From: an uncultured Verrucomicrobia subdivision 3 bacterium
Lineage (GTDB): Bacteria; Verrucomicrobiota; Verrucomicrobiia; Limisphaerales; UBA11358
Length of the DNA: 53,842 nucleotides
NCBI GenBank assembly: GCA_903870815.1
Contig: CAIQEI010000014.1
Span: forward strand, 1 to 53,842
Direction: 5' to 3'
A program made the position numbers and the translations under genes. The stretch's first letter is position 1. The number at the start of each line of letters is the position of its first letter. Below, piece by piece: positions 1-53,842 of the stretch. Below the pieces are notes generated by a model, which was given only the letters and a program-made list of their open reading frames with translations, was not told the origin of the DNA and ran no database searches.

Positions 1-435
1 CCCGGCACCCCGTGGGGACGGGTCTGGAAAATATAAGGGGATTCCTTGTCCGCCTTCCCTGACAAGATTGCTCGTCACGATGCCGGTTGAAGATCGCCGC
101 CGGCAGGATTCTTTGCCGACCACCTGCCTGACCACGATGCCCGCTGCCATGCGCCAGCCTCTATTACAGCCGCTTTGAATCCGCCCGCGTCGGCTTTCTA
201 TCTACCCGTCCCCTGCCCGTCTTAAATCCGCTTTTGGTGGTTCATACAGGTTCAGACAATGGCGATTGATTGCATTTTGTAAGCACTTTAGCAGGTCAAC
301 ACAAAGACAGGCAAGGTAACACGAGCGAAGTGATAAAGTGGCAGTTTATATTGTCTTTACTGGCGATTACCACGTTTTGCCCGTCAACATTGGCGGAAGT
401 TGAAACACCCCAAAAAGGGCAAATTTCAGTCATAA
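1..435. other. Left-edge region with no recognisable gene
   Basis: No frame gives a protein I recognise. One plus-strand frame is open from the window edge to a stop near 178 and could in principle be the tail of a gene starting outside the window, but its translation looks like random GC-rich sequence. A second short frame with a GTG at 330 has a signal-peptide-like hydrophobic stretch; it is discussed among the rejected items. I see no clear terminator for the minus-strand synthase that ends at 436. Confidence 0.4.
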
Positions 436-1479
436 TCATTGAACCGCCAAAGCCGCCGTTTGTTGCGCGATAAAATCAGTCAATTCCAGCAGCCCAGTCT
501 GCCCGGCCGAAGCTGGCAAAACACGTAACGATCGCCGCGCCAGTTCTAGGCAACGATCAATCTCGCCCATGGACGGCAGGAAGGTTTCATGCTTCACCAG
601 CAAGGCCTTGACCTCCCCAAAATTTCCCGGCTGCCACTTCACGATTAAATTTTCCAGCGCCGCGCGTTCCGCCACGCCTGCCCGTTCCCAGGCCAGCAGG
701 ACCGGCCAGGTCAACTTGCCCTTGGCCAAATCCGTGCCTAGCGACTTGCCCGCCTCGGCTTCCGTGCCGAAGAGATCCACGCAGTCGTCATAAATCTGAT
801 ACGCCGTACCCACCGCCGCACCGAACCCGCGCAACGCTGCGCGCTGCTCCGGTTTGGCCCCGCTCAATAATGCCGCGAGGTCGCACGACAGTGTGAACAG
901 CTCGCCGGTCTTCATTTCGATGACGCGAAAATAATCGCGCCGCGCCGCCGCGAAGTTCCGCCGCTGCTGGGTCTGCAAAATTTCGCCGGAACAGACCGTG
1001 TTCGTCGCTAGCGACACCGCGCGGCATATCTCCGTCGTCGGAAAATCCGAGGCCAGCTTCAGCGCCTGTGCAAACAGGCAGTCGCCGAAGAGCACGGCGA
1101 TTTCATTGCCCCATTTCGCTGCCACCGTCGGACCGCCGCGCCGGATTTGCGCCTCGTCCATCACGTCATCGTGGACGAGCGTGGCGAGATGGATCATCTC
1201 GATGATGACCGCCGTGGTGACGTGGGGTTCAGCCGGCTTGCCAAAGCAGCCCGCCGCCAGCGCCACCAGCGTCGGGCGCAGATGCTTGCCGCCGGTGTTC
1301 AGCGCATGTTCGGCGTAGGGAACGATCTGTGGATCAAAATCCTGTGCCTGCCGGGTCAGCCGCTGCGTCACCGCACGAAGAAACGGCTCCACCGGTTCCA
1401 CAATCTTTTTCCAGGAACGGGCGGGGTCTGAAGCGTTTTCAAGATGGGAATTTTCCACTTTGGATTCAGCAGCCAGCAT
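436..1479 (-). CDS. Polyprenyl diphosphate synthase (IspA/IspB family)
   Basis: Trans-isoprenyl diphosphate synthase that would condense isopentenyl diphosphate onto an allylic diphosphate to make a C30-C50 chain, probably for menaquinone. From the start at 1479 the protein has 347 residues, normal for octaprenyl/heptaprenyl synthases. The GKHLRP motif lies near residue 64, the first aspartate-rich motif DDVMD near 104 followed by RRGG, and the second, DDCVD, near 231. An ATG at 1611 would add 44 residues of unconvincing sequence; I prefer 1479 because a consensus-like promoter (TTGACT, 17 nt, TAAAGT) lies immediately upstream of it and inside that extension. The UbiA-type prenyltransferase at 43.7 kb could use its product, but chain length cannot be read from the sequence. 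The family call is firm; the product length is not. Confidence 0.9.
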   Translation of the reverse strand: MLAAESKVENSHLENASDPARSWKKIVEPVEPFLRAVTQRLTRQAQDFDPQIVPYAEHALNTGGKHLRPTLVALAAGCFGKPAEPHVTTAVIIEMIHLATLVHDDVMDEAQIRRGGPTVAAKWGNEIAVLFGDCLFAQALKLASDFPTTEICRAVSLATNTVCSGEILQTQQRRNFAAARRDYFRVIEMKTGELFTLSCDLAALLSGAKPEQRAALRGFGAAVGTAYQIYDDCVDLFGTEAEAGKSLGTDLAKGKLTWPVLLAWERAGVAERAALENLIVKWQPGNFGEVKALLVKHETFLPSMGEIDRCLELARRSLRVLPASAGQTGLLELTDFIAQQTAALAVQ

Positions 1480-1486
1480 CGCTTCA

Positions 1487-1515
1487 ACTTTACTTTCGGC
1501 GCGCAAGCGAGTCAA
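1487..1515 (-). promoter_or_regulatory. Candidate leaderless promoter of the polyprenyl synthase
   Basis: On the minus strand, -35 TTGACT (1515-1510), a 17 nt spacer and -10 TAAAGT (1492-1487) are followed by 7 nt and then the ATG at 1479. The expected transcription start therefore falls on or next to the A of the start codon. Confidence 0.55.
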
Positions 1516-1746
1516 ACTTGTTATCTTCAGCTTAAGTAAAACACAAGCGCCACCGACCGCGCCAAATCCCGCCCGGCCAACCGCCTCGACGCGGTTCCGC
1601 ACCGCAATCATTCGGCAGGGAACCAGAATCGACCTGTTCCCGGGTGGAAAAAAGCGGCAGCTGGCTACCGCAGTCCAAAACGCTGGCGCGAATGGTAGGG
1701 CGCTTCACTCCGTGCGCGCCGTCGTGGCCGGACTGGACATCCCAAG

Positions 1747-1887
1747 CCCCGTCAGGGGTGAAATCTATGTAGAACCAAAGCCAAAATGATTTTCCAGCTC
1801 CGTCAGGAGCGACATCTTCGTTATGCCGCTCCTGACGGAGCGGTTGATTATGAATACAATTCTACAAAGATATCGCGCCTACGGCGC
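1747..1887. repeat. Cluster of short palindromes between pnp and the synthase
   Basis: Four perfect short palindromes sit in a non-coding gap: CCCC-gtca-GGGG (1747-1758), GCTCCGTCAGGAGC (1797-1810), its reverse complement GCTCCTGACGGAGC (1828-1841), and GCGCC-tac-GGCGC (1875-1887). The two 14-mers can also pair with each other as one longer hairpin. The pattern resembles interspersed palindromic elements of the Planctomycetes-Verrucomicrobia group. The rest of the gap (1516-1746) shows nothing I recognise. Confidence 0.6.
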
Positions 1888-1894
1888 TGGAAAC

Positions 1895-1930
1895 AAAAAA
1901 TAGCGCGGACGGCTTTCGCCCTCCGCGCTT
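1895..1930 (-). terminator. Rho-independent terminator of pnp
   Basis: Read on the minus strand, AGCGCGGA pairs with TCCGCGCT, followed inward by GGC/GCC around a GAAA tetraloop, and the stem is followed by a run of six T. It lies 16 nt beyond the pnp stop codon, in the right orientation to end the rpsO-pnp transcript. Confidence 0.85.
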
Positions 1931-1945
1931 TGAATTGTTTCGGGA

Positions 1946-4084
1946 TCAAGCCGCCACCGGAGCCGCTGCGGCTTCCTTATCGCGGTCTTCCATTGCGGCT
2001 TTGCGCGAGAGGCGCACGCGGCCTTTTTCATCCACGCCCAGGCATTTTACCGTGATGTCATCGCCGACCTTCACGATGTCTTCCGTGTTCTTCACGCGGA
2101 AGTTCGCCAGTTCGCTGATGTGCACCAAGCCGTCCTTGCCCGGCAGGAACTCGACGAACGCGCCGAATTCCTTCACGGTCACAACTTTGCCGCGGTAAAT
2201 CCTGCCGATTTCGGCTTCCGCCGTCATGCCGGTGATGGAGTCCACGGCAATCTTCATACCCTCCGCCGAGACGGAGAAAATGTTGACCGTGCCATCGTCT
2301 TCGATGTCGATTTCGCAGCCGGATTCCTCGACAAGGCGCTTGATGTTCTTGCCGCCGGGTCCGATGATCGCGCCGATCTTCTCCGGGTTGACCTTGAGGG
2401 TGGTGATGCGCGGCGCGTATTTGCTGATGTCCTTGCGCGGCTCGGCAATGGTTTTGGCCATTTCGGCGAGAATCGCGAGGCGGGCAATGCGCGCTTTTTC
2501 CACTGCGATGTCCATGATGGCATGCGGCAGGCCCTTCAACTTCAAGTCAAGTTGGAAGCCGGTGATGCCCTTTTCCGTGCCGGCGATTTTGCAGTCCATG
2601 TCGCAATACGCGTCTTCCCAGCCGATGATGTCGGTGAGGAGCTGGTATTTGGAAATGCTGGCGCCGCTATATTCGGTGCAAATGCCCACGCTGATTCCAG
2701 CCACCGGACGGATCATCGGTACGCCGGCGTCAAGCAGCGCCAGGGTGCCGCCGCAGACCGACGCCATAGAGGTGGAACCGTTGGATTCCATGATCTCGCT
2801 GGTGACACGGATGGTGTAGGGATAATTCTCCGAGGGAATCATGGATTCAATCGAGCGTTCGGCGAGCGCGCCGTGGCCGATTTCGCGGCGACCGGGACCG
2901 CTGATGCGGCCGGTTTCGCCGACGGAGAAATTCGGGAAGTTGTAATGCAGGATGAATTTCTTCTCGGTGCCGCCGCCGGTGTAGGAATCAAATTCCTGCG
3001 TGTCGTCGCCGGTGCCAAGCGTGACGAGCGAAACCGCCTGGGTTTCGCCGCGCGCGAACAGCGCCGAACCGTGGGCGCGGGGCAGAATGCTCACTTCGCT
3101 GGAGATTGGACGAACCTGTTCAAAATTACGGCCGTCGAGACGCTTGCCGCTTTCGAGGATCAATTTGCGAACGGCTTCCTTCTGGATGTAATAAAAGGCG
3201 TCGTTGATGACGAACGGCGTGACTTTCTCCGCACCGTATTTGGCGACGAGCTTTTCGCCGACTTCATTCTTGATGGCGTTGCATGCGGCTTCGCGATTGA
3301 GTTTGCCGGGCAGGAGCAGCGCGGGCACAAAACGATCGCCGGCTAGCTGTTTTGCATCGGCGAGGATTTCGTCGGGAACAATCTTTAGGGTGATTTCGCG
3401 CTTCTTCTTGCCGACTTTTGCAACCAGTTCCTTCTGGGCGGCAATGAGCGGCTGAATGGCTTCCTGCGCGTATTTCAACGCAGCGCTGAAGTCGGCCTCG
3501 GAAATTTCCTTGGCCGCGCCTTCGTACATGACGATGTCTTTTTCGTTGCCGACATAAACGAGGTCGAGATCGCTCTCGGCCTGTTCGGCATGGGTCGGAT
3601 TGGCGACAAATTTGCCGCCGACCCGGCCGACGCGCACGGCGCCGAGCGGCCCAGCCCACGGAATGTCGCTGACCATCAGCGCCGCGCTAGCGCCGACGAT
3701 GCTCAAAATATCGGAATCGTTCTCGCCATCCGCGCTTAGAAGCACGGTCTGGACCTGGACTTCGTTATACCAGCCCTTCGGAAAGAGCGGGCGGATCGGG
3801 CGGTCGGTGAGGCGGCAGGTGAGGATTTCCTTTTCCGTCGGCCGGCCTTCGCGTTTGAAGTAGCCGCCGGGGAATTTTCCGGCCGCGGCCGCCTTTTCAC
3901 GGTAGTCCACGGTAAGCGGAAAAAAATCCTGACCTTCCTTGGCCTTGGTCGCGGCCACGGCGGCCACGATGACGATGGTTTCACCCATCTGGACGGTCAC
4001 GGCGCCGTCAGCCTGCTTGGCCAATCTGCCGGATTCGATGATGATCTGTTTGTCGCCAACGGCGGCGGTAATTTTTTCTGACAT
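1946..4084 (-). CDS. pnp: Polyribonucleotide nucleotidyltransferase (PNPase)
   Basis: Phosphorolytic 3'-5' exoribonuclease and RNA-degradosome component, 712 residues, the usual length. Two RNase PH-like halves are present: the first starts the protein (EITAAV-type strand, then the [11 protein letters not shown] and [10 protein letters not shown] motifs) and the second, catalytic half carries FARGETQA and the conserved block around [15 protein letters not shown]. The C-terminus has a KH domain with the GPGG loop (about residue 570) and an S1 domain (about 625-695) ending in an Ala-rich tail. It lies downstream of rpsO on the same strand, the classic bacterial arrangement, with a 203 nt gap in which I see no gene. 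A strong terminator follows the stop. No clear Shine-Dalgarno precedes the ATG. Confidence 0.97.
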
Positions 4085-4287
4085 AACTTACTTTCTGGCC
4101 GCCGCCCCCAGAGGAACTTCAGTGAACCCCGAACGCATTCGGAGCTGAATGAAATTTCCCGAAAGCGGCGATTTTTCTACGCGAGGTGTTTGGTGGTGGA
4201 ATCGGGGCGTTCGCGTGGACAACCAGATTCCAGGAACGGAAGGCGGGCTTGAAGTGAAAAAAAAAGCCGCACCGACCGCAAATTAAA

Positions 4288-4545
4288 TCACTTGCGCAGC
4301 TTGAGTTTCTTGGTGACCGCCTGATAGCGGCTCACGTCCGTATTCTGCAGGTAGTCCAGCAGGCGCCGGCGCTGGCCGACCATCAGCAGCAGGCCGCGGC
4401 GGGAACTGTGATCCTTCTTGGCCGTCTGCAAATGCTCGGTCAAATGGTTGATCCGCTGCGTGAGCAGCGCGATTTGCACGTCGGCGGAACCGGTGTCCTT
4501 GGCGTGCGTCTTGAATGTTTCAATCGTTTTTGTCTTCGCTTCCAT
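4288..4545 (-). CDS. rpsO: 30S ribosomal protein S15
   Basis: Small-subunit protein that binds 16S rRNA early in assembly; 85 residues, slightly shorter than the usual 88-89. Recognisable S15 signatures are [24 protein letters not shown], and [21 protein letters not shown], ending in LRK. It sits 51 nt downstream of tilS and 203 nt upstream of pnp, all on the minus strand. I see no Shine-Dalgarno in front of the ATG. In many bacteria S15 represses its own mRNA through a 5' fold; I could not identify such a structure here. Confidence 0.96.
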
Positions 4546-4596
4546 ATATAAATGAGTGGGAGAGCATATTTGTCCATGCTCCGGCTGTAAAGCGAA

Positions 4597-5976
4597 TTAA
4601 GCGGGCAATTTCGACCAGTTCCAGGCAAGCATCCGTGTTGTGGCCGGGGTCAGCTTGAAATTTTCGCCGATCCGCAGACCCTCCACCCAGAAAATCTCGC
4701 CGGACGCGGTGGCCGCCAAAACCAGATCGCGCCGGCGCGGGGCAGGAATTTTGGCGTTCACAAACAAATCCTGCAGCTTCACCGGCGAGGCCAAACCAAT
4801 CGGCTGAAATCGGTCCCCGGCCCGCCAATGGCGCAAAATCATTTTTTTGCCGATTTTATCCGCATCAAAAAACTCGGCGCCAGCCCGCTTTCCCGGTCGC
4901 CGGAAAATTTTCCGCACCTCGCTTTGCCACTGAAATTTCCGTCCGCCAAACTCCGCGTCCCCTGTCCGGCCGGCCAATGTCCGTTCGTCCGCATTGAATT
5001 TATTTTTCCAATGCGGTTGCCGCTGGAGCCTCCCGGCCAAGTCGCGCGCGAGCGCCAGATCAGCACTAACGCTCACAAATTTGCCCGGGACTGACCGAAG
5101 TTGCTCCACCAATTCAAAATCCAGACCGACGCCGGCGGCGGTCAGTTGCTGCAACAGAACTCTTCGCTGAACCGCGACGGGCAGCTGGTCAAAATCAGAT
5201 TGGCGCCGCGCCCGCCACGCCCGCGCCGCGTCACCGGCAAACTCCGACTCCGCGCCGGTGATTTCCATCAACCGCAAAACCGTCTTCATCAGACCGGGCT
5301 GATAGTTTTTTTGCAGCTGGGGCAGCAGTTCGTTGCGAATCCGGTTGCGGAGAAAATCATTCGAAGCATTCGTCGCATCCTCGCGGTACCCAAGCTGGTT
5401 TGCCCGCACGAACGCCAGGATTTCCGCCTTGGACATACCGAGGAGCGGGCGCACGAGGAAGATCTTCTTGTCGGCGGGCGAACGGGACCGCCATTTCATT
5501 CCCGCGAGGCCTTCGCCGCCCGCGCCGCGCAGCAACCGCAAAAAGAACAGTTCCACCTGGTCATCGGCGTGGTGCGCCAGCGCAACGACCGGTATTTTGT
5601 TTTCCCGCGCCACGCGGGCAAGAAAATCATGGCGTAGCTTCCGCGCGGCCATTTCAACGGAGATCCCGGACCGCGCCGCCATGGCTTTGACATCCGCACG
5701 GCCGTGAAAGCACTTCAGCCGCAGTTTTTCCGCAGTCCGCCCCGCAAGCTTTTCATCGGCCGCGCTGTCCCGGCCGCGCAGCTGGTGGTTGAAATGGGCG
5801 ACGAAGAGTTTCCAGCGGTTTTTATTCGCCAGCCCCTGAAGCGCGCGCAGTAATGCCATCGAATCCGCACCACCGGAAACGGCGACGAGGATTTTTTGCC
5901 CACGCGCCAGCAGCCGGCGGTTCTCGATTTCGCTTTCGACGCGCTGAAGGAATTCGTCCACGCAGCCAGCTTGCAT
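4597..5976 (-). CDS. tilS: tRNA(Ile)-lysidine synthase TilS
   Basis: ATP-dependent enzyme that modifies C34 of the minor tRNA-Ile (CAU anticodon) to lysidine, switching it from Met to Ile identity. The 459 residues include the PP-loop SGGADS at 34-39, LAHHADDQVE near 135-145 and the FLRNRIRNELLP motif near 210, all typical of TilS. The C-terminal TilS domain is present, with WRAGDRFQPIG, KLQDLFVNAKIP and FWVEGLRI. It is only 30 nt downstream of the large protease gene and upstream of rpsO, so co-transcription is plausible. The start is supported by the usual short lead before the KILVAVSGG strand. Confidence 0.93.
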   Translation of the reverse strand: MQAGCVDEFLQRVESEIENRRLLARGQKILVAVSGGADSMALLRALQGLANKNRWKLFVAHFNHQLRGRDSAADEKLAGRTAEKLRLKCFHGRADVKAMAARSGISVEMAARKLRHDFLARVARENKIPVVALAHHADDQVELFFLRLLRGAGGEGLAGMKWRSRSPADKKIFLVRPLLGMSKAEILAFVRANQLGYREDATNASNDFLRNRIRNELLPQLQKNYQPGLMKTVLRLMEITGAESEFAGDAARAWRARRQSDFDQLPVAVQRRVLLQQLTAAGVGLDFELVEQLRSVPGKFVSVSADLALARDLAGRLQRQPHWKNKFNADERTLAGRTGDAEFGGRKFQWQSEVRKIFRRPGKRAGAEFFDADKIGKKMILRHWRAGDRFQPIGLASPVKLQDLFVNAKIPAPRRRDLVLAATASGEIFWVEGLRIGENFKLTPATTRMLAWNWSKLPA

Positions 5977-6006
5977 TTTTTCGGCATTCCGGGCAAGCCC
6001 GCCGGA

Positions 6007-9000
6007 TCAGGGCGACAGCTCCAACCGGTAGAATTGCTGGGGGAAGTTGGTCGCGGACGTGTCCGTAAACTGCCAGAGGCCGTTCTGGCCAAGCGTGTTC
6101 GTGGCGAGGGGCAGCCAGCTTCCCGGCGTGAACAGGTTCGTGGTCCCTTCCAAAATGTAAGGATAGCCGGGTAGTCCGGCCAATTGGAGGGTAAAGCTGC
6201 CATCGGGATTGGCGGCGGCGGCGTTGATAACCGGCAACGGAACATTCACCGTCAGGCTCACCACGGTGCTGGTGCTGGAACCGCCGGCCGCGGTGACGAT
6301 GACATAATAATTTTCCGCCCCCGCCGCCGGGGCAACGGCGGACAAGGTGAGTGTGCTTTTGATCTGGGCGGGCAGCGCGGCGTTGTTGGAATACCACTGG
6401 AACGACACCGGCGTGCAGGCCGTCACGGCCACGCTGAAATCCGCCGTCGTGCCCAGGAGATTCGTCTGGCTTTGCGGTTGGCTCACGATCAACGGTGGGG
6501 TCTGGTCCTGAACGACAACGGTATTGGTTGAATAGGCGGAATTGCCAAACGCGTCGGCCACGGTCAGGACAACCACGTTGGTGCCGATGGGCAGGACAGA
6601 GTTGTTAGTGGGATTCTGCGAAAGGGTCAGCGGCCCGGACAAATCCGTGGCTTGAATAAAGTTGGTTCCCGTCACATCCGGCATCGGCAGGCTGCAGTTG
6701 GCATCCGCCGCAGCCACCAGATTCGTGTAGCTCCATGAAATGGTCGGCGGCGTGGTATCACGTACGATGACAGTGCGCGTGGCGAAATTCGTATTGCCGT
6801 TGGCGTCGTCAACCCGGTAAACGAGCATATTGGTGCCGACGGCGCCTAGGTTTAACGAACCGCTGACCACGATGGGAACCGCGCCGGCGCAAACATCGCT
6901 GGCCGTCGCGCCGGGGTCGGTGAAGGCGCCGCCCAGCTCGACGTAAATCGGATTGCCGCCGTTGAGGGTGAGGACCGGCGGCTGCGTGTCCAGGACGGTC
7001 ACGATAGCGTTATTGGTCGCGCTGCCGTAAGGATTGGTGACAATGACCGTGATGGCGTGATTCGGCAGATGCAGATTCGTCAGCGTCAAGCTGGTGTTGG
7101 TGGCACCGGGAACCGGCGCGTTGTCCAGACTCCATTGGATGCCCAGCGGGGCTGCCCCGGTGGCGGTGATGTTGAATACGTTCGTATTCTTGCCACACTC
7201 GGCCAGCCGGTTGGTAACAGTGGAGGCGGTAATGGCTGGCAGCGACAACACCGTCAACGCCGCGATGCTGCTCGTGACCGACCCGTAGGCATTGGTCACC
7301 AGCAGCGTGTAATTGCCAGCGCTGCCGGCACTGACCGATGTCAGCGTGAGCACATTGGAGGTCGCACCGAAAATGCCGATGCCGTTGGCAATGTTCGTCC
7401 CGTTTTTGCGCCACTGATAAATAAGCGGCCCAGCCCCCTTGGCGGTAGCGCTGAAAACCGCGTTGTTGCCGGTAAGGACAGAAAGGTTGGTCGGCGCATT
7501 CGAAATTAACGGCACTGAAATCGGGATCACGCTGATGTCGTCGAGGCCAAAATAATCCGGGTCGTTGCGAAAACCAAACTGTAGCGCCGTGCTGGCGCTG
7601 GTAGCGGTGACCCGAACACTGTAGTTGTTCCAAGCCAGAACTCCCGGATTAAGGAGGTTGGTGACGGTGGTCCCATTCCAGCTCGCTTGGAACTGTTCCG
7701 TCGTGCCATTCACTGGATTGGCCAGCCAGAATGAAAGCAGATACATCTGCCCAGCCAAGGTTGGCAGATTCTGGGTAATGTAACCCAGGGAACCCGATGG
7801 CCCCAATCGGGCGGCAAAGGTGCCTGAGTGGACATAGGTCGCATTACCGCTGCTGACACTGGTATAGGCGGTGTTGCCAGATTCCGTCCAACTGCTGAAA
7901 CTGCCCGTCTCAAATCCGCCATTCTGCACGAGCGACTGGCCGGGAAGCAGGCGGAAAGGAACCGTCAAAGTGGCGTGCGAGGCCGGATTGGATACCACTA
8001 GGCTGGTGGCATAAGTCCCCCCGGTCAGACCGGCTGTGCTGGGGTCGAGAGAGGCCGTGACGCTGGCTGCGCCATTACCGAGCACCGTGCCGCTCGTGGC
8101 GGAAACATCCAGCCAGGCCGAAGTATTGATCAAGCTCCACGGAACGGCGACCTGGCCCAGATTCGTGAACGTGATGATTTGCGATGCGGGATAGAACGGC
8201 CCCCCCACCGCCCCGTACGCAATAAATCCATTGGTCGTCAGCAATACCAGCGGGTCGGTGGCTTGCAACGTGAAGTTCCGCACGTGGCCGATGTTGGCGG
8301 TGACATTCGAAAACCAGAGGCTCGCCGAATACATCCCCGCCACGAGATTGCCGGCGGAAGCATTTAAATTGACCGTTGCGACCGTGCCAGCCCCGGCGGC
8401 CAGCGTGCCGCCGGCGGACGAAACATTCAACCACAAGGAAGTGTTGATGACTGACCAAGTTAGCGGCGAGACACCGGTGTTGGTTAGAAAAAAAGTTTTC
8501 GAACTGACGTTGAACGGCCCGCCGGCCTTCCCGCTGGCATTGAAACCAAAGTTGGCCGTCACCAGGAAGGGATCGGGGCTGACCAGGGCGTTGATCAAGT
8601 TGGTACCATTCGGCGTGCCCAAGCCGGTACATAAATCATAGCCGGCCCCGCCATAAAAAGCATTCGGGCTGGATGGCCACGTGTTGTCTCCGGTGGTGGT
8701 GTCATGAAAAACGGAGGTATAAATGGATTGGTTCGCCAGCTCGTAAATCGCCGGATTAACAAAACCAATGGGCGGTTTGCCGTTGGCTGCCGCCTGCTGG
8801 TTCACGAGCGCCATAAAACCCGCCCACAGCGGCGCAGCGCAGCTCGTGCCGCCATGACCGCCGGATCCCACCCCGCTGCCGCCGGAAACCACATAAACAT
8901 TGTCGGCCGTGAGCGCCACGTCCGGGGAATTGCGCATCGTGGTGGAACCCTGATTGGCCGCCATGCTGAGGCCCAGTTGCCACGACGGAATCGCAAAGTT

Positions 9001-10251
9001 CGCGCTGATGCCACCGCTCGAACCGACCCCGGCCTGACCGCTGTTGTTCCAGTTCCAGACGGTCTCCGAAGTGTAGGCCCCGCCGCCGGTGGTCATCGTC
9101 AGCGTGGTCCCCCCGACCTGCGTGATGTTGGTGCTTTCCGACGGAAACGGAATGCCGCCGACAAACGCATCGCTGTCGCCGGTAGCGTTGAAGAACGATT
9201 GTCCCTGGGCCGACATTTGTTTGAATATTCCCTCGGATACGAGATCCGGCGAACCCGGCGACGTCGCGCCCCACGAACAACTCACTTGCCGCGCAAGATT
9301 TTCATCGGCGATCTGCTGCAGGATGGTTGACCAGGGCGTGCCGCCGTTCGGACCTTCATAAACGATGATCCGTGAAATGCCCGGCGCCATGGACATGACC
9401 ATTTCGATGTCAAGGCACACCTCAACGTTGCCGCTGCCCGGCACGGGGACGCCGCCGTTCACCGCCACATTGGTGAGCGAGACCATCGCCAGCCCCGCAG
9501 TATTCGCATAGGCCACAATGTCGTTGTACGCATAACCGTCAAATTGCAAGAGCGCCACGCTCTGCCCCGCACCGGTCAGCGTCGTCCCGGGCACGTAAGC
9601 GTTCCGGAAATCGTAGCCAATGTATGCTCCGCCCGCGCCGGAACCATTCCTGGACACAATGTTCGCTGATGCCGGTTTGAATATATTTTTCGGCTGGGGA
9701 ATGGAATAATTATTCAGCCCGTTCACCTGTAGTACCGCCGCCGGGAAATCCGCCGTCGGCTCCGCATCCGGCGCATAAAAATCCCTCGCCTCCCGGGGAT
9801 GGCGATAGGTCACCAGCTTCAGGTGAAACGTCCGCTCAATGTTCCCGGCCGTCGCGCTCACATCCAGTACTTGGCGGCCGGAATGGGTGCCGGTGATTCG
9901 CAAGCCGTTCGTCCGGGCGAATTCCTGCACCGCCGCGTAATCCGCCGCCGTCGGGCCGAACCGGGCGGTAAATTCCATCGGCGTCAGGTAATGATGGAAA
10001 TTCGGGCTGGCCGGATTGTAAATCTCCTCTAGCAACCGGTTCAAATCATCCGCATTTCTCAAGGATAGGCCAAAGGCCAGGTGAAGCTCGTTCGTCGCCG
10101 GTAGCCGGCCAGATGGCGTCAAGCTCGAAACAATTTTCGGAACATGACCAGCCAGGCTCCTCCAACCTGCGCCATAAAGTGGACACGCTCCGCTAACCAG
10201 CAATGCCAGCGCAATAACCAACCGCGTCAACTGACGATGCAAATCAAACAT
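6007..10251 (-). CDS. Secreted sedolisin-family (S53) protease with long Ig-like C-terminal region
   Basis: Predicted exported serine-carboxyl peptidase of 1414 residues. A signal peptide covers roughly 1-28. A pro-kumamolisin activation domain follows (about 50-190). The catalytic domain (about 205-560) shows the S53 set: Glu277 and Asp281 in VEVCLD, the oxyanion Asp359 in NATGDSDA, and the nucleophile Ser470 in GGTSCAAP, then GYDLCTGLGTPNG near 538-549, where the family binds calcium. Downstream are two BACON-like repeats (about 560-780), a carbohydrate-binding-like jelly roll starting with QNGGFE, several Ig-like domains, a HYR/DUF5011-like segment and a C-terminal tail ending FYRLELSP, a tail type common in verrucomicrobial secreted proteins. 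All three catalytic residues are present, so activity is likely; its substrate is unknown. No sorting signal is visible. Confidence 0.88.
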   Translation of the reverse strand: MFDLHRQLTRLVIALALLVSGACPLYGAGWRSLAGHVPKIVSSLTPSGRLPATNELHLAFGLSLRNADDLNRLLEEIYNPASPNFHHYLTPMEFTARFGPTAADYAAVQEFARTNGLRITGTHSGRQVLDVSATAGNIERTFHLKLVTYRHPREARDFYAPDAEPTADFPAAVLQVNGLNNYSIPQPKNIFKPASANIVSRNGSGAGGAYIGYDFRNAYVPGTTLTGAGQSVALLQFDGYAYNDIVAYANTAGLAMVSLTNVAVNGGVPVPGSGNVEVCLDIEMVMSMAPGISRIIVYEGPNGGTPWSTILQQIADENLARQVSCSWGATSPGSPDLVSEGIFKQMSAQGQSFFNATGDSDAFVGGIPFPSESTNITQVGGTTLTMTTGGGAYTSETVWNWNNSGQAGVGSSGGISANFAIPSWQLGLSMAANQGSTTMRNSPDVALTADNVYVVSGGSGVGSGGHGGTSCAAPLWAGFMALVNQQAAANGKPPIGFVNPAIYELANQSIYTSVFHDTTTGDNTWPSSPNAFYGGAGYDLCTGLGTPNGTNLINALVSPDPFLVTANFGFNASGKAGGPFNVSSKTFFLTNTGVSPLTWSVINTSLWLNVSSAGGTLAAGAGTVATVNLNASAGNLVAGMYSASLWFSNVTANIGHVRNFTLQATDPLVLLTTNGFIAYGAVGGPFYPASQIITFTNLGQVAVPWSLINTSAWLDVSATSGTVLGNGAASVTASLDPSTAGLTGGTYATSLVVSNPASHATLTVPFRLLPGQSLVQNGGFETGSFSSWTESGNTAYTSVSSGNATYVHSGTFAARLGPSGSLGYITQNLPTLAGQMYLLSFWLANPVNGTTEQFQASWNGTTVTNLLNPGVLAWNNYSVRVTATSASTALQFGFRNDPDYFGLDDISVIPISVPLISNAPTNLSVLTGNNAVFSATAKGAGPLIYQWRKNGTNIANGIGIFGATSNVLTLTSVSAGSAGNYTLLVTNAYGSVTSSIAALTVLSLPAITASTVTNRLAECGKNTNVFNITATGAAPLGIQWSLDNAPVPGATNTSLTLTNLHLPNHAITVIVTNPYGSATNNAIVTVLDTQPPVLTLNGGNPIYVELGGAFTDPGATASDVCAGAVPIVVSGSLNLGAVGTNMLVYRVDDANGNTNFATRTVIVRDTTPPTISWSYTNLVAAADANCSLPMPDVTGTNFIQATDLSGPLTLSQNPTNNSVLPIGTNVVVLTVADAFGNSAYSTNTVVVQDQTPPLIVSQPQSQTNLLGTTADFSVAVTACTPVSFQWYSNNAALPAQIKSTLTLSAVAPAAGAENYYVIVTAAGGSSTSTVVSLTVNVPLPVINAAAANPDGSFTLQLAGLPGYPYILEGTTNLFTPGSWLPLATNTLGQNGLWQFTDTSATNFPQQFYRLELSP

Positions 10252-10379
10252 TTTTCTTCTGAATTTTGTTGGCTAACGCCGGCCTTAATCACCAACAGCA
10301 CTTTGCGTTCCAATGACTAATGGTGCAGGTCAAAAAAATCTACTTCAGATGGGGACAAAGTCAATTGTTCCAAAAACGG

Positions 10380-10408
10380 TTGCCCGGCCACTTTCCCACC
10401 AGTAACGT
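10380..10408 (+). promoter_or_regulatory. Candidate leaderless promoter of the WalJ-like gene
   Basis: TTGCCC (10380-10385), a 17 nt spacer and TAACGT (10403-10408) are followed by 6 nt and the GTG start at 10415. The -10 is a weak match, but the spacing repeats the pattern seen at other genes in this window. Confidence 0.35.
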
Positions 10409-10414
10409 CCCTAC

Positions 10415-11260
10415 GTGTCCGTCCATTTTACCATCCTCGGCAGCGGCTCGTCCGGCAATTGCGCCTACGTCGAGACCGACGAATCCCGCATCCTGGTGGA
10501 TGCCGGATTTTCGCCGCTGCAAATCCGCAAGCGACTCGCCGCCCTCGGACGCACGCCGGAAAATCTTACCGCCATTTTAATCACCCATGAGCATAGCGAC
10601 CATATCAGCGGCCTGCTAGGCTTGGCCGACAAGTTTCACATCCCCGTCTATTGCAACCGCGGCACCCAGGACGGCACCGTCTGGGCGTTCAAGACCAAAT
10701 GGGAAAGTAAAAAAACGGCCGCGCTCGCCGGTCTTGACGGCACGGCACATTTGAGGGCAAAAATCGACTGGCGCTTGTTCGACACCGGCTCGGGCTTTGA
10801 GATCGGCGATGTCGCCGTTGAAACCTTTTCCATTCCGCACGATGCGCAAGATCCGGTGGGTTTTATTCTCCGCACCGCTGCCGGCAACATCGGCTTTGCC
10901 ACCGACCTCGGCCACGTCACCAAGCTCGTACTCGACCGCATCCGCGCCGCGAACGTCCTCGTCCTCGAATCCAACCACGATGTGAAGATGCTACAGGATT
11001 GCCCGCGCCGATCATGGGCGCTGAAACAGCGCATCCTCGGGCGCCACGGCCACATCTCCAACGCCACCGCCGCCGAAACCGCCGCGCAGATCATGTCCGC
11101 CGGGTTGAAGCAGCTTTACCTCGCGCACTTGAGCCGCGAATGCAACAAGCCCGAACTTGCGCAACACGTCATGGCCGAGCAGCTCCACCACATCGGGGCC
11201 AATCATGTCCGGCTGCAAGTCGCCGCACAGGATGTGCCGTGCGAGACTTTGAGTTTGTAA
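10415..11260 (+). CDS. MBL-fold metallo-hydrolase, WalJ/YycJ-like
   Basis: Cytoplasmic metallo-beta-lactamase-fold hydrolase of 281 residues with a GTG start. The N-terminus GSGSSGNC and the metal motif THEHSDH (His58, His60, Asp62, His63) are typical of the YycJ/WalJ group, implicated elsewhere in DNA replication/repair and wall homeostasis. Later metal ligands appear in FSIPHDAQDP, FATDLGH, ESNHD and GRHGHISN, and YLAHLSRECN closes the fold. No walK/walR two-component genes are next to it, so the name reflects similarity only. It is divergent from the S53 protease gene across a 163 nt gap and convergent with the large repeat protein that follows. A distinct exonuclease or phosphodiesterase specificity cannot be excluded. 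Confidence 0.85.
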   Translation: MSVHFTILGSGSSGNCAYVETDESRILVDAGFSPLQIRKRLAALGRTPENLTAILITHEHSDHISGLLGLADKFHIPVYCNRGTQDGTVWAFKTKWESKKTAALAGLDGTAHLRAKIDWRLFDTGSGFEIGDVAVETFSIPHDAQDPVGFILRTAAGNIGFATDLGHVTKLVLDRIRAANVLVLESNHDVKMLQDCPRRSWALKQRILGRHGHISNATAAETAAQIMSAGLKQLYLAHLSRECNKPELAQHVMAEQLHHIGANHVRLQVAAQDVPCETLSL

Positions 11261-11397
11261 AATGGTTCATCTGGATTGACCATTGGCGAAGCCGGGCTGG
11301 CACCGGATCGGATTCGGCGATCACCAGCGCAATTTGGGCGGCAAATTCAGTGACGAGAAAATGGTCCCTGCCCAAACACCCGGTTTGCCTGACACAA

Positions 11398-14300
11398 TTA
11401 CTTCGCCAGTTTGCCGACTTCGGCGTCCAGATCTTCGATCACAAATCCCTCCGCGATCACCCGGTGACCGGCATCCGCCAGAATCAGCCATGGCAACGTC
11501 GGCACGGATGAGGCCCATTTTGACTTATCGGATTGGACCGCTACCCGCCCGATGGGAAATGAAACCAGACTGTTGCTTTTCCACTCGTTGAAGGTGTCAT
11601 CGCTGGTGACCACCGCCTGGATGCCAACCACCGCAACATTTTTATTTCGAAGCGCCGCCGCCTGACGATCCACCTGATGGATGACCCGGCGCGACAGACT
11701 CTGACCAACGTCAAACAGGCAGAGCAGCACCGGCTGCCCGGCGGGCGCGTCGGCGCTGGCGAGATTGACCGTGGTCAGATCGGAAAGCGGTTTGCCTTTG
11801 AGCGTTCCATGGCGCGGTGCCGGACGGACGCCGCCCGGCTGGACCCGCAAAGTCAGCACCACATTAGTGTCGCCCGCCGAAGCGGTGCCCTGGGCGAAAC
11901 CGGCCTGGGAACTAGCGAAGAGTTGCACCTGTCCATCGCAAACTTGAAAATGAAAACGACCCTTGCTGTCAGTCATCATGTTGCCGTTCGGCTGGCCGTT
12001 GCCATTTAACGACACGTTCACGCCGGCAAGTGGTCGGTCATTCACATCCTTCACCTGCCCGGCCAAAACCTGGTCGGCCGGTTTAAGCACAAATGGCGGC
12101 AGCTCCAAGCGGTTGGTGTCGGAAAAATTTTGAACCGGTTGCTGTTTGCCGCCGTGGCCCGGGGCGGAGACGGACGCCAAATATTGTGCGCCCTGCGGCA
12201 AACCCTTGACTTCGTAGTAGCCGCGAGCGTCGGTGACAATCATCTGCTCTTCCATCTGGCCATAGCTGTTGCCCGTTTTGATAAACATAATGATTTGTGC
12301 GTTGGGAAGCGCCGTTCCATCGGCGTCTTCCACGCGGCCCGCCAAGGTCAAACCCGGTTTCACCATGATGTCAAGATTGGTTGTCCCTTCAGGCAAAGCT
12401 TCAGTCGCGGCCAGATTATGGGCGATGTCGCGGGCGACGAGCATCGCACTGCTACCCTGCCCCTGCTGGAGCTGCCACGACTGTAGCGTCCAAGTGAGAC
12501 TGAACGCGCCATTGACCGTGGTTTTCTTCCAATTATTCGGACCGCTGGACGGAAACACCGCCACCCGCGCACCGATGACCGGCTGGCCGTCGGGGTCCGC
12601 AACCGTGCCTCTCAGTCGATGGATTTTTGTACCAGGGCCGCCATTGTATTGTTGACCAAGCTGCAAAACGACATTCGTGTCGCCCCCTTCAGCGGTGATA
12701 TTTCCGTAGGTATTCCGGCCATTCGCCGAAATTTGCACCTGTCCTTCGCAAACCTGAAAGTGAAACCGGCCCTTGCTATCGGTGACCATGTTGCCGTTCG
12801 GCTGTCCGTTGCCATTCAACGAAACATTCGCCCCGGAAACCGGCTTGTCATCCTCGTCCAAACCCTGCCCGGCCAGCATCCGGTCGGCGGGCTTGAGGAC
12901 AAACGGCGGGATTTCCATGCGGGAATTTTCAGGATCGCTTTGGATCGGCTGCTGCCTGCTTCCATGACCTTTGGCAGTGACATACACCAGATATTCCGCC
13001 TCGGGCGGCAGGCACTTGTTTTCATAGCGGCCTTGGGCGTCCGTCATTGGGGATTGTTCGTCCAACTGTTCGTAACTGTTGCCCGCTTTGAACTGCACGT
13101 AAACCTGGGCCCCGGCGAGCGGCGAACCATCGCTGTTTTTCACCAACCCGCTCAGGCTCAACGCTGGTTTCAATACCACATCTAGGTTCGATATATCCTC
13201 GGACAAATCTTCGGTCGCAGCCAGGTTGCGCGCCGGGTCCCTAACCACCAACCGCCCGCCGCCACCCTGCTGGAGCTGCCACGGTTGAAGCGACCAAGTG
13301 AGGTTAAACGCGCCGTTGGTTCCGGTTCTGACCCAGTGACGCGATCCGTTGGAGGGAAAAACCGCCACCCTTGCGCCAATCACCGGCAGGCCGGCGGAAT
13401 CCGAAACGGTGCCTTTCAATTTGTAGAGCTTGGTCCCAGGTGAATTATTGTAGTTTTGTCCAAGCCGTAGGACCACATTCGTATCGCCGGCATCAGCGGT
13501 ATTACTGCCGAATAAATTCTGCCCATTCGCCGAGAGTTGCACCTGTCCTTCGCATACCTGAAAGTGAAACCGGCCCTTGCTATCGGTGATCATATTGCCG
13601 TTCGGCTGTCCGTTGCCATTGAACGAAACATTCACCCCGGAAACCGGCTTGTCATCCTCGTCCAGCACCTGCCCGGCTAATCCTTGGTCGGCGACCTTGA
13701 GGATAAACGGTGAAAGTTCGAGCCGGTTCGTTTCCGCATCACTCTTAACTTGTTGCTGCAGGCTACCATGTCCTTTGGCAGTGGCATTGACAAAGTATTC
13801 CGCCGCCGGCGGCAGGCATTTGAATTCGAAGCGGCCTTGGGCGTCGGCGAAAAACATCTGGTCATCCACCGACTGGTAGCTGTTTCCCGCCTTGATCATC
13901 AAGTTGAGCTGTGCGCCAGCGAGCGGCGAACCGTCGCCGCTTTTGACCAACCCGCTGATCGACAGGGCCGGTTTCAATACCGCATCGAGGTTCGTTATAT
14001 CCTCGGACAAATCTTCGGTCGCGGCCAGATTGCGCGCCAGATCCCGGACCACCAGCTGTGCACCCTCCTGCTGGAGTTGCCACGGCTGAAGCGACCAAGT
14101 GAGGCTGAACGAGCCGTTGGTTGCGGTTCTGACCCAATTGCGCGAGCCATTGGCAGGAAACACCGCCACCTGCGCGCCGGCAACGGGCCGACCGGCGGGG
14201 TCAGCCACCGTCCCTTTCAATTTATGCAGCGTGGCTCCCGGGGAACCATTGTAGTTTTGTCCAAGCCGCAGCACTACATTCGTATCCCCACCTTCGGCGG

Positions 14301-16317
14301 AAATATTGCCGAATGATCCCTGACCGTTGGCCGAGAGTTGCGCCTGCCCTTCACAGACCTGCCCGAACAGGAACCGACCTTCGCGATCCGTCTTCGTATT
14401 CGCAGAGGGCTGGCCTTCGCCCGAAAGATTCACATAAACGCCCGCGACCGGCTTGTCTCCCTCGTCGAGCACCTGACCGGCCAGTTTAAGCCTGGCGGGA
14501 TTGAGTTCCACCGGATCCAGTTGCTGACGAATGGCCTCGGCGGAGGCACCCACATCGGATATTTGTTTTTGTCCGTATCCCGGCGCGGAGACAATGACGC
14601 CGTATTTTCTGCCGGGCGGCAGCGCGGGAATTTCAAACTGCCCCGGCGTGTTCGTGCGCGCCAGCCCGGGAAGCCAGGTCCCCCGGTTTTCCGTCCAGAA
14701 CATTAGCGTGGCGGTTGCGTTCGTGACGGGCCGGCCATCGGATACCACTCGTCCAACGAGCGTGAGCCCGGGTGCCAGTTTCAAGTCGAGCGGGCCGGTG
14801 TCCTCGTCGCTGACATCCTGCGCCGCGACCAGGTTATGTTCCGCGTCCCGGAACAACAAGCAGACGCCCAGATTGTTGGCTCCGAACTGGGCGGGGAGGT
14901 TCAACTCCACTTTGAACCGGCCAGCTGCATCGGTTTTGGCATCGGCCAGATTGGGACCGAATCCGCTGACAATCACCACTGGCAACCCCGCCGCCGGCCG
15001 GCCGTCCAGTTGGCGGACGATGCCGGAGATTTTTTTGGGCGCGGCGATTTCGAGTTCCACACGGTTCGTCTGGCCGGCTCCCACGCTGGCGGAAGTCTGA
15101 CCACCCGGCAAGGATTGACGGAATGCCATGACCTGATAATCCCCCGGCAACAGCCGCAGCCGGGCGATGCCGTCACTGTCAGAATTGGCGGCCGTTTGAA
15201 AATCCTTACTGAAGGCGTTGACCATGACTTGCGGAAGCGGCTTAAGGTCGTTCTTTCCCAACACCGCCACCTCCAGCAAACCGCCATGCGATGCAGTTAC
15301 CACCACGCCCTGCGCGGTCTGACCGGCCTCAACCGTCACCGGCGCCAGCTCCGCGACCCATTCTGAAACGCCGTTGGTGCCAAAGACGGCGCGAACATGG
15401 TAGGCCCCGGCGGCCACGTCGTTGAATCGGAACGTGCCGTCCGGGCCGGATTGGACCGGCTCGTTCCCGCCGGTCGCAAAGAATGCCGGCCCCCCGGGCT
15501 GCAACGTCAATTGCGCTCCAGGTGGCGGCTGACGGCCGCCCTCGACCACAATTTTTCCTTCAATGCCACCGGCCGGTTCCAGGACCAGTTTGATGTCTTC
15601 CTGTCCGGCCTGCCAAGGCAGCGAACCCGGACGGGTAAACGGCTGCGACAACTGTGAAAGCGCCTTCCCGGAAAATTGAACCACCAGGGTGGCCGCGGCG
15701 TTGGTCGGAAAATTCTCGATCCGAAAATGGCCGGCGGCATCCGTCCGCGCCGCAAAACAGTCGCGCGCCGGCTTGCCCGTGATGAAATTAAATGTCCTCA
15801 TCGGCACCGCCGATGAGATTTCGCTGACCGCCATGCCGACCGAAACCCCGGCATTGACGACCGGTTTACCCGCTTCGTCCACCACTGTGCCCGCCAGCCC
15901 GGCTGGCGGAGCCAGCACCAGCTGTAGTTTTTCATCCATCACCCGCATCATCCCGAATGACTGGCCCAACTGTTTCCAGGCCGGCGCCAACCCCGGTTTC
16001 CGGGCCACCAAAAAACCAACGGCGCCCAACTCCTGAAATTCAAACGCGCCATTGGTTTCCGTGATCAGTTGCTTTTTCAATTCAAGAGCGTTCGCCAGAA
16101 ATGGATTTTCTCCCGCTCGCCAAAACTCCACCGTCGCGCCCGACAGCGGATTCCCGTCGGCGTCGGTGACGATTCCTGAATTCGTGGGGTTCCCCGACGA
16201 CTCGTTCGCGTACGCCAGCCTTTGAACCCCACCTCGCAACAGCATCGGGGCCTGAGCGCGGATACCCGGGGCAATCATAACGGCGGCGACCAGAACCAGT
16301 TGGGATATTTTTTTCAT
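11398..16317 (-). CDS. Giant exported protein of carboxypeptidase-regulatory-like repeats with thioredoxin-like tail
   Basis: A 1639-residue exported protein. I start it at 16317 because MKKISQLVLVAAVMIAPG then forms a clean signal peptide; an upstream ATG at 16368 adds 17 non-signal residues. Almost the whole chain consists of CarboxypepD_reg-like beta-sandwich modules, with recurring GxVxDxxGxPVxGAxV and TDxxGRFxF patterns. The second half contains about three near-copies of a ~268-residue block. The last ~120 residues resemble a thioredoxin/redoxin fold (VLLCLFDVG, a cis-Pro-like TLPWLILAD) but lack a CxxC active site, so redox activity is unlikely. Such modules usually serve as structural or binding domains; no enzymatic domain is visible. 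The role is unknown, possibly surface binding or scaffolding. Confidence 0.8.
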   Translation of the reverse strand: MKKISQLVLVAAVMIAPGIRAQAPMLLRGGVQRLAYANESSGNPTNSGIVTDADGNPLSGATVEFWRAGENPFLANALELKKQLITETNGAFEFQELGAVGFLVARKPGLAPAWKQLGQSFGMMRVMDEKLQLVLAPPAGLAGTVVDEAGKPVVNAGVSVGMAVSEISSAVPMRTFNFITGKPARDCFAARTDAAGHFRIENFPTNAAATLVVQFSGKALSQLSQPFTRPGSLPWQAGQEDIKLVLEPAGGIEGKIVVEGGRQPPPGAQLTLQPGGPAFFATGGNEPVQSGPDGTFRFNDVAAGAYHVRAVFGTNGVSEWVAELAPVTVEAGQTAQGVVVTASHGGLLEVAVLGKNDLKPLPQVMVNAFSKDFQTAANSDSDGIARLRLLPGDYQVMAFRQSLPGGQTSASVGAGQTNRVELEIAAPKKISGIVRQLDGRPAAGLPVVIVSGFGPNLADAKTDAAGRFKVELNLPAQFGANNLGVCLLFRDAEHNLVAAQDVSDEDTGPLDLKLAPGLTLVGRVVSDGRPVTNATATLMFWTENRGTWLPGLARTNTPGQFEIPALPPGRKYGVIVSAPGYGQKQISDVGASAEAIRQQLDPVELNPARLKLAGQVLDEGDKPVAGVYVNLSGEGQPSANTKTDREGRFLFGQVCEGQAQLSANGQGSFGNISAEGGDTNVVLRLGQNYNGSPGATLHKLKGTVADPAGRPVAGAQVAVFPANGSRNWVRTATNGSFSLTWSLQPWQLQQEGAQLVVRDLARNLAATEDLSEDITNLDAVLKPALSISGLVKSGDGSPLAGAQLNLMIKAGNSYQSVDDQMFFADAQGRFEFKCLPPAAEYFVNATAKGHGSLQQQVKSDAETNRLELSPFILKVADQGLAGQVLDEDDKPVSGVNVSFNGNGQPNGNMITDSKGRFHFQVCEGQVQLSANGQNLFGSNTADAGDTNVVLRLGQNYNNSPGTKLYKLKGTVSDSAGLPVIGARVAVFPSNGSRHWVRTGTNGAFNLTWSLQPWQLQQGGGGRLVVRDPARNLAATEDLSEDISNLDVVLKPALSLSGLVKNSDGSPLAGAQVYVQFKAGNSYEQLDEQSPMTDAQGRYENKCLPPEAEYLVYVTAKGHGSRQQPIQSDPENSRMEIPPFVLKPADRMLAGQGLDEDDKPVSGANVSLNGNGQPNGNMVTDSKGRFHFQVCEGQVQISANGRNTYGNITAEGGDTNVVLQLGQQYNGGPGTKIHRLRGTVADPDGQPVIGARVAVFPSSGPNNWKKTTVNGAFSLTWTLQSWQLQQGQGSSAMLVARDIAHNLAATEALPEGTTNLDIMVKPGLTLAGRVEDADGTALPNAQIIMFIKTGNSYGQMEEQMIVTDARGYYEVKGLPQGAQYLASVSAPGHGGKQQPVQNFSDTNRLELPPFVLKPADQVLAGQVKDVNDRPLAGVNVSLNGNGQPNGNMMTDSKGRFHFQVCDGQVQLFASSQAGFAQGTASAGDTNVVLTLRVQPGGVRPAPRHGTLKGKPLSDLTTVNLASADAPAGQPVLLCLFDVGQSLSRRVIHQVDRQAAALRNKNVAVVGIQAVVTSDDTFNEWKSNSLVSFPIGRVAVQSDKSKWASSVPTLPWLILADAGHRVIAEGFVIEDLDAEVGKLAK
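11926..14341 (-). repeat. Internal tandem duplication, period ~805 bp, about three copies
   Basis: An anchor sequence of the type cacctgtccttcgca recurs at 11926, 12736, 13540 and, more diverged, 14341, giving spacings of 810, 804 and 801 bp, all close to multiples of three. The DNA between anchors is also clearly similar over long stretches. Each unit encodes about 268 residues containing roughly three beta-sandwich modules. Recent duplication or ongoing recombination between copies would explain the high nucleotide identity. Confidence 0.85.
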
Positions 16318-16604
16318 GGGAAGTTTCAGGTGATTGTTTGTTCGAGCCTTAAACGGCTTTGTCGGCACCCGAACGGTCTGAACAGCTTAAGATCCCGTTG
16401 TGAGGGCAAACCAATGCGCGCTCATCCATACTCGAAGCAGGCCAAATTAGACAAATTTCTGTCGGCGCTGGCGAGCATTAATTTCGGCCCGCACCCGAAA
16501 ATTGCCTGGCGATCCGGTCGGACGCCAAAACTGGCCGCCGACACGCTCCGATTTTTTTAATGACGCCACGGCAATTCTAGGGAAAGATGTTCCGTCGCAA
16601 CCGC

Positions 16605-17318
16605 ATGACGATCACACTATTCATTCCCTGTTTCATCGACGCGCTTTTTCCCCGCGCCGGCATCAGCATGGTGGAGATTCTCGAGCGGCTTGGCCACTCG
16701 GTGGTCTGTCCGGAGGCGATCGCCTGCTGCGGCCAGCCGCCGTTTAACTCCGGCTATTGGGAGGAGGCGCGCACGATCGCCGGCCCGGTGCTCGAGAAAT
16801 TGGCGGACGCCGAGGCGGTCGTCATCGGCTCGGGTTCCTGCGGCGCCATGCTGAAAAACTTTTACCCCGAACTCTTCGCCAATACCCCGCAGGCAGAACT
16901 CGCGAAAAAGGTGTCCGCCCGCACCTGGGAATTTTCCGATTTTCTGGTCAGCAAACTTGGCGTGACCGACCTCGGCGCGAAGTTCCCGCACAAGGTCACC
17001 TTCCACGATGGCTGCCACGGTTTGCGCGAACTCGGCATTAAAGCCGCGCCACGGGCCTTGCTGGGCAAAGTCCGCGGGCTGGAATTCGTCGAATTGATGG
17101 AGGAATCCTGCTGCGGCTTCGGCGGGACTTTTTCCGCAAAGTTCCCGATGATCTCCACTGCCATGGGCGAAGTGAAATGCGCCGCCGCCGCCGAGACCGG
17201 CGCGGATTACATCATCTCAAACGATTCCAGTTGCCTCATGCACATCCAGGGCTTGCTATCACGCCAAGGCAGCCCGATCAAAACCATCCACCTGGCCGAA
17301 GTGCTAAACCAGCAATGA
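16605..17318 (+). CDS. lutA: Lactate utilization protein LutA ((Fe-S)-binding, CCG-domain)
   Basis: Subunit of the LutABC complex that oxidises L-lactate to pyruvate. The 237-residue product has two cysteine-rich CCG domains, as in glycolate oxidase GlcF and heterodisulfide reductase HdrB: IPCF then CCGQP at 41-45, and HDGCHGLRELG followed by SCCGFGGTF. The start at 16605 gives the family-typical N-terminus MTITLFIPCFIDALFP; an ATG at 16587 would add six residues. Its stop overlaps the lutB start (ATGA), showing translational coupling. The 218-287 bp upstream, shared with the divergent giant-protein gene, must hold the promoter, but no convincing hexamers were found. Confidence 0.93.
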   Translation: MTITLFIPCFIDALFPRAGISMVEILERLGHSVVCPEAIACCGQPPFNSGYWEEARTIAGPVLEKLADAEAVVIGSGSCGAMLKNFYPELFANTPQAELAKKVSARTWEFSDFLVSKLGVTDLGAKFPHKVTFHDGCHGLRELGIKAAPRALLGKVRGLEFVELMEESCCGFGGTFSAKFPMISTAMGEVKCAAAAETGADYIISNDSSCLMHIQGLLSRQGSPIKTIHLAEVLNQQ

Positions 17319-18709
17319 GCAGCTTCGTTTCCCAATTCAAAACGCTTGCCGGCGAGAAGACGCGCGACCTCCGACACCGCCAAGTCATCCGCACGGCGCT
17401 GCGCAGCTACGAGGTCGTCCGCGACAAACGCAAGGCCGCCTTCCAAAGCTGGGAATTCGCGCGCCAAGCCGCGGCCGAAACGAAATGGGAAGCGGTCAAC
17501 CACCTCGACACGCATCTCGAGGCGCTCGTCGCCAAACTCGAAGCGCGCGGCACCAAGGTCCATTGGGCCAGCACCGGCGCACAAGCGTGCGCCATCATCG
17601 CCCAGATTCTGCGCGACCAAAAGGCGCACTCCATCATCAAATCCAAGGCAATGACGAGCGAGGAAATCCATCTGAACCACGCGCTGGAGCAGGAGGGCTT
17701 TACCGTCGTCGAATCAGACCTCGGCGAATTCATCGTGCAACTACGGCACGAGCCGCCGTATCACATCGTTTTCCCCTCGATGCACCTGACGCGCGGCGAG
17801 ATCCAGGATTTGTTCCAAAAGGAACTGGGCGACGCTCCCTCTGACAGTCCGGAAGAACTCACGATGGTCGCCCGGCGGGTGATGCGTCAGAAATACCTCA
17901 CCGCCGATGTCGGTTTCACCGGCGCCAACTTTGCCATCGCCGAGACCGGGATGATTTCCATCACGGAAAACGAGGGCAACGCCCGGCTCACCGCCGCGCT
18001 GCCCAAGACAATGATCACGCTGCTCGGGATAGAAAAAATCCTACCGCGCTTCGCCGACCTGGCGTTATTCCTGCCGATGCTCGCGACGGCCGGCGCCGGC
18101 CAGCCGATGACGTGCTATAACACGATGTATTCGGGCCCGCGCCAGCCCGGCGAATGCGACGGCCCGGAGGCCTGGCACGTCGTCCTGCTCGACAACCGGC
18201 GCACAGAATTGCTGGCTGACGCCGAACAGCGCGACGCGCTCCACTGCATCCGCTGCGGTGCGTGTCTGAACGTCTGCCCGATTTTCCGCAACGTCGGCGG
18301 CCACACCTACGGCACCACTTACAGCGGCCCGGTCGGTTCCGTCATCACGCCGCACCTGCGCGGCTTGCAGGATTGGAAACACCTGTCCAACGCCTCGTCG
18401 CTTTGCGGCGCCTGCACGGAGGCATGTCCGGTGAAAATTGATCTGCACCATCACCTGCTGCAAAACCGGCGCAATGCCTCCGTCAGCGAACCAGCCTTCT
18501 TCGAGCGGCTGGCCTATAAACTTTTCAGCATCGTGGCGAACGAACCCAAGTTCTGGTCGCTCGCCAAGAAGCTCGGCTGGCTCACGCAGCCCTTGCAAAA
18601 AGCCGTCAAAGGCTCCGCGCTGGATCCCGCCAAGGCCTGGACCAAAACGCGCGACCTGCCGCCGATGCCCAAGGAATCGTTTAAGGACTGGTGGAGGAAT
18701 CGGAAATGA
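17315..18709 (+). CDS. lutB: Lactate utilization iron-sulfur protein LutB
   Basis: Iron-sulfur subunit of LutABC, 464 residues from the ATG at 17315 that overlaps the lutA stop (ATGA). The N-terminal LUD domain carries the GFTGANFAIAETGMI block near 200-215. Two ferredoxin-like motifs follow: CIRCGACLNVCP (Cys311, 314, 317, 321) and LCGACTEACPVK (Cys364, 367, 371). The C-terminal part has the LutB tail ending in DWWRNRK. An earlier start in the same frame is possible but would run through lutA and lacks family similarity. It is predicted to pass electrons from lactate toward the quinone pool together with LutA and LutC. Confidence 0.94.
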   Translation: MSSFVSQFKTLAGEKTRDLRHRQVIRTALRSYEVVRDKRKAAFQSWEFARQAAAETKWEAVNHLDTHLEALVAKLEARGTKVHWASTGAQACAIIAQILRDQKAHSIIKSKAMTSEEIHLNHALEQEGFTVVESDLGEFIVQLRHEPPYHIVFPSMHLTRGEIQDLFQKELGDAPSDSPEELTMVARRVMRQKYLTADVGFTGANFAIAETGMISITENEGNARLTAALPKTMITLLGIEKILPRFADLALFLPMLATAGAGQPMTCYNTMYSGPRQPGECDGPEAWHVVLLDNRRTELLADAEQRDALHCIRCGACLNVCPIFRNVGGHTYGTTYSGPVGSVITPHLRGLQDWKHLSNASSLCGACTEACPVKIDLHHHLLQNRRNASVSEPAFFERLAYKLFSIVANEPKFWSLAKKLGWLTQPLQKAVKGSALDPAKAWTKTRDLPPMPKESFKDWWRNRK

Positions 18710-19392
18710 GCGAACGGGAAAAAATTTTAGGCCGCATCCGCGAGGCTTTGAAGGTGAAAGCTCCCCGGCCCGGCTCGCACGGCGACCCGTTGGTTCAGGC
18801 CGCCGCCGAACCTCCCGTCAGCCACGCCCGCGATTGGTTGCCATCCGTGGGCGCGAGCGTGGAGGAACAGTTTGCCATGTTCGCCCGAAACGCCGCCGAC
18901 TTGAAGGCGGAGTTTCAACTGTTCGCCGGCCGCGACGAATTAAGAGCGGCGCTCGTTAGTTTGTGCGCCGCCGAAAAATGGCGCCGCATCGCCAGCCACG
19001 GCGGCGAGTTAACCGACTTCGCCTGCCAGGCCATCGGCTTGCCGGTGACGCTCACCGACCGCGGCTACGACGTGCAAGCCATGGAAAAGTGCGATGCGGG
19101 CATCACCGAATGCGACGCGCTCATCGCCCAGACCGGCGGCGTGGTCGTGAACAGCCGCGGGGCCGGCGGGCGCGCCCTGTCCGTGCTGCCGCCGCATCAC
19201 GTTGTGATCGCGCGCCGCGAACAGCTGGTGGCCGACCTGCCGGCGGCCTTCGCCCGGTTGCAGTCAAAATATGCGCCGGATTTTCCCAGCATGATTTCGT
19301 TCATCACCGGCCCGAGCCGGACCGGCGATATCGAGCGCATCCTCGTCCTCGGCGCACACGGCCCGAAAAAGCTGACGATCCTTTGCCTTTAA
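18706..19392 (+). CDS. lutC: Lactate utilization protein LutC (LUD domain)
   Basis: Third subunit of LutABC, 228 residues, LUD superfamily. Visible family features are the MSEREKILGRIREAL start, VTLTDRGYDVQAMEKCDAGITECDALIAQTGG-type core (read as separate short motifs, with DALIAQTGG and LPPHHVV well conserved), and the closing FITGPSRTGDIERILVLGAHGP segment. The ATG overlaps the lutB stop as ATGA. Unusually for this window a GGAGG lies 9 nt ahead of the ATG. No terminator is evident before the next gene 57 nt away. The three-gene order A-B-C matches the Bacillus and Shewanella-type operons. Confidence 0.93.
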   Translation: MSEREKILGRIREALKVKAPRPGSHGDPLVQAAAEPPVSHARDWLPSVGASVEEQFAMFARNAADLKAEFQLFAGRDELRAALVSLCAAEKWRRIASHGGELTDFACQAIGLPVTLTDRGYDVQAMEKCDAGITECDALIAQTGGVVVNSRGAGGRALSVLPPHHVVIARREQLVADLPAAFARLQSKYAPDFPSMISFITGPSRTGDIERILVLGAHGPKKLTILCL

Positions 19393-19449
19393 CTCTGGGT
19401 TGCCTTATCCGGCGCGATTGGCAGACTGTCACGGATTCGACCACAACTT

Positions 19450-19890
19450 ATGGAAACCCCACCTCCCGCCCCCGGCGCCAAGAAAATCCTCGTCATCGAC
19501 GATAACCGGGTCGTCCTCACCGCCATGACCTTCATGCTGCGGGCCAAGGGCTATGCCGTGCTGCTGGCGGAGACCGGGGCGGAAGCCATCAGCATTTTGC
19601 GAAAGGAACATCCGGACCTGATCCTGCTTGACCTGGATTTCCCGCCCGATTCCGGAAACCTCGGAGGCGGGTTGCGGGATGGCTTTCTGATCATTGACTG
19701 GGCACGCCGCATGTGTGACGCGGAAAAGATTCCCGTCATCATCGTCTCTTCGCTGGATCCCGAGCAATACAAGGCGCGCGCCCAGGCGGCCGGAATTCCG
19801 ACCTTCTTCCGCAAACCGGTAGACCGGCAAAAACTCATGGCCGCCATCCAGTCCATGCTCGGCGGGACGCCGTCCGGGCCGCTGGCCTGA
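19450..19890 (+). CDS. Single-domain response regulator receiver protein
   Basis: A CheY-like receiver of 146 residues with no output domain. The acidic pair is Asp17-Asp18 in ILVIDDN, the likely phospho-acceptor is Asp61 in LILLDLDFP, the signalling Ser lies in IIVSSLD and the conserved Lys in FFRKPVD near residue 121. A slightly long loop (DFPPDSGNLGGG) follows the phospho-acceptor. No histidine kinase is adjacent, so its partner is encoded elsewhere. It might act through protein contact, as CheY or Spo0F do. Whether it is transcribed with lutABC is unclear; the gap is 57 nt without a terminator. Confidence 0.88.
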   Translation: METPPPAPGAKKILVIDDNRVVLTAMTFMLRAKGYAVLLAETGAEAISILRKEHPDLILLDLDFPPDSGNLGGGLRDGFLIIDWARRMCDAEKIPVIIVSSLDPEQYKARAQAAGIPTFFRKPVDRQKLMAAIQSMLGGTPSGPLA

Positions 19891-19917
19891 CTTAAAAAAT
19901 CCAGATCGATTCGGAGT

Positions 19918-19945
19918 TTGAAAACCGGCCGGACCGCGCTAGATT
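19918..19945 (+). promoter_or_regulatory. Candidate leaderless promoter of the DUF6580 gene
   Basis: TTGAAA (19918-19923), a 16 nt spacer and TAGATT (19940-19945) are followed by 7 nt and the GTG at 19953. A TTG at 19944 in the same frame would lie inside the -10 element, which argues for the GTG as the real start. Confidence 0.5.
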
Positions 19946-19952
19946 GCCTGAA

Positions 19953-20594
19953 GTGAAATACAAGCTGCTATTGCCTCTCATCTTTGTCGCCGTATTCGCG
20001 GGGTCGCGGATTCCCGGCCTGCTGCCGCCGAATTTCAGCGCGGCGTATGCGTTTGCTTTTTGCGCGGGCGTCTATTTTCGGGGAGCGCTGGCCTGGGCGT
20101 TGCCGCTCGGGGTGATGCTGGCGACGGACCTCGGTTTGAACCTCTATTATTCGCTGCACGGTATCCGCGTCTGGGACCTGCCGGATTTAGAAAACCAGTT
20201 GTTTAATTATATCGCGCTCGCCAGCTTGATTTTTCTCGGCCGCCGTTTCCAGCAGCAAAAATCATTGCTCAAGCTCGTCGGCGGCGGCCTGCTCGGCGCG
20301 GTCCTCTTTTACCTGATCACCAACACGGCCTCGTGGCTGTTCAATCCGTTTCACAATCCCGAATATTCCCGGAACCTAGCCGGTTGGATCATCGCGCTCA
20401 CCCGGGGCACGGGCGGTTATCCGACCACGCTGGAATTCTTTCGCAACACGCTTCTGAGCGGCGGCCTGTTCACCGCCCTCTTTGCCGCCTCGGAAAAACT
20501 CGCCGCCGAATCGCCCGCCGACAAGACCGCCGGCGGCCGCGCGCCGGCATCCGAAGCCGAAGCCCCCGCCGAACCGGAGGAAGCCCAGGCGTGA
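19953..20594 (+). CDS. DUF6580 family integral membrane protein
   Basis: A 213-residue membrane protein with about five or six hydrophobic segments: KLLLPLIFVAVFAGSRI, the stretch around AYAFAFCAGVYF, ALPLGVMLATDLGLNLYY, YIALASLIFLG, LVGGGLLGAVLFYLITNTASW and a C-terminal LLSGGLFTALFAASEKL. The SRIPGL start, the TNTASWLFNP region and GYPTTLEFFRNTLL match what I recall of the DUF6580 family, whose fold resembles small-molecule ECF-type S components; the substrate is unknown. The C-terminal ~35 residues are a Pro/Ala/Glu-rich hydrophilic tail. The GTG at 19953 is chosen on the basis of promoter position. Confidence 0.75.
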   Translation: MKYKLLLPLIFVAVFAGSRIPGLLPPNFSAAYAFAFCAGVYFRGALAWALPLGVMLATDLGLNLYYSLHGIRVWDLPDLENQLFNYIALASLIFLGRRFQQQKSLLKLVGGGLLGAVLFYLITNTASWLFNPFHNPEYSRNLAGWIIALTRGTGGYPTTLEFFRNTLLSGGLFTALFAASEKLAAESPADKTAGGRAPASEAEAPAEPEEAQA

Positions 20595-20682
20595 AATAGT
20601 TGCCGTAGACAGGTTGAAGGCTGCAACTGGCCGCAACCGGCACCCGGGAAAAACCGGCGGTCTCGAACCTCAAACTTTCAAA

Positions 20683-21144
20683 ATGAAAATAGGAGTCATC
20701 TCGGATACGCACGGCTGGCTCGACCCGCGCGTGGAAAGGATTTTTGACGGCGTGGAACACATCCTCCACGCCGGCGACATCGGCGACCCGGTGATCGAAA
20801 TCGAGTTGAAATTCATCGCGCCCGTCACCACGGTGGCCGGCAACGTGGACATTGGGCTGCCGTTCAAAACCACCGAACTGGTCACGCTCGCGCAGAAAAA
20901 ATTCCTCGTACATCACATCGTCAATCCGCGGGCCCTGTCCGAAAAAGTCGCCGAAGGCATCGCCCGGCAACAGCCGGACGCGGTGGTTTTCGGCCACACG
21001 CACAAGAAATTGGCGGAGATCGTGGACGGAGTTTTGTTCTTCAATCCCGGCTACGCGGGCAAACCCAAGTTCGGGGCGGAACGCAGCGTCGCGATTCTGC
21101 ACTGCGACGAAAACGGCATCCGACCCGAGTTCATCCCCTTGTAG
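20683..21144 (+). CDS. YfcE/MJ0936-like metallophosphoesterase
   Basis: A small calcineurin-like phosphodiesterase of 153 residues. Metal-binding motifs are complete: DTHG at 8-11, GDIGD at 31-35, AGNVD in place of GNCD/GNHD, HHIVNP replacing the usual HG element, and FGHTHKK. The ATG at 20683 puts the canonical KIGVISDTHG strand at the N-terminus; upstream in-frame sequence is Pro/Arg-rich and overlaps the DUF6580 gene in another frame, so it is rejected. YfcE relatives cleave phosphodiesters such as bis-pNPP and cyclic nucleotides in vitro; the natural substrate is unknown. It ends convergent with the Aas-type gene. Confidence 0.88.
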   Translation: MKIGVISDTHGWLDPRVERIFDGVEHILHAGDIGDPVIEIELKFIAPVTTVAGNVDIGLPFKTTELVTLAQKKFLVHHIVNPRALSEKVAEGIARQQPDAVVFGHTHKKLAEIVDGVLFFNPGYAGKPKFGAERSVAILHCDENGIRPEFIPL

Positions 21145-21232
21145 ACAAATAGGGAAAGGGAAGAAAACCACGGGTGAAAAGTTTGGGTACTCACCGGGGA
21201 GTTGCCAGCGGGGTTGAAGTCGAATTCGGTGA

Positions 21233-24200
21233 TCATCCGCGGCCGTCGGGGTCGGAAAATTTTTGGGCGGTTTCCTTGACACCGCGCAGATCGAGCTTGC
21301 CGGTGCCGAGCAGGGGGAAATTCTCCACCCGGTAAAAGGCATCGGCCTTGGGCTTCCATAAATTCGGCACGTCGCACGCGGCCAATTTTTCCAGCACGGC
21401 CGGCAGCCCGGCTTCCGGCAGCCGGTGCAGGACGACCAGTCGTTCACCCTTCTTTTCATCCGGGACGCCCGTGACCACGAACGCGATTTCGGCGACCCCG
21501 GCCAGCTCCTGCAGTATTTCCTCGATTTTCAGGTGCGGCACCATCTCGCCTCCGATCTTGCTGAAGCGATTCAGGCGGCCGGTGATTTCGAGGAATCCGT
21601 CTTCGTCGAGCGTGGCGATGTCGCCCGTGCAATACCAGCCATCACGCAGCACGTCCGCCGTTTTATCGGGCTGGTTCAGATATCCCAGCATAAGATTGGG
21701 TCCGCGCAGCAGCAACATGCCGGGTTCGCCCGGCGGCAGGATTTTTCCGCTCCACGGATTTTCGGCCTCGGCGATGCGCACACAGATGCCGGGCACCGGC
21801 TGGCCGATTTTGCCGTGCTTGCCGCCGACCTGGAAGAATCCGGCGGCGCGATAATCCCTGGTGTTCAAGGCCACGACCGGCGCGCACTCGGTGCAGCCGT
21901 AGCCCTCGAAGGGGCGGATGCCGAAGCGCTCCTCGAAGGCGGCCGCCAGACGCTCGGGCAATTTTTCCGCGCCGGTCACAATCAGTCTCAGGCTGCCGAA
22001 ATCCTCCGGCGGAACGCCGCGGAGGTAGATCTGCAGGAACGTAGCGGTGGCGAGCATGACCGTGACTTCGTGCTCGCGCACGCTGGCCCCGACGCCTTTG
22101 GCGTCGAGGGGGTTCGGATAAAACACGACGCCGGTGCCCAGCACCGCCGGGAGGCAGAGGGTGACCGTGAAGCCGAACGAATGGAAAAAAGGCAGAATGC
22201 CGAGCAACCGCTGCGATTCGTCGAGGTGTACGACCTCGGCGCACTGCTCGATGTTGGCGAGCAGATTGAACTGCGAGAGCATCACGCCTTTGGGCTCGCC
22301 GGTGCTGCCGCTGGAAAAAATCACCGTGGCCAAAGCGTCGAGCGATTTCGGATTTCGGATTTCGGATTTCGGATGGGAAGACAGCATCTGTTCCAGCAGA
22401 CCAGCCGGAGCGAGCTTGGCGAGCAGCCAGGCCGCGAGCTTTTCAAAAAACGTCGGAGCGCCGGGCTGAAGTTCACGCTTTAGAGTGTCCCCGGAGCAAG
22501 CTGAAGCTTGAACTCCAGCCAAGTCTTCGAGGAAGATGAGATTGCCCGGCGGCGTCAGCTTGATCTTGGCCAGGAATCTCCGCGAGGTGACCACGGTCCG
22601 GAGGCCGCATTGCTGAACGCAGCCGGCCAGCGTGGTTTCGGACAGCGTGTAGTTCAGGTTCACCGGCACCTTGCCGCAAAGAAAGGCGGCGTAATTCACG
22701 AGCGCGCCCGGCACGCTCGGCGGCAGATAAATCCCCACCATGGTTTGATCGCGCCAGGCATTTTTCAGGCGGCGCGCGAGGAAAATGGTTTTCACCAGCG
22801 CGGTGCCGAAATTGATCCGCCCAGAGGCGGCATCAGCAAAGGCAAACCGGTGCGGATGTTCGCGCGCCATGCGGATGAGGTTGCGGTGGAGCGGCTGCAT
22901 CCGCGCCCGTCGCCACGACCACGCGGCCGCCTGCAAATCCTGCACCGCCTCGCGCACGGCGAACGGCGCGGTGGCCGGCGGCAGCGGGCGGCCGAAACTC
23001 ACCGTGACAGGATGCGGACAGCGCGCGGTGATGAGATGCACCAATTTCCCGCGCCGATAGCTCATCGGACCGCCCAGCATGCCGTCGAGCGCCACCGGCA
23101 CGATCGGCGCGTCAACGTTTTTCATGATGCGCTCCAAGCCGCGCCGGAACGGCAGCAGCTGCCCGATGCGCGTGATCTGCCCCTCGGCAAAGATGCAGAC
23201 GACCTCGCCGGCGCGGATCGCGTCGCTGGCGGTTTGCAGGGCATGGAGCAACTCGCGCGGCCGCTGCTCGGACGAAACCGGGATGGCGCGAAGAATTTTG
23301 GCGAACGGCCGCACCCATGGTTTTTCGTAGAGGTCCTTGAACATCAAAAAACGGATCCGCCGGTCGGTCGCGGCGAGGAGCAGCAGCGCGTCGGCGAAGG
23401 AAACGTGGTTGCAGACGAACAGCGCGCCACCTTTTTCGGGAATGTGATCGCGCCCGACCACGCGGATGCGGTAGCACGAATGCGTCAGGCACCACAGCAC
23501 CAGGCGCAGCAGTGCGTCGGGCATCATTATGAGCAGATAAACCGTCGCCGCCAGCGTCGCCCCGGCCACCAGCAGAAAGATGTGCGGCGGCGACAGTTTC
23601 AAAACGGTGGTGAGCAGGCCGAAGACCGCCGAGGCCAGAGCGATGCCCACGAAGGAAATGAGGTTGGCCGCCGCCAGCACCCCGCCTTTTTGATCGCGCG
23701 CGGGCCGGTGCTGCAGCAGCACGGAAATGGGCACGATGTAGAACCCGCCGAAAAAACCGAGCGCGGAGAGATTAGCCGCCGCCGCGCCAAAAGACAGGCC
23801 GCCCCGGCTGAGCAGCGCGGCGCAGAAGGTCAGGCCGATGGCACCGAACGGGATGAGCCCGGTCTCAATTTTACCGGCGGACAGGAAGCCCGCGAGCAGG
23901 CAGCCCAGACCAATGCCGATGGCCGTGGCCGCCTGCAGATAACTGGTCCGGGTGGGATCCTTGATGGCCAGCACATCCGCCGCGTAAATGACGATGACAA
24001 ACTGGATGAGCGCCGCGATAAAGAAAAAGTAGGTATTCCCGATCAGCGCCAGCCAGAGCGGCCGATCGCGGCGTATATATTTTATCTGCGCCCACAAATC
24101 GGCGACGAAGTTGGGGCGGAATTTTTTCAACGGGTCAGCGGCGGGAACTTTGGTGATCTGCCGGCCGGTCGCCAATCCGATGAAGGCGAGGCCGGTCAAA

Positions 24201-24757
24201 ATGACGCCCGGCCAGGCCGGCTGCGCGGCAAAGGCCTTGCACATCACACCCCCGGCGACCGTGCCGGCGATGATCGCGATGAACGTGCCGAATTCCAGGA
24301 CGCCGTTGCCCCAGGACAGTTTTTTCTCCGGCAACAGCTCCGGCAGCAAGCCGTATTTGGACGGCCCGAAAATCGCGCTGTGGACGCCCATGAGAAACAC
24401 GCAGAAAATGGTCAGGTAAAGCTGCCGGGTCGCCAGGCTGAACAGGGCCAGGGACATCACAAAGATTTCGAAGACTTTCACGCCGAGGATCACCCGGCGT
24501 TTGCTGCAGCGGTCGGCCAGAAAACCGCCGCCCATGGAAAACAATATGAACGGCACGGCGAAAAGCGAACCGACGATGAAAATCAGCCGGTCGCGTTCGG
24601 TGTCCGGCAGGTTCTGCTGGGTGATGAGAAAGATGGCGAGCCACTTGAGCGCGTTGTCGCTGAACGCGCCCTGGAATTGCGTGACAATCAGCGCCCAGAA
24701 ACCACGCGTGCCGGACGGGGGCTGGCTGGCAGCCGAGGGCGGGTTGTCAATGCTCAC
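21233..24757 (-). CDS. aas: LplT-like MFS / PlsC acyltransferase / acyl-ACP ligase fusion (Aas type)
   Basis: A 1174-residue three-part protein for lysophospholipid uptake and re-acylation in the inner membrane. Residues ~15-415 form a 12-helix MFS domain like LplT. Residues ~425-600 are a PlsC acyltransferase with NHVSFAD (His451, Asp456) and FAEGQ (525-527, where the family normally has EGTR). Residues ~640-1170 are an AMP-forming ligase with the P-loop SSGSTGEPKG near 815-824, GYGCTECAP, GDIATLDEDGF and the RFSKIGGEM hinge. The start is GTG. Between ~745 and 808 the linker ahead of the P-loop contains two short interspersed-repeat insertions (QASAC and SEIRNPKS segments), which the protein apparently tolerates. 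It lies 76 nt downstream of a prepilin-like gene. Confidence 0.9.
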   Translation of the reverse strand: MSIDNPPSAASQPPSGTRGFWALIVTQFQGAFSDNALKWLAIFLITQQNLPDTERDRLIFIVGSLFAVPFILFSMGGGFLADRCSKRRVILGVKVFEIFVMSLALFSLATRQLYLTIFCVFLMGVHSAIFGPSKYGLLPELLPEKKLSWGNGVLEFGTFIAIIAGTVAGGVMCKAFAAQPAWPGVILTGLAFIGLATGRQITKVPAADPLKKFRPNFVADLWAQIKYIRRDRPLWLALIGNTYFFFIAALIQFVIVIYAADVLAIKDPTRTSYLQAATAIGIGLGCLLAGFLSAGKIETGLIPFGAIGLTFCAALLSRGGLSFGAAAANLSALGFFGGFYIVPISVLLQHRPARDQKGGVLAAANLISFVGIALASAVFGLLTTVLKLSPPHIFLLVAGATLAATVYLLIMMPDALLRLVLWCLTHSCYRIRVVGRDHIPEKGGALFVCNHVSFADALLLLAATDRRIRFLMFKDLYEKPWVRPFAKILRAIPVSSEQRPRELLHALQTASDAIRAGEVVCIFAEGQITRIGQLLPFRRGLERIMKNVDAPIVPVALDGMLGGPMSYRRGKLVHLITARCPHPVTVSFGRPLPPATAPFAVREAVQDLQAAAWSWRRARMQPLHRNLIRMAREHPHRFAFADAASGRINFGTALVKTIFLARRLKNAWRDQTMVGIYLPPSVPGALVNYAAFLCGKVPVNLNYTLSETTLAGCVQQCGLRTVVTSRRFLAKIKLTPPGNLIFLEDLAGVQASACSGDTLKRELQPGAPTFFEKLAAWLLAKLAPAGLLEQMLSSHPKSEIRNPKSLDALATVIFSSGSTGEPKGVMLSQFNLLANIEQCAEVVHLDESQRLLGILPFFHSFGFTVTLCLPAVLGTGVVFYPNPLDAKGVGASVREHEVTVMLATATFLQIYLRGVPPEDFGSLRLIVTGAEKLPERLAAAFEERFGIRPFEGYGCTECAPVVALNTRDYRAAGFFQVGGKHGKIGQPVPGICVRIAEAENPWSGKILPPGEPGMLLLRGPNLMLGYLNQPDKTADVLRDGWYCTGDIATLDEDGFLEITGRLNRFSKIGGEMVPHLKIEEILQELAGVAEIAFVVTGVPDEKKGERLVVLHRLPEAGLPAVLEKLAACDVPNLWKPKADAFYRVENFPLLGTGKLDLRGVKETAQKFSDPDGRG
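22345..22372. repeat. Heptamer tandem repeat (ATTTCGG)x4 inside aas
   Basis: Four exact copies of ATTTCGG in a row, followed by a partial fifth, encode the SEIRNPKS stretch just before the ligase P-loop. A 7 bp unit means that gain or loss of one unit would shift the frame. Confidence 0.9.
22497..22521. repeat. 25-mer interspersed repeat, copy inside aas
   Basis: A 25 nt sequence built around AAGCTTGAACTCCA occurs here within aas and again at 26181-26205 in non-coding DNA, with two mismatches and the same orientation. Confidence 0.75.
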
Positions 24758-24833
24758 CCGGCCAAGCTAACCAATCGGCCGGCAAAATGGGAATTGAAAA
24801 ACTTTTGGCAACATCGTTTGCGGCGATGCCACG

Positions 24834-25727
24834 TCACTGCACCCTGGCGGAGGTGTGGGCGGCCATCCACGACCAGTCGGTCCAGTCCGCCGGATCGCCG
24901 GAGCCGCCACCCTGGATCGTCCCATTGATATCAAAAACCAGCGTGCTGCTGTCCACCCAGTGGTGCGTCTCGGAATGGCCGTCGGCGAAGGCGAAGCCGC
25001 AGCCACCATTGTGATAGGAGCCGGGAAAATCCACCCATCCCGGGGTTTCCATGCTAAACGCAAAGGCGGCGTCATTGAGGCCATTGGCATTTTCATCCAG
25101 CAGCACCCATAGACCCGAGGGGCCGGGAGTGTTCATTTGAGTCATTTTGCCGTAGGTGGCCCACGGGGAATTGCGCCGGTGGGTTTCCTGGCCGTTAAGC
25201 CAGGGTCCGTTGACGGACAAGGTGGGTGCGCCACTGTGGCCGATACCCTGATCATACCCGGGGCAAATGGTGCCGATGGCCTGGTTCATGGAAAAAGTCC
25301 GCGCGGCGGGAACGATGTGGCCCTGAAGCGTGGTGTTGGTGCCTTGATACGTGTTTTGACGCAGATCGGCCGGGCAGCGGAACAGAGTGTATGAGCCGGA
25401 GAGATAACGGATCAGCAGGCTGCGGCTGGGATCTTTCAGCACGTCGGGGTTGAATTCTTCCGCCCCGCCGATGCCGGCCTGACCGCTGCACCAGTTGTGG
25501 CCGGGGGTCGTGTTCCCGTCATCGGGATTGGGTGGAAACAAGTCGTTGTATTCACCCACATAAAGCAGCATGGCCGTCATGATCTGCTTGCCGTTGTTCA
25601 TGCACAAGATTCCCTGCGTCCGCTGTTTGGCCTTGGATAGCGCGGGCATCAGCATCGCCGCGAGGATGCCGATGATGGCGATAACCACCAGCAGTTCAAT
25701 CAACGTAAAAGCCCGTCGCGGATTCAT
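24834..25727 (-). CDS. Prepilin-like protein with type IV N-terminal methylation motif
   Basis: A 297-residue pseudopilin-like protein of the kind found in tens of copies in verrucomicrobial and planctomycete genomes. The ATG at 25727 gives the short leader MNPRRA before FTLIELLVVIAIIGILAA, with Glu at position +5 and a long hydrophobic helix; an upstream ATG at 25772 adds 15 residues. The remainder is a globular domain with NGKQIMTAMLLYVGEYND, several Cys (CSGQ, LFRCPAD) and the closing YHNGGCGFAFADGHSETHHW block typical of the H-X9-DG/DUF1559-like group. It would need a prepilin peptidase, not found in this window. It might be exported by the PilMNOPQ-type machine at 31-39 kb, but this is only a guess. 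Confidence 0.9.
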   Translation of the reverse strand: MNPRRAFTLIELLVVIAIIGILAAMLMPALSKAKQRTQGILCMNNGKQIMTAMLLYVGEYNDLFPPNPDDGNTTPGHNWCSGQAGIGGAEEFNPDVLKDPSRSLLIRYLSGSYTLFRCPADLRQNTYQGTNTTLQGHIVPAARTFSMNQAIGTICPGYDQGIGHSGAPTLSVNGPWLNGQETHRRNSPWATYGKMTQMNTPGPSGLWVLLDENANGLNDAAFAFSMETPGWVDFPGSYHNGGCGFAFADGHSETHHWVDSSTLVFDINGTIQGGGSGDPADWTDWSWMAAHTSARVQ

Positions 25728-25744
25728 GCAAATAAAACCAGATG

Positions 25745-25765
25745 CCGGAAAGCATTGCCTTCCGG
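25745..25765 (-). promoter_or_regulatory. Hairpin in the upstream region of the prepilin gene
   Basis: CCGGAAAGC and GCCTTCCGG form a 9 bp stem with one mismatch around a three-base loop, starting 18 nt upstream of the prepilin ATG. It has no T-run. It could be a 5' UTR structure or simply another palindromic repeat. Confidence 0.3.
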
Positions 25766-26085
25766 TCTCCATGTATCATACGCGGCCGCCCCAGCATAGG
25801 TTACAAAAAAAGAGCCCAAGGAGACCGATTCGAAACGGTGAGCGGCCGGGCCGCACTGCAATTTCCCCGCCGCGATGCACTGCGTTTCCAATCGCAGGCC
25901 GATAGCGGTTTCGGTTAACATTGTCACAAACGTCAAACCGGTGGGGCTGACCTACGGGTTAGCCAACCAGGCGGCGCAGCAGGGCCGCCATACCAACCGA
26001 TGGGCTAATGGCGCTGTGATTTACTTTACTTTTTCGTTACCAGGGATCGGGTCAACTTTTGCAAGTCGTTGATAGAGCATCCGGA

Positions 26086-26129
26086 ACTTTACCTTTTCTT
26101 TACCAAAAAAAAGTTTTGGAAGGTAAAGT
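26086..26129. repeat. Imperfect long hairpin
   Basis: ACTTTACCTT (26086-26095) pairs perfectly with AAGGTAAAGT (26120-26129), and an inner CCAAAA (26103-26108) pairs with TTTTGG (26114-26119), leaving a one-sided bulge. It is not followed by a T-run on either strand. Function is unknown. Confidence 0.6.
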
Positions 26130-26180
26130 TTCACGAGATCGGCCTGGACCGCGGTCGCGAATAGGATCGGAAATATGGCA

Positions 26181-26205
26181 CAAGCTTAAGCTTGAACTCC
26201 AACCA
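26181..26205. repeat. 25-mer interspersed repeat, intergenic copy
   Basis: This second copy of the 25-mer found at 22497-22521 differs at two positions. It contains the palindrome AAGCTTAAGCTT. Confidence 0.75.
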
Positions 26206-26459
26206 GGCACTCCCTCCTGGTATCGCGGGCCGGAGAGGAAGCGACGACTGGCCCCAGGGCATCAGCGACACCAATAAAAATCAGATATGCCAAAGAACCA
26301 TCACAGCGAAATACTCAAGTCATGGACCCGCCAAAACCAATATTGTTGTATATTGTATTTAATATAATTTTTGTCAAATTAAAATTTATCCCAGTTATTG
26401 ACGACTGACCGGGGCCAGGAAAACCGACCAGATTAAGGCCAAAATCACGACACTAACGT

Positions 26460-26488
26460 TTGCCTGGCGACTGGCGTTCTGGTATCAT
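26460..26488 (+). promoter_or_regulatory. Candidate near-leaderless promoter of the hydroxylase gene
   Basis: TTGCCT (26460-26465), a 17 nt spacer and TATCAT (26483-26488), then 9 nt to the ATG at 26498. The upstream AT-rich tract could act as a distant UP-like region, which is speculative. Confidence 0.5.
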
Positions 26489-26497
26489 CGCTCCTTC

Positions 26498-27106
26498 ATG
26501 TTTGAAATTCCCATGTTTGTGAGCTGGGCGGCCATCGGCGGGGTCGGCACCGTCGTTTATTGTTCATTTTTTGAATGGACCCTGCACCGTTTTGTCATGC
26601 ACCGGCCGCTGGGCCGGTTTCGCTACCCGTTTGAATCGCACGCCCTGGTCCACCACCGCGTTTTTCGCGCGGACGAGTCGTATCACCTCCTGGACAAAAA
26701 GGACGCGATGACGATCCCGATGGCGTGGTGGAATGGTCCGGCGCTGGTGGTCCTGGGGACCGTGCCGTTTGCCGCGGCGGCGTGGTGGCTGGGTCATTGG
26801 GGTTTGCTGGCCGGCGCGGGTCTGGCTGCCGCCGCCTATTACGCCACCTACGAATACATCCACTGGTGCATGCACCTGCCGAAGAAGCGAACGGTGGAGC
26901 GCTCTGGAATTTTCTTCCGGCTCAACGGCCATCACCTGCTGCACCACCGTTACATGGGCAAAAACTTCAATGTCGTGCTGCCGCTGGCGGACCTGATGCT
27001 CGGCACGCTGCTGCGGCGTTCGCCCATTCATTTCCGGCAGCCGCGCGGGCCGGCGGTGCCGGACGTGCAGCCGCGCGGCCTAAAGACGGGCGTGAGCCAG
27101 ATCTGA
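26498..27106 (+). CDS. Sterol desaturase / fatty acid hydroxylase superfamily membrane protein
   Basis: A 202-residue membrane protein with the di-iron histidine clusters of the fatty acid hydroxylase superfamily: HRFVMH (His30, His35), HALVHH (His48, 52, 53), HWCMH (His122, 126) and HHLLHH (His145, 146, 149, 150). Hydrophobic segments lie at about 8-25, 82-98 and 100-118. The length is close to the small bacterial members related to beta-carotene hydroxylase (CrtZ) and to lipid hydroxylases. No carotenoid genes are nearby, so the substrate (carotenoid, sterol or fatty acyl chain) is open. The ATG follows a good promoter by 9 nt and has no Shine-Dalgarno. Confidence 0.85.
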   Translation: MFEIPMFVSWAAIGGVGTVVYCSFFEWTLHRFVMHRPLGRFRYPFESHALVHHRVFRADESYHLLDKKDAMTIPMAWWNGPALVVLGTVPFAAAAWWLGHWGLLAGAGLAAAAYYATYEYIHWCMHLPKKRTVERSGIFFRLNGHHLLHHRYMGKNFNVVLPLADLMLGTLLRRSPIHFRQPRGPAVPDVQPRGLKTGVSQI

Positions 27107-27190
27107 CCCGAAGGGCTTTCAGGTAACCGGTGCCTTGGCGACTTTTCCGTAACGCTGTTGAGGGGCAGTATTTTTGGACTGCGCCGGCAG

Positions 27191-27555
27191 AGCGAAGCGA
27201 CGACGGCGCTTTCGGACGAAGAATGGGCTGGTAAATTCATTGAGACTCGCACAATCCGGTGACGGGGCGCGGCATTCACGCCGGTTCAACGACCAGAAAC
27301 ACAAATTCCATGGAAAGCCCAGCCCACCTGCATTTTTCACACTGAAGCGGCGTGAACGCCGCGCCCCACTCGCGCCAAATTCATGTCACCCTATTTTGCG
27401 AGCCTCAATCAATGCGTTTTGCGCCTGCGAAAGCGGTGTCGCGCTGCGCTTGCCACCTCAGTCCAAATTCGCCAAAAAATTGACGGGGATTTTATCTGGG
27501 CTTGGGGTGAAATTGTTAATGGCTAAAGCTTGGGCGACAATTTTCCGTCCGCATC
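27191..27555 (+). repeat. Long direct repeat, copy 1 (~365 bp)
   Basis: Base-by-base similarity with 29838-30202 runs over the entire stretch with scattered substitutions and small indels. An internal pair of ~19 bp inverted arms (ggcattcacgccggttca and its counterpart ending gcgtgaacgccg) is present with two mismatches in this copy. Near the 3' end is a promoter-like TTGGGG, 16 nt, TAAAGC. Short ORFs inside it are repetitive Arg-rich sequence and not credible. Confidence 0.85.
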
Positions 27556-27797
27556 AGTTCGCCCTGACACCGGCGCGGGCGTGGAACTAAATCCGCGCCA
27601 GACCCGGAAATAGTGACCGTTCAAATCAACCCTGTTTTCAGTAGTTTTTCAGTGTCTTGAGCGGCCAAACGGCCCTTCTTCCCCGCCATTTCTGGTCATT
27701 TTCCCATGTCCCAAATCTGGAAGAAGATGTCCCACCGATGCATAGCTAGAATAAAAATCCGGCCTAAACTAATTTCGGAATAAATAAATAAATCCAT
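27556..27797. other. Upstream region of the PEP-CTERM gene
   Basis: No gene is visible. The final 70 bp before the ATG are AT-rich (several TAAA/TAAAT runs) and probably hold the promoter, but no pair of hexamers with good spacing stood out. Confidence 0.4.
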
Positions 27798-28373
27798 ATG
27801 AAAAATATTAATCAACAAAAATTTAAAAACATGTTAGTGGCGGGTGCGGTGGTTTTGGCTGGCTTTGTGGCGGCTCCCGCCGTCAAGGCGAACCTCGTGC
27901 TCGGTTCGTCCGGGTGCACCTATTTCGCCGGCACCACGTCACCGTCAGCCAGCCAGCTCGCGTCGGTTTGCGGCGTTGATTCCTCGCATGTCGGTTCGCT
28001 GCTCTGCCAGTATGGCAACGGAGGACAGGGCAACGGGCAGCTGCAAAATTCCTACAGTTGTTCTTCCGGCCTCAACAAGATTAATTATTGCGGTGGCACC
28101 TACGCCAGCGCTACCTGCTTCATTGTGAAATGCGGCACCGGCTGTTACGTCTGGAATGCGTGCAATTGGAACGGCACCGACGAGGTGGATTGCACACTCA
28201 ATTGCGGCCAGACCGAATGTGACGTTTACGGCAATTGTAAACAACCCCCCACTCCTCCCGGTTCGGTTCCCGAACCGACTACCGTGATTGCCGGGGCTTT
28301 GCTGCTACTTCCGTTCGGCGTCAGCACATTTCGCATCCTGCGCCGGAACAAAAACGCGGCCGCCGGCGAATAA
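27798..28373 (+). CDS. Cysteine-rich exported protein with PEP-CTERM sorting signal
   Basis: A 191-residue exported protein with no recognised catalytic domain. Residues 1-32 form a signal peptide (MLVAGAVVLAGFVAAPAVKA). The mature part holds 13 cysteines in roughly 115 residues, in patterns such as CGTGCYVWNAC and CTLNCGQTECDVYGNC, suggesting disulfides or metal binding. The C-terminus is a textbook PEP-CTERM: VPEPTT, a hydrophobic helix, then RILRRNK. Such proteins are handled by an exosortase (EpsH/XrtA type) and usually accompany exopolysaccharide production; no exosortase is in this window. A strong terminator follows, and two long direct repeats lie outside this gene and its neighbour. 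Related sequences outside this lineage were not recognisable to me. Confidence 0.82.
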   Translation: MKNINQQKFKNMLVAGAVVLAGFVAAPAVKANLVLGSSGCTYFAGTTSPSASQLASVCGVDSSHVGSLLCQYGNGGQGNGQLQNSYSCSSGLNKINYCGGTYASATCFIVKCGTGCYVWNACNWNGTDEVDCTLNCGQTECDVYGNCKQPPTPPGSVPEPTTVIAGALLLLPFGVSTFRILRRNKNAAAGE

Positions 28374-28389
28374 TTCAATCCATCTTCAT

Positions 28390-28422
28390 AAACCGCCGGC
28401 ATCATCTGCCGGCGGTTTTTTC
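28390..28422 (+). terminator. Rho-independent terminator of the PEP-CTERM gene
   Basis: AACCGCCGGCA and TGCCGGCGGTT form an 11 bp perfect stem with loop TCATC followed by a T-run. It begins 17 nt after the stop codon. Confidence 0.93.
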
Positions 28423-28545
28423 CTGCCGCCCGACCAGCCCATGGGCCAAAGTTACGTTTAACGCCCATAGGTTTTGGACCTGGCCGTTAAACGGAGACTG
28501 GAGCCGGGTCAGTCGAGTGGTGGGTGAATCTTCACACTGCCCCGT

Positions 28546-28707
28546 TTTTCCAACCGCGAAGCGATGTCACCGAGATAGACGCGGATGAAATCCACGGTTG
28601 GCGGAGGGATGATGAATTGTTCGACCCCTACGGGGTCGAACGGTATTTCTGTGTGACCGTGGGCTGACGCCCACGGCTATCCATGTTCTGTCCCTCAGGG
28701 GACAGGG
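28546..28707 (+). repeat. Interspersed palindromic repeat family A, copy 1
   Basis: Compound element with three nested palindromes: CGACCCCtacGGGGTCG, GTGGGCtgacGCCCAC and CTGTCCCtcaGGGGACAG. The left part (ttttccaaccgcgaagcg, then ccacggttggcg) is shared with copy 2 at 44575-44733. No gene is visible between it and the gene at 28866. Confidence 0.85.
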
Positions 28708-28865
28708 GAAACTCTTACTGACATCAGACATTTAAGGACGGTGTCAAGAGGCACCCATGGGGAGGGCGTAAAAAAACTTGCCCAGGCTTATCTCAATGGC
28801 ATTTTTATTGCTGACAGTCTGATGGTCTATCGTAGTTTAATGGCAATAAAACCAAACTTGAACCC

Positions 28866-29804
28866 ATGACCGATATGAAAAAATCACTGTGTCTGGTGCT
28901 GTTGATGCTGGGCGTACGCCTGCAGGCCCAAGATCAGCAAATCCTGGTTTTTGGTGCGACCACGAACCTGCCGGGAGCCACGCTCCTCTTTGAAAACGCC
29001 AGCAATTATGTCGCCGCCAGCGGCTATTGCTTCGCCACCGTGTCGGGTGCGGTGGAGGATCCGGCTTTGGATCCGACTTACAGCGGTTATTATCCCTATG
29101 CCGGATATTATTACAATCGCGTCCAGGTTTTCAGCGCCCTTCCCGCCACCGCCGCCAACGGTGGTCCGACCAACGGCGCGGCGGCGCCGGGCACGTTGAT
29201 ACAACTTCGATTGGTGAGCGTCGACGGACCGGCGGGTGCCAGCATTGCCTTTTGGGAGGGTAATAGCGATGGGAGTTATGGCACCAACCTGACCTGGAGC
29301 GCGCCGGTTCCATTGAGCGGCGGCACCAATCTCATCCGGGTCACCCAGGCGGCGAACACTTCGACGAACGATCCCTACGGGCTGACCCAAGGACGGGTAC
29401 TGGGTTTCACGAAAGCCGGACTGTACAAGGTGACCTGGCAACTGGTTGACACCTCCACCAACGGTGCGGGCAGCACGCCGCTCGATTCGCCCTCCGCGAC
29501 ATTTGCCCTTTATTATCAGGCGGATTGCACCATCGCCGGGATCAAGGCGGCCGCCGATGGCATTCACCTGAAATTTGCCGCTGCGTCGGGCTCGCTCCAG
29601 CCGGCATGGTGGTATGATTTGAATCAAAATCCGCTACAATACAACATCGAACAATCACCCGTACTCGGTCCCGGGGCCAGTTGGACCCCAGTTTTGTCCA
29701 CCCCCATTTCCGGGGATGATTTATTGCATACCAACACCGTGCCACAGGCCGGGGCCACGCAATTCTACCGATTGACAGTAAGCACCCCGAGCGTGGCTGG
29801 TTGA
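28866..29804 (+). CDS. Exported protein of unknown function with verrucomicrobial C-terminal tail
   Basis: A 312-residue protein that I cannot assign to a known function. The start region (MTDMKKSLCLVLLMLGVRLQA) is a signal peptide; ATG 28866 or 28875 are both possible. The body is rich in Gly, Ala, Thr and Tyr with short beta-strand-like segments, including SGYYPYAGYYYNRVQVF and GASIAFWEGNSDGSYG. The last ~60 residues (YNIEQSPVL, SWTPVL, QFYRLTV) match the tail found at the ends of the S53 protease and the 1351-residue protein in this window, which may be a common secretion or beta-sandwich module. It lies between two long direct repeats. Confidence 0.75.
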   Translation: MTDMKKSLCLVLLMLGVRLQAQDQQILVFGATTNLPGATLLFENASNYVAASGYCFATVSGAVEDPALDPTYSGYYPYAGYYYNRVQVFSALPATAANGGPTNGAAAPGTLIQLRLVSVDGPAGASIAFWEGNSDGSYGTNLTWSAPVPLSGGTNLIRVTQAANTSTNDPYGLTQGRVLGFTKAGLYKVTWQLVDTSTNGAGSTPLDSPSATFALYYQADCTIAGIKAAADGIHLKFAAASGSLQPAWWYDLNQNPLQYNIEQSPVLGPGASWTPVLSTPISGDDLLHTNTVPQAGATQFYRLTVSTPSVAG

Positions 29805-29837
29805 CCGTTCATTTCCGGCCGCCGCGCGGCGGCCGCA

Positions 29838-30202
29838 AAGCAAAACAGCGACGGCGCTTCCGGATGGAGAATGAGCTGGTAAATTTATTGAGACTCACAC
29901 AATACGGTGACGGGGCACGGCGTTCACGCCGCTTCAACAACCAGAAACACGAATTCCGGGGAAAGGCCAGCCCGCCGGCATTTTTCACGCTGAAGCGGCG
30001 TGAACGCCGCGCTCCATTCGCGCCAAATTCATGTCGCTCTATTTTGCGAGCCTCAATAGACACGTTTTGAGCCTGCGAAAACGGTGTCGCACTGCGCTTC
30101 CCTCTGCAGTCCAAAATCACCACAAATTGGCGTGGATTTTATGCCGGCTTGCGGCGAAAGGATTATTTGCTAAAACTGGGGTGACAATTCTCCGGCCCCA
30201 TG
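29838..30202 (+). repeat. Long direct repeat, copy 2, ending at the LysR start codon
   Basis: Second copy of the 27191-27555 element in the same orientation. Its inverted arms are perfect: 19 bp at 29918-29936 and 29991-30009 separated by 54 nt. Similarity to copy 1 stops at the ATG of the LysR-type gene, so the regulator has this repeat as its whole upstream region. Confidence 0.85.
30149..30176 (+). promoter_or_regulatory. Promoter-like element carried by the long repeat
   Basis: TTGCGG, 16 nt and TAAAAC lie 23 nt ahead of the LysR ATG. The same arrangement (TTGGGG, 16 nt, TAAAGC) occurs at the corresponding place in copy 1, so the element may carry an outward-facing promoter. Confidence 0.3.
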
Positions 30203-31072
30203 AACGTCCATCACCTTGAACTGTTTTATTACGTCGCCAAGCACGGCGGCATCATGCCGGCGGTGCGCAACATCCCCTATGGCATCCAGCAGCCCGCGGT
30301 GAGCGCGCAGGTGGCGCAACTGGAGGAATACCTGGGCGTGACCCTGTTCCAGCGGCGGCCGTTCGCCCTGACGCCGGCGGGAGAGAAGCTCTACGCGTTC
30401 AGCGCGCCGTTCTTTTCCAACCTCGGCCGGCTCGCGGAAGAATTCCAGGGCGGTCAGGCGCGGCATTTCCGCATCGGCGCCTCGACCATCGTGCTGCGCG
30501 ATCACCTGCCGAAACTGCTGCAGGGCGTGCATAAAAAATTTCCCGGCCTGAAGGTTTCGCTGCGCGAGGGTTTTCCGGCGCAACTGGAGGAGCTGCTGGC
30601 GAAGGACGAGATCGACCTGGTCATCACCCTGGTGGAACGGAAACCGCCGGCGGGATTCCACTCGCAGGTGCTGCTGGAATTGCCGCTGGTATTGCTGGTG
30701 GAAAAAACCAGCCGGCTAAAATCGGCGGAGGAACTGTGGACGCGCGACAAAATTTCCGAATCGCTCATCTGCCTGCCGGCCACGGAGACGCTGACCCGGA
30801 ATTTCCTGGCCCGGCTGACGGAACTGGACGTGGAATGGTTTCCTAGCGTGGAAGCCAGCTCGGTGGATTTGATCGAGACGTATGTGGCCAATGGCCTCGG
30901 GATGGGGCTGGGCGTGGCGGTGCCCCGGCGGATGCTGCCGGCGAACGTGCGGGCCCTGCCGCTCAAGGATTTTCCACCAGCCGTAATCGGCGCCCTGTGG
31001 CGGGGGAAAACCACTCCGCTCCTTGCCGCATTTCTGGACACGGCAAGACAGCGGGCCGGCGAAATCGTCTGA
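30200..31072 (+). CDS. LysR-family transcriptional regulator
   Basis: A 290-residue regulator. The N-terminal winged helix-turn-helix covers residues ~1-60 with HLELFYYVAKHGG, the recognition region QQPAVSAQVAQLEEYLGVTLFQRR and LTPAGEKLY. The remainder is a periplasmic-binding-like co-inducer domain (FRIGAS, FPGLKVSLREG, DLVITLVE, GLGMGLGVAVP). Position 20-30 has an unusual insertion-like GIQQPAVS context but remains a normal HTH. No divergently transcribed target is present: the upstream neighbour is on the same strand and separated by the long direct repeat, so its regulon is unknown. No Shine-Dalgarno precedes the ATG. Confidence 0.93.
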   Translation: MNVHHLELFYYVAKHGGIMPAVRNIPYGIQQPAVSAQVAQLEEYLGVTLFQRRPFALTPAGEKLYAFSAPFFSNLGRLAEEFQGGQARHFRIGASTIVLRDHLPKLLQGVHKKFPGLKVSLREGFPAQLEELLAKDEIDLVITLVERKPPAGFHSQVLLELPLVLLVEKTSRLKSAEELWTRDKISESLICLPATETLTRNFLARLTELDVEWFPSVEASSVDLIETYVANGLGMGLGVAVPRRMLPANVRALPLKDFPPAVIGALWRGKTTPLLAAFLDTARQRAGEIV

Positions 31073-31151
31073 CCGCCGCGCAACCGGCAGAAAAGCACTT
31101 GGGCAAATGCTGGAAAAGCCTTGGTTTTACGGGGTCGAAATGAGTTTTAGC

Positions 31152-31179
31152 TTGTCCATGGCATAAGCCGTGCTATAGT
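31152..31179 (+). promoter_or_regulatory. Sigma70-like promoter of the minor pilin genes
   Basis: TTGTCC (31152-31157), a 16 nt spacer and an extended -10 TGCTATAGT (TATAGT at 31174-31179). A 5' UTR of about 27 nt with AGAGGA precedes the ATG at 31213, so this promoter is not of the leaderless type. Confidence 0.6.
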
Positions 31180-31212
31180 TTTAGGTTGTAAGAGGAAAAA
31201 AGCCAGCCACCT

Positions 31213-31821
31213 ATGCGGTTCCAACCTAAACCAAGTTTTCCGGGCCAAGACCGGAGTGCGGCCGGAAATACCGTCACGCCGATGACCGGCCAGCCGTCCC
31301 GGCAGAGGAAAGGCGGTTATACCTTCATCGAGGTATTGATTTCGCTGATCGTGGTGGCGGTGGTGTTTGGTTCCATCATCAACGGCTACCTTTCGACTTC
31401 CACCCGGGGCCAGTGGACGGCCTATTCCCTGGCTGCGCAGTCGTTGGGACTGCAAACCATCGAGCAGGCCAGGAGCGCGACCTGGGACACTTCCGACAAT
31501 GTCAATCAAATTGTCCAGATGACTTTGAATAATTCTTCCGGGGATGGCGTCACCGTGCCGATGACGGGTTACACGACCAACATCCTGGATGTGCCATGGA
31601 AAGGCAATAATGCCATCTGGGCGACAAACTACATCACCATCAAACCCATTTACGAAAACAACGACAACACGTTGAAAGTGCAGGTATATATCATCCGGGT
31701 GGATACGGTCTGGCCTTTTAACGCCTGGGGCGGGTTCAATTTGAAATACTATACCAATTCAGTGGGTGCCATCCTGGCCCCCGATAATCGCACTCCAACC
31801 GGCTTGGGCGTGGGCAGCTGA
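31213..31821 (+). CDS. Minor type IV pilin / pseudopilin, PilV type
   Basis: A 202-residue prepilin-like protein. The cleavage site is KGG/YTFIEVLISLIVVAVVFGSIINGYL, with Glu at +5 and a hydrophobic helix. The ATG at 31213 gives a long 35-residue leader; an internal ATG at 31282 would give a 12-residue leader and is a real alternative. The globular part includes QSLGLQTIEQARSATWD and a C-terminal beta-region ending in PTGLGVGS. It is followed after 4 nt by the PilW-type gene, and then by a PilX-type gene, as in the minor-pilin operons that prime pilus or pseudopilus assembly at the inner membrane. Confidence 0.85.
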   Translation: MRFQPKPSFPGQDRSAAGNTVTPMTGQPSRQRKGGYTFIEVLISLIVVAVVFGSIINGYLSTSTRGQWTAYSLAAQSLGLQTIEQARSATWDTSDNVNQIVQMTLNNSSGDGVTVPMTGYTTNILDVPWKGNNAIWATNYITIKPIYENNDNTLKVQVYIIRVDTVWPFNAWGGFNLKYYTNSVGAILAPDNRTPTGLGVGS

Positions 31822-31825
31822 CCCG

Positions 31826-32479
31826 ATGACCACGATAAAAATGATTTCCTCACCATCCATTATTGGCAGCCGGCGGCCGAAAGGTTTGCGGTCCGGCCAT
31901 ACTTTGATTGAACTGATGTTCGCATCCTTCGTCATCATGCTGGTGGTGGGGGCATTGTTATCCGCGCAACTGGTGGGCTTGCGGCTGGGGCAATTGGTGG
32001 ACAGCAAGAGCGGCGCCAGCGATGCCTCGCGGAAGACGCTGCAACAACTGCCGGTGGACATCCGTTCCGCCAAGAGTTGGCAGATCGGCAGTTTGACCGG
32101 AACGAACTTTTTGGGCATCACGAACGGAGCCGTGCAAGGCCCGGCGTTGCAGCTTTGCCAGACCGCCGCCGGCACCCAATTCACCATTTATTTTTTCACC
32201 AATGTGGCCGCCAACAACGGGGTGTTGTTTCGGACCTCCACCGCCAACTGGAATCCGACCATTGTTGCCTCGAATTTGATCAACACGCTATATTTCACCG
32301 CCGAAAACTATAACGGCGTGGTGCAGACGAACAGCGCCGGTGGCCAAAATTACAAAGGTCTGATCCACGTGATCCTGCAATTCTGCCAGTTCCAGTATCC
32401 CCTGACCCAGGTGGGCACGAACGGGCTGTATGATTATTACAAACTGGAATTCAAGGCCACGCCCCATCTACCCGAATAG
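31826..32479 (+). CDS. Minor type IV pilin / pseudopilin, PilW/GspJ type
   Basis: A 217-residue prepilin-like protein starting 4 nt after the previous stop. The leader ends RSG, followed by HTLIELMFASFVIMLVVGALLS, with Glu at +5. The helix extends into GLRLGQLVDSKSGASDASRKTLQQLPVDIRSA, and the C-terminal half is beta-rich (FTIYFFTNVAANNGVLFR, then a Y-rich end). An earlier in-frame ATG at 31766 overlaps the PilV-type gene extensively and is rejected. Position and organisation match PilW or GspJ, which join the pilus-tip complex with PilV and PilX. Confidence 0.82.
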   Translation: MTTIKMISSPSIIGSRRPKGLRSGHTLIELMFASFVIMLVVGALLSAQLVGLRLGQLVDSKSGASDASRKTLQQLPVDIRSAKSWQIGSLTGTNFLGITNGAVQGPALQLCQTAAGTQFTIYFFTNVAANNGVLFRTSTANWNPTIVASNLINTLYFTAENYNGVVQTNSAGGQNYKGLIHVILQFCQFQYPLTQVGTNGLYDYYKLEFKATPHLPE

Positions 32480-32484
32480 CCTTT

Positions 32485-34365
32485 ATGAAGATATTGACCT
32501 CCAACTCTACCCGCCGGTCCGGTTTTGCGCTCATTTTGGTTTTGATTCTGGCCGGCGTCTGCCTCCTGCTGCTCACGGCCTCCATGATGCGGACCAGCAC
32601 CGTGGCCACCCTCAACCAGCGCAGTAATGAATATAATACCTGCGCCAACGCCGCCGAATCAGCGGTGGAAAAAGATTTTGCCCGGATCGCCAATGACTTC
32701 CAGGCTTACAACGTGGCGCAGGTGACTATAAATGCGGGCAGATACATATATGCAACCAATATTCCAAACGCCGCCGAAGATCCTTACTGGTCCAAATTTA
32801 TATTCTCGGACGGGCAGGGCAATGTTGGGAGAACCTACGCAGCGTATGTCACCAACTATTCCGGTGGACTGCCTTCGGCTTACACTGGGCTGTTTACCTA
32901 TAACGCGCCGGTCTATCGCATCATCTCCAACGTACAGTTGACGAATTCGCAGTATCAAGTGGTGGGCACCGCGCAGGAGGATGTGTTGCTCGCGCTGGTG
33001 CCGTTGAGCACCTGGGCGATTTTTTACAACGGGAAGCTGGAGTTCACGGGATGTGCGACGATGGTTGTCAATGGCCGGGTGCACGCCAACGGGGCCATCG
33101 AAGTAGGCACATCATCACCCAACACACTCACTTTCAATGGCGGTGTCACCACCACGTCCACGATGAGCAGCCCGCAAGAAGGGGGGACATGGGGCCCCTA
33201 TACCACCGGCACTTGGAACACCACTTTTAACGCCAATCCGGCTTATCTCACCAATGTCGCCAGCGTCAACGTTTCGCTGGCCATGACCAATTCCCACTTC
33301 CTGATTGATATTCCGCCGAGCGGCCAGGATCCCACTTCCTCAACCAACAGCCAAATGCTCTACAATCAGGCGCAAATGGTGCTTATCGTCACCAATTCCC
33401 CCTATGGAACCAACCCGGCCGTATATTTGACCCTGCAAGCCAGCAGCGGCGGCCAGGTGCCCGGCAATGATTCGTCCCCCTTGTCGATGTATTACACCAA
33501 CGCCTCGGCCGGTTTTTTGGCCACCAACCTGCCGTTCTTATCCCTGACCAACATGACCTTGGATCAGCGCGAGCAAGACACCAATTTGTTCACCCAGATT
33601 GACGTGGGCAAACTGGACACCTGGACCAGCACTAACACAGCCGTGCAGGGCAAACTGCCGGCAGCGTCCGGAATCTATCCGACCATCATGTATGTGGCAG
33701 ACCGGCGCAACCATAATGCCAACCAATTACCGGCCGTTCGCCTGGTGAATGGCGCACAGTTACCGGCCAATGGCGGTCTGGGATTCTCGGTCGCCACCAT
33801 GAACCCGCTCTATGTGTGGGGCAACTACAACGTCCAAACCGCCACCAGCGGCGCCAACGCCGCCGCCGCCACCACCAATACCGCCGCCACCGTTCCGGCG
33901 GCGCTATTATCGGATGCGTTCACGGTACTTTCGCCCAATTGGACGGACAGTCAGGGCTATGTGACCTATTCTTCATCTCAGCCCAGCGCAGCCGTAACCA
34001 CCGTCAACGCCGCCATCGTCACCGGAACCATGCCAACAACTGCGGACACGACCTCCGGTTTTAGCGGCGGGGTTCATAATTTGTCCCGTTTGCTCGAAAA
34101 CTGGACCGGCGTAAACCTTTGGTTAAACACCTCCATCCTGCGGTTATGGGACAGCAACATGGCGACCAACCAATATCGTGTTTCCGCCGGTAACGGTGGG
34201 CCCAACCCCTATTACAATGCGCCCAACCGGCACTTCAGTTTCGACCCCAATTTTCTCGATCCGGCCAAAGTGCCGCCGGGGATTCCGGTGGCGCTGGTTC
34301 CCATCCGGTTTGCCTGGGGGGTGCCACCGCCCGGCGTCATCACTTTCACCCCGGCTCATAATTAA
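32485..34365 (+). CDS. PilX/GspK-like large tip pseudopilin
   Basis: A 626-residue protein whose N-terminus (RRSG, then FALILVLILAGVCLLLLTASMM) looks like a prepilin leader but lacks the Glu at +5. The same absence marks GspK-type tip subunits, and PilX-type N-terminal domains have similar sequences. After the helix comes TLNQRSNEYNTCANAAESAVEKDFARI, then a large Thr/Asn/Ser-rich beta region with many TN repeats (SAYTGLFTYNAPVYRI, NGKLEFTGCATMVVNGRVHANGAIEVG). The C-terminal half is much larger than in PilX (about 170-200 residues in Pseudomonas), suggesting a tip adhesin or surface module. It starts 5 nt after the PilW-type stop. Confidence 0.78.
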   Translation: MKILTSNSTRRSGFALILVLILAGVCLLLLTASMMRTSTVATLNQRSNEYNTCANAAESAVEKDFARIANDFQAYNVAQVTINAGRYIYATNIPNAAEDPYWSKFIFSDGQGNVGRTYAAYVTNYSGGLPSAYTGLFTYNAPVYRIISNVQLTNSQYQVVGTAQEDVLLALVPLSTWAIFYNGKLEFTGCATMVVNGRVHANGAIEVGTSSPNTLTFNGGVTTTSTMSSPQEGGTWGPYTTGTWNTTFNANPAYLTNVASVNVSLAMTNSHFLIDIPPSGQDPTSSTNSQMLYNQAQMVLIVTNSPYGTNPAVYLTLQASSGGQVPGNDSSPLSMYYTNASAGFLATNLPFLSLTNMTLDQREQDTNLFTQIDVGKLDTWTSTNTAVQGKLPAASGIYPTIMYVADRRNHNANQLPAVRLVNGAQLPANGGLGFSVATMNPLYVWGNYNVQTATSGANAAAATTNTAATVPAALLSDAFTVLSPNWTDSQGYVTYSSSQPSAAVTTVNAAIVTGTMPTTADTTSGFSGGVHNLSRLLENWTGVNLWLNTSILRLWDSNMATNQYRVSAGNGGPNPYYNAPNRHFSFDPNFLDPAKVPPGIPVALVPIRFAWGVPPPGVITFTPAHN

Positions 34366-34708
34366 TCCGGGATGGTTGGCCCGCGCGGAGCGTACGGAAC
34401 AAATTGCTCAAGATTTTACGCGCGGCACCATTCGTTCCGTCGCCTGACGTTTTTCCCGGCGACAGAGACGGCGCAGTCCGCAGTCCCTACCAATTTCAGA
34501 ATTCGGATTAACCATTCCCGGCCCGGGGAAAGGAAGGAAGCTAACCATTGTTCAACCGCCTTATGGAACTTTCCCCACAACTTCAAGCCGCGCGTAAAAA
34601 ACCGAGCGTCAAATTATGGCGATCACTGCAACTTGGCTTGGCAACTGCTAGACCAAAAGGCGCAAAATGCTGCTTGCTATCAATAAACAAACAACATTAT
34701 AAAAACGC
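34366..34708. other. Intergenic region between minor pilins and pilM
   Basis: No credible gene in 343 bp. The last 35 bp before pilM carry a promoter-like pair (34674-34702). No terminator hairpin was seen after the PilX-type stop. Confidence 0.5.
34674..34702 (+). promoter_or_regulatory. Candidate leaderless promoter of pilM
   Basis: TTGCTA (34674-34679), a 17 nt spacer and TTATAA (34697-34702), followed by 6 nt and the ATG at 34709. This would let pilM-Q be expressed separately from the minor pilins. Confidence 0.45.
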
Positions 34709-35800
34709 ATGGGTTTGAATCTGCCATTTCTAAACGGCACCTTTAGGAGGAAACGTGCCCAGGTAATAGCCATTGATCTGGGCAACCGGACCACCAAGGC
34801 GGTCCTGCTGGAACGGCGCGGGGAAACCCTGGCGCTAATGCGGTATGCACTGATGGACGCGCCGATTTTCGAGAAAAAAATTTCACCGGATCTGCTCGCG
34901 GACCATCTTCACGCCGTCGCCGAGGCCCTGGGGGGCACCTCCAAGTATGTTTCCATGGCGGTCGGGCTGGGGGACGCCGTGGTGCGCCAGATTGAACTGC
35001 CGCAGATTCCGCTGGATGAGATGAGGCATGTCCTGAAAATGAACCACAAGAATTATCTGCAGCAGGATCTACCCAACCATGTCTTCGATTGCTACATCAT
35101 TCCCCCGCGGCTCCAGCCCGCGGGCAACAAAACCCCGGAACCGGCGCGCACCGGCTTGACTCCGACCAAATTCAAAGTGCTGGCGGCCGCGGCCCGCCAG
35201 CAGCTGGTCAATGATTTTATCCAGGCCGCCGGCACGGCCAGCCTGGTGGCGGACGCCATGGTTCCCGCGCTGATCGGGCCGATCAACGCCTTTGAAAATG
35301 CTCTGCCGGAGGTTTTCGCCCGGGATACGGTGGCCCTGGTGGACATTGGTTTCAAACACACCTCGGTCTGCGTGCTGGATCGGGGCGAGCTGGCGACCAA
35401 CCGCACAATCAACATCGGCGGCGACCAGATCACCGCCGGGCTGGCCGAGGCCATGAACATCAGCTATGCGGAAGCCGAGGGCATCAAGGTGGGCATGGCC
35501 CCCGAGGTGGAAACCGGCCTGCAAAACCAGGTGCTGGCGCTGGGCCGGGAAATCCGCGCCTCGCTGGATTTCTTTGAGCACCAGCAGGACCGGGCGGTGA
35601 CGGAGGTCTATATGAGTGGCGGCTCGACGCGTTCGGAGATGATCGTGAAAATGCTGCACTCGGAAATCCTGGCGGATTGCAAGACCTGGAATGCGACAAG
35701 CTTTTTGCAACTGGCGCTGCCCGGACAGCAGGCCGTGGAGATTGACCTGGTTGGACCGCAGCTCACGGTGGCCATTGGCACCGCGCTGGCGGCTTACTAA
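34709..35800 (+). CDS. pilM: Type IV pilus assembly ATPase-like protein PilM
   Basis: Actin-like cytoplasmic protein of the pilus alignment complex, 363 residues. The phosphate-1 motif AIDLGNRTTKAVLLE opens the fold at about residue 20, followed by MAVGLGDAVVRQIELPQIP. ALVDIGFKHTSVCVLDRGEL near 215-235 is the phosphate-2 region and VYMSGGSTRSEMI near 303-315 is the adenosine motif. The LNLPFLN start resembles other PilM N-termini. PilM binds the PilN N-terminus in other species; pilN follows after 16 nt. A candidate promoter lies directly upstream and there is no Shine-Dalgarno. Confidence 0.9.
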   Translation: MGLNLPFLNGTFRRKRAQVIAIDLGNRTTKAVLLERRGETLALMRYALMDAPIFEKKISPDLLADHLHAVAEALGGTSKYVSMAVGLGDAVVRQIELPQIPLDEMRHVLKMNHKNYLQQDLPNHVFDCYIIPPRLQPAGNKTPEPARTGLTPTKFKVLAAAARQQLVNDFIQAAGTASLVADAMVPALIGPINAFENALPEVFARDTVALVDIGFKHTSVCVLDRGELATNRTINIGGDQITAGLAEAMNISYAEAEGIKVGMAPEVETGLQNQVLALGREIRASLDFFEHQQDRAVTEVYMSGGSTRSEMIVKMLHSEILADCKTWNATSFLQLALPGQQAVEIDLVGPQLTVAIGTALAAY

Positions 35801-35816
35801 ATACTGAATATTTACC

Positions 35817-36488
35817 ATGCCCATCCGCATCAATTTATTGAACGAAGCGCTGGCCGCCGAAGAATTGCGCCGGCGCGATCCCGTGAAGCGCACCATTTTC
35901 ATCGGCGTATTTCTGGTGGCGCTTTCGCTGGTCTGGTACAGCACCGTCTGGCTGGATTACAAGCTCATCCAATCAGCGAAAAACCAGGTGAATATCGAGA
36001 TTGATTCGCGCACCAACGAATTCAGCCATTGCCAGGTGGATTTGAAGCGAATCTCGGATTCCCAGCAGCGGCTGACGGCCCTGCAGCAACTAAACACCAA
36101 CCGCTTCCTGCAGGGCAACCTCTTGAACGCCCTGCAGCTACTCTACGTGCCCAATGTGCAGCTGCTCCGCCTCCGGATTGACCAGTCCTATATCTGCAAG
36201 GAAGGAACGGTCGACAGCACCAATGCCTACGGCAATTTTGTGGCCGGCCGGCCCGGCAGTTCCACCGAGCGGATATCCCTGACGCTGGACGGCAAGGACG
36301 CCAGCCCCAATCTGGACCAGATGAACCGCTACAAGGAGATGGTGGCCTTCGCCAATTTTTTCAAGCCCTGGCTCAACCCGACCAACGGCGTCAAGATGTC
36401 CTCCGTGCCTTCACCGCAGTCAGCCTTGAACGGCAAGCCGTTTGTGCAGTTCACCTTGGATTGCCGCTTTAAAGACACCACCCGATGA
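35817..36488 (+). CDS. pilN: PilN-like pilus alignment protein
   Basis: A 223-residue inner-membrane protein. The first residues MPIRINLLNEALAAEE are a PilN hallmark: the INLL motif binds PilM. A single transmembrane helix follows at about 28-45 (FIGVFLVALSLVWYSTVWL), then a coiled-coil-like stretch (SRTNEFSHCQVDLKRISDSQQRLTALQQL) and a periplasmic domain. The stop overlaps the next start as ATGA, indicating coupling. Divergence in the periplasmic part makes exact family assignment depend on context and the N-terminal motif. Confidence 0.82.
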   Translation: MPIRINLLNEALAAEELRRRDPVKRTIFIGVFLVALSLVWYSTVWLDYKLIQSAKNQVNIEIDSRTNEFSHCQVDLKRISDSQQRLTALQQLNTNRFLQGNLLNALQLLYVPNVQLLRLRIDQSYICKEGTVDSTNAYGNFVAGRPGSSTERISLTLDGKDASPNLDQMNRYKEMVAFANFFKPWLNPTNGVKMSSVPSPQSALNGKPFVQFTLDCRFKDTTR

Positions 36489-37057
36489 AACGTTTATCCC
36501 CAGACAAGCGCAATAAACTGATCATGGTGATCCTGGGCACGCTGGCCCTGATCGGCCTGGTCTATTTTATCCTGATCGGACCGCAGAACGAGCAGAACCG
36601 CCGACTGGCCGTCGAGACCAAAAGCGATGAGTCCCGACGCGATTCGATGGGAAAGACCATCCTGCAGGCGGAAACCAACGCCAAGAAGGCGGACGCCATA
36701 GCGGATCAGCTGAAGGACAGCGAGAAGGATCTGGTGGAAGGCGATGTCATCGTCTGGACTTACGACACCCTGCGGCAATTCAAATCCAACCGGCATGTCG
36801 ACATCACCACCCTGGGGCAGCCCGTTCAGATGGATGAGGATTTGCTGCCGAACTTTCCCTACAAACAGATCCAGTTCCATATCGCGGGCACCGGCTATTA
36901 TCACGACATCGGCAAATTCATTGCCGATCTGGAAAACCAATTTCCGCACATCCGGGTCCTGAATTTGATTATTGAATCCAACAACGGCCCGGAAGCCGCG
37001 ACGGAAAAACTATCCTTCCGGATGGATATTGCGGCCCTGTTGAAACCCAACGCCTGA
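36485..37057 (+). CDS. pilO: PilO-like pilus alignment protein
   Basis: A 190-residue inner-membrane protein. A short cytoplasmic start (MKRLSPDKRNK) precedes one transmembrane helix (LIMVILGTLALIGLVYFILIG, about 12-32). A coiled coil follows (ETKSDESRRDSMGKTILQAETNAKKADAIADQLKD), then a small alpha/beta domain with YKQIQFHIAGTGYYHDIGKFIADLENQFPHIRVLNL, the ferredoxin-like pattern of PilO/GspM. Its ATG overlaps the pilN stop; pilP follows 5 nt after its stop. In the alignment complex PilO pairs with PilN between PilM and the secretin-linked PilP. Confidence 0.83.
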   Translation: MKRLSPDKRNKLIMVILGTLALIGLVYFILIGPQNEQNRRLAVETKSDESRRDSMGKTILQAETNAKKADAIADQLKDSEKDLVEGDVIVWTYDTLRQFKSNRHVDITTLGQPVQMDEDLLPNFPYKQIQFHIAGTGYYHDIGKFIADLENQFPHIRVLNLIIESNNGPEAATEKLSFRMDIAALLKPNA

Positions 37058-37062
37058 AGCCT

Positions 37063-37485
37063 ATGAAAACTTCATCCTCTTTTTGCCTGCCGCTGGCCCT
37101 GGCCGTTACCCTAGCTTCCGCCGGCGGGAGATTGCGCGCGGAAAACACCCCGGCCGCGGCGGCGCCGGTCCAGTCCAACTTCGTCATGCCGGCCACATCC
37201 AAGGATGGGCGCGACCCGTTTTATCCGGAATCCACCCGCATGATCGCCGTGCCGGCGGCCACCGCGCACACGGTGGAAATATCAACCTTGAAAGTAAGGG
37301 GCATTTTCGGTTCCGCCGGACACCAGCTGGCCATTCTAAACAATCACACCTTTTCCGCGGGTGAGGAAGGCGATGTCATCAGCGCCTCCAGCCGGGTGCA
37401 TGTTCGGTGCGTGGAAATCCACGACCGGTATGTGGTGGTGGAGATCAACGGGCAGCTGCACAAGATCAACCTCGAGGAGCAATGA
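37063..37485 (+). CDS. pilP: PilP-like pilus assembly lipoprotein/periplasmic protein
   Basis: A 140-residue exported protein. A signal peptide covers about 1-27 (FCLPLALAVTLASAGGRLRA); no lipobox cysteine is visible, whereas PilP in proteobacteria is a lipoprotein. The motif DGRDPFYPES fits the RDPF element linking PilP to its neighbours, and the C-terminal ~65 residues (LKVRGIFGSAGHQLAILNNHTFSAGEEG... YVVVEINGQLHKI) form the small beta-barrel homology-region domain shared with GspC. It would bridge PilO in the inner membrane to the secretin N-domains. Confidence 0.8.
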   Translation: MKTSSSFCLPLALAVTLASAGGRLRAENTPAAAAPVQSNFVMPATSKDGRDPFYPESTRMIAVPAATAHTVEISTLKVRGIFGSAGHQLAILNNHTFSAGEEGDVISASSRVHVRCVEIHDRYVVVEINGQLHKINLEEQ

Positions 37486-37565
37486 AAAATATGTTGCCAA
37501 ACCCTTTCAAATACCATAATCCCATCCTAGGAGCAGAAAAAATCAAAAACCAATCCAAACAAGCT

Positions 37566-39272
37566 ATGAAAACAACCTGTTACATCCTGTTCATCGGGCT
37601 GACCTGCCTGCTGACGGCCAACGCGCAAACCAACTCCGCTCCGCCGGCCCAGCCGGCTGAGGCCGTCACCCCGGCCGCCGTCCCGGCCATGGATACGAAC
37701 AATGTGGCCCCGCCCGTGGCCGCCATGGCCGCGCCGGTAGCCGCCACCAATGCGCCCGGCGTATCTCCCGACCAGGCGACCAGCGCCGCTCCGGCCGCGA
37801 GCATTCAGCGCATCTCCTTCAGCGACACCCCCATCACCACCGCCATTGAAAGCCTCTGCCGGCTGGCCAACATCAATTACATGCTCGATCCTAAGATCGG
37901 TTACGGCCTGACCGATGCGAACGGCCAGCCAAAACCGGAACCCGTCCTCTCCATCCGCTGGGAAAACATTTCGGCGGAAAACGCCCTGCTGGCTTTGCTG
38001 GACAACTACGGCCTCCAGTTGATCCACGACAAGCACACCGGGATCGACCGGGTCACGCTGAAAGATCCCACCGCGCCGCCCCCGCTTTTCACCAAGGTCA
38101 TCCAGTTGAAGTATGCCAGCGTTTCCAACATGATTGACGCCGCCCAGTCCGTTCTGACCGACCATCGCAGCCGCGTCCTGACCGATAACCGCACCAGCCA
38201 GTTGGTGGTCGTGGGCACGGACCCCGAACAGCAGGCAGTGGACACCCTGGTCGCCCAGCTCGACCGGCCCACGCGGCAGGTGCTCATTGAAACCCGACTG
38301 ATCCAAATTTCCTCCAATCCCAGCACCCAGAAAGGCATTGATTGGTCCGGCACCCTGCAAAATCAGCAGATCACCTTTGGCAATGGCAATTCCGCCGGCT
38401 CCTTCACCACCACCTTCCCCGGCACCAGCCCTGGAGTTAATGGAGCAAACCAACCCCTGCCACCAAGTTCCTCCACCACGGTTGGCACCGTTGAAAACCT
38501 CGTCGGCGGCGGTGGCTTCTCCTGGAACACCAAGAGCGGCACGACCCCGGACATTGGCTTCTTGAACGCCAGCGGGTTGAGCGCGGTTCTGTCATTTTTG
38601 AATCAATCGGCGGATGCGCAGATCATGTCCACCCCGCGCATCGTCACCCTGGATAATGAAGAGGCAAGCCTCGCGGTCACGCGCGGTTATCCGGTATTCA
38701 ACGTTCAGGCCGGCACCCAGAACACCGCCGGCGGTTCGAGCGTTGCCTACACCAACGTCGGCACCATCCTGCATGTGACCCCGCGGATTTCCGCCAATGA
38801 TTACATCTGGCTGCGGGTCGTCCCCGAGGTCTCCAGCTTTGCCGGCAATGTCTCCCAGACGGTGAGCGGCGGCGGCACGGGGGGAGCCGTCATTCTGACC
38901 GCGCCGACGTTTTACTCGCGCAAGATTGAAACCCAGGTCCTGATTCCCAACGCCAACACCCTGGTCCTGGGCGGCCTGGTGCAGGATAATCCGAGCGCCA
39001 GCTACACAAAGGTTCCGCTCCTGGGCGATATCCCCGGCTTGGGCTTCATGTTCCGCAGCGAAAACAAACAATTGAACAAAGACAACCTCCTGATCTTCAT
39101 CACGCCGACGATTGTCAAGGACACGGACTTTCAAGAGGCCTCCAAGTCGGGTGATTTCCTGAAGAGCAAACCCGAGCCCGTTAAACAGGTCATGGATCCG
39201 TCGACCGCCTGGGACAGTCCGACCAGCCATGACAATCAATGGGCCGACCCGATCACCGAGACCGTCAAGTAA
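37566..39272 (+). CDS. pilQ: Secretin, PilQ/GspD-like outer membrane channel
   Basis: A 568-residue secretin. I start at 37566 because MKTTCYILFIGLTCLLTANA is a proper signal peptide and the 80 nt upstream look non-coding and AT-rich; an ATG at 37482, overlapping the pilP stop as ATGA, would add 28 residues. An Ala/Pro-rich spacer is followed by an STN/N0-like domain (QRISFSDTPITTAIESLCRL), an N1/NolW domain (VIQLKYASVSNMIDAAQSVL, LVVVGTDPEQQAVDTLV) and the secretin domain: MSTPRIVTLDNEEASL, GTILHVTPRI, NTLVLGGLVQD, VPLLGDIPGLGFMF and LLIFITPTIV. It forms the outer membrane pore for a pilus or secreted substrate. Confidence 0.93.
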   Translation: MKTTCYILFIGLTCLLTANAQTNSAPPAQPAEAVTPAAVPAMDTNNVAPPVAAMAAPVAATNAPGVSPDQATSAAPAASIQRISFSDTPITTAIESLCRLANINYMLDPKIGYGLTDANGQPKPEPVLSIRWENISAENALLALLDNYGLQLIHDKHTGIDRVTLKDPTAPPPLFTKVIQLKYASVSNMIDAAQSVLTDHRSRVLTDNRTSQLVVVGTDPEQQAVDTLVAQLDRPTRQVLIETRLIQISSNPSTQKGIDWSGTLQNQQITFGNGNSAGSFTTTFPGTSPGVNGANQPLPPSSSTTVGTVENLVGGGGFSWNTKSGTTPDIGFLNASGLSAVLSFLNQSADAQIMSTPRIVTLDNEEASLAVTRGYPVFNVQAGTQNTAGGSSVAYTNVGTILHVTPRISANDYIWLRVVPEVSSFAGNVSQTVSGGGTGGAVILTAPTFYSRKIETQVLIPNANTLVLGGLVQDNPSASYTKVPLLGDIPGLGFMFRSENKQLNKDNLLIFITPTIVKDTDFQEASKSGDFLKSKPEPVKQVMDPSTAWDSPTSHDNQWADPITETVK

Positions 39273-39302
39273 AACGGCGTAGCCTTAATTACCAATCAGC
39301 CT

Positions 39303-42300
39303 ATGAAAGTCTTAACTTCAACCCGGTTGTTAAAGAGCGGGCAGCCTTGCGGCTACCCCGCCAAGGGGTTGGTGCTGGCGGGATTGTTCGTGCTCGCAGG
39401 CATGAACAGCTTCGCACAGTCCACCGTCACCACACTTGCTAATATTTATGGTTCTGCCGGCACCGGATCCGCGTCCAGCACCCCCGTGCTCACCACGACG
39501 GCCAAGTTCAACTATCCGGCGGGCATTGCCTTGGATCCCGCCGGCACCAGCTTGTTCCTGGCCGACTACAACAACAATGCCGTCCGCTGGGTGTCCAACC
39601 TAGGCAACCAGTCCAGCAGCTACACCTACAGCGCCTACGTCAGCACGGACGGCATTAACCATCCCATCGCGGTTGGCATCGATAGCAATACTAATATCTA
39701 CGTGCTGAACCGTGGTTCCGGCAACAACGGCACCATCCTGGAGTTCAATGGCAATTATTACATCACCTATGGGATAAAGCAATTGATAGCCACCAATGCG
39801 GTTGCTCTGACCAATGCGACCTCCCTGACCTTGGATGGAACCGGTAATCTGTATGTGACCATCAAGAGCAACACCGTCATCCGGATCGCCGCCGGGACCA
39901 ACACGATGACCACCGTTGGCGTCATCACCAACAAAGCCACCAACCTGCGGGGCGTGACGGTCACGAGCAATGGCAAACTGGCCCTGACCGATGCCGGCAA
40001 CAACGGCATCTGGATCATGGATCCCGCCAACACCACCAATCTGGTCAACAATTCCGTCAAGCTGACCGGTTTCCACGGCGCCGCCGACACGAATGGACCG
40101 GCGGCCTATGCCGCCTTCAACGATCCCGAAAACATTGCCTCCGCCGGTAACGGAATTCTGGTCGTATCGGACTTTAACAATAATAAGGTCAAAGAGATTG
40201 ATGCTTCCGGCAACGTCACCCGTTTGTTTGGCGTTAATTCCAAATATTGGGGCGGCGGGACACCCGGCTGGCATGACGGCACCGTCAACCCGAACGAAGC
40301 GGTGGACCCGGTCCAGGTGGACAGACCCTATGGTTTGGCCATTGGCTCGGGCGGCACGGTTTATGACACTGAAATCGGTTATGCGCTGCTGCGCATGGCC
40401 ACCGGCACCGGGTTGCCGCCCCTGCCCCCACCGCCACCGGGAGCCCCCACCATCCTTGTAGTTACCACCAACCTAGTCGGACAAAGCTCGCAGATCACCC
40501 TGACTTGGTCGCCGGTTACAGGCGCGACCAGTTATAATATCAAACGATCCAATACCGCCGGCACGGAAACAACGATCGCCAACACTGCCGCCACGACTTA
40601 TACCGACACCAATGTCGTTGGCGGTGTGGCATATTTCTACGTAGTTTCCGCCTTGAGCGCCGGCGGTGAAAGCCAAAATTCGGCTGAAGTCAGCGCAACA
40701 GCCCAGGCTGCGCCGGTACCGAATCCAGCGATCGGCTACGTTAGTTTTAATAACAGCTCCAACGCTTCTGTGTTTTTTCAGGTTTCGCCATCTTCATACA
40801 CCTTCAACAATGACCCGGCATATATTGTAATCAAAGGAACACCGGGAACCACCACCTACTATACGTCCGACGGGTCCACTCCGAGCACGACGAATTCCAG
40901 CACCCATCAGGTTTCATCGTTTTACACCGATGGTTTGAGCGACGTCACAGCCTACGAACCATCTCCGCAAGTGAGTCCTACGGTGACCTTTGAAGCGATT
41001 GGAGAAACGCCCAACCAGCCCAACAGTTCCGTGGTTAGTGCAACCTTTAATTTCGTGACTGGGATTCCCAACATCAACGGCAACAATGCCGCCCAGTTCT
41101 ACATCAGTGATATCACCAGCGGCGCCCAGTTCCTTTACACCACCGATGGGAGCGACCCGCGAACCAACGCCAAGGCAATGACCGCTGGTCCTACTCCCAG
41201 CACCAACAGCAGCATTACATTGTCGCTGCCTTTCCCAAACAGTACCAATGTGATGCTGTTTCAGATTGCTGCCTACAAGAATAATTACCAGACCAGTTCC
41301 GTGGTCAGCCAGAAATTTACTTTGGCCAACTATGTGGCCAACACAATCAGCTTTGGCTTCGCTTCGGGTGAGGCGTCCAGCCAGTTCATCGGTTCGCCGG
41401 GCCAGACTTTTTATGCCCCCGTAACCCTGAACACCTTGCCCGGCACCAAGATGTATAGCTTGCAATTCAGCCTGACCGTTACCAACGCCAGCATCATCAC
41501 GAATGCCGGACCGCCAGTCACGTTGGGCGCTTATGGATTCCAATCCATGCTGATGGCACCGATCCCGCCGCCCACGAACTTTCCGACAGGCGTCAATTTA
41601 TTTACACCAATTCCACCCTTAATGTTTGTCGGTGATGCGTCCAGCGTGCCGCCGGCCACGCCAGTTGTAAAATACAACGGAACCAATTTTCTAGATTTGG
41701 AAACCGTTAATACCAACATCAACCTCCTGGCGGTTGGCTGGTTGGAACGCTACACCCAAACCAACCTTTACAACACATTGTCGCAGACGCTAATCACCTT
41801 TTCCATGGCGCACGACGATGTCTTCCCAACTGCCCAGCAACCGAACGGCGTGGTGGTGGGCGGGTATAGTTTCACCATTCCCGGATCAGCGACCAATGGC
41901 CAACAATATCAAATCCAGATCATTCGCGCATCCGCAACTGACGATGGCATAGGGGCCCCGGGCTCCGGCGTACTCATCGCTACGCCAACTAACGGAGCGA
42001 CGGCAGGGGGCGCCCCGATCAACGCCTTGAAATACGTCACCGTCGGTCAGTTTAAATATCTGGTTGGCGATGTGTATCCGTTCTATTGGTTTAACGCCGG
42101 AGACTTCGGTTATGGCGATTTGACCACTTATGGCAGTTCCGACGCCGAACAGGTTTTCCAATCGGCCGTTTATGGCTTCAACGGTCCGCCGACCAAAAGC
42201 GACTTCTTTGACGCCATGGATTCCTGCGGTAGCAGTCTAGCTTATTTGGATAGCGACACTGGATATTATACAAATGCACCAGCCGCCGCCATCCTGAGTG

Positions 42301-43358
42301 CATTATTTGGCGGCAACGATACAACCATTAATAATATGGCCTATGGGGATGGCCAATTGGATGTCTGTGACGTCTATGTGACATTCCGCCGATCACAAGA
42401 CCCCAGCCTGACATGGTTCGAACGCTACTGGAATAATGGCCAACGCGTAGCTGATACCGGCATTGCCAACCACGCTGTGTCCCAGGTTGCAAGTAAATCC
42501 ATTGCACAACCGATGCTGCCGCCGGGCGGGCCCACGGTTCCACCCCAGGTCAACTTCACGGCGGGCGACATCCAAAGTGCAGCCGGCAACGTGGTCTACA
42601 TACCTATCAACGCCACCATCTTTGGCAGCTATCCGCTCCGCGTCCTGATGCTGAACCTCACCGTGGAACCATTAGACAGTTCCCCGGCGCTAACCTCCGC
42701 CGTTTCATTTAACCCCAACCCGGCCATCGGTAACCCGACTCCGGGATATATCGATACAAAAGGTGGGTTGGGCAATTACTCCGCCGCGTGGCTGAACAGC
42801 GCCATCGCGGGCCTGACAGGCACCGTCACCATCGGCACGCTGGCCGTCACCATCCCGGCCAGTGCCCCAAAAAATGCGGCCTATGCCGTCCATTTCGACC
42901 ATGCTTCTGCGTCGCCGAACGGGGTAGCCTCGTTCCCGAAAGCCACGTTGACCGGCCTAATCACCCTGTCCAACCGCACGAACTCCAGTTATGGCGACGG
43001 CATCCCGGATTCGTGGCGTCTGCGCTGGTTTGGCACCGTCAATAATCTGCTGTCCGTTTCCAACGCCTGCCCGACGGGCGACGGCATCAACAACTGGATG
43101 AAATATGTGGCTGGAATTGATCCCAATGCCGCCAATGACTTCCCCAGCACGAATCTGAAGAAGCCGGCGCCGCCTGGATCCAATATGGCAATCCACTGGC
43201 CGTCGGTCAGCGGCAAGCAATACGTCATTCAGCGCTCCAGTTCCCTGTACTCGGGGTGGACCTCAATCAACACCAACACCGGCACCGGCACGGACGTGGA
43301 ATTTGACGATAATTCCGCCGGCCCGGCGAATTTCTACCGGGTGCAGATTCTGCCGTAA
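39303..43358 (+). CDS. Giant exported multidomain protein (beta-propeller, FN3, CHB_HEX, cohesin/dockerin-like)
   Basis: A 1351-residue exported protein 31 nt after the secretin stop. The signal region ends near FAQ (about 38). Residues ~40-370 show NHL-type propeller repeats (YPAGIALDPAGTSLFLADYNNNAVRWVS). A Pro linker leads to a fibronectin III domain (~380-470), then CHB_HEX_C-like repeats with YTSDGSTPS (~516) and YTTDGSDPR (~609). A cohesin-like beta-sandwich (~680-900) is followed by a dockerin-like acidic segment (GDFGYGD near 930, GDGQLDVCD near 1015), a second cohesin-like domain (~1082-1215), DGIPDSWRLRWFG near 1228 and a FYRVQILP tail. It has no catalytic residues that I recognise and no sorting motif. 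Position suggests a surface-displayed or secreted partner of the pilus machine, but that is inference. Confidence 0.82.
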   Translation: MKVLTSTRLLKSGQPCGYPAKGLVLAGLFVLAGMNSFAQSTVTTLANIYGSAGTGSASSTPVLTTTAKFNYPAGIALDPAGTSLFLADYNNNAVRWVSNLGNQSSSYTYSAYVSTDGINHPIAVGIDSNTNIYVLNRGSGNNGTILEFNGNYYITYGIKQLIATNAVALTNATSLTLDGTGNLYVTIKSNTVIRIAAGTNTMTTVGVITNKATNLRGVTVTSNGKLALTDAGNNGIWIMDPANTTNLVNNSVKLTGFHGAADTNGPAAYAAFNDPENIASAGNGILVVSDFNNNKVKEIDASGNVTRLFGVNSKYWGGGTPGWHDGTVNPNEAVDPVQVDRPYGLAIGSGGTVYDTEIGYALLRMATGTGLPPLPPPPPGAPTILVVTTNLVGQSSQITLTWSPVTGATSYNIKRSNTAGTETTIANTAATTYTDTNVVGGVAYFYVVSALSAGGESQNSAEVSATAQAAPVPNPAIGYVSFNNSSNASVFFQVSPSSYTFNNDPAYIVIKGTPGTTTYYTSDGSTPSTTNSSTHQVSSFYTDGLSDVTAYEPSPQVSPTVTFEAIGETPNQPNSSVVSATFNFVTGIPNINGNNAAQFYISDITSGAQFLYTTDGSDPRTNAKAMTAGPTPSTNSSITLSLPFPNSTNVMLFQIAAYKNNYQTSSVVSQKFTLANYVANTISFGFASGEASSQFIGSPGQTFYAPVTLNTLPGTKMYSLQFSLTVTNASIITNAGPPVTLGAYGFQSMLMAPIPPPTNFPTGVNLFTPIPPLMFVGDASSVPPATPVVKYNGTNFLDLETVNTNINLLAVGWLERYTQTNLYNTLSQTLITFSMAHDDVFPTAQQPNGVVVGGYSFTIPGSATNGQQYQIQIIRASATDDGIGAPGSGVLIATPTNGATAGGAPINALKYVTVGQFKYLVGDVYPFYWFNAGDFGYGDLTTYGSSDAEQVFQSAVYGFNGPPTKSDFFDAMDSCGSSLAYLDSDTGYYTNAPAAAILSALFGGNDTTINNMAYGDGQLDVCDVYVTFRRSQDPSLTWFERYWNNGQRVADTGIANHAVSQVASKSIAQPMLPPGGPTVPPQVNFTAGDIQSAAGNVVYIPINATIFGSYPLRVLMLNLTVEPLDSSPALTSAVSFNPNPAIGNPTPGYIDTKGGLGNYSAAWLNSAIAGLTGTVTIGTLAVTIPASAPKNAAYAVHFDHASASPNGVASFPKATLTGLITLSNRTNSSYGDGIPDSWRLRWFGTVNNLLSVSNACPTGDGINNWMKYVAGIDPNAANDFPSTNLKKPAPPGSNMAIHWPSVSGKQYVIQRSSSLYSGWTSINTNTGTGTDVEFDDNSAGPANFYRVQILP

Positions 43359-43374
43359 GCGTTATTTCATCACC

Positions 43375-43405
43375 AACGGCGTGTCCCTCGGGACACGCCG
43401 TTTTG
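43375..43405 (+). terminator. Rho-independent terminator after the giant exported protein
   Basis: AACGGCGTGTCCC and GGGACACGCCGTT form a 13 bp stem with a two-base apical gap, followed by TTTTGATTT. It begins 16 nt past the stop codon. Confidence 0.85.
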
Positions 43406-43454
43406 ATTTGACTACTTCGCTGGAGCGGCGTTGCGTGACCGCCGCATTCCCCAA

Positions 43455-43473
43455 CGGCACTCGTAGAGTGCCG
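43455..43473. repeat. Short palindrome CGGCACTC-gta-GAGTGCCG
   Basis: A perfect 8 bp stem with a three-base loop in the 305 bp non-coding gap before the prenyltransferase gene. Similar CGGCACTC palindromes are common as interspersed elements in related genomes, to my recollection. The rest of the gap shows no gene. Confidence 0.5.
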
Positions 43474-43628
43474 CCACAGGATTGCCGCCCCCGCTCAAAA
43501 TGCTTTCGGCAGTCATCGACCGCCGCTGCAAACGAATCCCTGGCGGGACTGCGGTAATACTGTTCACTAACTCATGCCTTTCCACCCAAAACAGCGAAAA
43601 GCCGTGCACCCGCCGCCAAAGCGCGGAC

Positions 43629-43657
43629 TCGCCAGGCGCGGATATATTTGATTTCAT
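43629..43657 (+). promoter_or_regulatory. Candidate leaderless promoter of the UbiA-family gene
   Basis: TCGCCA (43629-43634), a 17 nt spacer and TTTCAT (43652-43657), followed by 6 nt and the GTG at 43664. The 14-mer ctcgccaggcgcgg covering the -35 is identical to one upstream of the DHH gene at 50224-50237. Confidence 0.4.
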
Positions 43658-43663
43658 CCGCGC

Positions 43664-44533
43664 GTGAACTGGAATATCGCCGTACCATTCGGCCCGCTGC
43701 TCCGGCTGGGCCGCGTGTCGAACCTGCCCACGGTCTGGTCCAACGGCCTGGCCGGCTGGTGGCTCGGCGGCGGCGGCAATGTCTGGAAGCTGCCGTTTTT
43801 GCTGCTCGGCCTCAGCCTGCTGTACACGGGCGGCATGTTTCTGAACGACGCATTTGACGCGGAATTTGACCGGCAGCGCCGCCCGGAACGCCCGATTCCG
43901 TCGGGGAAGATCTCCCTGAAAATGGTCTGGCGGCTCGGCTTTGGGCAGCTGGGCGCGGGAATTTTCCTGCTGCTGTTCTGCGGCCAACTGGCGGCCGGCG
44001 CGGCTTTTTTCCTGGCGCTGTTCATCCTGCTCTACAATTTCTCGCACAAGTTTTTCACGGCCGCGCCGTGGCTGATGGCCGCCTGCCGGTTCTGGGTGTA
44101 TGTCGTGGCCGGCGCGGCGGGGGCGGACGGCCTGAACGGGTGGTCCATCTATGGCGGGGCGGCCCTGGCGTTATATGTCGCGGGCTTGAGTCTGGTGGCC
44201 CGGCGCGAAAGCTATCGCGGGCCGATCCCGTTCTGGTCGCTCTACCTGCTGCTGGCCCCGGCGGTTTTGGCGATGGTGATGAACACGGGCAGCTACCGCC
44301 TGCGCGCCCTCGGCCTGACAGCGGGTTTAGGGCTGTGGCTCGCGTACTCACTACGCCCGATTTTCACGGGCAGAGCGGTCAACGTGGGCCGGCTCGTCTC
44401 CAACTTGCTGGCCGGCATCGTCCTGGTGGACTGGCTGGCAGTCGCGCCGCAATGCCCGTCCTGGCTGGGCTGGACCTGCCTCGGCTTGTTCGGCCTGACG
44501 AAGGGGCTGCAAACTTTCGTGCCGGCGACGTAG
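43664..44533 (+). CDS. UbiA-family prenyltransferase
   Basis: A 289-residue integral membrane prenyltransferase with a GTG start. The first polyprenyl-diphosphate site is NDAFDAEFDRQRRPERPIPSG (NDxxDxxxD type, about residues 60-80). Hydrophobic segments recur along the whole length, including LPFLLLGLSLLYTGG, FFLALFILLYNFSHKFF and AALALYVAGLSLVA. The second Asp-rich site of canonical UbiA/MenA is weak or replaced (ARRESYRGPIPFW). It may prenylate an aromatic ring for quinone synthesis using a chain from a synthase such as the one at 0.4-1.5 kb, or belong to an EboC-like or other UbiA branch; I cannot tell which. Confidence 0.82.
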   Translation: MNWNIAVPFGPLLRLGRVSNLPTVWSNGLAGWWLGGGGNVWKLPFLLLGLSLLYTGGMFLNDAFDAEFDRQRRPERPIPSGKISLKMVWRLGFGQLGAGIFLLLFCGQLAAGAAFFLALFILLYNFSHKFFTAAPWLMAACRFWVYVVAGAAGADGLNGWSIYGGAALALYVAGLSLVARRESYRGPIPFWSLYLLLAPAVLAMVMNTGSYRLRALGLTAGLGLWLAYSLRPIFTGRAVNVGRLVSNLLAGIVLVDWLAVAPQCPSWLGWTCLGLFGLTKGLQTFVPAT

Positions 44534-44574
44534 CCCGCGATCGAAGGTCGAAAAAGTGCCGCTGGACTGGGCCT

Positions 44575-44733
44575 CGGTTTTCCAACCGCGAAGCGGTGTC
44601 AATTGGATGGCCGTGAGTAAAACCCACGGTTGGCGAGGATTACTATTCGACCCCTGCGAGGTCGCACCGGTACTCCTGCGTCACCGTGGGCTGACGCCCA
44701 CGGCTATCCAGATTCTGTCCCTGGCGGGACAGA
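44575..44733 (+). repeat. Interspersed palindromic repeat family A, copy 2
   Basis: Shares with copy 1 (28546-28707) the left segment, a diverged CGACCCCtgcgaGGTCG, GTGGGCtgacGCCCAC and CTGTCCCtggcGGGACAG. It ends about 50 nt upstream of the cysI promoter. Confidence 0.85.
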
Positions 44734-44784
44734 TGGAAATTAGCTCCAATTGCACCCACTTCGGCGATCCGCTTCAAGGCGCAC

Positions 44785-44813
44785 TTGAACACCGGCCCGG
44801 GGCAGGTTATACT
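44785..44813 (+). promoter_or_regulatory. Strong sigma70-like promoter of the cys operon
   Basis: TTGAAC (44785-44790), a 17 nt spacer and TATACT (44808-44813). The ATG of cysI lies 12 nt further on, so the mRNA leader would be only about 5 nt. This is the best-matching promoter in the window. Confidence 0.7.
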
Positions 44814-44825
44814 GTGCGTTCGCTT

Positions 44826-46499
44826 ATGAGCGCTGAAGCCCCAGTAATATTGACGCACAACGAAGACATCAAAGAGGCGATTCCGACGCTGGCCGGCACC
44901 ATTGCGGCCACGCTGGCCAATCAGGCCGCCGTCTCCTTTTCCGGCGACGACAACCAGTTCCTGAAATTTCACGGCTGCTACCAGCAGGACGACCGCGACC
45001 AGCGCACGGACGGCAACAAAAAATTCATCATGATGGTGCGCGGACGCATTCCCGGCGGCGTGATGACGCCGAAGCAATGGCGGGTGTTCGACGAACTCGC
45101 GTGGCTTTACGCCAACAACACGCTGCGCATCACCACGCGCCAAAGCATCCAGTTCCACGGCATCGTCAAGGCGAACCTCCGGCTGGTGATAAAAAAAATC
45201 AACGAGTCCCTGCTCTCCACGCTGGCCGCGTGCGGCGACGTGAACCGCAACGTTCTCGCCCCGCCGATCCCGGCCTACACCCGGGCGCGCGAGGCGGTGT
45301 ATCGCGATTGCGTACGCGTGGCCGACGCGCTCACGCCCCAGACGCGCGCCTACCACGCCATCTGGATTGACGGTTTCCAGCTCAAAACTGACGACCCGTT
45401 CAACCAGGCCTACGTGGATCCGCTTTACGGCAAAACCTATCTGCCGCGCAAATTCAAAGTTGCGTTCGCCATCCCGCCGGTGAATGACACGGACATCTAC
45501 ACGAACTGCCTCGGCCTCATCGCCATCGTGGAGCAGGACCAGTTGCTCGGCTACAATCTCGTGGTCGGCGGCGGCATGGGCCGTTCGCACGGCAACAAGG
45601 CAACCTATCCGCGCCTCGCGAGCGAACTCGGCTTCTTCACGCCCGAACGGCTCGTGGACGTGGCGAAGGCCGTGCTCACGATTCACCGCGATTTCGGCGA
45701 CCGCACCGACCGCAAGCACGCGCGCCTCAAATACGTGGTCGAGGAACGCGGCGCGGCCTGGATGCGCGCCGAGGTCGAGCAACGCGCCGGCATCAAATTG
45801 GAACCGCCGCGCGAAATCAAATTCACGACGACCGCCGACCTCCTCGGCTGGCACCAAAGCGTGGACGGGAAAAATTTCTTCTCGCTATTTGTCGAGAACG
45901 GCCGCGTCAAGAACGAAAAAAAAATCGCCCTGCGTGAAATCGCGGAGCAATTTCCGCAAATCGAGTTCCGCCTGACCACCAATCAGAACGTCGTCCTCGC
46001 GAATGTCAGTGATGCGGACCGGGCCGGCATCAACGCCGTGTTTGCCGCGCACCAGATTCCGGTGGAAAACCAGGCCGCAATTCTGCACGCCGGCTCGATG
46101 GCCTGCCCCTCACTGCCGACCTGCGGCCTCGCGCTGGCGGAATCCGAACGCGCGCTGCCCGGCATCATTGACCGCATTGAGAAGCTGGCGGGCGACCTGG
46201 GCCTGGGCGCGGAAGAAATCGTCATCCGCTCGACCGGCTGCCCGAACGGCTGCGCGCGGCCGTACATGGCGGAAATCGGTTTCGTCGGCAAGGCGCCGGG
46301 CCGTTACCAGGTCTGGCTCGGCGGCAACGCCGCCGGCACGCGGCTCAACCGCGTCTGGAAGGAAACGCTGAAAGACGCCGACCTGGAAAAGGAATTGCAG
46401 CCGGTGCTGGCGCGCTTTGCGAAGGAACGCCACGCCGGGGAACGCTTCGGGGACTGGAGCGACCGCGTGCTCTTGAACGAACCATCCGCCAAGAACTGA
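44826..46499 (+). CDS. cysI: Assimilatory sulfite (nitrite/sulfite) reductase hemoprotein
   Basis: Siroheme and [4Fe-4S] enzyme that reduces sulfite to sulfide by six electrons; 557 residues, standard length. The N-terminal half has EFLKFHG-like DNQFLKFHGCYQQDDRDQR, MMVRGRIPGG and LRITTRQSIQFHGIVK. The cluster ligands are CPSLPTC (Cys-x5-Cys) and STGCPNGCARPY (Cys-x3-Cys). The ATG at 44826 starts the family-like sequence LTHNEDIKEA; the longer frame upstream runs through a palindromic repeat and is not coding. No cysJ flavoprotein is adjacent, so the electron donor may be ferredoxin or a separate reductase. A cysH-like gene follows after 4 nt. Confidence 0.93.
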   Translation: MSAEAPVILTHNEDIKEAIPTLAGTIAATLANQAAVSFSGDDNQFLKFHGCYQQDDRDQRTDGNKKFIMMVRGRIPGGVMTPKQWRVFDELAWLYANNTLRITTRQSIQFHGIVKANLRLVIKKINESLLSTLAACGDVNRNVLAPPIPAYTRAREAVYRDCVRVADALTPQTRAYHAIWIDGFQLKTDDPFNQAYVDPLYGKTYLPRKFKVAFAIPPVNDTDIYTNCLGLIAIVEQDQLLGYNLVVGGGMGRSHGNKATYPRLASELGFFTPERLVDVAKAVLTIHRDFGDRTDRKHARLKYVVEERGAAWMRAEVEQRAGIKLEPPREIKFTTTADLLGWHQSVDGKNFFSLFVENGRVKNEKKIALREIAEQFPQIEFRLTTNQNVVLANVSDADRAGINAVFAAHQIPVENQAAILHAGSMACPSLPTCGLALAESERALPGIIDRIEKLAGDLGLGAEEIVIRSTGCPNGCARPYMAEIGFVGKAPGRYQVWLGGNAAGTRLNRVWKETLKDADLEKELQPVLARFAKERHAGERFGDWSDRVLLNEPSAKN

Positions 46500-46503
46500 G
46501 CGC

Positions 46504-47172
46504 ATGACCCCCGATCAAATCACGCAGGCAAACAAGGAACTGCGCGGCAAGCCGCCGTTGGAAATCATCCGCTGGGCAATTGGCCAAGCGAAAGGTCGCG
46601 CCATTGTCTCGACGAATTTCCGGCCTTACGAGGCGGTGATTCTTCACTTGGTGACGCAGGTGCAACCGGACATTCCGGTGCTGTGGGTGGATCACGGCTA
46701 CAATCGCGCGGCGACTTACACGCACGCCGAACTGGTCAAAAAGCGGCTCCAGCTAAACCTCAAAGCTTACCTTCCGGAAGTAACCGCCGCGCATTACGAC
46801 GCCGCGTTCGGCGGGATGCCGGAGCCGACGCCGGAAAATGAGGACCGCATCAAGGCGTTCAGCACGGCGATGAAGCTGGAGCCCTTCCAGCGCGGCATGA
46901 AAGAGCTCGCGCCGACCGTGTGGCTCACCGCGCTGCGCCAGGTGCAGAACCCCAACCGCGCCGGCCTCGACATCGTGAGCGAGGACAAGAATTTCAATTC
47001 CCTCAAGGTCAGCCCGCTGTTTTACTGGAGCGACGCGGACATGGAAAAACACCTCGCCCAGCATCATTTGCCGAACGAGTGGGATTATTTTGATCCGGCA
47101 AAGGCGGACGAGAAACGGGAGTGCGGCCTGCACGCCAGCTGGGGCGGCGAGAAGCTGGGAGCTGGAGTCTAG
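46504..47172 (+). CDS. cysH: Divergent CysH-family (phospho)adenylyl-sulfate reductase-like protein
   Basis: A 222-residue protein of the PAPS/APS reductase family. The core matches CysH: IVSTNFRPYEAVILHLV, QPDIPVLWVDHGY, LQLNLKAYLPE, WLTALRQVQNPNRAGL, FYWSDADMEKHLAQH and the catalytic KRECGLH near the end. It lacks the second cysteine pairs that bind the iron-sulfur cluster in APS reductases. It also differs at PAPS-contacting places: FG becomes FR, TGYLFPET is replaced by HGYNRAAT, RREQS by RQVQN, and the GDxHTT segment is missing. So substrate or activity may differ. The last residues and the TAG stop fall within or next to the left inverted repeat of the inserted cassette. Confidence 0.78.
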   Translation: MTPDQITQANKELRGKPPLEIIRWAIGQAKGRAIVSTNFRPYEAVILHLVTQVQPDIPVLWVDHGYNRAATYTHAELVKKRLQLNLKAYLPEVTAAHYDAAFGGMPEPTPENEDRIKAFSTAMKLEPFQRGMKELAPTVWLTALRQVQNPNRAGLDIVSEDKNFNSLKVSPLFYWSDADMEKHLAQHHLPNEWDYFDPAKADEKRECGLHASWGGEKLGAGV

Positions 47173-47631
47173 GATCTGGCGTCTGGGGAAAACCAATTCC
47201 CCGGGCCCAAGATGCCAAATCCCAAACCCAATTTATATGGGCGAGTCGTTTGAAAATTCGGAAGCGTGGATGTCGGCCCGAGTGTTGACGAACGAAGTCT
47301 ATTCGCTTTGCCAACGCGAACCACTATCACGCGATTTTGGATTGCGCGACCAGTTTCAACGGGCGGCGGTTTCAGTTATGAATAACGTCGCGGAAGGTTG
47401 GGAAAGCATGCACGTTGCGGAAAAGCGCCAAGCGTATAACATAGCCCGCAGATCATACGGCGAAGTCCGCTCCATGACTTATGTGCTGCTCGACAACAAA
47501 TTTGTGAACACCAACGAATCATCAAAGCTGCTGGCGCAATACGTTCAAACCGGCAAGCTCATCAGCGGCCTGATCCGGTCTTTAGGCAACCGATGAAGCA
47601 CCCCGAAGCCCAGACGCCAGACCCAAGACCC
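47165..47631 (+). mobile_element. Four-helix-bundle cassette with 23 bp terminal inverted repeats
   Basis: The arms 47165-47187 and 47609-47631 are inverted repeats matching at 20 of 23 positions, with a perfect inner 13-mer (TCTGGCGTCTGGG and its complement). They enclose a single ORF for an S23-type four-helix protein. The left arm contains the cysH stop codon and the right arm ends 5 nt before the cysD start, so the cassette fills the intergenic space. S23-type ORFs are best known from intervening sequences in 23S rRNA, where the flanks pair and are cut by RNase III; whether this cassette behaves likewise is unknown. Confidence 0.65.
47237..47596 (+). CDS. Four helix bundle protein (S23/IVS-encoded family)
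   Basis: A 119-residue all-helical protein. The ATG at 47237 gives MGESFENSEAWMSARVL; longer in-frame sequence overlaps cysH. Family features are SRDFGLRDQFQRAAVSVMNNVAEGW and the helix AYNIARRSYGEVRSMTYVLLDNKF, followed by LLAQYVQTGKLISGLIRSL. Related proteins occur inside 23S rRNA intervening sequences of Leptospira and others and as free ORFs, and form pentameric bundles; their role is unsettled, and nucleic acid binding has been suggested. It is inserted between cysH and cysD, has no evident metabolic link to them, and has its own inverted-repeat borders. Confidence 0.9.
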   Translation: MGESFENSEAWMSARVLTNEVYSLCQREPLSRDFGLRDQFQRAAVSVMNNVAEGWESMHVAEKRQAYNIARRSYGEVRSMTYVLLDNKFVNTNESSKLLAQYVQTGKLISGLIRSLGNR

Positions 47632-47636
47632 ATTTC

Positions 47637-48575
47637 ATGAGCAGTTATCATTTAGACCATCTGCAATACCTGGAGACGGAAGCGATTCACATCATGCGTG
47701 AGGTCGCGGCCGAGTTTGAGCGCCCCACCCTGCTCTTTTCCGGCGGCAAGGACTCCATCTGCCTGCTGCGCCTCGCGGAAAAGGCGTTCCGCCCGTCCGA
47801 CCTCCCGATGCCGTTTCTAAACGTCGAGACCGGCCACGAATTTCCCGAGTTGATTGAATTCCGCGACCGGCGCGCGAAGGAACTCGGCGCGAAACTGATT
47901 GTCCGCACCGTGGATCAAGTCGTCGCCAACGGCACGGTTATGCTTTCAAAAACCGAAATCAGCCGCAATAAGCTACAGATTCCTGTGCTACTCGGGGCGA
48001 TTGAGGAATTTCAATTCGATTGCGCCATCGGCGGCGCGCGCCGCGACGAGGAAAAGGCCCGCGCCAAGGAACGCTTTTTCAGCTTCCGCGACAGTTTCGG
48101 CCAATGGGATCCGAAGAACCAGCGGCCGGAGATCTGGAATCTGTACAACGCCAAGCTGAATCCCGGCGAGAACATGCGCGTTTTTCCGCTCTCGAACTGG
48201 ACGGAAATGGACGTTTGGGAATATATCAAACGGGAAAAACTGGAAGTGCCCAGCATCTATTTCAGCCATGAACGCGAGTGCTTCCGTCGTGGCGGCCAGT
48301 GGCTGCCGGTGCCGCCGCCGCATACCGACACCGCCACGCCCGATCCCTATGACGGCGCCCGGCCCAAACCGAATGAGCCGGTAAAGACCATGATTGTCCG
48401 CGTCCGCACCATCGCCGACATGATCAGCACCGGCATGATCGAATCGAAGGCCTATACGGTGGACGACATCATCGCCGAGGTCAGCGCCGCGCGCGTAACC
48501 GAACGCGGCACCCGCGCCGATGACAAGGCCAGCGAAGCCGCAATGGAAGACCGGAAAAAAGCGGGGTATTTTTGA
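47637..48575 (+). CDS. cysD: Sulfate adenylyltransferase subunit 2
   Basis: Catalytic ATP-sulfurylase subunit that forms APS from sulfate and ATP, 312 residues. The PP-loop SGGKDS lies at 35-40. Other family signatures are NVETGHEFPELIEFRD, CAIGGARRDEEKARAKERFFSFRD, PLSNWTEMDVWEYI, IYFSHER and TVDDIIAEVSAARVTERGTRADD (conserved as short blocks), ending in RKKAGYF. It needs the GTPase CysN, encoded 110 bp downstream. The ATG follows 5 nt after the right arm of the four-helix cassette, so its natural upstream region has been replaced; translation may depend on read-through transcription from cysI. Confidence 0.96.
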   Translation: MSSYHLDHLQYLETEAIHIMREVAAEFERPTLLFSGGKDSICLLRLAEKAFRPSDLPMPFLNVETGHEFPELIEFRDRRAKELGAKLIVRTVDQVVANGTVMLSKTEISRNKLQIPVLLGAIEEFQFDCAIGGARRDEEKARAKERFFSFRDSFGQWDPKNQRPEIWNLYNAKLNPGENMRVFPLSNWTEMDVWEYIKREKLEVPSIYFSHERECFRRGGQWLPVPPPHTDTATPDPYDGARPKPNEPVKTMIVRVRTIADMISTGMIESKAYTVDDIIAEVSAARVTERGTRADDKASEAAMEDRKKAGYF

Positions 48576-48576
48576 A

Positions 48577-48646
48577 CCACAGATTTACACAGATGAACAC
48601 AGATTTTTCAGAACACATTCAGGCCGGATGGCCGTTTGGCATCCGG
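48577..48646. repeat. CACAGAT triple motif and hairpin between cysD and cysN
   Basis: Three spaced CACAGAT units within 48577-48607 are followed by a perfect hairpin with arms CCGGATG (48624-48630) and CATCCGG (48640-48646). The CACAGAT triplet resembles a common interspersed motif of this lineage. No gene lies in this 110 bp gap. Confidence 0.6.
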
Positions 48647-48685
48647 GTATATCGTTGTGTATCCATGGTTAAATAACTTTCTGCC

Positions 48686-50005
48686 ATGCCTCATCCACAG
48701 CATCCCATTGAACTGCTCCGCTTCAACACCTGCGGGTCGGTTGACGACGGCAAGTCCACGCTCATCGGCCGGCTGCTTTATGATTCCAAGAATTTGATGG
48801 AGGATCAAATCGAGGCGCTCGAACGCTCCGCGGACATCACCGGCGGCGGCCAGATCAATCTCGCGAATCTCACCGACGGCCTCCGCGCGGAACGTGAACA
48901 GGGCATCACGATTGACGTGGCGTATCGCTATTTTGCCACGCCCAAGCGCAAATTCATCGTCGCGGACACACCGGGGCACGTCCAATACACCCGCAACATG
49001 GTCACGGGCGCCTCGACCGCGAACTTGTCCATCGTGCTGGTGGACGCGCGGCAGGGCGTCATCGAACAGACGCGCCGGCACACTTACATCGCGGCCCTGC
49101 TGGGCATTCCCCATCTGGTCATCGCCGTCAACAAGATGGATCTGGTGGACTGGAAGGAAGAGCGTTTTCAGGAAATCCGCGATGAAATCGAGGATTTCCT
49201 GCCCAAGCTCGGCGCGTTCCGTGATGTGAAATTCATTCCGCTGAGCGCGTTGAACGGCGACAACGTCGTCGATCTCTCCCCGTCCTGCAAATGGTACGGC
49301 GGACCGACGTTGCTGGATCATCTCGAGACAGTCCATATCGCCAGCGACCGGAATCTCAACACGTTCCGCTTCCCGGTGCAATGGGTCAACCGGCCCAATG
49401 ATCCGACGAACCGGCAACTGCACGACTTTCGCGGCTTGAGCGGCCAGATCGCCAGCGGCATCGTGCGCAAAGGCCAGGAAGTGATCGGATTGCCCGCCGG
49501 CATCAAGACCCGGATCAAGGAAATCTGGACGTACGACGGCCAACAGGACGAGGCCTTCTGCCCACAGTCGGTGACCCTTTGCCTGGAGCACGACATTGAC
49601 ATCAGCCGCGGCGACATGCTCGTGGGCGTGGAAAATCTTCCGGGCCGCAGCTCGGAATTGTCGGCGCAAGTCTGCTGGATGCACCAGCGCCCGCTGCAGC
49701 CCGGCAAAAAATATCTGCTCAAGCACGCCACGCAGACCGTCCAAGCCATCGTCACCAAGCTGGATAGCCGGATCAACATGACGACGCTCGAACCGGAACC
49801 GGATCCGGCCGCGCTGGCGATCAACGACATCGGCGGCATCCGGGTGAAGACGGCCCGACCGCTTATTTTCGACGGCTACACCACCAATCACCTGACCGGC
49901 GCGTTCATCCTGATCGAGCCGGGCACGAACGCGACGGTGGCGGCGGGCATGCTGACCGCGCCCACCGAAGCGGTACGGCCGGAATACAGCGATTTTGCGA
50001 TCTGA
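48686..50005 (+). CDS. cysN: Sulfate adenylyltransferase subunit 1 (GTPase)
   Basis: GTPase subunit that drives ATP-sulfurylase, 439 residues, with the elongation-factor-like G domain: G1 GSVDDGKS at 17-24, G3 DTPGHVQYTRNM near 95-106, G4 NKMDLVDW near 150. Domains II and III follow with FRFPVQWVNRPN, GQIASGIVRKGQEV and FILIEPGTNATVAAG. The length shows it lacks the APS-kinase (CysC) domain that some CysN proteins carry. It is preceded by a non-coding 110 bp gap after cysD and followed by two hairpins and a repeat family A copy. Confidence 0.95.
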   Translation: MPHPQHPIELLRFNTCGSVDDGKSTLIGRLLYDSKNLMEDQIEALERSADITGGGQINLANLTDGLRAEREQGITIDVAYRYFATPKRKFIVADTPGHVQYTRNMVTGASTANLSIVLVDARQGVIEQTRRHTYIAALLGIPHLVIAVNKMDLVDWKEERFQEIRDEIEDFLPKLGAFRDVKFIPLSALNGDNVVDLSPSCKWYGGPTLLDHLETVHIASDRNLNTFRFPVQWVNRPNDPTNRQLHDFRGLSGQIASGIVRKGQEVIGLPAGIKTRIKEIWTYDGQQDEAFCPQSVTLCLEHDIDISRGDMLVGVENLPGRSSELSAQVCWMHQRPLQPGKKYLLKHATQTVQAIVTKLDSRINMTTLEPEPDPAALAINDIGGIRVKTARPLIFDGYTTNHLTGAFILIEPGTNATVAAGMLTAPTEAVRPEYSDFAI

Positions 50006-50022
50006 TCGCCGGTCGGCATGAA

Positions 50023-50068
50023 CCGGCGACGGGAAAGTCGCCGGAACCCGCAGGCAGGAAAGCCTGCG
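50023..50068. repeat. Two adjacent hairpins after cysN
   Basis: CCGGCGAC-gggaaa-GTCGCCGG (50023-50044) and CGCAGGC-aggaaa-GCCTGCG (50049-50068) are perfect stems with purine-rich loops. There is no T-run, so they are more likely RNA-stabilising or repeat elements than intrinsic terminators. Confidence 0.6.
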
Positions 50069-50076
50069 ATTTAGTG

Positions 50077-50172
50077 TGATGAATAATTCGACCCCGGCGG
50101 GGTCGCACCGGTATTTCTGCGTCACCGCGGGCTGACGCCCACGGGTATCCCTGTTCTGTCCCTTCGGGACAG
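50077..50172 (+). repeat. Interspersed palindromic repeat family A, copy 3 (left part missing)
   Basis: Contains CGACCCCggcGGGGTCG, a CGGGCtgacGCCCACG variant and CTGTCCCttcGGGACAG, in the same order and orientation as copies 1 and 2, but lacks the left third. Confidence 0.85.
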
Positions 50173-50224
50173 TTTAGAACAGTGTTCAGATGCACCCTCT
50201 GTGTTCGCACCGGAAATTCACCGC

Positions 50225-50253
50225 TCGCCAGGCGCGGTTCGGTCAACTAAAAT
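50225..50253 (+). promoter_or_regulatory. Candidate leaderless promoter of the DHH gene
   Basis: TCGCCA (50225-50230), a 17 nt spacer and TAAAAT (50248-50253), then 7 nt to the ATG at 50261. The -35 lies in the 14-mer shared with the UbiA-family gene. Confidence 0.5.
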
Positions 50254-50260
50254 TCCGGCC

Positions 50261-51196
50261 ATGCTGACGCTGCCCAAGCCGGAAGTCATTATCACCCATG
50301 AGAGCGACCTCGACGGCTTCGTTGCCGGCCTACTGCTTCAGCGGCTGGCGAAGCAACTCTACGGCGAGACCGTTCCGCTGCAGGCATATCACTATAATTT
50401 CTGGAAGCAGCGCGACCTGCGCGAAAATTCGGCCTGGGTGGCGGACTTCACGTTCGAAACCCGCATGGACCGGCAGGACTGGCTGGTCGTGGATCACCAT
50501 GTCACCGAGGTCGCGCCGAAAAACGCGCACCTGGACCACGACGTGAACAAATCCGCCGGGCTGCTGGCCTATGAATTATGCCAGAAAAATGCCCTCGGCT
50601 CCCCCGAACTCGACCGGATTGTGCATCTGAACAACGTGGCGGACCTGTTTTTGGAGAACGACCCGGACTTTGAAATCGCCGGCGATTACGCGGGGCTGGT
50701 GAAAGTTTATTCGTTCTGGACCCTGCACACGCTCATCGGGGGGGAACTGGAAAAACTGATCGATCACCCGCTGCTGGAGGTGATGGCGGCGAAACGGCGC
50801 GTGGAAGATCCCATCGGTTTCGAGTGGAGCAAAAAAAACGTTTCCGAAATCTCAGCGACGGTCGGCTTCGTGGACAACATCGTCGGCAACACCAACCAGA
50901 TCGTTCATCAACTGCTGGAGCGCGGCGCGACGAAATACACGGTGCTGGTGACGCTGTTCCGGCGGTCCAACGCAATTTTTGCCAGCTTCCGCAGCCGCAA
51001 CGGCGAGGCGCGCAAGATCGCCGAGAAATTCCAGGGCGGCGGCCACGCGAACGCGGCGGGGGCGATCCTGCCCAAGTCCATCCGCACGGTGGCGGACGGC
51101 GTGGATTTTCTCCGGCTGATGCTCAACGCCAAACCCGAGGCCGGCTTGAACAACCTGGAAAGTCTGTTCGCCGGGATCGAGGCCGGGAAGCGGTGA
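50261..51196 (+). CDS. DHH-family phosphoesterase
   Basis: A 311-residue phosphoesterase of the DHH/DHHA1 superfamily, related to NrnA-type nano-RNases and bacterial oligo- or cyclic-dinucleotide phosphodiesterases. Metal motifs are THESDLDG at 12-19, ADFTFE, and VVDHH (Asp78, His79, His80); the DHHA1 substrate motif GGGHANAAGA appears near 268. The ATG at 50261 is preferred over 50201 because the promoter pair sits between them and the family N-terminus begins with PKPEVIITHESD. The precise substrate is not readable from the sequence. It lies upstream of the RNase PH gene, 45 nt apart, a link that fits RNA turnover. Confidence 0.83.
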   Translation: MLTLPKPEVIITHESDLDGFVAGLLLQRLAKQLYGETVPLQAYHYNFWKQRDLRENSAWVADFTFETRMDRQDWLVVDHHVTEVAPKNAHLDHDVNKSAGLLAYELCQKNALGSPELDRIVHLNNVADLFLENDPDFEIAGDYAGLVKVYSFWTLHTLIGGELEKLIDHPLLEVMAAKRRVEDPIGFEWSKKNVSEISATVGFVDNIVGNTNQIVHQLLERGATKYTVLVTLFRRSNAIFASFRSRNGEARKIAEKFQGGGHANAAGAILPKSIRTVADGVDFLRLMLNAKPEAGLNNLESLFAGIEAGKR

Positions 51197-51204
51197 ATCA
51201 CGAT

Positions 51205-51233
51205 TTGCGGTCCGCCGGTTTATTCCCTAACCT
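51205..51233 (+). promoter_or_regulatory. Candidate leaderless promoter of rph
   Basis: TTGCGG (51205-51210), a 17 nt spacer and TAACCT (51228-51233), then 8 nt to the ATG at 51242. The -10 is weak. Confidence 0.35.
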
Positions 51234-51241
51234 TTCCGGGT

Positions 51242-51979
51242 ATGGCTGAACCCACCCGCGCGGACGGACGCGCCGCAAACCAACTACGCCCGCTCCGCTT
51301 CCAAAACCACATCGCGCCCCACGCCGCCGGCTCCACGCTCATCGAATGGGGCAATACCCGCGTCATCTGCGGGGTCACCATTGAGGAGACGGTTCCGCGC
51401 TGGATGAAGGAGCAAAAAGTTGAGGGCGGCTGGATCACCGCCGAATACTCGATGCTCCCCTACTCCACCCTGACGCGCAAACCGCGCGATATTTCCAAGG
51501 GCAGGCTCGACGGCCGCGCCTCCGAAATCCAGCGGCTCATCGGCCGCTGCATCCGGGCGGCGATCGACCTGGAAAAAATCGGCGCCCGCACCATCTGCGT
51601 GGATTGCGACGTGTTGCAGGCCGACGGCGGAACACGCACGGCCGCCATCACGGGCGCCTTTGTGGCCTTGTCGCTGGCGGTGAAGAAACTGCTCGCCGAA
51701 AAGAAGATTTCCGAAACCCCGATCCTGGCCGGCGTCGCCGCCGTGAGCGTGGGCATCGTGAAGGGCGAGGCGCTGCTGGATTTATGCTACACCGAGGACG
51801 TGGCTGCCGCCGTGGACATGAACCTGGTGATGAACGCCGCCGGCGAATTCATCGAACTGCAGGGCACGGGCGAGGAGGCAACCTTCACCGACACACAGCT
51901 CGTCCAATTGCTCGCCCTCGGCAAGGGCGGCATCCGCGAATTGCTCGCCGCGCAATCGGCCGCCATCGCCTCCGCCTGA
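51242..51979 (+). CDS. rph: Ribonuclease PH
   Basis: Phosphorolytic 3' exoribonuclease that trims tRNA precursors; 245 residues, standard. The signatures include ADGRAANQLRPLRF at the start, GNTRVICGVTIEE, EYSMLPYSTLTR, GRASEIQRLIGRCIRAAIDL and CDVLQADGGTRTAAITGAFVAL with the catalytic Asp pair, then DLCYTEDVAAAVDMNLVMN and IELQGTGEEATFT. A histidine-phosphatase gene begins 2 nt after the stop, so the two are likely co-transcribed. The ATG at 51242 follows a weak promoter by 8 nt. Confidence 0.96.
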   Translation: MAEPTRADGRAANQLRPLRFQNHIAPHAAGSTLIEWGNTRVICGVTIEETVPRWMKEQKVEGGWITAEYSMLPYSTLTRKPRDISKGRLDGRASEIQRLIGRCIRAAIDLEKIGARTICVDCDVLQADGGTRTAAITGAFVALSLAVKKLLAEKKISETPILAGVAAVSVGIVKGEALLDLCYTEDVAAAVDMNLVMNAAGEFIELQGTGEEATFTDTQLVQLLALGKGGIRELLAAQSAAIASA

Positions 51980-51981
51980 CC

Positions 51982-52638
51982 ATGGCCAAAATCACCCGGC
52001 GCAAGCCATCCCCCCCGCCGGCCGCCACCCGGCTGCTACTCATCCGGCACGGCGAGGTCGAGGCGCGATACCAGGGCATTTTCGGCGGGCGCATCGACAT
52101 GAACCTTTCGCCCCGCGGCAAACAGCAGGCGAAGATTCTGGCCGAATATCTCCGGGCCAAAACGATTGACGCGGTCTATGCGAGCCCGATGAAACGCGTC
52201 CAGCAGACGCTTGCGCCGACGTTGAAAACGGGCCGCCACGGGCAGACGATTTTTCCGGACCTGCGCGAGCTGGATTTTGGCGACTGGACCGGCCTGGGCT
52301 GGGTTGCCGTGCGCGACCGGTTTAATTTCCCCGTGCATGAGTGGCTGGATCAGATCGACCTGAACGGCGCGCCCAACGGCGAAACCGGAAAGGCGTTCCG
52401 GTCACGGGTCGAGCCGTGCCTGCGCGAAATTATCCAGCGGCACCCGGGGCAGAACGTTGCGGTATTCTGCCACGGCGGCGTCATCCGCATGCTGCTGGCG
52501 ATCCTGCTGGATCTGCCGCTGCCGAAAACAAATTCATTTGAGGTGGAATACGCCAGCATCACGCAGGTCGCGCTGCATCCGCACATGGCGGAGATTGAAC
52601 TGCTGAATTTTACGCCGTGGCGCGATCTGGTGGGGTGA
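51982..52638 (+). CDS. Histidine phosphatase family protein
   Basis: A 218-residue phosphoglycerate-mutase-like phosphatase. The nucleophile is in LIRHGEVEA (Arg22, His23), the conserved region SPRGKQQAKILAEYL and YASPMKRVQQTL follow, and the second active-site histidine is in FCHGGVIRML. The first ~15 residues are basic and Pro-rich. The ATG at 51982 begins 2 nt after the rph stop; an earlier start would lie inside rph and is rejected. GpmB-like, alpha-ribazole phosphatase (CobC) or a broad-specificity phosphatase are possible; no cobalamin genes are nearby. Confidence 0.87.
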   Translation: MAKITRRKPSPPPAATRLLLIRHGEVEARYQGIFGGRIDMNLSPRGKQQAKILAEYLRAKTIDAVYASPMKRVQQTLAPTLKTGRHGQTIFPDLRELDFGDWTGLGWVAVRDRFNFPVHEWLDQIDLNGAPNGETGKAFRSRVEPCLREIIQRHPGQNVAVFCHGGVIRMLLAILLDLPLPKTNSFEVEYASITQVALHPHMAEIELLNFTPWRDLVG

Positions 52639-52641
52639 TTT

Positions 52642-53616
52642 ATGAAATCTTTAAAACCGCTCTGGCGGGTTTCCGTGACAACTTCGCCGGCAGCCGAGGA
52701 GGCCGTGGCCGAAATGCTCGGCGGCCTTTTTAACGCCGCCGCCGCGATCTACTTCAATCTGGAGACCGACGTGAGCACCGTCAGCGTTTTTTGCGACCTG
52801 AAACCGGAGGCGCCGAAGCGGCGCGCGGAAATCGCCGCGGAACTCCGGCGGATTGCAGGTTGCGGGTTAAAATTGGGCGCAGGCCGGATCGAAATCGCGA
52901 AAGTGAAGCGCGAGGACTGGGCGGAATCCTGGAAACGGCATTTTCATCCGCTGGAAATCCCGTTCCGGAGGGACGAGTTCCACGAGTCCCCACATTTGAA
53001 ATCGAAATCGGGGACTCGTTCCTCCGAACAAGGCGGCCAAGGCTTGCTGGTCAAACCGAGCTGGAGCAAAAAACGGCCGCGCAAAAACCAGGCGGTGGTC
53101 ATCCTCGACCCCGGGTTGAGCTTCGGCACCGGCCAGCATCCCACGACTTCATTCTGCCTGCGAGAGCTGGTGCGCAACCGCAAAATCGGGACACGACAAT
53201 CATTTCTGGACATCGGCACCGGGTCCGGGATTCTGGCGGTGGCGGCGGCCAAGCTCGGCTATCAGCCGGTTCACGCCTTTGATTTTGACCCGGAATCGGT
53301 CCGTGTCGCCCGGGAAAACGCCCGCAAAAACCTCGTTTACGGCAAAATCCGGCTGACGCGCGCGGATGTGACCCGACTGCCGGTGAAACCGGCACGAAAA
53401 TATGATATGATCTGCGCCAATTTGATTTCTAATTTACAAATCTCCGAAAAACGGCGGATTGTGGACCGGTTGAAGCCGGACGGCACCCTGGTTCTGGCCG
53501 GGATTCTGGCGGTGGAATTGGGCGTAGTGGAGCGGGCGTTTGCAGATTTGAAGTTAAGGCTGGTCGCCCAACGGGTGGAAAACGAGTGGGGTTCTGGCTC
53601 TTTTTGTTTTGTCTGA
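52642..53616 (+). CDS. prmA: Ribosomal protein L11 methyltransferase (PrmA) with a repeat insertion
   Basis: SAM-dependent methyltransferase predicted to act on ribosomal protein L11, 324 residues. The N-terminal substrate domain ends in KREDWAESWKRHFHPLEI, then ILDPGLSFGTGQHPTT near 155-168, the SAM motif LDIGTGSGILAVAAAK near 189-204, and CANLISNL in place of the usual ANI(L)-type motif IV. An in-frame insertion of about 24 residues (109-132) lies between the two domains and is encoded by a palindromic repeat. The insertion sits in a loop and keeps the frame open, so the enzyme may still work. It starts 3 nt after the histidine phosphatase stop. Confidence 0.9.
   Translation: MKSLKPLWRVSVTTSPAAEEAVAEMLGGLFNAAAAIYFNLETDVSTVSVFCDLKPEAPKRRAEIAAELRRIAGCGLKLGAGRIEIAKVKREDWAESWKRHFHPLEIPFRRDEFHESPHLKSKSGTRSSEQGGQGLLVKPSWSKKRPRKNQAVVILDPGLSFGTGQHPTTSFCLRELVRNRKIGTRQSFLDIGTGSGILAVAAAKLGYQPVHAFDFDPESVRVARENARKNLVYGKIRLTRADVTRLPVKPARKYDMICANLISNLQISEKRRIVDRLKPDGTLVLAGILAVELGVVERAFADLKLRLVAQRVENEWGSGSFCFV
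52965..53026. repeat. Palindromic element inserted in prmA
   Basis: The segments ending ACGAGTCCCC (left) and beginning GGGGACTCGT (right) form a long imperfect hairpin: cggagggacgag...tcccc against ggggactcgttcctccg. The remainder, about 18 bp, is the loop. The whole element is in frame inside the coding sequence. Confidence 0.75.
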
Positions 53617-53744
53617 AAATTTTTGAACAGATGCCCGGAGGGCGGCGTCTGATAATTTGAAGTTTTAAGGCAGATTTTGGACTGATAATGGTTGGCATTA
53701 TTTACGCTGTCAGTCCAATGACAGGAAAAGAAAGACACAAAGCT

Positions 53745-53842
53745 ATGATGAAAACCATCGAAGTGATCGGCGAAGTGATTCGCAATCCCATACATCCGTT
53801 CCGCAAAACCGACCATCATACCAAAAAGTCGCTTAAGAACCG
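53745..53842 (+). CDS. Start of an unidentified gene, cut by the window edge
   Basis: An ATG at 53745 (or the adjacent ATG at 53748) opens a frame that remains open through the window edge (32 codons visible). The visible part begins MMKTIEVIGEVIRNPIHPF and continues basic. A weak AGGAAAAG lies about 16 nt upstream. It is too short to identify, and its length beyond the edge is unknown. Confidence 0.35.
   Translation, partial: MMKTIEVIGEVIRNPIHPFRKTDHHTKKSLKN

What the first reader, a model, noticed from the sequence alone, without database searches (positions are those of the whole stretch)
47165..47631. S23-type four-helix cassette with inverted repeats fills the cysH-cysD gap
A four helix bundle ORF is enclosed by 23 bp inverted repeats (20/23 match) and inserted precisely between two sulfate-reduction genes. 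The left arm holds the cysH stop codon and the right arm ends just before the cysD ATG. In 23S rRNA, related ORFs lie in intervening sequences whose flanks pair and are excised by RNase III. A comparable RNA-processing element inside a protein operon would be unusual; it might cut the cys mRNA or be a self-spreading element. Only the arms and the ORF family are seen; excision is inference.
Basis: partly seen in the sequence, partly recalled or inferred. Interest (0 to 1): 0.62.

Follow-up and report, generated by a model that had tools for sequence, protein, structure and literature searches.

The report
rRNA-type intervening element inside protein operon
Between two sulfate-assimilation genes of an uncultured verrucomicrobial bacterium sits a small insertion element, a conserved protein gene framed by matching 7-letter repeats that can fold into a stem, built like the elements best known as interruptions of ribosomal RNA genes; similar elements were found between genes in several other bacterial phyla.

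Summary
In detail: a 119-aa S23/IVP four-helix ORF (47237-47596) lies between cysH and cysD inside inverted arms (47167-47187 / 47609-47629). New: the arms are degenerate 7-nt tandem arrays. Of 123 S23 copies fetched from 37 related genomes, 103 have such inverted arms; identity at lag 7 is 0.66 against 0.21-0.33 at lags not multiples of 7. The 7-mer differs between copies but matches inside a copy. All 20 S23 loci fetched from plasmids of 7 other phyla have inverted arms (18 of period 7, 2 of period 8). One, in Azospirillum lipoferum 4B, lies inside 23S rRNA and replaces a 19-nt hairpin; two other rRNA loci of that strain lack it. So the rRNA intervening sequence (IVS) and this cassette look like one kind of element. 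The cysH-cysD gap is empty (5-13 nt) in 8 of 30 relatives and elsewhere holds ORF-less 7-mer hairpins or a parallel element with a GxxExxY nuclease-family ORF. The cysHD ORF evolves under purifying selection (dN/dS about 0.09). RNase III cutting of the cys mRNA is inferred, not shown; the DNA mobility mechanism is unknown. Interest 0.75; new variant of a known kind.

The parts
46504..47172 (+). cysH (phospho)adenylylsulfate reductase-type gene; its stop codon TAG 47170-47172 is inside the left arm
47167..47187 (+). left arm, degenerate 7-nt array (GTCTAGG ATCTGGC GTCTGGG), G-rich strand
47199..47232 (+). internal C-rich stretch before the ORF (CCCAAGATGCCAAATCCCAAACCC) that could pair locally with the left arm instead of the right arm; seen by eye in several cysHD copies, not tested statistically
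   Evidence: inference
47237..47596 (+). S23/IVP four-helix-bundle ORF, 119 aa
   Evidence: purifying selection in 12 cysHD relatives
47609..47629 (+). right arm, complementary C-rich 7-nt array (CCCAGAC GCCAGAC CCAAGAC)
47637..48575 (+). cysD sulfate adenylyltransferase subunit 2-type gene; ATG a few nt after the right arm

Best explanation
The cassette is an S23 intervening-sequence (IVS) element living outside rRNA: one S23 ORF between two inverted arrays of a short repeated unit (7 nt as a rule), placed in a transcribed gap, usually reading in the direction of the upstream gene. In the transcript the arrays pair into a long stem that closes off the ORF, as in rRNA IVSs; a double-strand-specific ribonuclease (RNase III) then most likely cuts the stem, so that a sizeable insert is tolerated in an operon or an rRNA (inferred for this copy; shown by others for the Coxiella rRNA IVS). 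The element and ORF-less hairpins with the same unit spread slowly in genomes; the S23 pentamer probably binds the paired arms and helps copy or insert them (inferred, no mechanism shown). The cysHD copy is an old, functional resident.
For: Architecture: 103 of 123 distinct S23 copies (37 genomes: 34 of the genus, 3 of the order) score 15 or more for inverted arms; within-copy median 20 against 9 between copies and 9 for shuffles; 101 of 123 beat 95% of their own between-copy controls, 58 beat all 60. Lag-7 identity 0.656, lag 14 0.62-0.63, lag 21 0.59-0.62, lags not multiples of 7 0.21-0.33; sequence further upstream shows no lag-7 signal. Upstream arm richer in G than C in 87 of 103. Other phyla: 20 of 20 fetched plasmid loci have arms scoring 17 or more; 16 of 20 beat every other locus's arm; period 7 best of 6/7/8 in 18, period 8 in 2. 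rRNA: the Azospirillum copy is wholly within LSU rRNA (1698.8 bits), has 7-mer arms, replaces a 19-nt hairpin, with identical flanks in two other rRNA loci of the strain, and its arms give 25 consecutive base pairs, z -8.57. Coxiella rRNA IVS: S23 ORF, 28-bp terminal stem, tandem 7-mers GACAGAT before the ORF, RNase III excision in vitro (PMC4990558, abstract and passages). Mobility signs: gap states in 30 relatives scattered on the cysH+cysD tree, S23 needing at least 10 changes in 38 rows, 5 forced by starred branches; same gap used by an unrelated S23 (L114, 33% identity). ORF-less relatives: 58 lag-7 arrays in 400 kb of G001 against 0-11 for lags 4-6 and 8-13; 10 of 17 ORF-less hairpins match S23 arms of their own genome better than 95% of equal-sized sets from other genomes, single arrays 4 of 25. 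Array density follows S23 count over 12 genomes, Spearman 0.78, p 0.003. Orientation: upstream gene on the S23 strand in 80 of 93 copies with arms and both neighbours called; neighbouring genes agree in 61% in the control. ORF function: dN/dS median 0.09 over 12 cysHD copies, cysH 0.12, cysD 0.085.
Against: 20 of 123 copies fail the arm cut-off, including 2 of 11 in this genome (L003, L007). No RNA data, so cutting is unproven; a second pairing of the left arm with the internal C-rich stretch is possible. The nearest relatives of this ORF are in the same gap (11 of 12 matches; the 12th, L252, lies after cysD in a locus that also has a cysHD copy), and close relatives elsewhere are mostly at orthologous sites, so movement is rare; S23 and cysH trees do not conflict significantly (p-AU 0.42 and 0.18). 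dS is near saturation. One zero-S23 genome, G029 (79% complete), still has 3 arrays in 55 kb; the density correlation is not corrected for kinship. Six of the ten matching hairpins are one 7-mer family. Among orthologues the two arms of a copy match each other only slightly better than those of other species (19.3 against 16.3; cysHD 17.5 against 16.3), so ongoing co-evolution of arms is weakly supported. In Azospirillum the 100% flanks may reflect rRNA gene conversion rather than recency. S23 has no known catalytic residues.
Confidence: 0.65

Rival explanations
1. A domesticated operon gene: S23 here is an ordinary, selected cys-operon gene, and the arms are transcript-stabilising or translation-tuning hairpins at its ends; no element, no movement.
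For: dN/dS 0.09, as low as cysD; nearest relatives share the same gap across Verrucomicrobia records; tree conflict not significant.
Against: Presence is scattered: empty gap in 8 of 30, other elements in 15 of 30, at least 10 changes on the tree. The same arms flank S23 copies next to unrelated genes and in 23S rRNA. Selection on the resident copy is compatible with domestication of an element, so the two readings overlap.
Confidence: 0.2
2. A REPIN/RAYT-like system: the 7-mer hairpins are the mobile units, moved as single-stranded DNA hairpins at replication forks, with S23 in the role of the RAYT transposase or with a Y1 transposase in trans.
For: ORF-bearing and ORF-less hairpins with matching units in one genome; hairpin replaced by hairpin in Azospirillum; Y1_Tnp matches in 37 of 40 genus genomes; none in G010, which also lacks S23 and arrays.
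Against: S23 is not a Y1/HUH protein by family. Three Y1 genes examined have their own G+C-rich palindromes, not 7-mer arrays.
Confidence: 0.2
3. RNA-templated spread as in diversity-generating retroelements: S23, a homologue of Avd (PF05635 membership of Avd recalled), brings the folded RNA to a reverse transcriptase in trans.
For: Same Pfam family as Avd (recalled; PMC10053308 seen in a search listing only); insertion in sense in transcribed gaps and rRNA.
Against: No RVT_1 match in this genome (11 S23) or G001 (14 S23); RVT_1 in only 12 of 40 genus genomes. The absence concerns today's genome, not past events.
Confidence: 0.1
4. The arms are chance or a property of repeat-rich intergenic DNA into which S23 happens to fall.
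For: 7-mer arrays without S23 are common in these genomes and known in Xanthomonas and Nostoc (PMC4692102, passages).
Against: Within-copy complementarity far above between-copy and shuffled controls; 20 of 20 loci in 7 other phyla; exact units checked on plasmids occur only in the plasmid that carries that S23 element, 1 of 14 records for each of two units.
Confidence: 0.03

Closest known systems
Intervening sequences (IVS) of bacterial 23S rRNA with an S23 ORF (Leptospira, Coxiella, CPR bacteria)
   Same: S23 ORF in the loop, terminal complementary arms, about 430-470 nt, transcribed in sense; tandem 7-mers reported in the Coxiella IVS (PMC4990558, passages); ORF-less forms reported in rRNA insertions of CPR (PMC11270868, passages)
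   Different: Here in a protein operon, one of 11 copies per genome, ORF under strong purifying selection, whereas the Coxiella ORF is reported as decaying and probably untranslated
S23/23S_rRNA_IVP genes in CRISPR-cas loci (PMC3936711)
   Same: Same family between genes of one operon; I also saw cas6-cas4, cas2-cas1 and cmr2-cmr3 contexts
   Different: The passages seen treat them as candidate accessory genes and mention no flanking arrays
Heptameric simple repeats: GGGAATC in Xanthomonas, GGGGA(C/T)T in Nostoc (PMC4692102); TAACTGA in Beggiatoaceae (PMC4679880); cyanobacterial STRR (name recalled)
   Same: 7-nt tandem units in gene gaps; 70 and 75 inverted pairs counted in two Xanthomonas genomes
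   Different: Not linked to S23 in the passages seen ('S23' 0 occurrences in both texts)
REPIN/RAYT systems
   Same: One protein gene flanked by, and accompanied by ORF-less, hairpins with matching sequence in the same genome
   Different: No tyrosine transposase; arms are short tandem arrays, not a single palindrome
GxxExxY (TIGR04256, PDDEXK_3) genes
   Same: In these genomes 33 fetched copies also have inverted arms of short tandem units (within median 24, between median 10, 95% 18, 99% 25), and they use the same cysH-cysD gap (3 of 30)
   Different: Unrelated protein; unit spacing 8-10 nt

Membership tests
S23/IVP protein family (PF05635, TIGR02436) | Score above curated cut-off | tested here: met
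   92.8 bits (cut-off 33.8); 87.9 bits (cut-off 24); PDB relative 2gsc E 1.9e-6
23S rRNA IVS element | S23 ORF enclosed by complementary termini able to form a stem | tested here: met
23S rRNA IVS element | Located in an rRNA gene | tested here: not met
   Window copy lies between cysH and cysD; met by its relative L289. So the window copy is IVS-like, not a member of the rRNA IVS class as defined by place
23S rRNA IVS element | Cut out of the transcript by RNase III | not testable with these tools
   No RNA data; stem predicted only
Classical DNA transposon | Terminal inverted repeats shared between copies | tested here: not met
   Arm unit similarity 0.70 within a copy, 0.42-0.46 between non-orthologous copies under 60% protein identity
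Classical DNA transposon | Target-site duplication | tested here: not met
   Azospirillum: 19 nt replaced, no duplication; none seen by eye at cysHD
REPIN/RAYT | Y1 tyrosine transposase coded in the unit | tested here: not met
   Y1 loci examined have other palindromes
Diversity-generating retroelement accessory (Avd) | Reverse transcriptase available | tested here: not met
   No RVT_1 in G000 (genome 96% complete)
Heptameric tandem repeats | 7-nt tandem units | tested here: met
   Lag-7 identity 0.656 over 112 arms of 20 nt or more; the window copy itself by eye

The most novel reading that the evidence does not exclude
S23 genes across bacteria are the coding part of one unrecognised superfamily of short selfish elements bounded by inverted arrays of a drifting 7-nt unit; rRNA IVSs are the copies that landed in rRNA, and many of the unexplained 7-nt repeats and hairpins of bacterial genomes are their ORF-less derivatives. 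GxxExxY genes head a second, convergent superfamily with 8-10-nt spacing.
Probability: 0.55. Interest if true: 0.88.

Novelty: new variant of a known kind. Interest (0 to 1): 0.75.

Why it matters
S23/IVP is a family of unknown function known mainly from fragmented 23S rRNA. Showing that its genes usually travel with matched, inverted 7-nt arrays in ordinary operons (and in rRNA) gives the family a shared anatomy, offers a source for the abundant unexplained 7-nt repeats of cyanobacteria and other groups, and makes both questions testable: does S23 bind the arm stem, does RNase III cut these stems in mRNA, and does the unit move? It also means that operon gaps in such genomes can carry processing sites that uncouple neighbouring genes.

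Tried and rejected
A test whether the 7-mer follows the S23 protein over long distances failed: no similarity below 60% protein identity and a Mantel correlation of only 0.05 (5 of 500 permutations as high), so a code 'protein clade reads 7-mer' is not supported beyond close relatives. Copy-specific co-evolution of arms among orthologues is weak. Horizontal homing into cysHD was not shown: tree conflict not significant. Reverse transcriptase in trans: not supported. Y1 transposase as the mover: flanks of 3 Y1 genes show other palindromes. A phage vehicle: one S23 query (L003) has no match in the phage collection. A wider reach by alignment search failed. Papers: nine searches of the open library listed none that links S23 genes in general to 7-mer arms; the Coxiella paper reports 7-mers in one rRNA IVS. 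Subscription papers were not searched. Papers seen: PMC4990558, PMC4692102, PMC3936711, PMC11270868, PMC4679880, PMC2408588, PMC5524665 as passages (with all or part of the abstract for the first, second and fifth); PMC10053308 in a listing only. REPIN/RAYT, Avd and STRR facts and the naming of the Azospirillum site as helix 45 are recalled.

Full report
What is in the window. The gap between cysH (46504-47172) and cysD (47637-48575) holds a 119-aa ORF, 47237-47596, of the S23/23S_rRNA_IVP family between inverted arms 47167-47187 and 47609-47629. The cysH stop is inside the left arm. A solved relative is 2gsc, XCC0516 (E 1.9e-6), which is a pentamer of four-helix bundles according to a reference title quoted.

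The arms are 7-nt arrays. The window's genome (3.17 Mb) has 11 PF05635 matches, and 40 genomes of the genus together 225 (my sum; 36 of 40 have at least one). I fetched loci giving 123 distinct copies from 37 genomes, 34 of the genus and 3 of other genera of the order. Local alignment of 200 nt upstream with the reverse complement of 200 nt downstream gives a median of 20 within a copy and 9 between copies; 101 of 123 beat 95% of their own between-copy controls. 103 of 123 reach a score of 15; of the 20 that do not, one (L061) lies at a contig end and one (L032) has a short downstream flank. In this genome 9 of 11 reach it. Inside the arms, bases 7 apart agree in 0.656 of cases; at lags that are not multiples of 7 the values run from 0.21 to 0.33, and a control stretch further upstream shows 0.25 at lag 7. 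The unit differs from copy to copy (GATTGCC, AAAGCGG, GGAGATG, GTCTGGC and others) but the arms of one copy agree: unit similarity 0.70 within a copy, 0.42-0.46 between non-orthologous copies below 60% protein identity, 0.55-0.62 in 63 non-orthologous pairs at 60% or more. The upstream arm has more G than C in 87 of 103.

Same anatomy in other phyla and in rRNA. Two S23 queries matched 25 and 24 plasmid records. I fetched 20 loci from these: 12 Cyanobacteriota, 2 Chloroflexota, 2 Bacteroidota, and one each of Gemmatimonadota, Spirochaetota, Bacillota and Pseudomonadota. In all 20 the flanks form inverted arms (score 17 or more; medians against other loci 9-12); 16 of 20 beat every other locus. 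Of lags 6, 7 and 8 the best is 7 in both arms of 18 loci, narrowly in L279 and L292, and 8 in two, L286 and L291. They sit between genes of one system: cas6-cas4, cas2-cas1, cmr2-cmr3, drmD-MmeI, hsdS-hsdR, and antisense between ribonucleotide reductase genes. The Azospirillum lipoferum 4B locus L289 is LSU rRNA over its whole 2339 nt. Compared with two other rRNA loci of the same strain, 473 nt stand in place of a 19-nt hairpin, with no target duplication. Its arms give 25 consecutive pairs in the fold, z -8.57. The strain's further rRNA loci were not examined. For the Coxiella rRNA IVS, tandem 7-mers before the S23 ORF, a 28-bp stem and RNase III excision in vitro are reported (PMC4990558, passages). 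I conclude that rRNA IVS and operon cassette are one kind of element.

The cysH-cysD gap. cysH was found in 47 of 59 relatives; loci were given for 30, including the window itself. Sorted by eye: 8 empty (5-13 nt); 4 with the S23 cassette; 4 with an ORF-less 7-mer hairpin; 3 with a GxxExxY ORF in arms of its own; 8 with ORF-less hairpins of that second type; 3 unclear (42-43 nt). On a cysH+cysD tree of 38 rows, to which further S23 carriers were added, the S23 state needs at least 10 changes, 5 forced by starred branches, and is no more clustered than shuffled labels, 246 of 500. G021 has a different S23, 33% identical, in the same gap. Yet the nearest relatives of the window ORF are in this gap: of 12 matches in named genomes 11 are there, and the twelfth, L252, lies after cysD in a locus that also has a cysHD copy; two, L253 and L254, are frameshifted. 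Several of these 12 appear to be the same contigs as loci fetched through genome handles. In 12 cysHD relatives dN/dS is 0.09, cysH 0.12 and cysD 0.085, with dS near saturation. The S23 tree does not significantly contradict the cysH tree. The cassette thus behaves as an old, selected, patchily kept resident.

ORF-less relatives. In 400 kb of G001 there are 58 lag-7 arrays, 7 of them beside the four S23 ORFs; other lags from 4 to 13 give 0-11. Lags 14 and 21 give 34 and 7, harmonics of 7. Of 17 ORF-less hairpins 10 match S23 arms of the same genome better than at least 95% of equal-sized random sets from other genomes; of 25 single arrays 4 do. The own set held 8 arms although G001 has 14 S23 matches, and six of the ten hits are one unit family. 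Over 12 genomes array density follows S23 count (Spearman 0.78, p 0.003). Zero-S23 genomes: 0 in 158 kb, 0 in 96 kb, 0 in 84 kb, but 3 in 55 kb for G029, which is 79% complete. Two exact units tested on 14 plasmids occur only in the plasmid that carries that element; in one (TAGGGAG) only at the element itself, in the other (GATTTAC) also in a further array 10 kb away.

How it most likely works. Shown: anatomy, family, presence in rRNA, patchiness, ORF-less relatives, selection on the ORF, sense bias (upstream gene on the S23 strand in 80 of 93; control 61%). Predicted: the arms pair in RNA. Inferred: RNase III cuts the stem in the cys mRNA, separating cysH and cysD messages; S23 binds the arms; the folded strand is the moving form. 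A reverse transcriptase in trans is not supported: RVT_1 is in 12 of 40 genomes and not in G000 or G001. Y1 transposases are frequent (37 of 40) but the three I examined have other palindromes.

Known or new. S23 rRNA IVSs, 7-mer repeats and S23 genes in cas loci are each known. The general link between S23 genes and inverted 7-mer arms outside rRNA was not found in nine searches of the open library. I therefore call it a new variant of a known kind, with a bolder reading in the section on the most novel reading.

Noticed in passing
window 48576-48606 (cysD-cysN gap): CCACAGATTTACACAGATGAACACAGATTT, three units about 10 nt apart, of the type that flanks GxxExxY genes in relatives; no clear inverted partner seen.
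   Followed up: partly
L213-L242, L026, L033, L035: GxxExxY (TIGR04256) genes have inverted arms of three short units spaced 8-10 nt, unit differing by copy; 36 of 40 genus genomes have the gene.
   Followed up: partly
window 22339-22379, inside the minus-strand ORF 21233-24757: A CGGATTT-type 7-mer array lies in frame inside a long acyltransferase/AMP-binding-type ORF (function by eye, no family search), read as HPKSEIRNPKS.
   Followed up: partly
L154, L172, L193: Short Y1 transposase genes with their own G+C-rich palindromes (for example AGCCCGCAGTTTCAACTGCGGG), a separate REP-like system in the same genomes.
   Followed up: partly
G011: Several GxxExxY matches and one S23 match of this genome hold in-frame TAG codons, some at contig starts; decay or another code was not examined.
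   Followed up: no
L254: A contig with a verrucomicrobial-type cys operon is filed under a Klebsiella pneumoniae MAG title, probably a mislabelled or mixed bin.
   Followed up: no
cysD-cysN gap of relatives (L015, L029, L030, L041, L103, L110, L117): Another S23 lineage with GGAGATG-type arms sits downstream of cysD in several genomes, and L029, L030 and L041 also have an ORF-less hairpin of like units in the cysH-cysD gap.
   Followed up: partly
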